From assembly GCA_017474455.1 (NCBI GenBank), contig JAFVHP010000027.1, positions 1-38,752 on the forward strand: 38,752 bases of DNA. The letters are read 5' to 3'. The translations under genes were made by a program, and so were the position numbers. The notes beneath the pieces are model-generated. The model saw only the letters and a program-made list of their open reading frames with translations, had not been told where the DNA came from and did no database searches. The DNA is from Lachnospiraceae bacterium (lineage in GTDB: Bacteria; Bacillota; Clostridia; Lachnospirales; Lachnospiraceae). Positions 1 to 38,752 of the stretch are shown here, one piece after another. Every line of letters starts with the position of its first letter. The first letter of the stretch is position 1.

Positions 1-340
1 TCATCTCTTCCGCGTCGCCCATGGCCAGGATCGTTGCGAACATGGCATGGGTATGGACGGTGGCATTGATATCAGGACGTCTCTTAAGGACTTCGGTATG
101 CATCGGCCATTCGCTTGAAGGCTTGAAGGGGCCGTCGATCCGGTTGCCGTCCAGGTCAATGATGGAGATCTGGTCGGGGGTCATATGGGTATAGGGAATT
201 CCGCTGGGAGTGATCGCGACGATATTGGGATCCTCATCCGAGCGAAGCGCGATGTTGCCTGAAGTCCCCTTGACAAGACCTTCCGCTACGGCTTCCTTGA
301 TGTTCTCAAGAACGATCGTTCTGATTTTTTCGTACAGCAT
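1..340 (-). CDS. Class II aldolase/adducin family protein (fuculose-phosphate-aldolase-like), partial
   Basis: This is the N-terminal 113 residues of a class II aldolase or sugar-phosphate epimerase; the 3' part lies beyond base 1. Visible family marks are TSGNIA (substrate phosphate loop), TPSGIPY, SSEWPMH with the catalytic-type Glu, and HTHAMFA, whose two His are zinc ligands in FucA/AraD enzymes. The order and spacing resemble E. coli L-fuculose-1-phosphate aldolase. The ATG at 340 has an AAGGAG site just upstream. It follows the FGGY kinase by about 48 bases, so a kinase plus retro-aldolase pair is likely: phosphorylated ketose cleaved to dihydroxyacetone phosphate and an aldehyde. The exact sugar cannot be read; ribulose-5-phosphate 4-epimerase is the main alternative. 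Confidence 0.88.
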   Translation of the reverse strand, partial: MLYEKIRTIVLENIKEAVAEGLVKGTSGNIALRSDEDPNIVAITPSGIPYTHMTPDQISIIDLDGNRIDGPFKPSSEWPMHTEVLKRRPDINATVHTHAMFATILAMGDAEEM

Positions 341-388
341 TTTAATCTCCTTTCACAACAACAGTTTATATACTGATAATTATACCGG

Positions 389-1942
389 TTATTTCATTCT
401 GTTCCATTCGTTTTTTAGCCGCAGAAGGTCTTTATCCACATCCTGATACAGGCTCAGGTAGTACGGATAGATCCTGTCATATACAGCTGCCCATTCCTCA
501 TCGGGTTCGATCACTTCTTTCACACCGATCAGTTTTTTGACCGTCTCGGAAGTATCTTTGAAGATACCTGCAGCAGCCCCCGCGCAGAGCGCGTCGCCAA
601 AGGGGATATCGCCCGCCTTATCGTCCAGCAGATATACCGGTACATGGAGCATGGATGCTTTGATCTTTGCCCAGGTACGGCTCTTCGCGCCGCCGCCGGC
701 GATCCTGAACGAATCCACCTGTCCGCCGGCAGCCCTGATCGTCTCCACAACGTGGCGGATCGAGAAAGCAGTGCCTTCAAATACGGATCTTAATATATCC
801 GCCCGTTCCGTATCGATCGAGATGCCGATGAACATGCCTCTCGCGTGGGAATTCCACAAAGGCGCCCTTTCACCCAGCAGATAAGGGAAAAAGATCACTC
901 CGTTCGAGCCTGCGGGAACGGACGCGGCCAGTTCATTCATCCAGTCATAGACATTCTTATTGTTGGCCGCCGCTTCAGCCTTCTCTGCTGCGCCAAGCTC
1001 ATCCAGATACCACTTGAGAGAAGCGCCGGACGCGCTGATCGGTGCGTCGAACAGATAAGGGATACCGGGAATGCCGCAGGGTTTTGCTACAACAGGCCGG
1101 TCGACCGGAGTAGCGTGATCGCAGCCCGCAAATACAAGTGATGATGTTCCCGACGATTCGGCGGCCTCGCCCAGTCTGGACAATCCGGTCGCATAAAGCG
1201 CCATGAAAGCATCGCTGGCCCCGGCGCAGACAGGGATCCCTGCGGGAAGGCCGGTCTCTTCCGAAGCTTCGGCTGTCACCTGCCCGATAACGGTCATGGG
1301 TTCCACCGGTGCGGGCAGGTATCTGTCGAAGTCAATGCCGCAGGCATCGCCGATCTCTTTGGACCATTTCAGTGTGTTTATGTCGAGGCACTGTGTCCGG
1401 ACCGCCTGGTCCATATCGGTGGTCTTCTCACCTGTCAGTTTGAAATTGACATAGGAACTGGACTGCAGGAAGCAGTCTGTCCTTGCGTACAGTTCCGGTT
1501 CCTGCGTCCTGAACCACAGCATCTTGTTCGGCAGGAACGCTACATCCGGCTGGGCTCCGGTGATCACTTCGAACCTGTCGTGCCCTACCTCCAGGGAAAT
1601 GTAATGCATTTCCTTGGAAGAACGGCTGTCCATCCAGATCAGGGCATTGCGGACCGGTTTCCCGGCGGCATCCACAGGCAGCATGGTCACTGTCTGTGAA
1701 CTGATGCAGATACCCCTGATGTTTGAAATAATATCGCTTCCGGCCTGAATGACCAGATCGCGGAATATGCCCGCGGCGTTATCCCACCACTCGTCCGCAT
1801 TCTGCTCCACATATCCGGGCGCCGGCAGGATAAGATGGTTCTGTCTGGAAGCCTGGGCCACCGTAGTACCGTTCTCATCCATCACGATCGCCTTGATATT
1901 GGTGGTCCCGATATCCATGCCGATCATATATTGTAAACTCAT
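389..1942 (-). CDS. FGGY-family carbohydrate kinase (xylulokinase-like)
   Basis: ATP-dependent sugar kinase of 517 residues, the usual FGGY length. The N-terminal phosphate loop MDIGTTNIKAIV (about residues 9-20) and the C-terminal adenosine-motif region GGGAKSRTWAKIKASM (about 430-445) are intact, with an ESSGTSS segment near 260. Overall it reads like xylulokinase or gluconokinase relatives; the substrate (xylulose, fuculose, rhamnulose, erythrulose or another ketose) is not determined. It lies between the flavoenzyme and the aldolase in the catabolic operon. The ATG at 1942 is preceded by a 5-bp hairpin whose loop holds the only G-rich stretch that could act as ribosome binding site. Confidence 0.93.
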   Translation of the reverse strand: MSLQYMIGMDIGTTNIKAIVMDENGTTVAQASRQNHLILPAPGYVEQNADEWWDNAAGIFRDLVIQAGSDIISNIRGICISSQTVTMLPVDAAGKPVRNALIWMDSRSSKEMHYISLEVGHDRFEVITGAQPDVAFLPNKMLWFRTQEPELYARTDCFLQSSSYVNFKLTGEKTTDMDQAVRTQCLDINTLKWSKEIGDACGIDFDRYLPAPVEPMTVIGQVTAEASEETGLPAGIPVCAGASDAFMALYATGLSRLGEAAESSGTSSLVFAGCDHATPVDRPVVAKPCGIPGIPYLFDAPISASGASLKWYLDELGAAEKAEAAANNKNVYDWMNELAASVPAGSNGVIFFPYLLGERAPLWNSHARGMFIGISIDTERADILRSVFEGTAFSIRHVVETIRAAGGQVDSFRIAGGGAKSRTWAKIKASMLHVPVYLLDDKAGDIPFGDALCAGAAAGIFKDTSETVKKLIGVKEVIEPDEEWAAVYDRIYPYYLSLYQDVDKDLLRLKNEWNRMK

Positions 1943-1958
1943 GATTACCCCCGTAATG
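1943..1958 (-). promoter_or_regulatory. Hairpin with the ribosome binding site in its loop, before the FGGY kinase
   Basis: On the minus strand ATTAC-GGGG-GTAAT forms a 5-bp stem with a four-G loop, ending one base before the ATG at 1942. No other Shine-Dalgarno-like sequence lies in this 31-base gap. Presenting or hiding the G-run could set translation of the kinase relative to the upstream flavoenzyme; this is inference. Confidence 0.4.
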
Positions 1959-1973
1959 AACTGCGGATCCTCA

Positions 1974-4010
1974 TCAGATCCTCATTGCCGTATAATAGCC
2001 CTGGTTCATCGCATGCATGATCTGGCCAACGTTCGCGCAGTCTCCGATGATATAATGCTCATCCGCCTCCGCACAGAGGGCGTCGACCGCATCATAAGGC
2101 GCCCTGAAACCAAGAGCACATACAACGGTGTCCGCCGGGATCAGTATCTCTTCCCCGTCCCTTACGGCGACAACGCCTTCCGGTGTGATCCTGACTACCC
2201 GGGTATTGACATAGACGTCTGCAGATCTTTCCACCATCGGAAGCAGTCCGCCCCTGTAGAAGGAATTGACCTCTTCCACGATGGCGCCTTTCATCTCGAT
2301 CACGGACACTTCATGACCTTCATGCTTAAAGCTTATCGCAGCTTCACCGCCGACAAGCCCGCCGCCCATGATCGCTACGCGGTGTCCGAGTTTTTCGGGA
2401 TGCAGCTCGGCATCTATGGCCATAACGACATTATCGCCGTCCATGCCTTCGATCGGCGGCCTGAGTTCATTCGAACCGATAGCCACGATCAGCGCATCCG
2501 GATCGAACTCGCGGACAAACGCAGGCGTAACTTCCGTATTCAGCATCACTTTGACACCGGCTGCCTCTGTCCTTCTGATCATTACTTTGCAGAATTTCGC
2601 AATATCTTCCTTGAAGTACGCAGCGCCGGCAGGATGAAGATTGCCGCCCAGCTTTTCACTCTTTTCGCAGAGTGTAACATCATGTCCCCTTAAGGCAGCC
2701 GTAATGGCAGCTTCCATTCCAGCGGGGCCGCCGCCGGCGATCAGCACTTTCTTTGCTGCCGGAGCCTTGACGACAGCACAGCCGATGCTGCATTTTCCGC
2801 CCAGGCCGCCTGCGTAACCTTCATTTTCAGCCTCCAGTATGTGTTCCCTTTCCTGCAGCTGGAAACCCATCAGAGGATTGACCGTACATCTGACCATCTC
2901 GGTGACGACACCATTGCCGAAGCATTCGTAACAGCGGAGGCACGGCGTGATATCTTCGGCGCGTCCGTTAAGAGCCTTGGCCGCCAGATACGGATCCGCG
3001 ACCTCTGCCCTGCCCATCATGACAAGATCGGCCTGCCCGGAAGCAATGATCTCTTCCATCTGTGCAGGATCATTTAAGGCGCCTACGCAGGATACCGGTT
3101 TGCTGACATGCTTTTTGATCTCCGCTGCCAGATAGACATTGACGCCTCTGGGGAAGAACGCATACGGATGTGTCCGGCAGAACATCTCCGGATCTTCATG
3201 GTTTCCGCAGGAGATGTTATACAGATCGACTTTATCCTCGATCATCTTCGCCACTTCGATACAGGCGGCCTGGTCCAGGCCTTCCGCAGACATATCATCA
3301 CCGGAGAGCCTTACCTCAATGGGGAACCTGGGCCCGACTGCTTTTCTGACCGCGTCCAGCGCCATCAGGAAGAACCTTGCCCTGTTCTCAAAACTGCCTC
3401 CGAATTCATCGGTACGCCTGTTCAGGACAGGGGAAAGGAACTGTGAGAACAGCCAGCCGTGCGCGGCATGGACCATGACCATGTCAAAACCGCAATCCTT
3501 GACCACCTTGGCTGCCTTTCCGTAACTCTCGATGATCTCATAGATCATTTCATTCGGCATTTCATACACTTCGCCGAGCGGCGTACTCTCCGCGCTGGGG
3601 CCGTAAGCTACGCCCATCAGGTCCTGCGTGCCGCCTACCGACTGCAGGCCGGCATACTTTCCGCCGTGGGAGAGCTGGATATTCGCATAAGCGCCTGCGT
3701 TATGAATCGCCCTGGCTGCTTCGGTCAGTCCCTGCTTTACGCCGAACGAATCCAGCTGGAGCTGTTTATCGTGGCTCTTGCCGGTGGCGGAATGTACGAT
3801 CGCTTCACCGTATGTGACGAGAGCCGCGCCGCCCCTTGCCTTTTCTTCCAGGTACGCGATCATTTCCGGTGTAAAATGCCCGTCCGTCGTGATCATCGAA
3901 GGCGATGTAGGCGCGGCGATGATGCGGTTCTTCAGCCTGAGATTACCGATACGGATCGGGGAAAACAGATGCGGATACAGTTCTTTCCCCGGATATTTAT
4001 TTGCTCCCAT
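1974..4010 (-). CDS. 2,4-dienoyl-CoA reductase/enoate-reductase-like FMN, 4Fe-4S, FAD oxidoreductase
   Basis: A 678-residue old-yellow-enzyme-type protein. Residues 1-350 form the TIM-barrel FMN domain, starting with LYPHLFSPIRIGNLRLKNRI. Cysteines at 357, 360, 363 and 375 (CxxCxxC then C) are the 4Fe-4S ligands of the FadH, BaiCD and enoate-reductase group. IAGGGPAGMEAA near 424 is the FAD dinucleotide fold, and IMGGGLVGGEAA near 547 the NAD(P)H fold. The barrel segment HAAHGWLFSQFLSP has Trp where FadH has its catalytic Tyr, so a true dienoyl-CoA reductase is unlikely; reduction of an unsaturated acid or ketone is more plausible. GGAGG precedes the ATG at 4010. It starts 12 bases after the 2-hydroxyacid dehydrogenase, indicating co-transcription. 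Confidence 0.93.
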   Translation of the reverse strand: MGANKYPGKELYPHLFSPIRIGNLRLKNRIIAAPTSPSMITTDGHFTPEMIAYLEEKARGGAALVTYGEAIVHSATGKSHDKQLQLDSFGVKQGLTEAARAIHNAGAYANIQLSHGGKYAGLQSVGGTQDLMGVAYGPSAESTPLGEVYEMPNEMIYEIIESYGKAAKVVKDCGFDMVMVHAAHGWLFSQFLSPVLNRRTDEFGGSFENRARFFLMALDAVRKAVGPRFPIEVRLSGDDMSAEGLDQAACIEVAKMIEDKVDLYNISCGNHEDPEMFCRTHPYAFFPRGVNVYLAAEIKKHVSKPVSCVGALNDPAQMEEIIASGQADLVMMGRAEVADPYLAAKALNGRAEDITPCLRCYECFGNGVVTEMVRCTVNPLMGFQLQEREHILEAENEGYAGGLGGKCSIGCAVVKAPAAKKVLIAGGGPAGMEAAITAALRGHDVTLCEKSEKLGGNLHPAGAAYFKEDIAKFCKVMIRRTEAAGVKVMLNTEVTPAFVREFDPDALIVAIGSNELRPPIEGMDGDNVVMAIDAELHPEKLGHRVAIMGGGLVGGEAAISFKHEGHEVSVIEMKGAIVEEVNSFYRGGLLPMVERSADVYVNTRVVRITPEGVVAVRDGEEILIPADTVVCALGFRAPYDAVDALCAEADEHYIIGDCANVGQIMHAMNQGYYTAMRI

Positions 4011-4022
4011 ATTTACCTCCGA

Positions 4023-5072
4023 TCACTTTCTTACTTTCCAGAGATACTTGCCTTCGCGTCCTTCCAGATATGCCGTGATCTCTTCCGCCATCATTCTTCC
4101 TGACCAGCCGTCCACGTCTGTAGTAAGGCCTGCCATATGCGGCGTGCAGACGACATTTCTCATCTTGAGCAGCGGATGGTTGACAGGAACGGGTTCTTTC
4201 CAGTAAACATCAACGGCTGCACCGGCGATATCGCCGTTCTCAAGCGCTTCGACAAAATCTTTCTGGTCAAGCACGTATGCCCTTGCCGTATTTATAACGA
4301 TGGCGCTCTTTTTCATCTTTGAGAACCAGTCTTTGTTCACGATGTTTTTGCAGGAAGGGATCGTAGGCAGATGCAGGGAAAGGATATCGGACTCCGCAAG
4401 CAGCGTATCCAGGTCAACGCCCCTTGCACCGTCGGCTTTGGCAAGTTCTTCATTCAGATAAGGATCATATGCCAGGATCTCCATGCCGAACGCTTTCGCG
4501 CGGACGGCGACTTCACGGCCGATCGCGCCGTAGCCGGCGATACCGAGTTTCTTTCCGTACAGTTCAAAGCCGATGCCGTAATCCGTGAACGGGTGCTTTT
4601 CATCCAGAGGTCCGAAAGTAACATTCTTTACATCCGGAACATCATAGATATCGCATGCTTCGGAAGTGTGGTCGCCCTTCATCAGGCCGGCGGCGGAAAG
4701 CGTGATCTTTCTGGCGGCGCAGAGCATAAGGGCGATCGTATATTCAGCCACGGCTACACGGTTCCTGCCAGGAGTGTAGGACAGGGAAAGTCCCGCTGCC
4801 TGGATCGCGTCGAAATCGACAGTCGCGGGTGTTCCTTTGGCTACGCCGATGAACTTCATGCCGGCGTCCGCCCAGGCTTTAATCGTATCCGCGCCGGCAT
4901 ATTCATCGCCGAGCACAACAAGCTCCGCGCCCATGCATTCCTCGCGGGTCATCTCTTCCGTGACGTTGCCTCTGCCGTGTTTCAGTTCGCCGCATTCGAT
5001 GATCTCGCACTTTTCTCTGATCGGTGCAAGAAGTTCTTCCGAGATCGGTGTGCATAAAGCCATTTTCTTCAT
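4023..5072 (-). CDS. D-2-hydroxyacid dehydrogenase, NAD-dependent (SerA/LdhA fold)
   Basis: About 349 residues. The Rossmann motif GIAGYGAIGREVA and the catalytic triad of the family can be seen: Arg in NTARAYVLD, Glu in YWKEPV and His in CTPHMAG. It should interconvert a 2-hydroxyacid and a 2-oxoacid with NAD(H). An in-frame ATG exists at 5141, but the ATG at 5072 starts the recognisable fold (MKKMALCTP) and has GAGAGGG upstream, so 5072 is chosen. Upstream lies a leader motif shared with the IMP cyclohydrolase gene. In the operon it could process the lactaldehyde- or glycolaldehyde-derived acid; this is inference. Glyoxylate/hydroxypyruvate reductase or phosphoglycerate dehydrogenase are alternatives. 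Confidence 0.9.
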   Translation of the reverse strand: MKKMALCTPISEELLAPIREKCEIIECGELKHGRGNVTEEMTREECMGAELVVLGDEYAGADTIKAWADAGMKFIGVAKGTPATVDFDAIQAAGLSLSYTPGRNRVAVAEYTIALMLCAARKITLSAAGLMKGDHTSEACDIYDVPDVKNVTFGPLDEKHPFTDYGIGFELYGKKLGIAGYGAIGREVAVRAKAFGMEILAYDPYLNEELAKADGARGVDLDTLLAESDILSLHLPTIPSCKNIVNKDWFSKMKKSAIVINTARAYVLDQKDFVEALENGDIAGAAVDVYWKEPVPVNHPLLKMRNVVCTPHMAGLTTDVDGWSGRMMAEEITAYLEGREGKYLWKVRK

Positions 5073-5080
5073 TTTAAATA

Positions 5081-5155
5081 CCCTCTCATTTCTGAAGCGC
5101 TGCATTGCACCCGCCGGGTGCCGGACGTGACGCTTCCGCACGGCCGGTTGCTGTC
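5081..5155 (-). promoter_or_regulatory. Structured leader motif, copy A (putative cis-regulatory RNA)
   Basis: Minus strand, from just after the alcohol dehydrogenase stop to the ribosome binding site of the 2-hydroxyacid dehydrogenase. It reads GACAGCAACCGGCC, GTGCGGAAGCGTCACG, an inner perfect hairpin GCACCC-GGC-GGGTGC, then CGCTTC closing on GAAGCG, and ends ATGAGAGGG, the ribosome binding site. Both flanks match copy B at 13117-13212. I cannot assign it to a known riboswitch class. Confidence 0.5.
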
Positions 5156-5157
5156 CT

Positions 5158-6303
5158 TTAATATGCTTCCTTCAGGATAGCAAGAACATCTTCCTTCGTT
5201 ACGCCCTGTCTGGGATTGAAATTTAGCACCGGCTCTTTAAGTACATCTTCAGCCAGTCTGTCGAACGCTTCTTCCGGGACGCCCTGTTCGGAAAGGGTCC
5301 TGATCCCGACTTCTTTGCAGAGTGCCTTAAGGGCATCCGCAAGCAGATATTTGTCCTTATCGGCATCGCTGTTTCCGCCGATCCCTATAGCCCTTGCAAG
5401 TTCGATCATTTTTTCAGGGACAGCCTCCGCGTTATAGGCCATGACATAAGGCAGTACCGCTGCATTCGCCATACCGTGCGGGAGTCCGAAATGGGCGGAA
5501 AGCGTATGCGCGATCGCGTGTACCAGCCCGAGGTTTGCGTTGGAAAAAGCAAATCCGGTGATGATGCAGCCGAGCATCATCTGCTCCCTGGCATCCATAT
5601 CACTGCCGTCTTTGACAACGAGAGGCAGGTTCTTATAAAGGATCTCCAGGCCTTTTAATGAATTGTATTCCGTGAGCGGCGTGGCCATATTGGATATATA
5701 GCTTTCGACCGCGTGCGTGATCGCGTCCATTCCTGTAGCGGCTGTTACCGAAACGGGCATGGTACGTGTGAATTCCGGATCACAGATAACATCGGAAGCC
5801 ACGATCCTGTTGTCGATAATGACATACTTGATGACCTTCTCCGTGTCGATCAGCGCGGAAACATTCGTGATCTCGCTGGATGTTCCTGCCGTTGTGGGGA
5901 TAGCAATGAGCGGAAGGCAGTCATTTTTGACCATGTTCATCCCGCCGTATTCCCCGATACTGCCCGGATTGGTCATCAGGACGTTGACAGCTTTGGCAAG
6001 GTCGATACTGCTGCCCCCGCCGACAGCAACAAACCCCTCTACCCCTTCGTTCTTCGCGATAACGGCAGCTTCTTCTACCACCTCATTCGTCGGATTCGGG
6101 ATGACCCTGTCAAAGATCGTCAGGCCGACTCCTGCCTTATCGATCTCTTCCCGGATCCTGTCGGCTATGCCGGCGGCTTTGACACCGTTGTCATAGACCA
6201 GCATGATCTTCTTAAGTCCGTAGCCTTTTAACAGTTCAGGAAGCTTCCCGGCTGCACCGCGTCCGAAGACCAGGTTACTTTTGACAAAAAACTGAAAACT
6301 CAC
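5158..6303 (-). CDS. Iron-containing (group III) alcohol dehydrogenase
   Basis: 381 residues, full length for the family. GGGSSIDLAKAV is the NAD-binding loop; PTTAGTSSE, GMDAITHAVESY and HAIAHTLSAHFGLPHG supply the conserved Asp and three His metal ligands. It should reduce a short aldehyde such as lactaldehyde or glycolaldehyde to the diol, or run in reverse, with NAD(H). The start is GTG at 6303, with AGGGGGAAG upstream; no better ATG exists at the N-terminus. It is the first gene of the catabolic operon, divergent from the TetR-type regulator. It differs clearly from the FucO-like paralogue at 34505-35650. Confidence 0.93.
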   Translation of the reverse strand: MSFQFFVKSNLVFGRGAAGKLPELLKGYGLKKIMLVYDNGVKAAGIADRIREEIDKAGVGLTIFDRVIPNPTNEVVEEAAVIAKNEGVEGFVAVGGGSSIDLAKAVNVLMTNPGSIGEYGGMNMVKNDCLPLIAIPTTAGTSSEITNVSALIDTEKVIKYVIIDNRIVASDVICDPEFTRTMPVSVTAATGMDAITHAVESYISNMATPLTEYNSLKGLEILYKNLPLVVKDGSDMDAREQMMLGCIITGFAFSNANLGLVHAIAHTLSAHFGLPHGMANAAVLPYVMAYNAEAVPEKMIELARAIGIGGNSDADKDKYLLADALKALCKEVGIRTLSEQGVPEEAFDRLAEDVLKEPVLNFNPRQGVTKEDVLAILKEAY

Positions 6304-6340
6304 GGCTTTCTTCCCCCTTTTATTGTTAATTATTACTGCT

Positions 6341-6361
6341 GTTTATATTTTTACATATAAC
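6341..6361. promoter_or_regulatory. Candidate operator, imperfect inverted repeat
   Basis: GTTTATAT-tttac-ATATAAC lies in the 142-base divergent gap between the alcohol dehydrogenase and the TetR-type gene. Its size and AT-rich symmetry fit a regulator binding site, probably for the adjacent TetR protein. Evidence is position and symmetry only. Confidence 0.3.
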
Positions 6362-6389
6362 AATATTTAAGAACAGAACACTTTTGACG

Positions 6390-6403
6390 AAACTGTATAG
6401 TTT
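6390..6403. promoter_or_regulatory. Candidate operator, AAACT-GTAT-AGTTT palindrome
   Basis: A 5-bp perfect inverted repeat around GTAT, 43 bases before the chosen TetR start. It could be the autoregulatory site of the TetR gene or part of its promoter. No clear -35/-10 pair could be fixed in this gap. Confidence 0.3.
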
Positions 6404-6445
6404 TATTTGGCAGATATTTTGAGGTACAATGATCAAAAGGAGTCA

Positions 6446-7162
6446 ATGCGGCAGTGTGCCGCTGTTTTCAGAATGAGTGATAAGACGTCCGGGACCCCAA
6501 AGGGCAGAAATTCCAGATCCGAAAGCACAAAAAAACATATCGAAACGACCTATCTCACACTGATGCTCGAAAAGAAATGGGACCGGATCAGCGTGATCGA
6601 ACTGTGCAAGGCCGCCGGTATTACACGCGGGACTTTTTACCAGTATTTTGACGATATTTACGACGTTATCGAAAAGATCGAGGCTGCGCTTATGGAGGAT
6701 CTGACAGCCAGGTTCAGGACCTGTACGGAAAGCTATGGTCCGGGCTTTTCCATCAGTTATTTTCCGGACCGCTTTGACCTTGAGCCTCCGGGGATCTTCA
6801 GGGAATGGTTCTCTTTCTGCAGGGAACACAGCACAGCCATGTATCCTCTCCTGGACAGGAAAAAAGGGGATACCCGCTTTATCCGCAGGATCCGGTCAGT
6901 GATCCAGGATAATATCAATATCCTGATGGATCATGACGGTATGCCGAATGATGAGCTGCGTGCCCATTTCGTTTCTGTCCTGTCGGAAATGCACTTCCTA
7001 GCCGCCCAGGGATGGCTCTCCGGTCAGGATGACGGGATAAGGCTGAATGATTCCGATATCGTCAGCCTCCTGAACACCATGCGGGTCGGCTCCGTGTATC
7101 TTCAGTGGAGATCAATGAACGGCAAAAATGATCCGCCGCAGGATCTTAATTTGACTGATTGA
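6446..7162 (+). CDS. TetR/AcrR-family transcriptional regulator
   Basis: About 238 residues. The N-terminal helix-turn-helix is clear (KKHIETTYLTLMLEKKW, then ISVIELCKAAGITRGTFYQYF), typical of TetR and of DhaS-like regulators of dihydroxyacetone or sugar use. The remaining 160 residues would form the ligand and dimer domain and match nothing I recognise. The ATG at 6446 has AAAAGGAG close by; a TTG at 6407 and an ATG at 6473 are also in frame but have poorer sites. Divergence from the alcohol dehydrogenase operon suggests it controls that operon and itself. Confidence 0.88.
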   Translation: MRQCAAVFRMSDKTSGTPKGRNSRSESTKKHIETTYLTLMLEKKWDRISVIELCKAAGITRGTFYQYFDDIYDVIEKIEAALMEDLTARFRTCTESYGPGFSISYFPDRFDLEPPGIFREWFSFCREHSTAMYPLLDRKKGDTRFIRRIRSVIQDNINILMDHDGMPNDELRAHFVSVLSEMHFLAAQGWLSGQDDGIRLNDSDIVSLLNTMRVGSVYLQWRSMNGKNDPPQDLNLTD

Positions 7163-7188
7163 CAATAACTTCATAACTATGCTAAAAT
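7159..7188 (+). promoter_or_regulatory. Sigma-A-type promoter for tRNA-Thr
   Basis: TTGACA (7159-7164), an 18-base spacer and TAAAAT (7183-7188) with an extended TG motif just before the -10. It lies at the end of the TetR gene and about 38 bases before the mature tRNA. Confidence 0.75.
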
Positions 7189-7225
7189 CACTGCGTTCGT
7201 CAGTTAACGGACAGTAATTGAATAC

Positions 7226-7298
7226 GCTGGCATAGCACAGTCGGTAGTGCGTCGCATTGGTAGTGCGGAGGTCACGAGTTCGATTCTCGTTGCCAGCT
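7226..7298 (+). tRNA. tRNA-Thr (anticodon GGT)
   Basis: A complete cloverleaf of 73 bases: acceptor GCTGGCA paired with TGCCAGC, D-stem GCAC/GTGC, anticodon stem TCGCA/TGCGG with loop TTGGTAG giving anticodon GGT, T-stem ACGAG/CTCGT around TTCGATT, discriminator T. CCA is not encoded. It has its own promoter and is followed by a strong terminator. Confidence 0.95.
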
Positions 7299-7303
7299 TA
7301 AAT

Positions 7304-7337
7304 AAAAAAACTGCATGTTCCCATGCAGTTTTTTTAT
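7304..7337. terminator. Bidirectional intrinsic terminator
   Basis: AAACTGCATG and CATGCAGTTT form a 10-bp stem with a TTCC loop, flanked by A-run and T-run. It ends the tRNA-Thr transcript on plus and the long purO-to-sigH operon on minus. Confidence 0.92.
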
Positions 7338-8005
7338 TATCCTTCTTTGAGTGATTCCTTCAGCTTCCGCCTGATCCTCTGCTGCGCATTGTCTATCGAC
7401 TTGCCGGATTTTCCGAGGATCCCGGCTATTTCCGTATAGCTGATGCCGGTGATGGTCAGGGCAAATACCTGCTTTTCCATTGGGCTCAGCAGCCTGTCCA
7501 TATTCTGAAGGAGCAGCTGGACATTTTCCCTGCCGATCAGTTCTTCCTCGGGACCTACGACCTGTATATCCGCTATCCTGTCAGCAAGGGTCTTATTCCC
7601 GTTCCCGCCGGTGTCAGATTCCCTGCTGTCGCTGCAGTCCAGAGAGACCGCCGTATTGAGAGGGCTGTGCTTTTTCCTTGAATATGCCTGCACTGCCGTA
7701 TAGATCTGTCTGTTGATACACAGTACCGCAAAAGTCGAAAAGGCCGCCTGCATATCCGGATCGAAATCCCTGACGGCTTTGAACAGACCGATCATGCCTT
7801 CCTGGATCAGGTCGTCCACGTCGCCCCCGATCAGGTACATCGTCCGGGCCTTGCTGCGGACAGTGTCCTTGTACCTGTCCATCAGAAGATCTGTAGCGGT
7901 ACTGTTCCCGTCCTGCGCCAGCATGGCCAGCTGTTCGTCAGGCAGCTGTCTTAACGATGATGTCTTTATACGCGCTGTGCCTGCATCTTTTGTATCTGTT
8001 CCCAT
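7337..8005 (-). CDS. sigH: RNA polymerase sigma-H factor (sporulation/transition state)
   Basis: 222 residues. Region 2 contains DDLIQEGMIGLFKAVRDFDP and AFSTFAVLCINRQIYTAVQ; region 4 contains LSPMEKQVFALTITGISYTEIAGILGKSGKSIDNAQQRIRRKL. Length, regions and the position after rlmB match sigma-H of Firmicutes, which drives early sporulation and competence genes. The ATG at 8005 directly abuts the rlmB stop codon, suggesting translational coupling. It is the last gene of its operon and ends inside the bidirectional terminator. Confidence 0.93.
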   Translation of the reverse strand: MGTDTKDAGTARIKTSSLRQLPDEQLAMLAQDGNSTATDLLMDRYKDTVRSKARTMYLIGGDVDDLIQEGMIGLFKAVRDFDPDMQAAFSTFAVLCINRQIYTAVQAYSRKKHSPLNTAVSLDCSDSRESDTGGNGNKTLADRIADIQVVGPEEELIGRENVQLLLQNMDRLLSPMEKQVFALTITGISYTEIAGILGKSGKSIDNAQQRIRRKLKESLKEG

Positions 8006-8743
8006 TTATCCCCGCTGCCTTACGATCTCATAACAGAGGACGCCTGCGGCTACAGAGGCGTTCAGCGAATCGATCTCACCCCTGACCGGGATGGAAGCGA
8101 TCATGTCGCAGTTCTGTCTGACCAGTCTGCCTATACCACTGCCTTCCGCACCGATGACGACCGCGATAGGGCCCTTCAGGTTCAGCGACGTCATCGGTTC
8201 ACCGTCCATATCCGCGCCGACGATCCACAGACCCTTCTTTTTCAGTTCTTCCATGGCTGCCGTAAGATTGGTCACTTTCACGACCGGTGTGTAGTTGATC
8301 GCACCGGCGGAAGCCTTGGCCACAACAGCCGTGAGACCTGCTGCCCTGTCTTTTGGAATGATCAGGCCATGGGCGCCGCAGACATTGGCCGTCCTTAAGA
8401 TCGCTCCGAGATTGTGCGGGTCTTCTATATTATCCAGGATGATGAAGAACGGATCTTCCTGCCTGCTCTTTGCTTTATCAAACAGGTCATCCATTTCAGC
8501 GTAATGATAGGCGGCGGTCTTTGCGATCACTCCCTGGTGATGGCCTGTTTCACTCATCCTGTCCAGGCGTATCTTATCGACATATTCGATATCGATACCG
8601 GCTTTTCTGGCTTCCCGCTTGATCGTCATCACCGCGCCGTCCTTCGAACCGTCAAGCACATACAGTTTCTCGACCGGCCTGCCGGCCCTGAGCGCTTCTA
8701 TAACGGCATTTCTGCCTTCCACTATATTTGATTCCAATTTCAC
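8006..8743 (-). CDS. rlmB: 23S rRNA (guanosine-2'-O-)-methyltransferase RlmB
   Basis: 245 residues of the SPOUT/TrmH family. The N-terminal substrate-binding domain starts VEGRNAVIEALRAGRP; the catalytic domain carries motif 1 DNIEDPHNLGAILRTANVCG, motif 2 VVIGAEGSGIGRLV and motif 3 IPVRGEIDSLNASVAAGV. It methylates the conserved guanosine of the 23S peptidyl-transferase centre using S-adenosylmethionine. It sits between mrnC and sigH, as in other Firmicutes, where a yacP-type gene may also occur; here that gene is absent. Confusion with TrmH is possible, but order and N-terminus favour RlmB. Confidence 0.93.
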   Translation of the reverse strand: MKLESNIVEGRNAVIEALRAGRPVEKLYVLDGSKDGAVMTIKREARKAGIDIEYVDKIRLDRMSETGHHQGVIAKTAAYHYAEMDDLFDKAKSRQEDPFFIILDNIEDPHNLGAILRTANVCGAHGLIIPKDRAAGLTAVVAKASAGAINYTPVVKVTNLTAAMEELKKKGLWIVGADMDGEPMTSLNLKGPIAVVIGAEGSGIGRLVRQNCDMIASIPVRGEIDSLNASVAAGVLCYEIVRQRG

Positions 8744-8779
8744 ACCGCCTTACTGTTAATCTGCGTTTATACTACAGTA

Positions 8780-9220
8780 TCAATGGTCTTCTTCTGCTTC
8801 AACGGCCTCTCTGATCAGGCTAAGCAGCCTGTCCGTCCTTCCGGTAAGGAAAAGGTAGCCGCACACTGCTTCGAATCCCGTGGCTTCGGCATATTCTTTA
8901 TCCCCTGCGCTCCTGGTATGCGAAGCGGGGGCAGCATTTCTTCCCCGCCTGTATATGGCCGCTTCCTCCTCGGTAAGTTCCGGCAGTATAACAGCAGCAG
9001 CACGGGACTGTGCTGCTGCGCAAACATAAACGCTTGTATCATTGTGGAGCTTTCTTACCTGCCGGTTTCCCTTTTCCAGTTCCAGGGTCCGTATGACGAG
9101 CGTATGGACGGCATCGCCTATAAAAGCCAGCCCGAGGGGGGAAAAGGTACGGATATCCTTTTCCGCGATATCAAAACTGCTGAAGATAAGGTCTTTGAAC
9201 TGCGTCACGCCTTCTTCCAC
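8780..9220 (-). CDS. mrnC: Mini-ribonuclease III
   Basis: 146 residues. It has only the RNase III catalytic domain: LGLAFIGDAVHTLVIRT matches the signature with the catalytic Asp, and a C-terminal Glu-rich segment follows; there is no double-stranded RNA binding domain. The family matures 23S rRNA in Firmicutes. Its start overlaps the end of cysS by 16 bases, so the two are translationally coupled. The RGRNAAPASHTRSA segment matches the basic region seen in MrnC. Confidence 0.93.
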   Translation of the reverse strand: MEEGVTQFKDLIFSSFDIAEKDIRTFSPLGLAFIGDAVHTLVIRTLELEKGNRQVRKLHNDTSVYVCAAAQSRAAAVILPELTEEEAAIYRRGRNAAPASHTRSAGDKEYAEATGFEAVCGYLFLTGRTDRLLSLIREAVEAEEDH

Positions 9221-10626
9221 TTCACGCCCTCTCTGGTATCCTCGAGAATGATCCCCTTCGCCTTCAGTTCATCCCTGATGGCGTCCGCGGCGGCATAGTC
9301 CCTGGCTTTCTTGGCCTCGGCACGCTTTTCGATCATCTCCTCGATATATCTGACTTCATCATCGGAAGCCCCCTGTTTTTCGACTGTCAGGCCCAGTACA
9401 TCCATCAGGCCGGCCAGCTGTTCATAGAGCCCTTTGACCAGTGCCGTTTCAGAACCTTCATTCACGTTCTGGTTGATGTAACGGACAAGGTCAAAGATCG
9501 CCGAAATGGCATCAGCCGTATTGAAATCGTCATTCATGGCCGCTTCGAACTGCCTGCTGTATTCCGCAGCGCCTTCCAGTATCTTCGTCCCGGATTCCGA
9601 CAGCGGATCGCTGCCGTCCTTTCCGGACTGCATCAGGAACTGCAGGTTCTCGGCGCAGTTCAGTATCCTGTCCAGGCCGTTTTTCGCTGACTCGACAAGC
9701 TCCCTTGAGAAATTCAGCGGGCTCCTGTAATGCACGGACAGCATGAAGAAACGGATGACCTGCGGATCATACTCGGCCAGGATCTCCCTCACGGTAAAGA
9801 AATTGCCGAGGGATTTGCTCATCTTCCTGTTGTCGATGTTCAGGAAGGCATTGTGCATCCAGTAATTGGCAAAAGGCACGCCGTTCGCCGCTTCGGACTG
9901 CGCGATCTCGTTTTCATGATGCGGGAAGATCAGGTCTTCGCCGCCGGCATGGATATCGATCGTATCGCCAAGATACCGCTTGCTCATCACAGAACATTCG
10001 ATATGCCAGCCGGGCCGTCCCTTGCACCAGGGCGAATCCCAGTAGGGCTCACCTTCTTTCTTGGGTTTCCAGAGGACGAAATCAAGCGGGTCTTCCTTCT
10101 GTTCGGCACCGCTTACCTGGAGCTGCCTGAATCCGCTCTGCAGGTCATCCAGGTTCTTGTGGGACAGCTTCCCGTAATACCTGAACTTTCTGGTGCGGTA
10201 ATAGACTGTTCCGTCTTCGGCGCAGTACGCATATCCCGTACCGATCAGTTTATTGATCATTTCGATCATCCCGTCGATCTCGCGGGTCGCCTGCGGATGG
10301 GTGGTGGCCGGCCTTATCCTGAGGGCGGTCATGTCTTTTTTGCATTCTTCGATGTAGCGTTCGGAGATCACGGAAGAATCTGTATTCTCCTCCATGGCCT
10401 TTTTAATGATCTTGTCATCAACATCAGTGAAATTGGAAACATAATTCACTTTATAGCCGCAGTATTCAAAATACCTGCGGACAGTATCAAAAAAGATCAT
10501 CGGTCTTGCGTTGCCGATATGTATCAGATTGTAGACCGTAGGCCCGCAGACATACATTTTCACTTCTCCGGGAGTGATGGGCTTAAACTCCTCTTTTCTC
10601 CTGGTCATCGTATTAAAGATCTTCAT
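9205..10626 (-). CDS. cysS: Cysteinyl-tRNA synthetase
   Basis: 473 residues, class I synthetase. HIGNARPM is the HIGH motif and KMSKSLGNF the KMSKS motif. Zinc ligands are visible at the N-terminal Cys of [10 protein letters not shown] and in [10 protein letters not shown] with the following [15 protein letters not shown]. It charges tRNA-Cys with cysteine. The 61-base gap upstream is too short for, and shows no sign of, a T-box leader. Gene order ispF-cysS-mrnC-rlmB resembles Bacillus but lacks ispD, gltX and cysE. Confidence 0.97.
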
Positions 10627-10687
10627 CCGTGATCCTCTCCTGCATTTGTTATGGTTTTATTTATGGTCAGCAGCACCTGCCGCCGGT

Positions 10688-11155
10688 TCAGGATAAAAGC
10701 GCAACAGCCTGGGCGGCAATGCCTTCTCCTGCTCCGGTGAACCCGAGTCCCTCTTCCGTCGTTGCCTTGATATTCACCTGCGAAATACCTACCCCCAGGC
10801 ATGCTGCGGTCTTCTTCCTCATCTCATCGATATAAGGCCGCATCTTCGGTGCCTGGGCTATGATGGTGGCATCCACATTTTCGACCCGGAAACCTTCCGC
10901 TTCCACAGCCTGCCGGACCCTTTCCAGCAGGATCAGCGAAGAGATCCCCTTATAGGCCGGGTCCGAATCCGGAAACAGCTTTCCTATATCGCCCAGCGCG
11001 GCGGCACCCAGCAGCGCGTCGCAGATGGCATGGAGCAGCACGTCCGCGTCAGAATGACCGTCCAGCCCCTTTTCGTACGGGATATCGACCCCGCCGATAA
11101 TGAGTCTGCGCCTTTCTTTCAGCCTGTGTACGTCATAACCTGTCCCTATCCGCAT
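10688..11155 (-). CDS. ispF: 2-C-methyl-D-erythritol 2,4-cyclodiphosphate synthase
   Basis: 155 residues, normal length. [12 protein letters not shown] holds the metal-binding Asp and His; [25 protein letters not shown] and [11 protein letters not shown] are diagnostic. It makes the cyclodiphosphate in the methylerythritol-phosphate route to isoprenoids, in the cytoplasm. It lies between the AICAR transformylase and cysS in the same direction with short gaps, so it is part of the operon. Confidence 0.96.
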
Positions 11156-11176
11156 ATACGGCTTCTCCTGTCCGGA

Positions 11177-12355
11177 TCAGTGATGGAACAGACGGATGCC
11201 GGTAAAGCACATGACCATGTCATGGCTGTCGCACGCCGCGATCACGTTATCGTCACGGACCGATCCTCCGGGTTCCGCCACATATTTTACGCCGCTTCTG
11301 AAAGCGCGCTCGATATTATCGCCGAACGGGAAGAATGCATCCGAACCGAGGGAAACGCCGCTGTTGCCGTCAAGCCATGCTCTCTTTTCCTCCGGCATGA
11401 AGCGGTCGGGCTTTACTGTAAACAGGTCTTCCCACTTTCCGTCGGCAAGCACGTCCATATAGTCCTCGCCGATGTAAAGGTCAATGGAGCTATCCCTGTC
11501 CGCGCGGCGGATCTTATCCTTAAAAGGAAGTTCCAGCACCTTCGGTGACTGGCGCAGATACCAGTTGTCTGCCTTGGATCCGGCCAGCCTCGTGCAGTGG
11601 ATCCTGGACTGCTGCCCGGCTCCTATGCCGATCGCTTGTCCGCCCTTTGCGTAGCATACAGAATTGGACTGGGTGTACTTCAGGGTGATCAGCGAAAGCG
11701 CCAGGTCGTTCCTGGCCTCCTGCGGCAGGTCTTTGTTGGCTGTTACGATATTGGCGAACAGTTCGTCGCCTACCACCAGTTCGTTCCTGCCCTGTTCAAA
11801 GGTAACGCCGAACACCTGCTTTCTTTCGACCGGTTCCGGTTCGTATGCCGGATCGATCTCCAGTACACAGTAAGCGCCTTTTTTCTTTTTGGAAAGTATC
11901 TCCAGTGCGGCAGGTTCGTATCCGGGAGCAATGACGCCGTCCGATACCTCCCTTGAAATGATCCTGGCCGTACATTCATCGCACACATCCGACAGCGAGA
12001 TAAAATCGCCGAAGGAACTCATTCTGTCCGCGCCTCTTGCCCTGGCATACGCGCTGGCCAGCGGAGTAAGCTCTCCCAGGTCCTTGACCCAGTAGATCTT
12101 TGCTTCCACTTCGGTAAGAGGAAGGCCGATCGCGGCGCCTGCGGGCGAAACGTGCTTGAAGGAAGTGGCTGCCGGCAGGCCTGTTGCCTTTTTCAGTTCC
12201 CTGACCAGCTGCCAGCCGTTAAAGGCATCCAGCAGATTGATATATCCCGGTCTTCCGTTGCGGACTATAAAAGGCAGGTCCGATCCGTTGTCCATGAAGA
12301 CTCTGGAAGGTTTCTGGTTGGGGTTGCAACCGTATTTCAATTCTAATTCATTCAT
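11177..12355 (-). CDS. AICAR formyltransferase, stand-alone (PurH C-terminal-domain type)
   Basis: 392 residues corresponding to the AICAR transformylase domain only. SFKHVSPAGAA carries the catalytic Lys-His; YTQSNSVCYAKGGQAIGIGAGQQSR and SDAFFPFGDNIERAF are further family marks. It transfers a formyl group from 10-formyl-tetrahydrofolate to AICAR. The inosinicase half of bifunctional PurH is missing; the next gene upstream encodes a PurO-type IMP cyclohydrolase, so the pair replaces PurH. ATG at 12355 has CAGGGAG upstream. Confidence 0.93.
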   Translation of the reverse strand: MNELELKYGCNPNQKPSRVFMDNGSDLPFIVRNGRPGYINLLDAFNGWQLVRELKKATGLPAATSFKHVSPAGAAIGLPLTEVEAKIYWVKDLGELTPLASAYARARGADRMSSFGDFISLSDVCDECTARIISREVSDGVIAPGYEPAALEILSKKKKGAYCVLEIDPAYEPEPVERKQVFGVTFEQGRNELVVGDELFANIVTANKDLPQEARNDLALSLITLKYTQSNSVCYAKGGQAIGIGAGQQSRIHCTRLAGSKADNWYLRQSPKVLELPFKDKIRRADRDSSIDLYIGEDYMDVLADGKWEDLFTVKPDRFMPEEKRAWLDGNSGVSLGSDAFFPFGDNIERAFRSGVKYVAEPGGSVRDDNVIAACDSHDMVMCFTGIRLFHH

Positions 12356-12399
12356 GTTTTATCTCCCTGTAAGAATCTTTTCCGGTAAGGCAATATCGC

Positions 12400-13113
12400 T
12401 CATTCGTGTCTGTTGACGATCCTCGTGTGCCGGGTGCCGTCGGCAACATTGATGAAGCGGACAAAGAGCGAGACTTTGTTGTCTTCGTTCAGCGCATCCC
12501 AGAGCTTTTTCGTAAACGTATCGATATCGTTATCTTCTTCACCAAGTTCTATGGTCTTCGGATCGCCCCTGAAACTGGGCAGCGGATCGCCGTCCGTTTC
12601 ATATGTGTGGATGAAATGCCCTTCCCCGGCAAGAGGAGACGCGTAACCATAAGTGAAACGTTCACAGGAATCAGGGCACCCGTGGGCACTTTTCAAAATG
12701 GAAAGCTGATAGGAATACGCCCCGTCTTCAATGGTCATCATTCCCGAGATCCTGGGCGTGTAGTTGGGCGCATCGGGTTCAAATTCCCGGCTCCTGAGCG
12801 CCTCGGAGAACGACAGTCCCTTTGTGAGTCCGGCATATACCGTATCTGTCTGGTCTCCGTTCGTAACGATCGTATTCGGTCCGTATACTCTGACCGGAGC
12901 ATAAATAATAAGGCTGGGATCCTTCATTTTGGAAGGGTCAAATGCTTTCGTCCTTATCCCGTCACCGTCTTCGACAAAGACCCTGTTCCTGCTGTTTTCG
13001 CTCCTGCCCATTATGAAATAAGCAGCGACTGCGTTTTTCCCGTCTGCGGAAAGGCCGAGCATGATGCCTCTGCCCGGATACGGATTACTGCCAAGATCAT
13101 CAAAAATGTTCAT
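12400..13113 (-). CDS. IMP cyclohydrolase, PurO-like
   Basis: About 237 residues. NPYPGRGIMLGLSADGKNAVAAYFIMGRSENSRNR is the N-terminal signature of the archaeal-type PurO family (an Ntn-hydrolase-like fold), here cited only by its first and last motifs NPYPGRG and GRSENSRNR. It closes FAICAR to IMP, the last step of purine synthesis. A start four codons upstream (13125) would use the ATG inside the ribosome binding site; ATG at 13113 with GAGAGG six bases ahead is better. It heads the seven-gene operon and is preceded by leader motif copy B. Confidence 0.9.
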   Translation of the reverse strand: MNIFDDLGSNPYPGRGIMLGLSADGKNAVAAYFIMGRSENSRNRVFVEDGDGIRTKAFDPSKMKDPSLIIYAPVRVYGPNTIVTNGDQTDTVYAGLTKGLSFSEALRSREFEPDAPNYTPRISGMMTIEDGAYSYQLSILKSAHGCPDSCERFTYGYASPLAGEGHFIHTYETDGDPLPSFRGDPKTIELGEEDNDIDTFTKKLWDALNEDNKVSLFVRFINVADGTRHTRIVNRHE

Positions 13114-13116
13114 TCT

Positions 13117-13212
13117 TCCTCTCATTCCGGAGCGTAGCCATGATCTGCCTCAGATATAGTCCGGCACTGTATGCGGGTCCCGTGACGCTCCGGCACAGGG
13201 CCCGTTCCTGCC
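13117..13212 (-). promoter_or_regulatory. Structured leader motif, copy B (putative cis-regulatory RNA)
   Basis: Minus strand: GGCAGGAACGGGCC, then GTGCCGGAGCGTCACG, a variable middle with hairpin ATCTG-AGG-CAGAT, then ACGCTCCGG pairing perfectly over 9 bp with CCGGAGCGT, and ATGAGAGG as ribosome binding site. The stem bases differ from copy A but keep pairing, which looks like compensatory change. An AT-rich -10-like stretch (TATGATAAAAT) lies just upstream, so the motif would be the start of the mRNA. Confidence 0.55.
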
Positions 13213-13243
13213 TGATTATTTTATCATAAAGCACAGCGGATCA

Positions 13244-14239
13244 TCACTCGGAGAGCAAAATATACCCTTTTTCAGCAGATATGCCCTGTTCGGCAGCGGA
13301 TCGGGCCTCGGATTCCGTCATTTCGTCTTTATCGGAAAGGATATAAACAGTGTGAGAAATGCCCTGTTTATCCGTATATGCAGCGGTCACCAGGTATCTG
13401 TAGCTGTATTCTTTTCCGTCCGCGTCCACGGTATATGCGCTGCCGTCGAAACGGACATGGGGCTGATCCAGTACCGCAGCCTGCCCGGATGAAGCGGCTT
13501 CAGCGAATGCCCTGATCTCATCCGCGCTGCTCTTTTCTGCATCGGCTGCCATTGTCTCCTGTCCGGCAGTATTTCCCGCGGCAGCAAACGAAGCCGCGGG
13601 GGCCTCTTCCAGTTCAGCCGCTTCTTCAGTCTCTTCCGCTTCTGCTGCTGCGTACAGTTCCGCCATCGGTTCCTCCGCGGCTGTTACGGCCGCTCCTTCA
13701 TCTGCAGCAGCTGCTGCGGAGGCCATCTGCGCAGTATACATATCCGCTTCCGCCGCCTCCGCGTCTGGTATTTCTTCCGTCATATCATACATCACACCTG
13801 AACCGGCGCCCGCAGTGACCGTTCCCGATTCCCCTGCCTTTCTGGCTGCTGTTTCGGCAGGTGCCTCCTCTTTAGCCATGCTCACGGCAGGAGCTGCCTC
13901 TTCTGCCATCATTCCGGCAGGTGCCGCCTCTTCAACGGCATACTCTTCGGCTGCATATTCTTCGGCCGGGGCAGCCGCCTGTTCCGCCGCGGGTACGCCA
14001 GCAGCGCTGTCATGGCTGCCCATGTTTATCCCGTTCACGAACCGAAGCGTGAATACTGCCAGAAATGATGCCGCCGCCAGTGCCGCTATATACGGCAGCC
14101 GTCTGACGAATGTCTTTCTCCTGTTTCCATTCACCGATACAGTATCATCTGCGGTACTGCCGTCCCGCATCTTCTGTGCCTGTTCCAGCAGGTCATCGTC
14201 GATATACTGCAGCGCGTCCATAAGCTTTGATCCGTTCAT
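13244..14239 (-). CDS. Membrane-anchored anti-sigma-like protein with Ala/Glu-rich extracellular stretch
   Basis: 331 residues, not assignable to a named family. Residues 1-47 are cytoplasmic (MDALQYIDDDLLEQA is common at the start of Firmicute anti-sigma proteins); 49-67 are one membrane segment; about 79-235 are an Ala/Glu-dominated low-complexity stretch with repeated EEAAPA-type units; 236-331 form a small globular end (DGSAYTVDADGKEYSYRY). Its ATG overlaps the stop of the ECF sigma factor gene (ATGA-type overlap), so it most likely binds that sigma factor and releases it on an envelope signal. The function is inferred from architecture and position. Confidence 0.8.
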   Translation of the reverse strand: MNGSKLMDALQYIDDDLLEQAQKMRDGSTADDTVSVNGNRRKTFVRRLPYIAALAAASFLAVFTLRFVNGINMGSHDSAAGVPAAEQAAAPAEEYAAEEYAVEEAAPAGMMAEEAAPAVSMAKEEAPAETAARKAGESGTVTAGAGSGVMYDMTEEIPDAEAAEADMYTAQMASAAAAADEGAAVTAAEEPMAELYAAAEAEETEEAAELEEAPAASFAAAGNTAGQETMAADAEKSSADEIRAFAEAASSGQAAVLDQPHVRFDGSAYTVDADGKEYSYRYLVTAAYTDKQGISHTVYILSDKDEMTESEARSAAEQGISAEKGYILLSE

Positions 14240-14796
14240 ATATCAAAGCCCTCCTTACTTAAGTATGCCTTTAATCCCTTACGTTCCCTGAAAAGGATCG
14301 ATTTGATATTCTGTACTGTCAGCCCGCTTTTTTCGGAGATCTCCTGGAGCGGGTCCATATAGAAATACCTGCACAGGAAAACATTCCGCCGTTTTTCCGG
14401 TATAGACCTGAGATAATCGGATATGGCTCTGCCCAGTTCCTTCAGGTCATACATTTCTTCAGGAGAGGCGCCGCCTTCCAGCATTTCCGACAGTTCGTCA
14501 AGGCAGACTGAATACGCCGAACCCGCACGCTTTAAGCTGTGCTTCCGGCGGTAAATGTCGATCGAGCGTTCACGGGTGATCTTGCCCAGAAACAGAGAAA
14601 GCCTGTCCGGCCTGTGCGGCGGCATGGATTCCCATGCTTTCAGGTAGGTATCGTTTACGCTCTCTTCACTGTCCTCTTCGCTCATCAGGATATTCATCGC
14701 GATCTTCATAAGATAACGGGAATATTTTTCCTGCGTATATGTGATCGCGGACTCGTTCCTTTCCCAATAAAGGGCAACTATCGCGGAGTCTTCCAT
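14236..14796 (-). CDS. ECF-type RNA polymerase sigma factor
   Basis: 186 residues with regions 2 and 4 only. Region 2 holds YLMKIAMNILMSEEDSEESV, NDTYLKAWESMPPHRPDRL and ITRERSIDIYRRKH; region 4 holds IPEKRRNVFLCRYFYMDPLQEISEKSG, followed by a recognition helix TVQNIKSILFRERKGLKAYL. It would direct polymerase to stress or envelope genes and be held by the membrane protein translated directly after it. It starts 22 bases after the RluA-type gene, probably co-transcribed. The target promoter cannot be read here. Confidence 0.93.
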   Translation of the reverse strand: MEDSAIVALYWERNESAITYTQEKYSRYLMKIAMNILMSEEDSEESVNDTYLKAWESMPPHRPDRLSLFLGKITRERSIDIYRRKHSLKRAGSAYSVCLDELSEMLEGGASPEEMYDLKELGRAISDYLRSIPEKRRNVFLCRYFYMDPLQEISEKSGLTVQNIKSILFRERKGLKAYLSKEGFDI

Positions 14797-14818
14797 ACCA
14801 TCCTCCTGTTATCTGTTT

Positions 14819-15784
14819 CTATTGCCGCAAAAGTCCAAGGACAATTGCAGCTTCCCTGAAATCTACTGGATACGGGACTGTTATTTCGATCCGCTCTCCC
14901 GTAAACGGCTGCAGAAGTGAAAGCGCCGCCGCATGCAGCAGTGTATGTCTCCTGTGACCCAGGCTCGCGAAAAAACACTCGTCCGCGTCATCCCCGTAAA
15001 GCGGGTCCCCAAAGAGCGGATGAGATGCGCCGGACATATGCACACGGATCTGGTGGGTCCTTCCCGTATCGATCCTGAACCGGACAAGGGCCGCATCCGA
15101 AGGAGCATTCTGGGAAATGACACTGTAATGCGTGACTGCCTCAAGTCCGCTGCCGTCCTGTTTTATCTCGCGCAGAAGCTTTTCTCCTTCCACCCTGTCC
15201 ATCCTGGAACGGAGTACTCCGTCCATCCCGCTTTTGCAAAATGTACCGTGTACCAGGGCATGGTAAGTCCGTACCAGCTCCCCTCTGTCCCGCTGCCGCA
15301 CAAGTCTTCCGGCTGCGGCTTTGTTAAAGGCAAAGATCACCGCCCCGCTGGTATCGATATCCAGCCTGCCGATCACGCGGCAGATCCCGTCAAGCCCACG
15401 GTTTCTGCGGTAATAAGCCATATAATTGCCGAGGGAATCACTGTAATGTCCGTAGGAAGGATGGACCGGCACCAGTGCCGGCTTATTGACCACAGCCAGA
15501 TCCTCATCTTCATAAAGGATATCGAGGGGGCCTTCGGCAGCAGCGATATTGTCCACTTCTTTTCTGTCTTCAGGCAGGACGACCCGCAGTTTATCCCCGG
15601 GCTTCATCCTGTATTTTACAGTCACTCGCTGCCCGTTTACCGTGATCCCGTCAGCATGGAATTTCGCGCTGCTGATCTCATGCCCGGTCACGCCGACCCG
15701 GTTCCTCAGCACCAGGTTGATCAGCCCGCCGGCTGTGTCCGCGAGGTCTTCTTCCTTAAAGACGTAGTTTAATACTTTATCCAA
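14819..15784 (-). CDS. RluA-family pseudouridine synthase
   Basis: 321 residues. The N-terminal S4-like part (VTGHEISSAKFHADGITVNGQRV) precedes the synthase domain with the catalytic-Asp motif GRLDIDTSGAVIFA and the later motifs RFRIDTGRTHQIRVHMSG and HPLFGDPLYG. It converts uridine to pseudouridine in 23S rRNA or tRNA; RluD and the less specific YhcT/YlyB-type paralogues of Firmicutes are equally possible. It heads a set of three genes with the ECF sigma and anti-sigma-like genes, though a functional link is not obvious. Confidence 0.93.
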   Translation of the reverse strand: MDKVLNYVFKEEDLADTAGGLINLVLRNRVGVTGHEISSAKFHADGITVNGQRVTVKYRMKPGDKLRVVLPEDRKEVDNIAAAEGPLDILYEDEDLAVVNKPALVPVHPSYGHYSDSLGNYMAYYRRNRGLDGICRVIGRLDIDTSGAVIFAFNKAAAGRLVRQRDRGELVRTYHALVHGTFCKSGMDGVLRSRMDRVEGEKLLREIKQDGSGLEAVTHYSVISQNAPSDAALVRFRIDTGRTHQIRVHMSGASHPLFGDPLYGDDADECFFASLGHRRHTLLHAAALSLLQPFTGERIEITVPYPVDFREAAIVLGLLRQ

Positions 15785-15798
15785 TTTGTTTATGGACC

Positions 15799-15826
15799 TT
15801 TGCTTTCGTTTATTTTGTTTTATAAT
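15799..15826 (+). promoter_or_regulatory. Candidate promoter for the YgjP-type metallopeptidase
   Basis: TTTGCT, 16 bases, then TATAAT at 15821-15826, in the divergent gap between the pseudouridine synthase and the metallopeptidase. The -10 is consensus and the -35 is weak. Confidence 0.45.
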
Positions 15827-15897
15827 ACAGAAGTTGACCGGTTTTTGCGATGCTTTTGAACTGCATTGCCGGTAGCTTATGAAAGGAACACGACCAT

Positions 15898-16470
15898 TTG
15901 AAAGATCTGCCGTACGAACTGGAACTTATCCGCTCCAGGCGAAAAACCGTCAGCATGCAGGTCAAAAGACCTGCCGGAAGTCCGGGCAGGGGCCCGGTGA
16001 TCATCGTCCGCGCACCGCTCAGGATGAGCAATGCTGACATTGAAAAGTTTATAGAAAGCCACAGGAAATGGATCGAAAAACAGGCAGCCCGTATATCGCA
16101 GCCCTGTGACCTTCTGACTGAAGAAGAGATCAGGGAACTGACCCTGCAGGCAAAAAAGGTCATCCCCGAACGGGTGGCATATTACGCAGGCATAGCCGGC
16201 GTGACCTACGGGCGCATTACGGTCAGGCATCAGCGGACCCGCTGGGGAAGCTGCAGCAGCAAAGGAGACCTCAGCTTCAACTGCCTCCTTATGCTTGCTC
16301 CCGCGGAAGTACTCGACAGCGTGGTCGTACATGAGCTGTGCCACAGGAAGCACATGGATCATTCCCCGGCCTTCTATGCCGAAGTCGAGAGAGTGTTCCC
16401 CGGCTACCGCCTGCACCACGGCTGGCTGAAAGAAAACGGGGACAGGCTGCTCGCATCCCTGCCCCTGTAA
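15898..16470 (+). CDS. YgjP-type (M48-like, DUF45) zinc metallopeptidase
   Basis: 190 residues. The family signature is clear: RTRWGSCSSKGDLSFN followed by VVVHELCHRKHMDHSPAFY, with the HExxH zinc motif and a third His in the second part. The physiological substrate of this family is not settled. The start is TTG at 15898, with AAAGGA 12 bases upstream; the only ATG near, at 15955, would cut off the first 19 residues. It converges with the SpoIIE-type phosphatase gene, the two stops being four bases apart, with no terminator between. Confidence 0.9.
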   Translation: MKDLPYELELIRSRRKTVSMQVKRPAGSPGRGPVIIVRAPLRMSNADIEKFIESHRKWIEKQAARISQPCDLLTEEEIRELTLQAKKVIPERVAYYAGIAGVTYGRITVRHQRTRWGSCSSKGDLSFNCLLMLAPAEVLDSVVVHELCHRKHMDHSPAFYAEVERVFPGYRLHHGWLKENGDRLLASLPL

Positions 16471-16474
16471 ACGT

Positions 16475-18670
16475 TCACTGTTTTCCTTTATACTCCAGGC
16501 ACATCATGGTCAGGTCATCGAACTGCTCGGCATCCTGAACGAATTCGTCCACTGCTTTCCGCACGTTTTTCAAAAGCTGAACAGGCTCCGCGTCCGCATC
16601 CTGGTTCAATGCCGCTATCATCCTGTCCGACCCGAACATTTCCTGCGCGGCATTTGTCGCCTCCGGTACCCCGTCGGTATAAACGAACAGTTTTGCACCG
16701 GGTTCAAGTTCAAGTTCATACTCCTTATACCGCATGTCTTCAAACCCGCCTATCACGAACCCGTGTGCGTCCCTGATCTGTTCAAACTCTCCTCCTGCCT
16801 TTTTCAGCACCGGGTATTCATGTCCCGCATTCGAAGCAGTCAGTTTCCCTGTGGACAGCTCAAGGATCCCGATCCATACCGTCACGAACATCTCTTCCGC
16901 GTTATTGGAGCAGACAGCAGCGTTGGTCCTGGTCAGGATCTCGCCCGCGGACAGCCCCATCATGGCGCTGCTCTGGATAATGATCTTTGAAGCCATCATG
17001 AACAGGGCTGCCGGCACGCCTTTGCCTGATACGTCTGCCATGACCATGCACAGATGATCTTCATCGATCAGAAAATAGTCATAAAAATCTCCGCCGACTT
17101 CTTTCGCGGGGTCCATGGAAGCATAGATATCCATTTCCGGACGGTCCGGGAAAGCCGGGAAAATGTGCGGCAGCATCGCGGACTGGATCCGCGTCGCCAT
17201 CTGCAGTTCCGTCCCGATCCGCTCTTTTTCTGCCGTTACTCTCTTTACTTCATCGATATACCCTACGGTCTTGTGTGAGATCGCGGCAAAGGATTCCGCC
17301 AGTATCTCTATCTCGTCGCCGGTACGGAATTCGTCTTCCATCCTGAATTCCAGATTGCCTTCCTTAAGGTTCCGGATACGTTCGGTGATCAGATTCAGCG
17401 GCCTTACGATCCTTTTACCCAGTACCAGTGCTCCGGCAAGCGTGAGGCAGGCAGCAGCGGCCAGAAGTACGATGATCGTCAGCCTGGACCGGCCGGCCTG
17501 ATCGCGGTAGAAAGCCTTTGCCTCCTCTTCAGTCTGTCGGTAGCTCTCCTGCAGCATCCTTCCGGGCTGTGCAGCCATTTCCGTGTCAAATACGGAGATC
17601 AGGGTCCATCCCACGGTATCCATCGGCACACCGATCATATAATAACTGCCGCCGTCGAGAGGTATAAGCCGTACGTCCGTCTGTCCTTTCATCGCGTCCA
17701 GGACCAGGCTGGCAAGTTCCGTATTGTCACTGTTCCTGATGTCTTCTGCTTCCTGCGAAGCAACGACCCTGAGCGTCCCCTGCGTCCTCGGTGAGAACAC
17801 AACATGTCCGTTCTGGTTGATCACGCACTGGAAACCGCCGTTCTCTTCAGAGCCCTGTATGTTATCCTGCATGGATGTCAGAAACAGATCGGAGCCTACG
17901 ACGGCACACAGCCTGCCGTCCTCATAGACAGGCATTGCGCACACGATGCCGACATCCCCCGTAAAGGCATCGATCTCAACATCCGTGAAGATCAGTTCAC
18001 CCTTTTCCACAGCCTGCTGATACCACGGACGTGTCCGCGGGTCATAACTGATGCGCTCCCCGTTTTCGCCGAACTTGGATGCGGAACGGTCGTCAACGAC
18101 GAGGAAGGCTCCGTCCGGCAGGGCCACGAAGCAGGAATTTGTCTCCGCAGACGCGCCGAACAGTGAGATCATCAGATCCGACATATTGGCAATAAGGCCA
18201 AGCCGGGATGAAAGCGCCCGGGCACTGCCGTCCACACCGTCAGCCAGGATAAGCTGCGCGGTCACCTCTCCGTTCCTCTGCGGATCCGGAGCCGCATAAG
18301 GCATCCGGGAGTATTCATCCGGATCGGCGAACAGCTGGCCTGCATACTCGCCCAGCATGCTGACCCGGTCCTCAAGCCCATGGAACATTTCATCAGCGAT
18401 ATACGCCTCCAGCCGGGTCGTTCTGTCCATACTCTGTACAATGACCTGGTCCATTACACTGTCCGTGATCGCTGAGATCGACTCCCGCTGCTTTTCGCCG
18501 GTCGAGTCCGTCAGCCGTGCCAGCATCCTGCCCTGATAGAGCATTACAGCCAGAAAGGCTGCTGATATCAGTAATACTGTGACCAGGATCAGGTTGAAAA
18601 GTTTGTTTTCTATCCCGCCGATAACAAGGTTCTTAATTCTTCTCATTCTTCCCCGCTTTGCCGTCTCCAT
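16475..18670 (-). CDS. Membrane sensor phosphatase: dCache, HAMP and SpoIIE/PP2C domains
   Basis: 731 residues from the longest start. One membrane helix near residues 22-45, a periplasmic-type dCache region (about 55-390, with YDPRTRPWYQQAVEKGELIFTDVEI-like sensor motifs such as RTRPWYQQA), a second helix near 395-420, a HAMP domain (RPLNLITERIRNLKEGN) and a C-terminal PP2C phosphatase with GGDFYDYF, ADVSGKGVPAALFM and VYTDGVPEATN. Such proteins dephosphorylate STAS-type anti-anti-sigma factors on an outside signal. The start overlaps the hydrolase stop; ATG at 18646 with GGGGAAG is an alternative. No STAS partner is in the window, but a GHKL-domain transporter lies next door. Confidence 0.93.
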   Translation of the reverse strand: METAKRGRMRRIKNLVIGGIENKLFNLILVTVLLISAAFLAVMLYQGRMLARLTDSTGEKQRESISAITDSVMDQVIVQSMDRTTRLEAYIADEMFHGLEDRVSMLGEYAGQLFADPDEYSRMPYAAPDPQRNGEVTAQLILADGVDGSARALSSRLGLIANMSDLMISLFGASAETNSCFVALPDGAFLVVDDRSASKFGENGERISYDPRTRPWYQQAVEKGELIFTDVEIDAFTGDVGIVCAMPVYEDGRLCAVVGSDLFLTSMQDNIQGSEENGGFQCVINQNGHVVFSPRTQGTLRVVASQEAEDIRNSDNTELASLVLDAMKGQTDVRLIPLDGGSYYMIGVPMDTVGWTLISVFDTEMAAQPGRMLQESYRQTEEEAKAFYRDQAGRSRLTIIVLLAAAACLTLAGALVLGKRIVRPLNLITERIRNLKEGNLEFRMEDEFRTGDEIEILAESFAAISHKTVGYIDEVKRVTAEKERIGTELQMATRIQSAMLPHIFPAFPDRPEMDIYASMDPAKEVGGDFYDYFLIDEDHLCMVMADVSGKGVPAALFMMASKIIIQSSAMMGLSAGEILTRTNAAVCSNNAEEMFVTVWIGILELSTGKLTASNAGHEYPVLKKAGGEFEQIRDAHGFVIGGFEDMRYKEYELELEPGAKLFVYTDGVPEATNAAQEMFGSDRMIAALNQDADAEPVQLLKNVRKAVDEFVQDAEQFDDLTMMCLEYKGKQ

Positions 18671-19655
18671 CCGCTCCGTAAACAGAATGCATAGGCACTA
18701 CACCGAATGTTTCCTGATATTCTCCGAGGCAATGTTCGAAAAACACCCGCAGATCCCTGAACACTTCCTTTCTTTCCGTTTCATTCAATATCTCGTGCCT
18801 GCAGTTTTCATACAGTCTGATATCCACTTTGCACTTCGTGTGTTCCGTATATACCTGGAATGCTTTGCGGACGCCGGCCCCCCAGTTCCCCACGGGATCT
18901 TCCGCACCGGATGTGAACAGGAGCGGCAGCCCCTCCGGCAGTTTTTCCATACGCGCCGTATCATGCGCTTTTTTCATGCCGCTGAACATATGGTAGTACG
19001 CGTTCGGTGTGAAATGAAAAGTATTCCAGGGATTTGAAACATACTGGTCGACGACCTCCGTTTCCTTGGTAAGCCAGTCCGCGGTCGTCCGGTGATCCGG
19101 TATCTTCTTCAGGTAACTGCCGAAAGCCATCCTGTCCAGCAGAGGGGCTTCTTTGCCGACTTTGTCCGTACCCAGGGCCCTGGAGATCGCCCTGCCCGCA
19201 TCAAGTACTGCGACCGGCTGCCATCCGGTACCCATAATGACTACGCCGGCAAGGCCCTTAGCATATGCCGCATCCTTTTCCGTAATATACTGGCGGACAA
19301 GGAAAGAACCCATGCTGTGCCCCAGCATCATATACGGCACGTCAGGGAATTCTTCCTGCAGCATGGTCCTAAGCCTGTGAATATCGGCAATGACCCATTC
19401 ATTTCCTTTCCTGCCGAAAAAGCCGTGGTATTTGTCTGAAATGACCGATTCCCCGTGCCCCAGATGGTCTTCACCGGCCACAAGAAAGCCGTGCTGTGTA
19501 AGGTAAGAGGCAAACGCGTCGTATCTGTCGATGAATTCGATCATGCCGTGCACGATCTGTACGATCCCGACCGGCCTGCCCTCCGGTTCCCACCTGATGG
19601 CATGGATCCTGGTCTTTTCGTCTGCCGACTGATAATAAAAGTGCTTTTTTTCCAT
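18633..19655 (-). CDS. Alpha/beta hydrolase, monoacylglycerol-lipase/lysophospholipase type
   Basis: About 340 residues of the serine aminopeptidase S33/Hydrolase_4 group. VQIVHGMIEFIDRYDAFASYL is the oxyanion region, GEDHLGHGES follows, LGHSMGSFLVRQYI is the nucleophile elbow with Ser, TSGAEDPVGNWG carries the Asp and NCRHEILNE the catalytic His. It probably hydrolyses monoacylglycerols or lysophospholipids. ATG at 19655 is chosen because GGGGAGAT lies at the right distance; an ATG six bases earlier is too close. It overlaps the phosphatase gene by up to 38 bases. Confidence 0.9.
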   Translation of the reverse strand: MEKKHFYYQSADEKTRIHAIRWEPEGRPVGIVQIVHGMIEFIDRYDAFASYLTQHGFLVAGEDHLGHGESVISDKYHGFFGRKGNEWVIADIHRLRTMLQEEFPDVPYMMLGHSMGSFLVRQYITEKDAAYAKGLAGVVIMGTGWQPVAVLDAGRAISRALGTDKVGKEAPLLDRMAFGSYLKKIPDHRTTADWLTKETEVVDQYVSNPWNTFHFTPNAYYHMFSGMKKAHDTARMEKLPEGLPLLFTSGAEDPVGNWGAGVRKAFQVYTEHTKCKVDIRLYENCRHEILNETERKEVFRDLRVFFEHCLGEYQETFGVVPMHSVYGADGDGKAGKNEKN

Positions 19656-19795
19656 AATCATATCTCCCCGAACATATATGATCTGCCGGAATCCACCAGA
19701 TAGTATTATAACGCATGGTGCCCTAAAAGCGTGTTAAACTGTAACGGTAGTTTTCTCGCGACAGAAACAGATCTACAGGACGAGGTATAGAGAAA

Positions 19796-21445
19796 ATGAA
19801 AAAGAATAAAGTATATGCTCTGCAGAAATACGAGATCGGCGCGGCAACGCTTTTTGTCCAGGAATGCCTGGAAGGATTCGGGATCAGGCCGAAGGAAGCC
19901 GCAAAAGGCACACTCATCGCCGAAGAAGCCATCGGGAGCCTGATCCTGCACGCCGCTGACACCGGAGAACTCAGGATAAGCGTAAAAAAAGCGTTCGGCA
20001 ATGTAACTGTGGAGATGGAAGCGCCCGGCAGTGAATACCCTCTGTCGGAGAACATGGAATCGGCTTCCCTCTCCTTTGACAAAGAGATCGGGCGGGACGC
20101 GCAGGATGCGATCCGGAACATTATCCTGCGTTCTTTCGCAGACGATCTCAAATACAGCCATAAAGACGGATACAACTATATCCGGATGACCCTTGTCAGT
20201 TCCAGACGGGCATTTTTGTATATCACTCTCCTTTCACTTGCGCTCTCGATCGCGCTCGGAACGCTTCTGTCCGCTTTTGCCCCGTCCGCTTTCAACACCG
20301 TACTGGACAAATACCTGCTCTCCCCCGTCAGGACGATCTATATGAACGCCCTGAAGATGATCGTTGCACCGGTCGTCTTCTTTTCCATCGTATCCTGTAT
20401 CGGCGGCTTCTCAGACCTTCGCGAGCTTGGAAAGATCGGCGGCAGGACATTCCTGCTTTATATCTGCACGACACTCATCGCTGTTGCTGTCGGGATCGGC
20501 GTATTCTATCTGTTTCAGCCCGGACAGGAATCCCTTGCGTCCTCCCTCACTTCCGGCAGTGCGCCGGCCGCCGCTTCCGCCGATCTGTCCGTTACAGGTC
20601 TTCTGATCGGTATTGTGCCCTCCAATTTACTGGCACCGTTTCTGAACGACAATATGCCTCAGCTGATCTTCCTGGCAGTCCTTTGCGGCGCGGCGACCGG
20701 TCTGATCGGACAGTATTCCGTCATTCTGCGTTCTCTGTTCGAGGCCTGCAACGAACTGTTCATGAAGATAGCTTCCATGATCATCCGCCTGATGCCGGTC
20801 GCCATATTCTGCTCCACCATGTCGCTGCTCATCACCCTCGGCATCGGGACACTGCTGTCGGTCGCCGGTATGTTCGGCACCTTTGTTTTCGGCCTGTTCT
20901 GCATGATCCTGATCTATCTGCTCCTGATGATGGTCCTCGGCCGTCTGGATCCAAGACCGTTCATCAGGAAATACGCTCCGGTCATGCTGCAGGTCTTTTC
21001 CATGGCGTCCAGCAGCGCAGCCGTTCCTGTCAATCTGAACGTCTGTGAGAAGAAACTCGGTATCAGCAGCAGGATCTCCAGCCTGTCGATCCCGCTCGGC
21101 TCCACGCTCAATATGGACGGGACCTGTATTCAGCTGTCCATATTCGCCCTGGCACTGGCTAAAGTGTACGGCGCTCCGGTCACGGCCGGTTCCCTGGTCA
21201 CACTGGCCGTTACCATCATCATCCTGTCCATGGGTGCGCCCGGCATACCCGGTTCCGGCATCATCTGCCTGTCTGTCCTTCTGGAACAGCTTGGCGTGCC
21301 TACAGAAGCCGTCGGGCTGGTCATGGGCATCGGTCCGCTCCTTGGCATGTTCCTGAGCATGAGCAACTGTACCGGCGACGTCGTCGTAACAACGATCGTG
21401 GCAAAGAATGCCGGCGAGATAGATATGGACGTCTTCAATTCATAA
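19796..21445 (+). CDS. SLC1-type (DAACS) symporter with N-terminal GHKL/RsbW-like domain
   Basis: 549 residues. Residues 1-135 look like an anti-sigma-kinase-type ATPase domain: LIAEEAIGSLILHA at the N-box, and ILRSFADDLKYSHKDGYNYI at the end, as in RsbW/SpoIIAB relatives; the key N-box Asn appears replaced by Ser, and no clear G1 box is seen. From 138 on it is a glutamate/dicarboxylate transporter with SSSAAVP (405-411), NMDGT (439-443), MGAPGIPGSG (479-488) and NCTGD (524-528). Positions equal to GltPh Asp394 and Arg397 are Gly517 and Leu520, so the substrate is probably neither acidic amino acid nor C4-dicarboxylate. GAGG precedes the ATG. The domain call is inference from motif spacing. 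Confidence 0.85.
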   Translation: MKKNKVYALQKYEIGAATLFVQECLEGFGIRPKEAAKGTLIAEEAIGSLILHAADTGELRISVKKAFGNVTVEMEAPGSEYPLSENMESASLSFDKEIGRDAQDAIRNIILRSFADDLKYSHKDGYNYIRMTLVSSRRAFLYITLLSLALSIALGTLLSAFAPSAFNTVLDKYLLSPVRTIYMNALKMIVAPVVFFSIVSCIGGFSDLRELGKIGGRTFLLYICTTLIAVAVGIGVFYLFQPGQESLASSLTSGSAPAAASADLSVTGLLIGIVPSNLLAPFLNDNMPQLIFLAVLCGAATGLIGQYSVILRSLFEACNELFMKIASMIIRLMPVAIFCSTMSLLITLGIGTLLSVAGMFGTFVFGLFCMILIYLLLMMVLGRLDPRPFIRKYAPVMLQVFSMASSSAAVPVNLNVCEKKLGISSRISSLSIPLGSTLNMDGTCIQLSIFALALAKVYGAPVTAGSLVTLAVTIIILSMGAPGIPGSGIICLSVLLEQLGVPTEAVGLVMGIGPLLGMFLSMSNCTGDVVVTTIVAKNAGEIDMDVFNS

Positions 21446-21465
21446 CATTTATTTCCGATCCGGTA

Positions 21466-21508
21466 TAAAAAAGCCATGGGCGGCTCTTTACCGCTCATGG
21501 CTTTTATT
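21466..21508. terminator. Bidirectional intrinsic terminator
   Basis: AAGCCATGGGCGG pairs with CCGCTCATGGCTT across a 7-base loop, with A-run before and T-run after. It separates the convergent transporter and pyrophosphatase genes. Confidence 0.9.
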
Positions 21509-21552
21509 ATTGTATCTTTACTGCCTGCCGGTCCGTCCTGACGGACAGCCGG

Positions 21553-23685
21553 TCATCTGAAGAGTGTGAATGTCCTGAATACGACTGCCATGGAATTGGC
21601 TACTGTGGACATGGTCTTGATGAAGATATCCAGCACAACGCCCACGACGTCCTTCCTGGTATCACCGACCGTATCGCCGGTAACAGCTGCCTTGTGCGCG
21701 GGCGATCCCTTACCGGAGCCGTGGATGGCACCGGATTCGATATATTTTTTGGCATTATCGAACGCACCGCCCGAATTGCCCATGAAGATGGCCCTGGGAA
21801 TGGCTACGATCGTCGCGCCGACAAGGATACCGCCGACGAAACTGACACCGAATATAAGGCCGCCCAGGATGGGGATGAACAGGGCCAGCACGGAAGGCAG
21901 CAGCATCCTCCTGATCGCTTCTCTTGCCGCCATGGCGATCATCCTGTTGTAATCCGGCTTTACCGTTCCTTCCAGTACACCGGGAATAGACAGCTGTCTG
22001 TCACCTTCATCAGCCATGATCTTGGCCGCATCGATGGTGTTGTCAGTCAGCAGAGCGCTGAAATACTCCACAAGGGCGCCGCCGATGATGGCGCCGGCGA
22101 TGACCACATAGGAAGCTATGTTCAGCAGCGGTTCACTGCCGATCTCGGCATATCCCGAAACATAGGCAACGATCAGGGAGACAGTGGCAAATGCCGCGGA
22201 GCCGATGGCAAATCCCTTGCCGATGGCAGCTGTGGTATTGCCTACCGCGTCGAGTTTATCCGTGATCGCGCGGATCCTTTCGTCAAGGTGGCAGGACTCG
22301 GCGATACCGCCTGCGTTGTCCGCAATGGGGCCGAAAGCGTCAATGGAAACCGTCGCGCCGACAAAGGACAGCATTCCGAGAGCGGAAACAGCTATACCGT
22401 ATGTGCCGCAGATATGGCCGGAGATAAAGAGCGCGATACCGATCACCAGTACGGGAAGAAGGCACGATCTGGAACCGACGGCATCACCCTTTGTAATGAC
22501 GAAGGCTTCTCCCTCGTCCGCGATCTCGGCCAGCATCCTGGTGGGTTTATGGTCTGTGGAAGTATAGTATTCGGTGATGGATCCGATGGCGACACCGGAA
22601 GCGATACCCAGTACGGCAGAGACCAGAGGTGAGATCCAGCCGAATCTCCAGGTGGAATACATGGGAACATTCTTAAAGCACAGAAGGCAGAGGAATACGC
22701 CAAGGACCATTGTGATGCCTGCAGAGACCCATGTGGCCAGGTCAAGCTCCCTGGAAGGGTTGTCGGACATCTTCCTGATATTGGCCCAGGCCATGGCGAT
22801 CAGGCAGGCAAGCAGGCCTGAACCCGCAAGCAGTACAGGGAACAGGACGGTCGCCTGGAAAGTGGCCTTTGTGACAGCTTCCGTACCGTTGTGCAGAGCG
22901 TTGGTATAGATCGTGACACCGATCATGATAGTAGCCGCCACCGTGGCAACAAATGACTCAAGAAGGTCTGAACAGTTGCCGGCGATATCATTGACATTAT
23001 CGCCGATGAAGTCAGCGATCGTATTGGGAACGCGGCTGTCGTCTTCGGGAAGGTCATGACGGATCTTGCCGAGGATATCCGCGGAGATATCCGCTGCCTT
23101 TGTATAATTGCCGCCGGCTACACGGTTGAACATCGCGACGATGGAACAGCCGAGGGAATATGTGGTGATCCTTGTGACCGTAGGATTTGTGACAGCCTTT
23201 GTGATAAGGCCCGTGCCGGCAGCCGTATCGGAAATGCCGCCGAATACCAAAAGTACCAGCACCAGTCCGAAAAGACCCATTGCCTGGACGGAAAGGCCTG
23301 AAATGGAGCCGCCGCAGAGAGCGACCCTGACCGTCTCGCCGATGGACATCGTCTTCCTTGCTGTATTGGCAGTCCTGACATTGGCATGCGTCGCACTCTC
23401 CATGCCGAGGATACAGGCGCATGAACTCATTGCCGCGCCGAGAAGAAGCGTTATTCCGGAAGTCTTCTCAACAAATAGGGTGAAGATGGCGGCAAGGACA
23501 ATGACAACGATGACGACATACCTGAACTCGGTACGCAGGAAAGTCCTTGCGCCGGAATGAATGATCCCGGACAGTTCCTTCATTTCTTCAGTCCCGGCGT
23601 CCATTTTCCTGATGCGCATGTAATTGGCAACAACATAAAACATCGTCAGGATACAGACGGCCAGAATGATCGGATAATAAATCAT
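21553..23685 (-). CDS. hppA: Membrane-bound pyrophosphatase, potassium-dependent type (Na+ or H+ pump)
   Basis: 710 residues with about 15-16 membrane segments. Substrate motifs are NYTKAADISADILGK (194-207) and PEDDSRVPNTIADFIGDNVND (213-233), and the second Asp-rich set FGPIADNAGGIAE near 451. It uses pyrophosphate hydrolysis to pump Na+ or H+. GNTTAAIGKG (482-491) has Ala and Gly where potassium-independent enzymes have Lys and Thr, so K+ dependence is predicted. The Gly-rich VGGGIFTK form is VAGGNYTK here, placing it in a diverged subgroup. A GGAGG site precedes the ATG. The pumped ion cannot be assigned by eye. Confidence 0.95.
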   Translation of the reverse strand: MIYYPIILAVCILTMFYVVANYMRIRKMDAGTEEMKELSGIIHSGARTFLRTEFRYVVIVVIVLAAIFTLFVEKTSGITLLLGAAMSSCACILGMESATHANVRTANTARKTMSIGETVRVALCGGSISGLSVQAMGLFGLVLVLLVFGGISDTAAGTGLITKAVTNPTVTRITTYSLGCSIVAMFNRVAGGNYTKAADISADILGKIRHDLPEDDSRVPNTIADFIGDNVNDIAGNCSDLLESFVATVAATIMIGVTIYTNALHNGTEAVTKATFQATVLFPVLLAGSGLLACLIAMAWANIRKMSDNPSRELDLATWVSAGITMVLGVFLCLLCFKNVPMYSTWRFGWISPLVSAVLGIASGVAIGSITEYYTSTDHKPTRMLAEIADEGEAFVITKGDAVGSRSCLLPVLVIGIALFISGHICGTYGIAVSALGMLSFVGATVSIDAFGPIADNAGGIAESCHLDERIRAITDKLDAVGNTTAAIGKGFAIGSAAFATVSLIVAYVSGYAEIGSEPLLNIASYVVIAGAIIGGALVEYFSALLTDNTIDAAKIMADEGDRQLSIPGVLEGTVKPDYNRMIAMAAREAIRRMLLPSVLALFIPILGGLIFGVSFVGGILVGATIVAIPRAIFMGNSGGAFDNAKKYIESGAIHGSGKGSPAHKAAVTGDTVGDTRKDVVGVVLDIFIKTMSTVANSMAVVFRTFTLFR

Positions 23686-23975
23686 TTTAATGCCTCCTAT
23701 GACTGTGTGGGTATTGTTCCGTGGATACCGACATTATTATGAAGCCGTTTTTCGCGAAAATCATAGCACAAAACCACTTCGAGGAATATAGACTGTACGG
23801 CAAATATCCGCGATTTGGAATATCCGTCAGCATTTTCGGCGGACGGGACAGAATTTTGTGAATAATTATAAATGTTCCGTCTATTCTGGCAGGATTTCGG
23901 TATAATCAGTGTTATAAAGAATGACTTTCGTTCTGAAAAATAACACAGCTGCCGCTATTCCAGGGAGGAGCTCAT
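23686..23975. other. 290-base divergent intergenic region
   Basis: Between the pyrophosphatase (minus) and the glycosyltransferase (plus). It contains a TATGAT with TGc before it on minus (23760-23765), a TATAAT on plus (23901-23906), the palindrome TTTTCGCGAAAA near 23749-23760, and AATATCCG twice (about 23802 and 23818). No small gene or recognised RNA was seen. Confidence 0.5.
23901..23906 (+). promoter_or_regulatory. Candidate -10 box for the glycosyltransferase operon
   Basis: A consensus TATAAT 70 bases before the ATG at 23976. No good -35 is found at 16-18 bases, so the assignment is tentative. Confidence 0.35.
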
Positions 23976-25058
23976 ATGGACAGGAAACCTAAGATCCTTT
24001 ACATCGTCAAACACTTCAGTGCCGGTATCTTTACTTATCTCGTACAGCTTTCCTCAAGACTGATCGATGAATTCGATATCGTGATCGGCTACTCCGTCAC
24101 TCCCGACACCCCGGCTGATTTCCGTTCCTATTTCGACAGCCGTGTGGAACTGATCAGGATCGTCAACTTTGAGAACGAGCTGAACGTTTTCTCCGAAAGC
24201 GCTGTCAGGAATGAAATGAAGCAGCTCGTGAACACGTATAAACCGGATATCATCCACCTCCACGGCTATAACGCCGGAAGGATCGGGCGAAAAGCCCTGG
24301 ACGGCATGGGGATCCCTATGTTCTATACACCGCACGGCTATCTATACCTGGCGGAAGACCACAATCTCCTCACCCGCAGCGTGTCGCGCAGCAACGAGCG
24401 CAGCGCCGCTCTCGCCGACTGCACGACGATCGCCTGCTCCAAAGGCGAATTCGCGGAAACGCTCGCCTTTACGCAGAGGGCTGTCTATATCAATAACGGT
24501 ATCGATATTAAAGCGCTGGATGAGATCGTCAAGGATGAGAAACCGGCCGAGCACCCGCTGACCGTGTTTACCACCGGGCTGATCAATTACCAGAAGCGGC
24601 CAGAACTTTTTAATGAGATCGCCATGGCCATGCCGGATGTCAGATTTGTCTGGATCGGCAATGGCGGGCAGCGTTATAAACTGACGGCTCCGAATGTCGA
24701 GGTCACCGGCTGGCTGACCCACGACGAGGCGATCAAACGAGTCTTCCAGTCGGATGTATTCATTCTGACGTCCCTTTGGGAAGGCCTTCCCATCTCCCTT
24801 CTGGAGGCGATGTATCTCGGAAAGCTGAGTATCGTATCGAACGTTATCGGCAACCGGGACGTGATCACCAACGGCGAAAACGGATATGTCTGTGACACTG
24901 CCGCCGCTTTCGTCAATGCGATCAACCAGTATAAATTCAACGACCTGAGCACGATCATCGAGAACGCCCATAACGACATCGTTGACAACTACACTCTCGA
25001 CCAGATGGTCGAAAGATATGCGGACGTTTACAGGAAGGCTGTGGCAGACAGGAAGTGA
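23976..25058 (+). CDS. GT4-family glycosyltransferase
   Basis: 360 residues with the GT-B fold. The N-terminal half has ILYIVKHFSAGIFTYLVQLS and PDIIHLHGYNAGRIGRKAL; the C-terminal half has the nucleotide-sugar segment VFTTGLINYQKRPELF and the E-x7-E region SLWEGLPISLLEAMYLGK. It would transfer a sugar to a cell-envelope acceptor, such as an exopolysaccharide or glycolipid. There is no signal peptide, fitting a cytoplasmic enzyme at the membrane. The GGGAGGAG site lies before the ATG. The next gene starts 42 bases on. Donor and acceptor are unknown. Confidence 0.92.
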   Translation: MDRKPKILYIVKHFSAGIFTYLVQLSSRLIDEFDIVIGYSVTPDTPADFRSYFDSRVELIRIVNFENELNVFSESAVRNEMKQLVNTYKPDIIHLHGYNAGRIGRKALDGMGIPMFYTPHGYLYLAEDHNLLTRSVSRSNERSAALADCTTIACSKGEFAETLAFTQRAVYINNGIDIKALDEIVKDEKPAEHPLTVFTTGLINYQKRPELFNEIAMAMPDVRFVWIGNGGQRYKLTAPNVEVTGWLTHDEAIKRVFQSDVFILTSLWEGLPISLLEAMYLGKLSIVSNVIGNRDVITNGENGYVCDTAAAFVNAINQYKFNDLSTIIENAHNDIVDNYTLDQMVERYADVYRKAVADRK

Positions 25059-25100
25059 TCCGATCAGGAAAGATATGGGAAGGATCGAAGGAAGGACTAT

Positions 25101-25913
25101 ATGAGTGAATCTTTATACCGCCCTCTGATACTGCTGTCGCCGAACATCACGGACGACGCGCCGAACGAGAGGATGTACAACAACGATTCCTATTTCCGCG
25201 CGGTCCGCGCAGCAGGCGCCATCCCCCTTACCTGTGGGAATGTGATCGATCTCGATGAACCGCTGGCAGAACCGTATATGAACGATTACGCGGATGAACT
25301 GGCTGCCCGTTCTGACGGTATGATCATTACCGGCGGGTGGGACGTGGACCCGCACCTGTATACAGACAATGTCAGTGAGCAGTCCAGGTATGACGCCCGC
25401 ATGGATGTACTGGATGCCCTTCTCCTGGATGCTTTTTATAAAGCAAAAAAACCTGTTTTCGGTATCTGCAGGGGGATCCAGTTCATCAATGTGCATTTCG
25501 GCGGTACACTGATCCAGGATATCGAGACTGAAAAAGGGATCCCGAACTTGGTCCATAATATGCGCGCAAGGGAGCCTGTCCCGGAGAACTTTTTCCATGC
25601 ACATGAAGTGGAGTTTACGGAAGGTTCAGAACTGCAGCGGATATTCGCGGACTGCGGAAGCCCGGTATCTGCCGGCGTAAACAGCTATCACCACCAGGCA
25701 CTGCTGGAAATTGCCGCAGGATTTACGGTCACCTGCGTCAGCGCTGACGGGATCGTTGAAGGCATTGAAAGTACGGAAAGACTGGATCCTTCCGATCCCT
25801 TAAGTCCTCCCCTTATCTTTGCCGTACAATGGCATCCGGAAAGGATGATCAGGGAGAAAGGCCAGCTGGGACTGTTTAAGAGATTTACGCAGATCTGCTC
25901 ATACAGCAGATGA
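25101..25913 (+). CDS. Gamma-glutamyl-gamma-aminobutyrate hydrolase family peptidase (C26, PuuD-like)
   Basis: 270 residues, class I glutamine-amidotransferase fold. FGICRGIQFINVHFGG holds the nucleophile Cys123; QWHPE holds His245 and Glu247; DVDPHLY and VNSYHHQAL are typical of the PuuD branch. It would cleave a gamma-glutamyl amide, in putrescine breakdown or in folate or peptidoglycan-related turnover. It follows the glycosyltransferase in the same direction, but a shared role is not evident. A bidirectional terminator follows. Confidence 0.9.
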   Translation: MSESLYRPLILLSPNITDDAPNERMYNNDSYFRAVRAAGAIPLTCGNVIDLDEPLAEPYMNDYADELAARSDGMIITGGWDVDPHLYTDNVSEQSRYDARMDVLDALLLDAFYKAKKPVFGICRGIQFINVHFGGTLIQDIETEKGIPNLVHNMRAREPVPENFFHAHEVEFTEGSELQRIFADCGSPVSAGVNSYHHQALLEIAAGFTVTCVSADGIVEGIESTERLDPSDPLSPPLIFAVQWHPERMIREKGQLGLFKRFTQICSYSR

Positions 25914-25981
25914 ACCTACTCTCCTGCTGACGGGATCACCTTTATCAGAGATTGAATTCATACAGGCCAAAAGCCGGAAAC

Positions 25982-26020
25982 AAAAATCGGAAACGCTGTA
26001 AACAACGTTTCCGATTTTTT
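25982..26020. terminator. Bidirectional intrinsic terminator
   Basis: AAAAATCGGAAACG and CGTTTCCGATTTTT form a 14-bp stem with a 10-base loop. It ends the C26 peptidase transcript on plus and tRNA-Met on minus. Confidence 0.92.
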
Positions 26021-26028
26021 ATAAACCG

Positions 26029-26102
26029 TAGCGAGGGGGGGACTTGAACCCTCGACACCGCGGGTATGAACCGCGTGCTCTAGCCAGCTGAGCTACCTCG
26101 CC
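26029..26102 (-). tRNA. tRNA-Met (anticodon CAT, elongator type)
   Basis: 74 bases: acceptor GGCGAGG with CCTCGCT, anticodon stem CGCGG/CCGCG with loop TTCATAC, T-loop TTCAAGT, discriminator A. It lacks the initiator C1-A72 mismatch and three G-C anticodon pairs on the G side, so it is an elongator, though an Ile-CAT tRNA (lysidine type) cannot be excluded. The first pair is G-U and one T-stem pair is A-C. CCA is not encoded. Confidence 0.92.
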
Positions 26103-26142
26103 ATCTGTAATTGTATGTGCCGTTTTCCGACACAGCTTAATC

Positions 26143-26172
26143 AGTATAAGCGCTCTCTGATATGTTTGTCAA
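26143..26172 (-). promoter_or_regulatory. Sigma-A-type promoter for tRNA-Met
   Basis: TTGACA, 18 bases, TATACT on the minus strand, directly after the stop of the nuclease-like/ATPase gene and 41 bases before the mature tRNA. Confidence 0.75.
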
Positions 26173-26180
26173 GCCAAAAA

Positions 26181-27683
26181 TTATCTCAGGATCGATACGA
26201 CTTTATCGAACAGTTCCGGTGCCTTCATGATAACGACAGCCAGCTTTTCCCTTACCCTTGTCACTCCCTGGAAAAACAGGTTGGGGTATATCAGGTCCGG
26301 ATCGGGCTCGGGGATCCCGCAGAGCTTTCCGTCTTCATCATAATAGAAGGTGCTGTCCATGAGCATGACCACCCTGTCAAATTCCATACCGAATACGGAT
26401 CTGGGATCAAAGTCTTCTTCAGATCCTTCAAAAGGCGACGAGCTGAAGGAAGGCCTGGAATAATTGATGAAAACATACCCTTTGTCCCGGTAATAGCTTA
26501 TCAGTTCCTGTGCTTCCGCAGTCGTGTTGGCATAACAGACTTCCACATTGGCATAACCGTTCGGATGCTGCTCATCCTTCACGGACAGGTCCCGGAGCGC
26601 AGATATAAAGGCCGCCATCTCCCGGTTCATCCTGATCTTTTCAGAAAGTTCGTATACGCCTGCCGGGGGAATTCCGGCGATCGCACCGGCGATATCTCTT
26701 TCTTTTTCCTGCGTGGTCAGGACCTGCTCCGGATCTGTGGAAAAGATACATACCTGGTCATTTTCCACGGCCATCCGGCATATCTTATCGAACTGCGGCC
26801 TGGAAAGTCTCTGTGCCTCATCCACCAGGATAAAGCCTGCCTTTGTAAAGAGACCGGCAGCATCGTTTTGCACTTCCCCGGCCGTGACGATGTCCAGATT
26901 GGCAGTCTCCCTGCTGATCTCCCGCTCGACATCCTTAAGCCCGCCGCAGACGATAATGACCGTGGCGGCATTGGCGGCCAGCGTCCTGGCCAGATCGTAG
27001 ACGAGCAGCGTCTTGCCCGTTCCGGGCTTTCCCGTGATATGGAAGAATCCCTTCCCGCCTGCAGCGTCAACAGCTTTCAGCAGAGATCTTTTTACCTGTT
27101 CCTGCGCCTGGGTCAGAAAATACTCCCCCCTTAAGAATCTCTCGGGAGTGGACAGCGGCGAGACCAGATACTCCGAGGCGTTGAAGAGACTGTCCGCGTC
27201 GGTCCTGTACCGGATGGCATGTTTCCTGACAAGTTCCGCGATCTGTTCCATATCCGACCTGACCAGCTCGCCGGCCAGGGACAGACGGTAACAGTCCATT
27301 GTTTCCGTAACCACTGTACACAGATCCAACCTGACACCGAGATGGGACAGATAGTAACGGTTGCGCAGAAGTTGTGCAAGGATCTGCTCTTCCGGCACCG
27401 GCTGTGACTTCAGTTCGATATTCAGGCAGGACCTGTCATTGAACTTCAGAAGGTCGAATTCCTTGCCTATCCGAGGAATGATGAATCCATAGAAAAAGCC
27501 GTCGAGTTCCGACGGCCTGATGCCGAGGCCTGTAAATTCATCCATGAGGAGCCGGAGCGATTCGATCTCATGATATCTGGTCATGTGATCATCGCTTTTG
27601 CCGGATTCATGCATCTCCACGATATTGAAAGAGTTTTCGTCATGTATCCTGGAAATGATATACAGATTTACAGGCCGTGTCAC
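26181..27683 (-). CDS. P-loop ATPase (DUF2075-like) with N-terminal PD-(D/E)XK nuclease-like region
   Basis: 500 residues. Residues 60-95 contain EFDLLKF (Asp77) and NIELKSQ (Glu90, Lys92), the D...ExK pattern of PD-(D/E)XK nucleases. From about 190 a helicase-type ATPase follows: GKPGTGKT (218-225) is Walker A, LVDEAQRL (287-294) Walker B with DEAQ, and YVFINYSR and FFQGVTRVREKLAVVI lie near the end. This resembles DUF2075/UvrD-like ATPases of unknown role. The start is GTG at 27683, with AGGGAAG upstream. It lies 33 bases after nhaC and may be read from its promoter. DNA processing or defence is a guess. Confidence 0.85.
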   Translation of the reverse strand: MTRPVNLYIISRIHDENSFNIVEMHESGKSDDHMTRYHEIESLRLLMDEFTGLGIRPSELDGFFYGFIIPRIGKEFDLLKFNDRSCLNIELKSQPVPEEQILAQLLRNRYYLSHLGVRLDLCTVVTETMDCYRLSLAGELVRSDMEQIAELVRKHAIRYRTDADSLFNASEYLVSPLSTPERFLRGEYFLTQAQEQVKRSLLKAVDAAGGKGFFHITGKPGTGKTLLVYDLARTLAANAATVIIVCGGLKDVEREISRETANLDIVTAGEVQNDAAGLFTKAGFILVDEAQRLSRPQFDKICRMAVENDQVCIFSTDPEQVLTTQEKERDIAGAIAGIPPAGVYELSEKIRMNREMAAFISALRDLSVKDEQHPNGYANVEVCYANTTAEAQELISYYRDKGYVFINYSRPSFSSSPFEGSEEDFDPRSVFGMEFDRVVMLMDSTFYYDEDGKLCGIPEPDPDLIYPNLFFQGVTRVREKLAVVIMKAPELFDKVVSILR

Positions 27684-27716
27684 AGTATTTTCTTCCCTGA
27701 ACGACTATGATGCTCC

Positions 27717-29222
27717 TCAGTCGCTGAATTTTACCTTTCTCATCACAAACAGTGTGCCGATCATCAGGATGATGCCGACAGGAAGGGCGATCACTGCCTT
27801 CGGTACGAAACCGGCGATCAGATAAGCGACAAAGCTGACGCATGCCACTGTGATCGCATAAGGCAGCTGTGTGGAAACATGGGTCACATGATCGCACTGG
27901 GCGCCTGCCGAAGCCATGATCGTCGTATCAGAGATCGGTGAGCAGTGGTCGCCGCAGACGGCGCCGGCCATGCAGGCAGAGACGCATACGACGCCGAGAG
28001 GCGATTCAAGCGGAAATACGCCGAGAGTAATGGGGATCAGAATACCGAATGTTCCCCAGCTGGTCCCGGTCGCGAAGGAAAGGAAGCATGCGATCAGGAA
28101 GATGATCGCGGGCAAAAAGCTCTGGAAGCCGCCTGCTGATCCCCTGACCACTGTCTCGACATATTCCTTTGCGCCGAGGGAATCCGTCATGGCCTTCAGG
28201 CTCCACGCGAATGTCAGGATCAGGATCGCCGGTACCATGGACTTGAAGCCTTCCGGAATGCAGTCTGTGATCTCCTTGAACTTAAGCACTCTTCTGCAGA
28301 GGTAATAGATCACCGTGATGACCAGCGTGACGGCCGAACCGAGCATCAGTCCCACCGAAGCATCCGAATTCGAGAACGCATCGATAAAGCTCTCGCCCTC
28401 AAAGAAACCGCCGGAATAGATCATGCCGATCACACAGGATACGATAAGGACCGCGGTGGGCAGGATCAGGTCCGCGACCTTGCCTTTGGGATTGCTGCTC
28501 TCTTCCATGGAAGATGCCATACTCTTCACGCCGGAGAAAATATCTCCTTTCTCCTTCGCATTTTTCTCATGCTTTGCCATCGGACCGAAATCCATTCCGG
28601 TAAATGCCAGGAAAAGCATCATTACGATCGTCAGGATCGCATAGAAGTTGAACGGGATCGCTCTGATGAACAGGTACAGGCCGTTGCCGTCTTCCACATA
28701 ACTGGAAACAGCTGCCGCCCAGGATGAGACCGGCGCGATAATGCATACCGGGGCAGCCGTCGCATCGATCAGGTATGCCAGCTTTGCCCTGGAGATCCTG
28801 CTCTTGTCGGAAACAGGACGCATGACGGAGCCGACCGTCAGGCAGTTGAAATAGTCGTCGATAAAGATGAGCACGCCAAGTGCGATCGTGGCTACCTGCG
28901 CACCTGCCCTTGACTTGATGTGTTCGGAAGCCCAGCGTCCGAAAGCCGCGGAACCTCCGGCTTTATTCATCAGCATGACCAGGATGCCCAGGACGACCAG
29001 GAATACAAGGATACCCATATTGTAGGCATCCGCCAGCGAGGCAACGATACCATCATTGAAGACGTGCGTCAGTGTGCCTTCGAAGCCAAAGCCAGAATAC
29101 AGGAGGCCGCCGACTACGATGCCTACGAAAAGCGAACTGTAAACTTCCTTCGTGATAAGCGCGAGCGCTATTGCGATAACAGCCGGCAGCAGCGCCCATG
29201 GTGTCTGATAAAACTGTTCCAT
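27717..29222 (-). CDS. Na+/H+ antiporter, NhaC family
   Basis: 501 residues with about 12 hydrophobic segments. FIDDYFNCLTVGSVMRPV, the NhaC-type loop FATGTSWGTFGILIPI and CGDHCSPISDTTIMAS are the family signatures. It exchanges Na+ and H+, or in some relatives malate/lactate with Na+; the substrate of this subgroup is not settled. GGGGAG precedes the ATG at 29222. A good promoter (TTGTTA-17-TATAAT) lies 77 bases upstream. The nuclease-like/ATPase gene follows by 33 bases. Confidence 0.9.
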   Translation of the reverse strand: MEQFYQTPWALLPAVIAIALALITKEVYSSLFVGIVVGGLLYSGFGFEGTLTHVFNDGIVASLADAYNMGILVFLVVLGILVMLMNKAGGSAAFGRWASEHIKSRAGAQVATIALGVLIFIDDYFNCLTVGSVMRPVSDKSRISRAKLAYLIDATAAPVCIIAPVSSWAAAVSSYVEDGNGLYLFIRAIPFNFYAILTIVMMLFLAFTGMDFGPMAKHEKNAKEKGDIFSGVKSMASSMEESSNPKGKVADLILPTAVLIVSCVIGMIYSGGFFEGESFIDAFSNSDASVGLMLGSAVTLVITVIYYLCRRVLKFKEITDCIPEGFKSMVPAILILTFAWSLKAMTDSLGAKEYVETVVRGSAGGFQSFLPAIIFLIACFLSFATGTSWGTFGILIPITLGVFPLESPLGVVCVSACMAGAVCGDHCSPISDTTIMASAGAQCDHVTHVSTQLPYAITVACVSFVAYLIAGFVPKAVIALPVGIILMIGTLFVMRKVKFSD

Positions 29223-29298
29223 AATCTCCCCTCATTCCGGGCTTATACCGCCCTAAAAGTTTGAATAAATATGCGCTGTTTTATGCGCAATTTGGGTA

Positions 29299-29327
29299 AT
29301 TATACATCACATCGATCCCTGTAACAA
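29299..29327 (-). promoter_or_regulatory. Promoter of nhaC
   Basis: TTGTTA, 17 bases, TATAAT on the minus strand, with a TG at the extended -10. The untranslated leader would be about 70 bases and includes a small GGGC-GCCC hairpin. Confidence 0.7.
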
Positions 29328-29340
29328 GTCTCTTTGACCA

Positions 29341-29349
29341 TGCTATAAT
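29341..29349 (+). promoter_or_regulatory. Extended -10 promoter of the tldD operon
   Basis: TGCTATAAT on plus, 47 bases before the GTG start of tldD. The -35 is weak (GTAACA at 17 bases) and falls inside the -35 of the divergent nhaC promoter. Confidence 0.6.
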
Positions 29350-29395
29350 CAATTCCGTATACTGGCTATTATATATATTAGGAAAGGAACAGAAA

Positions 29396-30799
29396 GTGTT
29401 TACACGACCCGAACTTGAAAAATACCTGACAAGGTGTATGCAGTCGGATGCCGACTTCGCGGAGATCTATGAAGAAGACGAGCTCACGGAGCATATCACT
29501 GCCCTCAATGAAGACATAGAACAGGTCTCTTCTTCGAGACAGTGCGGCACCGGTATCAGGCTTTACAGAGGAGTCCAGTCTGTCTACGGCTATACGAACG
29601 ATACGGACGACGCTTCACTGACCGCGCTGATCGAAGACCTGAAAGGCGCCATTTCCGATAATGAAGCCGGATCCTGTCCCGCTGCGTCCGACGTCACGCT
29701 CACACGTGTCGAATATGAAAACAATAACCCGGTCCGCATCGATTTCGAAAAGACACCGCTCTCTGAAAAGGCTTCCCTGCTGAAACGGGCAGCTAAGGCA
29801 GCCCTTCAGTATGATCCCCGTATCGAGAAGGTACAGTCGGGACTACTGAACGTCCGCCAGGATGTACAGATATCCAACAGTGAAGGCCGTCTTGTCAGCG
29901 ATTCCCGTGTCCGTACAAGGATAATGGTCGAAGCCTTTGCCAGGGAAGGAGATAATCTCCAGAGCGGAGGCGACCGCCCGGGTGCCGGTATGGGCCTTGA
30001 GTTCTACGAACAGACGACACCGGAATCCGCAGGACGTGAAGCAGCCAGGACCGCTCTGGTAAACCTGTCTGCAAAAGACTGTCCGTCAGGAAAAATGCCG
30101 GTCATTATCGACAACGGATTCGGCGGCGTTATCTTCCATGAAGCCTGCGGACATGCACTGGAAGCCACTTCCGTGGCAAAAGACCAGAGTGTTTTCTGCA
30201 ATAAACTGGGCACAAAGATCGCAGCCGACTGCGTCAGCGCTGTTGACGACGGTACGATCCCGAACGCCTGGGGATCCCAGAATATCGATGACGAAGGCAA
30301 TTTCCAGAAAAGGCGCGTACTTATAAAGAACGGCATACTTACATCCTATATGGTCGACAGGCTCAACGGCCGCAGGATGGGGGTCCCGTCCACCTCCAGC
30401 GGCAGACGTGAATCCTACCGTTTCGAACCCACCTCCCGGATGTCCAATACTTTCATCCTGGCCGGAAATGATTCCTTCGAGGACCTGTTCGAAGGAATAG
30501 AACGCGGCCTCTATGCGAAGAAAATGGGCGGAGGCAGCGTCAATCCCCAGACCGGTGAATTCAATTTTTCGGTCAGTGAAGGATATATGATCGAAAACGG
30601 GAAGATCACCTATCCTGTCAAAGGTGTTTCGCTTATCGGCAGCGGCAGCGAGATCCTGATGAATATCGACCGGGTCTGCAGCAATCTCGAACGCAGTCAG
30701 GGTATGTGCGGTTCTTCCAGCGGTTCTATCCCGACCGATGTGGGACAGCCCGCTATCCGTGTCAGCCAGATCACAGTGGGAGGTACTGCCAATGAATAA
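29396..30799 (+). CDS. tldD: TldD-family metalloprotease
   Basis: 467 residues. The metal motif HEACGH (248-253) within FGGVIFHEACGHALEA marks the catalytic TldD subunit. TldD and TldE form a heterodimer that cleaves unfolded or modified peptides, such as leader peptides of microcins. The start is GTG at 29396 with AGGAAAGGA upstream. It overlaps the partner gene by eight bases, as expected for a coupled pair. No peptide-modification genes are near, so a housekeeping role is likelier. Confidence 0.94.
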   Translation: MFTRPELEKYLTRCMQSDADFAEIYEEDELTEHITALNEDIEQVSSSRQCGTGIRLYRGVQSVYGYTNDTDDASLTALIEDLKGAISDNEAGSCPAASDVTLTRVEYENNNPVRIDFEKTPLSEKASLLKRAAKAALQYDPRIEKVQSGLLNVRQDVQISNSEGRLVSDSRVRTRIMVEAFAREGDNLQSGGDRPGAGMGLEFYEQTTPESAGREAARTALVNLSAKDCPSGKMPVIIDNGFGGVIFHEACGHALEATSVAKDQSVFCNKLGTKIAADCVSAVDDGTIPNAWGSQNIDDEGNFQKRRVLIKNGILTSYMVDRLNGRRMGVPSTSSGRRESYRFEPTSRMSNTFILAGNDSFEDLFEGIERGLYAKKMGGGSVNPQTGEFNFSVSEGYMIENGKITYPVKGVSLIGSGSEILMNIDRVCSNLERSQGMCGSSSGSIPTDVGQPAIRVSQITVGGTANE

Positions 30800-32117
30800 A
30801 AAGAAATGGATCGAATATGCTCTCGCGAACGGTTTTGACAGTTTTGAGATCTATCAGGAAACCGGGAAGACAAAAACGGTGAACTGGTATCAGGGAACGA
30901 CGGATTCGGCCGTCACTTCCAGAGTGACCGGCACGGCACTCCGCGGTCGGATCAGCGGAAAAATGCTTTCCTACGCTACAGAAGAGACCGGCGATGAACA
31001 TATGGAGCAGATCATAAATGAAATGAAAGAACAGGCCGGCATCATCGGCTCTTCTGAGAGCGGCACTATACTTTCACCTGAAAAGACGGATGAATGCACG
31101 TCATCCCGCACGTATACCCCCTTCACGAATGAAGAGATCCGCGCCGCTCTGTCAGATCTGGAAAAAAGCATACTCGCTTACGATCCCTGTATCGTCCAGG
31201 CAGTGCATCTTGTCTATGAAGAAGAGAGTGTTGAACGCACCATTTTCAATTCAAAGGGGCTGGATATAAAAGATAAAGGCTCGGTACAGGTGATCGGCGG
31301 GGGCGCAGTCGCTTCCCGGGATGGCGATATCAGGAATGATTTCCGCCATGAGACTGTATCTTCTTTTGACAGTTTTAATGCCGCCGCATTTGCCGATAAG
31401 CTCTGCGGGGAAGTAGTCAGGCAGCTCGGAGCCGGGCCGGTAAAGAGCACTTCCTGTCCCGTTATCTTTGAGAAAGAGGCCATGACTTCCCTCTTTGCAG
31501 CTTTCTCCGATATATTCTCCGGTGACAGGATCAGCCGCGGCATCTCTCCCCTTTCGGGCAAAGAAGGCCGGCGGATCTTTTCCGGACTGATCACCATGAT
31601 CGATGATCCGCGGGAGGACGCCGCTCCTTTTATTTACAACTATGATGATGAAGGCCACCCTACATGCCGTAAATATGTAGTCCGGGAAGGGGTCTTTGAA
31701 ACGGTACTGCACAGCACCGAAAGCGCGGCGAGAATGAATACGGTGAGTTCGGGCAACGGTTTTAAGGGCGGATGCTCCGCTCCCGTCAGGGCAGTTCCGA
31801 AGAATTTCTTTATCGTTCCCGGAGATATGCCTTTATCCGGACTTATGGAGTGTATCGGGAACGGACTGGTCATTACCGACCTTGCCGGCCTTCATGCCGG
31901 CCTTGACCATGTCACAGGGGACTTTTCTCTCCAGTGTTCCGGCTATAAAGTCACTGACGGGGAACGCGCCGAAAACGTCACATTGATCACTGTTGCGGGC
32001 AACTACCTGGAAATGATGGATAGAGTCCTCGCCGTCGGCAACGATATAGAATGGAAGACATCTCCTGCTGCCTGTCCCTCGATCGCTTTTAAGGAGCTGT
32101 CGATCGGAGGACTCTGA
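30792..32117 (+). CDS. TldE/PmbA-family protease partner
   Basis: About 441 residues of the same fold as TldD, without a HExxxH motif, as is normal for the TldE/PmbA partner. ATG at 30792 overlaps the TldD stop and has GGGAGG upstream; a longer reading from 30738 would run into TldD and has no site. Recognisable parts are RVTGTALRGRISGKML, IFNSKGLDIKDKGSVQ and the closing GDFSLQCSGYKVTDGERAENV and ITVAGNYLEMM. It should complete the TldD-TldE protease. Confidence 0.92.
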   Translation: MNKKKWIEYALANGFDSFEIYQETGKTKTVNWYQGTTDSAVTSRVTGTALRGRISGKMLSYATEETGDEHMEQIINEMKEQAGIIGSSESGTILSPEKTDECTSSRTYTPFTNEEIRAALSDLEKSILAYDPCIVQAVHLVYEEESVERTIFNSKGLDIKDKGSVQVIGGGAVASRDGDIRNDFRHETVSSFDSFNAAAFADKLCGEVVRQLGAGPVKSTSCPVIFEKEAMTSLFAAFSDIFSGDRISRGISPLSGKEGRRIFSGLITMIDDPREDAAPFIYNYDDEGHPTCRKYVVREGVFETVLHSTESAARMNTVSSGNGFKGGCSAPVRAVPKNFFIVPGDMPLSGLMECIGNGLVITDLAGLHAGLDHVTGDFSLQCSGYKVTDGERAENVTLITVAGNYLEMMDRVLAVGNDIEWKTSPAACPSIAFKELSIGGL

Positions 32118-32141
32118 TCCCGCAAAATCCGGTCTTTCTCA

Positions 32142-32199
32142 CTGTCTCCCGCCCCTTTGGCTTAACCTGCAGATATAAGCTTCAGGAGGGGCGGGACAG
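32142..32199. other. GC-rich hairpin between convergent genes
   Basis: CTGTCTCCCGCCCCT pairs with AGGGGCGGGACAG apart from a 2-base bulge, spanning the end of tldE's downstream region and the last codons of the helicase gene. It lacks a T-run, so it is not a standard terminator; it may protect the 3' end of either mRNA. Confidence 0.4.
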
Positions 32200-34371
32200 C
32201 TGATTCTCATAGCAGACCTCGCATATGCTGTATTCATAGTTCCACGGCAGCTTTCTGCCGCAGATCCTGCATCTTTTCCCCTGAAACCTCTGTTTCTCAA
32301 GGATATGGATGATCTCATGCGTGATCCTGCTTTTGACCGCCGACACTTCGTTCATCAAGGATTCCACAGGGTAAAATTTGCGCAGATACGCATAAAGAAG
32401 GTCGCAGATCCTGAATCTCTCTTCCAGTTTGTCCAGGCTTCCAGCATCATAACCGCCTTCATGAACGCCCGGCAGTTCTTTCAGCACGTCAAAGCGCATA
32501 CCTGCCGTTTCCGCCCTGGCCATCTGCTTCCAAAGCCCCAGCAGCCTTTGGTCTTCCTCATCGAAGGCCATTGTGATCAGATCAAACTGCAGTTTCTTAT
32601 TACTGCCCGGAATGAAAGTAAGCAGGTCCAGCATACGGTCGGTGTTCCCCCTGCTCCAGCCCGTATAGATCCCGGCTCTTCTCCAGCGAAGGATCGTCTC
32701 CTGCAGAGTAAGATCCACCGCCAGCAGCGATTCCGGAAAATCGATGACCGGGGCGCCAATGGGCGGGTATTCCGCTTTTACCGCTTTGGCGATGCTGCCC
32801 TTATCTGTCAGGGCTGTATAATAACCCGTACCATAGATCCCATACCTTCCGGCTCTTCCCGCTATCTGTTTGATCTCCGTTGTCCTTAAGCTCCTGAGTT
32901 CATATCCGTCGAACTTTTCGGTTTCCAGGAAGACTACCCGCTTGATTGGCAGGTTCATGCCGAGGCCGATCGCATCTGTAGCTACGACCACATCGTTCAT
33001 CCCGCTGGCAAAAAGCCTTGCCTGCTCATGTCTTACATCATACGGCAATGCGCCGTAGACCACACTGCACTTTAATCCTCTCTCCCGGACCGAAGCCGCG
33101 ACAGCGTGGACGCTCCGTCTTGAAAAAACGATCAGGGCATCTCCCTTTTGGACACCGTCCGGGAACGAAAAGTGTACCCGGTCCAGCATCAGGGGGGTCT
33201 TGCGCTTATGATGGACAACACTCACTTCATCCCTGCATTCTCTGATGATCGACAGCAGAAGTTTTTCCGCGTCAGGAGAACAGCACACATGGACCTGGTC
33301 AGCGCAGATCCCCAGTATCGCACTTGTCCAGGCTCCTCCTCTCTGTTCGTCCGTTATCATCTGTGCTTCGTCAATGACCGCTACTTCGTAATAAGCCTTA
33401 AGGTCTGCCATTTCTACCGTTGAAGCGGTTATCATCGCGTTGCTGACGATCACCTGCTCCTCGCCGGTCACCAGGGAACAGGGGATCCTTCTCGCATTCA
33501 GGTTTTCAAACTGCTCATACGCAAGGAGCCGCAGCGGCCCAAGATAAACTCCGGAAGAGGCTCTTGCGAGATGTTTCATGGCATCAAAAGTCTTGCCCGA
33601 GTTCGTCGGGCCCACATGGAGAGTGAAATGCCGCTTCAGCGTCCTGGCTCTCGGATACAGGTCACGGTACCGCTTCGGGATCGCTGTCAGCACCTTTTCC
33701 TGCTGCGCCAGCTCTCTCTCCATCTTTTTCTTCTTTTCAAGATTAGCCTGATGAAGATTCTTTTCGTATTCCCTGCGCTTTTTTGAAAGATCCGCCTTCC
33801 ATTTCCGGACCGACCGGTTCTCTTCCGGCTTCAGCCGGATCTCACATTCAAACTTTACCGGAGTTTTGTCTTTTGCGGCGAGCCGGACCTCGTCCGGCGC
33901 TTCCGATGCCAGTTCCCTCAGGGACATTTTTCCGGAAGTTTCTGTTAATTTGTCGCGGACGATGAGTTTTACGGCGTCTATGCTTTTATTCATCCGTCCC
34001 TGCAGCTGATGAAGGCAGCCCCCGCGCTGTTCCGGCTTAAGTAGAATATCGATACTGCCCAACCGGATCACTTCAAATGCGTCTGACACAGCTTCGCTCA
34101 CAGTCCGTGAGAGGCCGCTCGTGCTTCTTCTGAGTACACCATCCAGGGACTGGTCCCAGAAATCATCCGGCACATTTTCCCTGGTACACAGATAGTACTG
34201 CATACTTTTCCGGGCATGTTCGGTTATAAGATCCGTATTCAGATACAGCTCGTTTGTTATATGGGATCTGACTATCCGGACAATAGATTCGTCGATGTAC
34301 GCCGGATCCATGAAAGCCGGCTTTGACTGCCTTCCCGAATTATGATCGTTTTTTACGTATCTTTTATCCAT
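32182..34371 (-). CDS. Suv3-type DEAD/DEAH RNA helicase with C-terminal zinc ribbon
   Basis: About 729 residues. The helicase core starts TLHVGPTNSGKTFDAM (Walker A), followed by VYLGPLRLLAYEQFE, VIDEAQMI (motif II) and QIAGRAGRYG (motif VI); this set is the signature of mitochondrial Suv3. An N-terminal region of about 240 residues with a coiled-coil-like Lys/Glu stretch precedes it. The C-terminus has CRICG and CEVCY, a CxxC-CxxC zinc ribbon. Suv3 unwinds RNA for degradation with PNPase; a similar role here is inference. ATG at 34371 is chosen; GTG at 34407 is possible. Neither has a good ribosome site. Confidence 0.88.
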   Translation of the reverse strand: MDKRYVKNDHNSGRQSKPAFMDPAYIDESIVRIVRSHITNELYLNTDLITEHARKSMQYYLCTRENVPDDFWDQSLDGVLRRSTSGLSRTVSEAVSDAFEVIRLGSIDILLKPEQRGGCLHQLQGRMNKSIDAVKLIVRDKLTETSGKMSLRELASEAPDEVRLAAKDKTPVKFECEIRLKPEENRSVRKWKADLSKKRREYEKNLHQANLEKKKKMERELAQQEKVLTAIPKRYRDLYPRARTLKRHFTLHVGPTNSGKTFDAMKHLARASSGVYLGPLRLLAYEQFENLNARRIPCSLVTGEEQVIVSNAMITASTVEMADLKAYYEVAVIDEAQMITDEQRGGAWTSAILGICADQVHVCCSPDAEKLLLSIIRECRDEVSVVHHKRKTPLMLDRVHFSFPDGVQKGDALIVFSRRSVHAVAASVRERGLKCSVVYGALPYDVRHEQARLFASGMNDVVVATDAIGLGMNLPIKRVVFLETEKFDGYELRSLRTTEIKQIAGRAGRYGIYGTGYYTALTDKGSIAKAVKAEYPPIGAPVIDFPESLLAVDLTLQETILRWRRAGIYTGWSRGNTDRMLDLLTFIPGSNKKLQFDLITMAFDEEDQRLLGLWKQMARAETAGMRFDVLKELPGVHEGGYDAGSLDKLEERFRICDLLYAYLRKFYPVESLMNEVSAVKSRITHEIIHILEKQRFQGKRCRICGRKLPWNYEYSICEVCYENQLSRPS

Positions 34372-34414
34372 CTTGTCTGAACTGCCGGGCACATGAACGC
34401 ATCGCACTTAAAAG

Positions 34415-34458
34415 CACTAAAAAGGCCCTGCCTGATACGGTATCCTGCAGGGCCTTTC
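34415..34458 (-). terminator. Intrinsic terminator after fucO
   Basis: AAAGGCCCTGC and GCAGGGCCTTT form an 11-bp stem, with an inner GATAC-GTATC stem, followed on minus by TTTTTAG. It lies between fucO and the Suv3-type gene. Confidence 0.88.
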
Positions 34459-34504
34459 GGGATTTACTACATTACAGGCTGATAATGACTCTGATCACAC
34501 AGGC

Positions 34505-35650
34505 TTACATCAGCTGCCTGAACATACCGATGACCTGGTCCAGATCCGCCTCCCTGGGGTTGCCGGGATAGCAGGCATCTGCAAGAGCATCTTTCGCCAG
34601 CTGTTCCAGATCCTCTTCACGGATCTTTTCATTTTTCTTAGGAATGCCTACATCCTCGGAAAGCTGCCTGACGGCATTGATGGCGGCATCCTTGTATTCT
34701 TCGGGTGTCATGGCGTCCACGCCTTCAACGCCCATGGCTCTGGCGATCTCTCTGTACCGTTCTCCGCAGTGATCCCTGTTGAACTCCAGTGCGATGGGAA
34801 GGAACATAGCGCACGCTACTCCGTGCGGTGTGTCATAGTGTGCGGAAAGTGTATGCGCCATCGCGTGATCGATACCGAGGCCTACGTTGGAAAAGCCCAT
34901 GCCGGCAATGTACTGGGCCAGCGCCATACCGTCACGCCCCGCGGCTTCATTCTTTACAGCGCCGCGGAGGTTTTCGCTGATCAGCCGGATCGCTTCGAGA
35001 TGGAACATGTCTGTCAGTTCCCATGCTGCCCTTGTCGTATAACCTTCGATTGCGTGTGTAAGGGCATCCATACCGGTAGCGGCCGTCAGGGATGCGGGCA
35101 TGGTGGACATCATATCCGGATCAACAACGGCGATATACGGGATATCATTGGTATCGACGCAGACGAACTTGCGCTGCTTCTCGACATCTGTGATGACATA
35201 GTTAATGGTAACTTCGGCAGCCGTGCCGGCAGTCGTCGGGACTGCGATCGTAGGGACAGCATGGTTCTTAGTGGGCGCGACGCCTTCGAGAGAACGGACA
35301 TCTTCAAATTCCGGATTGGTGATGATGACACCGATGGCCTTCGCTGTATCCATGGAAGAGCCCCCGCCGATCGCAACGATCGCATCAGCACCGCAGGCTT
35401 TGAAAGCGGCAACACCGTTCTTGACATTTTCGATCGTAGGATTGGGCTTGATATCACTGTATACTGTATAAGCAATGCCAGCGGCATCAAGAAGATCTGT
35501 CACTTTGGCGGTAACGCCGAACTTGATCAGATCAGGGTCGGACGCCACAAAGATATGCTTATATCCGCCTCTTTCGATCTCCGGAACGATGTTTTCGATC
35601 GCTCCTTTTCCGTGATAGGAAATACCGTTAAGAACTATTCTGTTAGACAT
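34505..35650 (-). CDS. fucO: Lactaldehyde reductase (FucO-type iron alcohol dehydrogenase)
   Basis: 381 residues. It matches E. coli FucO over long stretches, such as ADAIVAIGGGSSMDTAKAIG, NPEFEDVRSLEG, PTTAGTAAEVTINYVI and RKFVCVD, with metal ligands in GMDALTHAIEGY and HAMAHTLSAHYDTPHG. It reduces L-lactaldehyde to 1,2-propanediol with NADH in fucose/rhamnose fermentation, and may also act on glycolaldehyde. GGAGGCAA precedes the ATG. It stands alone with its own terminator. A -10-like TGCTAAAAT lies about 65 bases upstream. Confidence 0.95.
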   Translation of the reverse strand: MSNRIVLNGISYHGKGAIENIVPEIERGGYKHIFVASDPDLIKFGVTAKVTDLLDAAGIAYTVYSDIKPNPTIENVKNGVAAFKACGADAIVAIGGGSSMDTAKAIGVIITNPEFEDVRSLEGVAPTKNHAVPTIAVPTTAGTAAEVTINYVITDVEKQRKFVCVDTNDIPYIAVVDPDMMSTMPASLTAATGMDALTHAIEGYTTRAAWELTDMFHLEAIRLISENLRGAVKNEAAGRDGMALAQYIAGMGFSNVGLGIDHAMAHTLSAHYDTPHGVACAMFLPIALEFNRDHCGERYREIARAMGVEGVDAMTPEEYKDAAINAVRQLSEDVGIPKKNEKIREEDLEQLAKDALADACYPGNPREADLDQVIGMFRQLM

Positions 35651-35712
35651 AATTGCCTCCTGAACTGTTGATTATTCTGATGATCCCTCATCATCCCCTG
35701 TTACCGGATATC

Positions 35713-35721
35713 ATTTTAGCA
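35713..35721 (-). promoter_or_regulatory. Candidate extended -10 promoter of fucO
   Basis: TGCTAAAAT on minus, about 65 bases before the ATG; no good -35 is seen. The gap also carries two small inverted repeats, TGATGA-TCCC-TCATCA near 35680 and GGATA...TATCC across the -10, which could be regulatory. Confidence 0.4.
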
Positions 35722-35745
35722 CGGTATCCGCGGCAATTGGGAGAT

Positions 35746-36819
35746 TTACCTGTTTTTAATGACGGACCTTTTCAATCTCTCCTGCACTGCCGTATCGAAC
35801 CGCCAGGCTGCAAAGGACACCGCCAGCGTCACCAGGGTGTACAGGATAAAACAAAGAGCCCAGTGCAGCCGGTCCATAAGTTCAAAATGGACGATTACAT
35901 TTAATACGATCCAGTGGTATAGAAACATTTCATATGTGATGTCGGGCCTGATCCGTACGGGTGGGAGCAGATACCCTGCCGCTATGGATGCTGCCGAACA
36001 CAGAGAGGCTGTTATTATGCCCGCGTAGTATCCCGGGTCAGGCAGGGTGAAAATTCGCATGACTATCATCAGGATCACGATCCCGGCGGCGGCTGCCGGA
36101 CTGCGCAGCAGCTTTACCTGTACCGTATCTCTTTTCATATACAGGAAAGAACCGGTCAGGAACCAGACCGCGTACGGAAACAGACTGCGTTCCAAAAGCC
36201 GGAGCACCGCATGTCCCTCCGGAAGCGCAAGCTGTACGGCATAGCACAGGATATTCACCGCTGCACCTGTACCAAGTATTACCAGCCAGCCTCTTATATT
36301 AAGCTTTTTCAGATATGGATAAACGAAAGCCAGCAGGACATAAAGCTGCAGCAGGACAAACACCGTCCAGAGAGCGCCGTTCACGCTGCCTGTGGCAAAA
36401 CTTTTTAAATAAGCCGGCGTATTGGCAAATCCCACCAGCTGGGTGACCAGCCACGGGATCACGGATCTGTCAGGCCGGATCCCGCAGATAAATGTGACAA
36501 CGGCAAGATTGACTGCCGTACAGATCCAAAGGGGCGGAAAAAGACGCAGGAAGCGCTTCCTGAAGAAATCTCTTCTGCTGCCCGTCCGCTCATAAGACGC
36601 ACTGACGAGAAACCCGCTGACAGTGATGAAGATCACCACCGGAGGAAAGAAATTCACAACGCTCCGCAGCATACTCATAAATACGCTGCCGGCACCGGAT
36701 ACATGCGACCTTGCGTAACCTGTATAGTGCAGGTACATAACACAGAACGCTGCCCAGTACTTTATAACGTCCAAAGCGTTTTTTCTATAGTCAAACCCCG
36801 TTTCTGACATCCGTGTCAT
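35746..36819 (-). CDS. Acyltransferase family 3 membrane protein
   Basis: About 357 residues with roughly ten hydrophobic segments. The start RKNALDVIKYWAAFCVMYLHY with His and the later FITVSGFLVSASYERTGSRRDFFRKRFLRL are typical of the Acyl_transf_3/OafB family, which O-acylates surface sugars or other envelope molecules. ATG at 36819 with AAGGA is favoured over the longer reading from 36876. No acceptor is known. It is divergent from the repeat protein. Confidence 0.9.
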   Translation of the reverse strand: MTRMSETGFDYRKNALDVIKYWAAFCVMYLHYTGYARSHVSGAGSVFMSMLRSVVNFFPPVVIFITVSGFLVSASYERTGSRRDFFRKRFLRLFPPLWICTAVNLAVVTFICGIRPDRSVIPWLVTQLVGFANTPAYLKSFATGSVNGALWTVFVLLQLYVLLAFVYPYLKKLNIRGWLVILGTGAAVNILCYAVQLALPEGHAVLRLLERSLFPYAVWFLTGSFLYMKRDTVQVKLLRSPAAAAGIVILMIVMRIFTLPDPGYYAGIITASLCSAASIAAGYLLPPVRIRPDITYEMFLYHWIVLNVIVHFELMDRLHWALCFILYTLVTLAVSFAAWRFDTAVQERLKRSVIKNR

Positions 36820-36945
36820 TTTCCTTGATCTGCCGTATTTTACGCACTTCGGAGGCATCCATCCGTCCTGCTGCAATAATATTACTACAAATCCCGTATA
36901 ATTTCCGTATTTTTACAGACCATTCAGGTCAAATCTTATATTTTA

Positions 36946-36954
36946 TGCTATACT
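36946..36954 (+). promoter_or_regulatory. Extended -10 promoter of the repeat protein
   Basis: TGCTATACT, 40 bases before the ATG at 36994; the -35 is weak. A second TTGACT follows directly after the -10, so the start point is uncertain. Confidence 0.5.
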
Positions 36955-36993
36955 GTTGACTGTATAGATTTATTTTTCAGGAGGTTCAATACT

Positions 36994-38556
36994 ATGCAGG
37001 CTATAATCAGACGATCAAATATAAGAACCCTAACAGCTCTGCTGGCTCTTCTGTGCATGGTTGTCATGACATCGTGCTGGCCGGCCGTAACGGTCCTGGC
37101 CGATGAATCATTCACCGTGGAAGGTACGATCCACGGCAGTACTACAGATACAATGCTCTATCTCTCCACTTCCGGCGGCCTTATGACGATAAAGATCGAC
37201 AACTCGACGGACCTATCCGGCTGCAAGATGCTGCTGCCCGGCAAGAAGGTCCGGGTGACCTGCGCGCGCCAGAATGATGAATATCTTCACGCTTCGAGGA
37301 TCGCGGCCGTCGTACCGGCGAACACATCGTCACCTACTGCTGTGGAAGGAGCGGCCACCGTTTCCGGCAAGGTACTCGCGGATACGACCGAAACGCTGCT
37401 GAAACTGGACACCAGCGGCGGTACTATGGTCCTTAAGATCGACGGCAGTACAAACTGGGACAACTGCAGATGCCTGACCATCGGCAAGACTGTATATGTG
37501 TCCTGCGTCCGGGGTTCGGATGCTTACATGCATGCGCTTGTCATCAGCGACAAAGCCCTGACTCCTTCCGGGCAGCCTTCCGGCAGCACTTCCCTGACCG
37601 CACAGATACCGGGCAATTCCGTAGAGGGCACCGTGGCCGGCGGTACAAAACCGGAACTTCTGCTGCTGAATACCAGCGGCGGCCAGATGCAGATAAAGCT
37701 CGACTCCAATACGGATCTTTCCGCCTGCAGGGCGCTCGTTACAGGCCGCAGGGTCGGCGTAGGCTGGGTCAGGGGCGATGACGCCTATCTCCACGCCACC
37801 AAGATCGTCGGTGTTAGGGAGGCATATTCAAATGCTTCCGTCGACTCCTCTTCTGCTGTCACAGTACAGGGCAGCATCCTGAAAGAAACAACGGAGAACA
37901 TCCTTTATCTTTCCACCACCGGCGGCAATATGGCACTTAAGCTGGATGCTTCCACCGCCATGAACGTCAGGGTGCTCACGGAAGGCGCTTCGGTCAAGGT
38001 CTCCTGCGCAAGAGGCTCGGATGCCTATATGCATGCACTCAGCATAAATCCTGTTTCCGCTTCTCCTGCGCCCTCTGCCCCGTCCGCCCCGGTCACACCG
38101 ACCGGAGACCCTGTCATTATCCAGGGTACAGTTAAAAATGATACGACGGAGAACCTGCTGTCTGTTGCGACCAGCGGGGGCGATATGCTGATCAAGATCG
38201 ACGCCAATACGAATCTGTCGGTCTGCAAGGCACTGATCGCCGGCGATATCGTCGCTGTTTCCTGCTACCGCGGATCTGACGCGTATATGCACGCTTCCGT
38301 CATCGCCAGTACCGTACAGCCCGGTTCCGCCACTCCTGACGCTGCAGGCGCGGTCACCGTTACCGGTACAGTTTCAAGCGGTTCCAACGGCGGCCTGCTC
38401 TATCTGAACACCAGCGGCGGTATGATGCAGATCAAACTCGACAGCGGGACCCGGATGGGGACCTGCCGGATCCTGACCCTTGGCAGAAGTGTCAAAGTCT
38501 CAGTAGTCAGGGTAAACGACGGCTATATGCATGCACTGTCCATCGACGCGAACTGA
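36994..38556 (+). CDS. Secreted or lipid-anchored protein of six ~65-residue beta repeats
   Basis: 520 residues. A signal peptide (basic start, hydrophobic 13-27) ends in MTSC at residue 28, a possible lipobox, or at ADE near 37. Six repeats follow at about 40-105, 121-185, 209-273, 289-352, 373-438 and 453-518. Consensus: VxGTV..TTENLLYL.TSGG.M.IKLD..T.LS.CR.L..G..V.VSC.RG.DAYMHA.. I. Two Cys per repeat are complete in repeats 1, 2 and 5, and one is lost in 3, 4 and 6. This resembles DUF5666-like small beta barrels, but I do not recognise the family. Linkers are Ser/Pro/Ala-rich. GGAGG precedes the ATG. Surface binding is a guess. Confidence 0.9.
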   Translation: MQAIIRRSNIRTLTALLALLCMVVMTSCWPAVTVLADESFTVEGTIHGSTTDTMLYLSTSGGLMTIKIDNSTDLSGCKMLLPGKKVRVTCARQNDEYLHASRIAAVVPANTSSPTAVEGAATVSGKVLADTTETLLKLDTSGGTMVLKIDGSTNWDNCRCLTIGKTVYVSCVRGSDAYMHALVISDKALTPSGQPSGSTSLTAQIPGNSVEGTVAGGTKPELLLLNTSGGQMQIKLDSNTDLSACRALVTGRRVGVGWVRGDDAYLHATKIVGVREAYSNASVDSSSAVTVQGSILKETTENILYLSTTGGNMALKLDASTAMNVRVLTEGASVKVSCARGSDAYMHALSINPVSASPAPSAPSAPVTPTGDPVIIQGTVKNDTTENLLSVATSGGDMLIKIDANTNLSVCKALIAGDIVAVSCYRGSDAYMHASVIASTVQPGSATPDAAGAVTVTGTVSSGSNGGLLYLNTSGGMMQIKLDSGTRMGTCRILTLGRSVKVSVVRVNDGYMHALSIDAN

Positions 38557-38662
38557 CATATACTGCCGGACCGGACAGTAATATAAACAGATAAAGTAAA
38601 AGAGTGCCCTGCTGATATGTACCCAGAATCCTGGACATATTGATCGGACCTTTAGGTGAAAC

Positions 38663-38710
38663 ACATGGATGCTTCCCTGTACTTTACAGGAGGCATCCAT
38701 TTTGTTTTAG
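38663..38710 (+). terminator. Intrinsic terminator after the repeat protein
   Basis: ATGGATGC pairs with GCATCCAT around an inner CCTGTA/TACAGG stem, followed by TTTGTTTT. The 106 bases between the stop and this hairpin, and the 40 after, show no gene. Confidence 0.8.
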
Positions 38711-38752
38711 CCTGGATCCTCTCATTGTTGTAATAGTATATATATTCACGGA

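Follow-up and report, generated by a model that had tools for sequence, protein, structure and literature searches.

Two elements in a Lachnospiraceae contig belong to a dispersed family of pseudoknotted leaders that probably spread by insertion before start codons

Two homologous leaders in one contig

The stretch of DNA analysed here (the window) comprises 38,752 nucleotides of a Lachnospiraceae bacterium, and two short elements, copy A and copy B, lie in it on the minus strand, each in front of a protein-coding gene (Table 1). Copy A fills the gap between the genes of an Fe-type alcohol dehydrogenase and a D-2-hydroxyacid dehydrogenase. Copy B precedes an IMP cyclohydrolase-like gene, next after which comes a phosphoribosylaminoimidazolecarboxamide formyltransferase gene (NF005492). 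Immediately upstream and in the same orientation as copy B lie a 331-aa Ala/Glu-rich protein with no Pfam or NCBIfam match at E ≤ 0.001 and, upstream of that, an ORF that we take to resemble an ECF-type sigma factor. A consensus scan gave no promoter for copy B.

The initial annotation had described the two copies as sharing a series of ordered motifs and stems, all of which are present, and the copies are homologous. The motif GRCAGSAACSGGCC occurs exactly twice in the window, once per copy, and still twice when up to one mismatch is allowed, against 0.12 expected from shuffles; in the 2.62-Mb genome it is likewise found exactly twice, and its reversed control 0 times. It is followed in both copies by GCGTCACG, which has one further occurrence elsewhere and by itself is no more frequent than expected by chance, 9 of 100 shuffles reaching its count, and ATGAGAGG comes after the closing stem in copies A and B alike. 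The closing stem is as had been described, with nine pairs in copy B and GAAGCG facing CGCTTC in copy A. Copies A and B fold no better than dinucleotide shuffles (z −0.28 and −0.27), and two-sequence MAFFT alignments of them miss the motif register. A third, weaker copy is present in the genome (contig 11, 99621-99729, E 7.9e-6), where the gene behind it is of the S30AE ribosome-associated family.

The pairing that had been put forward earlier is real as far as the closing stem is concerned, bases changing while pairing is kept, but it was incomplete, a second helix, the hairpin P1, having been overlooked. Because the nine-base loop of P1 (CCGGAGCGT in copy B, CGGAAGCGT in copy A) contains the 5′ strand of the closing stem, the two helices make up an H-type pseudoknot. 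Its 3′ strand stops short of the Shine-Dalgarno sequence (SD) by 3 nt in copy B and by 6 nt in copy A. The computed energy of the P1 hairpin is −13.7 (B) and −13.8 (A) kcal/mol, each value including two extra pairs within the loop, and that of the pseudoknot duplex −16.9 (B) and −9.1 (A) kcal/mol.

Table 1. Positions in the window of the two elements, their parts and the neighbouring genes
Feature	Position	Strand	Remark
Copy B, whole element	13115..13210	-	covariance model R1, 60.8 bits, E 8.9e-12
Copy B, GRCAGSAACSGGCC	13199-13212	-	
Copy B, GCGTCACG	13181-13188		
Copy B, P1 5′ strand GGGCCCTGTG	13194..13203	-	P1 covaries across the family
Copy B, P1 3′ strand CACGGGACCC	13175..13184	-	one C-A mismatch and one U-G pair against the 5′ strand
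Copy B, 9-nt P1 loop CCGGAGCGT	13185..13193	-	5′ strand of the pseudoknot helix (closing stem)
Copy B, pseudoknot helix 3′ strand ACGCTCCGG	13127..13135	-	9 pairs
Copy B, P3 inner hairpin ATCTG-AGG-CAGAT	13143..13155	-	
Copy B, Shine-Dalgarno-like GAGAGG	13118..13123	-	3 nt behind the pseudoknot
IMP cyclohydrolase-like gene (PF07826) behind copy B	12400..13113	-	ATG at 13113; in-frame ATG also at 13125
Ala/Glu-rich protein (331 aa) and sigma-factor-like ORF upstream of copy B	13244-14796	-	range of both together
Copy A, whole element	5080..5155	-	R1, 28.9 bits
Copy A, GRCAGSAACSGGCC	5142-5155	-	
Copy A, GCGTCACG	5126-5133		
Copy A, P1	5147-5139 with 5129-5121	-	one mismatch; loop 5138-5130
Copy A, pseudoknot	5136-5131 with 5099-5094	-	GAAGCG with CGCTTC
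Copy A, P3	5121-5116 with 5112-5107	-	
Copy A, Shine-Dalgarno sequence	5087-5082	-	
D-2-hydroxyacid dehydrogenase gene (PF02826) behind copy A	4023..5072	-	ATG at 5072
Fe-type alcohol dehydrogenase gene (PF25137, PF00465)	5158..6303	-	stop codon directly before copy A

Spread, fold and covariation of the family

When 62 genomes of the genus were scanned with a pattern tolerating up to two mismatches, most counts stayed at chance level, but genome G054 had 95 matches against 10 in the control (90 against 1 with a tighter pattern). The 30 G054 matches that were inspected represent one common element, located mostly just 5′ of gene starts. Genome G002 had 31 pattern matches against 8 in the control, yet the covariance model R1 finds none there. 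R1 was built from 16 sequences, namely copies A and B, one each from G011 and G056 and twelve from G054, and was the model for all further analysis. Matches were found in 37 of the 62 genus genomes (E ≤ 0.01), in 24 of 392 genomes of the order (E ≤ 0.001, scoring limited to 10 candidates per genome) and, among 398 genomes of the phylum (E ≤ 1e-4, scoring limited to nine), only in the window's own genome. A deeper search with up to 150 candidates scored per genome, in 18 genomes chosen because matches were already known, returned 145 matches in G054, 77 in G383, 49 in G401, 48 in G361, 44 in G114, 43 in G350, 25 in G014, 24 in G066, 18 in G375, 15 each in G203, G425 and G420, 12 in G031, nine in G007, four in G187 and three each in G000, G056 and G011. 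The elements measure about 70-150 nt and reach well over a hundred copies per genome. Among the matches listed for G114, G401 and G425, eight start at base 16-25 of a contig, as would be expected if a near-identical high-copy repeat breaks assembly.

In named genomes a DNA pattern picked out 96 stretches, and R1 confirmed 75 of the 80 that were tested. The titles of the confirmed loci are those of Lachnospiraceae, Roseburia, Acetatifactor, Eisenbergiella, Fimimorpha, Clostridiaceae and unclassified MAGs, and the five unconfirmed stretches come from Curtobacterium, Microtetraspora, Pseudomonas, Mesorhizobium and an unclassified Clostridia MAG. The elements occur in Lachnospiraceae and, beyond these, in one other family of the order. 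A pattern scan of viral contigs gave 0 matches and a plasmid collection no match to the element; phage collections contain three 'Bacteriophage sp.' records with part of the element (MT836788, MT837007, MT838414). The first of these, in which the ORF behind the element is presumably enolase-like, judging from its sequence, looks like bacterial DNA.

The fold was assessed in several ways. The 16-row alignment, which covers P1, P3 and the pseudoknot, has pairing in 91.4% of its cells, compared with 27-43% in slid controls, and two-sided changes are seen in 11 of 30 pairs, as high a value being reached in 0 of 500 shuffles; further pair types, one of five covariation measures, show no excess over shuffles (142/500). 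With 77 rows, for P1 and P3 only, two-sided changes occur in 23 of 23 pairs, in an alignment that was fitted to the model and leans to structure, 11 of its rows being weak antisense matches. The pseudoknot was tested outside the model, by determining the longest Watson-Crick helix between each loop and its own or a swapped tail. From 248 R1 rows in the fetched loci, 13 overlapping (antisense or repeated) and 12 duplicate ones were removed to leave 223 elements, of which 218 have the P1 hairpin, with a loop of 9 nt in 173. Over these 218 the helix with the own tail averages 7.28 Watson-Crick pairs versus 6.18 with swapped tails (maximum 6.33 in 50 swaps), and it has at least six pairs in 184 elements and five or fewer in 34. 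For the 60 loops without GGAGCG the corresponding values are 5.80 and 3.96 (maximum 4.37 in 200 swaps), and some lineages have replaced whole pseudoknot helices (CCGCAGACGT/ACGTCTGCGG, GAGAACG/CGTTCTC, CTGAGC/GCTCAG, CCGAAGCGT/ACGCTTCGG). By sequence comparison, P1, P3 and the pseudoknot covary across the family, and the elements have the features of an H-type pseudoknot leader, with a loop paired to a strand beside the SD. The earlier view of the copies as a homologous functional RNA in which pairing is kept under base change is supported. A switch in which the pseudoknot strand would sequester the SD (CUCC with GGAG) was considered but not taken up, since by inspection CGTCTGCGG lineages cannot form such a pairing.

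The statement that the leader lacks the ZTP core and matches no class that could be named also holds, in that no Rfam 15 family, the ZTP riboswitch among them, reaches its cut-off at an element. The whole window at gathering cut-off yields two tRNAs only, and the region 12300-13300 at E ≤ 5 yields one miRNA family inside the gene, with 16.4 bits versus a cut-off of 65. In 20 related loci searched at E ≤ 0.5, AS-pc01 overlaps one element (locus L121; 33.7 bits versus a cut-off of 79), a T-box lies upstream of another (L284), and Clostridiales-1 RNA was found elsewhere in a third locus (L130, 1683-1850, minus; RF01699, 113 bits), near an element. The T-box (L284, 1255-1476, minus) is a leader before pheS, with the start-codon element between it and the gene; the sequence to the left of that element contains an SD resembling its own, which may be the remnant of an older copy since decayed.

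Position at start codons and gain by insertion

Among copies with at least 200 nt of downstream sequence, 193 of 219 have an ORF of at least 60 aa behind the element, compared with 28.6% of random positions; R1 includes the SD region and so favours copies at start codons, and copies elsewhere may be under-counted. The start codon lies 0-2 nt past the model end in 161 copies and is ATG in 185 of the 193, and the other 26 copies include tandem units, shorter ORFs and broken starts. In 100 of the 223 copies an A-tract/T-tract hairpin, P0, is located 5′ of P1, the remaining 123 being without P0 of the scanned form. The 5′ arm of P0 holds a start codon in 93 of the 100 (63 GTG, 17 TTG, 13 ATG, never CTG), and an SD-like 4-mer is present upstream in 87, versus 22.8% of 4460 random positions. 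The simplest reading of the P0 arm is that the element is positioned behind a host SD. Of 97 frames opened at P0, 39 run past the gene start in another frame, 18 stop in P3 or the linker, 17 inside P0, 11 in the P1 3′ strand and two just before the gene, and 10 lead uninterrupted into the gene in its own frame. Since the frame varies in this way, a functional peptide from P0 is unlikely, and a leader peptide was discarded as a candidate, the P0 start codon being present but the frame not conserved. The 10 in-frame start codons may lead to false N-terminal extensions in automatic annotation.

Several variant arrangements were encountered. Six loci (L195, L274, L278, L307, L314, L109) carry head-to-tail tandem elements, in which the SD and start codon of unit 1 are followed by the P0 of unit 2. 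Six others, all from G054 (L083, L085, L090, L101, L105, L106), have a longer insert that replaces P3 or sits in it, and as the insert is common to several of these copies, elements may nest. In L215, L221, L289, L290 and others, CGCTCCGGAATGG-like tails have no recognised P1 partner within 260 nt; some of these occur in shortened derivatives, and further tails of this kind are parts of copies whose P1 is divergent.

Gain of copies could be followed by comparing genome G361 (48 matches) with its relative G485 (93% PheS identity), 19 G361 loci being set against 1.6 Mb of G485, in which R1 detects a confident copy of 58.9 bits and a weak match of 19.4 bits. Seven of the 19 loci have a downstream match in G485, and 12 are without one in the 1.6 Mb compared. 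Six sites (L275, L278, L284, L285, L286, L288) are occupied in G361 and empty in G485, and at the seventh (L290) the gene start failed to align. At L285 and L286 the first codons diverge from G485, yet both flanks anchor the site; at L286 the host SD is retained just left of the element, and at L285, where the G485 gene appears to overlap the preceding gene, the element occupies the junction in G361. Judging from the six occupied and empty sites, copies have therefore been gained by insertion, often behind a host SD. By alignment, no element precedes the closest genus orthologue of copy A's gene (79% identity, the only close one). When the SD segments left and right of 92 elements were compared, the longest common stretch averaged 5.33 versus 4.58 after swapping (0 of 500 swaps as high), and a stricter within-genome test, limited to 32 cases in which the left flank is not element-like, gave 5.53 of 8 matches versus 5.14 (10 of 2000 as high), with four of the 32 perfect. 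Weak as it is, this signal may point to the host SD segment having been duplicated as a target site.

REP and REPIN sequences are short, palindromic, dispersed elements mobilised by Y1 (RAYT) transposases. The present elements are likewise short, dispersed and palindromic; unlike for REP/REPIN, however, nine genomes that have at least 15 element matches each (G054, G066, G361, G401, G383, G350, G203, G375, G425) contain no Y1_Tnp match at E ≤ 1e-8. No transposase, recombinase or reverse transcriptase could be tied to the family. A Y1 transposase, the sole mobiliser type tested, is present in G014, G114 and G420, and was dismissed as the mobiliser because of its absence from the nine copy-rich genomes. 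Within the loci collected, a search confined to GGAGCG-type motifs revealed no enlarged or autonomous copy with an internal ORF. In the three elements examined for it, no terminal inverted repeat joins the element ends; their inverted repeats are mainly P0, P1 and P3, plus the pseudoknot in two, and the remaining short inverted pairs lie within the element, coincide in part with the SD or are found beyond the element ends.

Some known repeats bear comparison with the family. BOX, RUP and SPRITE of Streptococcus pneumoniae, as described in PMC3049150, are small interspersed structured repeats with many copies per genome, thought to be non-autonomous and possibly affecting expression, BOX and RUP having terminal inverted repeats and target-site duplications and SPRITE being terminator-like and enriched near gene 3′ ends. 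The present elements resemble them in being small, interspersed, structured and present in many copies per genome, but differ in lying at start codons and in having an SD and a pseudoknot that covaries. The mobile or repeat motif MRSC-65-2, as described in PMC11109978, occurs in dozens per genome, shows covariation and is thought to be selfish; it is a single long stem from diverse phyla, sometimes near a transposase. Copy number and covariation are thus shared with the motif as sketched there, whereas our family has a pseudoknot, was found here in one order only and is placed at starts. In the literature covered, consisting of titles and abstract openings with subscription journals thinly represented, there is no account of such start-codon pseudoknot repeats, and PMC3049150, PMC11109978 and PMC8632094, in the passages considered, describe other small repeats, none of them start-codon-placed with a pseudoknot. 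The family is apparently undescribed.

One gene, which begins MAMEKIGDGLKK, carries the element in front of it in G008, G011, G056, G062 and a named MAG. For these five loci, the pair G011/MAG being left out, the mean pairwise identity is 0.82 in the element, 0.33 in the upstream flank, 0.47 in the spacer and 0.85 in the first coding bases. Given 82% identity across species versus 33% in the upstream flank, the element is constrained here and behaves as a conserved leader at least at this gene.

Competing explanations and a proposed mechanism

The initial annotation had favoured a ligand-sensing element for purine synthesis, and the expectation was that many copies would precede purine or one-carbon genes. 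In favour of such a riboswitch are the two consecutive purine genes behind copy B and an H-type pseudoknot beside the SD, which resembles the architecture of small translational riboswitches: in SAM-II, SAM-V and preQ1 riboswitches, too, a hairpin loop pairs with the strand just 5′ of the SD. Unlike these, the element is without an Rfam match above cut-off, belongs to no single pathway, occurs in tens per genome and is inserted. Among 20 downstream proteins, picked by hand and hence non-random, with several ORFs cut by the locus end, 18 could be given a family (GH43, TetR_C_8, GreA, TP_methylase, PfkB, Flavin_Reduct, acetokinase, S30AE, FMN reductase, PheS, HemW, MtaB, PyrE, L9, PyrG, TyrS, QueC and Fmt, with PheS and MtaB just below curated cut-offs); they share no pathway, and no other de novo purine enzyme is among them. 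Of 24 orthologous IMP cyclohydrolase loci, one of which (L006) ends 37 nt upstream of its gene match, R1 matches two, the window's own and a weak one in G010 (20.7 bits). The purine-sensing proposal is not supported by these results, and with no pathway association a purine or one-carbon riboswitch was set aside as very improbable. Scatter at random sites, which the initial annotation had named as evidence against a functional RNA, applies by half: the genes are unrelated, but the place relative to the start codon is nearly constant.

As to function, the main rival is a regulon-wide translational switch, in which the pseudoknot would be the target of one trans factor (an RNA-binding protein, an sRNA or some global signal, ribosome state for example) and co-opted copies would have brought many genes under its control. 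Strong covariation beside the SD, the cross-species constraint at one gene and the copy before the S30AE family gene in the window's genome would all suit such a switch, but copies stand before unrelated genes and the pseudoknot sequence has been exchanged between lineages, so that a partner reading the sequence would have to co-evolve; we consider it rather doubtful. To the same degree we doubt that the elements are neutral MITE-like repeats, whose hairpins would matter only as transposition DNA, with the start-codon site reflecting a target preference and the SD being incidental. The 145 matches in one genome, the six orthologous sites that are occupied in one genome and empty in the other, the tandem copies and the decayed tails are what one would expect of such a repeat. 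However, the pseudoknot is no terminal inverted repeat and none joins the ends in the three elements examined, the start codon has a fixed spacing, and at one gene the element, not its flank, is conserved like coding sequence. It could also be that the leader is an attenuator, with ribosomes starting at the P0 codon and translation through P1 setting access to the gene's SD. The frequency of start codons in P0 arms and of SD-like 4-mers before them speaks for this; the frames and stops varying among the 97 P0-bearing copies and the 123 copies without P0 of the scanned form speak against it, and make it distinctly unlikely.

The explanation that we regard as the probable one is that copies A and B belong to a dispersed set of pseudoknotted leaders which spread by insertion directly before start codons and fold to present the SD; the leader would then probably serve as a mobile module for translation start, not as a sensor of purines. 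From 5′ to 3′ a complete element consists of P0 (in somewhat under half of the copies), with a start codon in its 5′ arm behind a host SD, then P1 with its usually 9-nt loop, an optional P3, the strand complementary to the loop (mostly 6-10 bp), the SD and the start codon of the gene. The anatomy suggests that the pseudoknot folds in the mRNA as an independent unit ending a few nucleotides before the SD, and that it may present the ribosome-binding site regardless of the upstream sequence, such that the host gene would still be translated after insertion; some inserted copies may afterwards have been retained as leaders. A more specific version, in which a mobile element targets the ribosome-binding site itself, inserting in sense between SD and start codon with the pseudoknot rebuilding the start and the SD possibly being duplicated, is put forward only tentatively. 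A rebuilt start would make insertion tolerable before housekeeping genes such as those of PheS, L9, CTP synthase and TyrS. The lack of terminal inverted repeats in the three elements examined, the sense placement and the weak SD duplication would be compatible with an RNA-mediated (SINE-like) route.

If the proposed explanation is true, some Lachnospiraceae have dozens to well over a hundred genes with a common RNA-encoded translation start that derives from a spreading element. The ribosome-binding site would be an unusual insertion target, and the element a natural, portable ribosome-binding-site module and a candidate expression part, as well as a source of wrong start-codon and small-ORF annotation. 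Two questions would then become testable, namely what moves the element, and whether the pseudoknot switches translation or merely insulates it.
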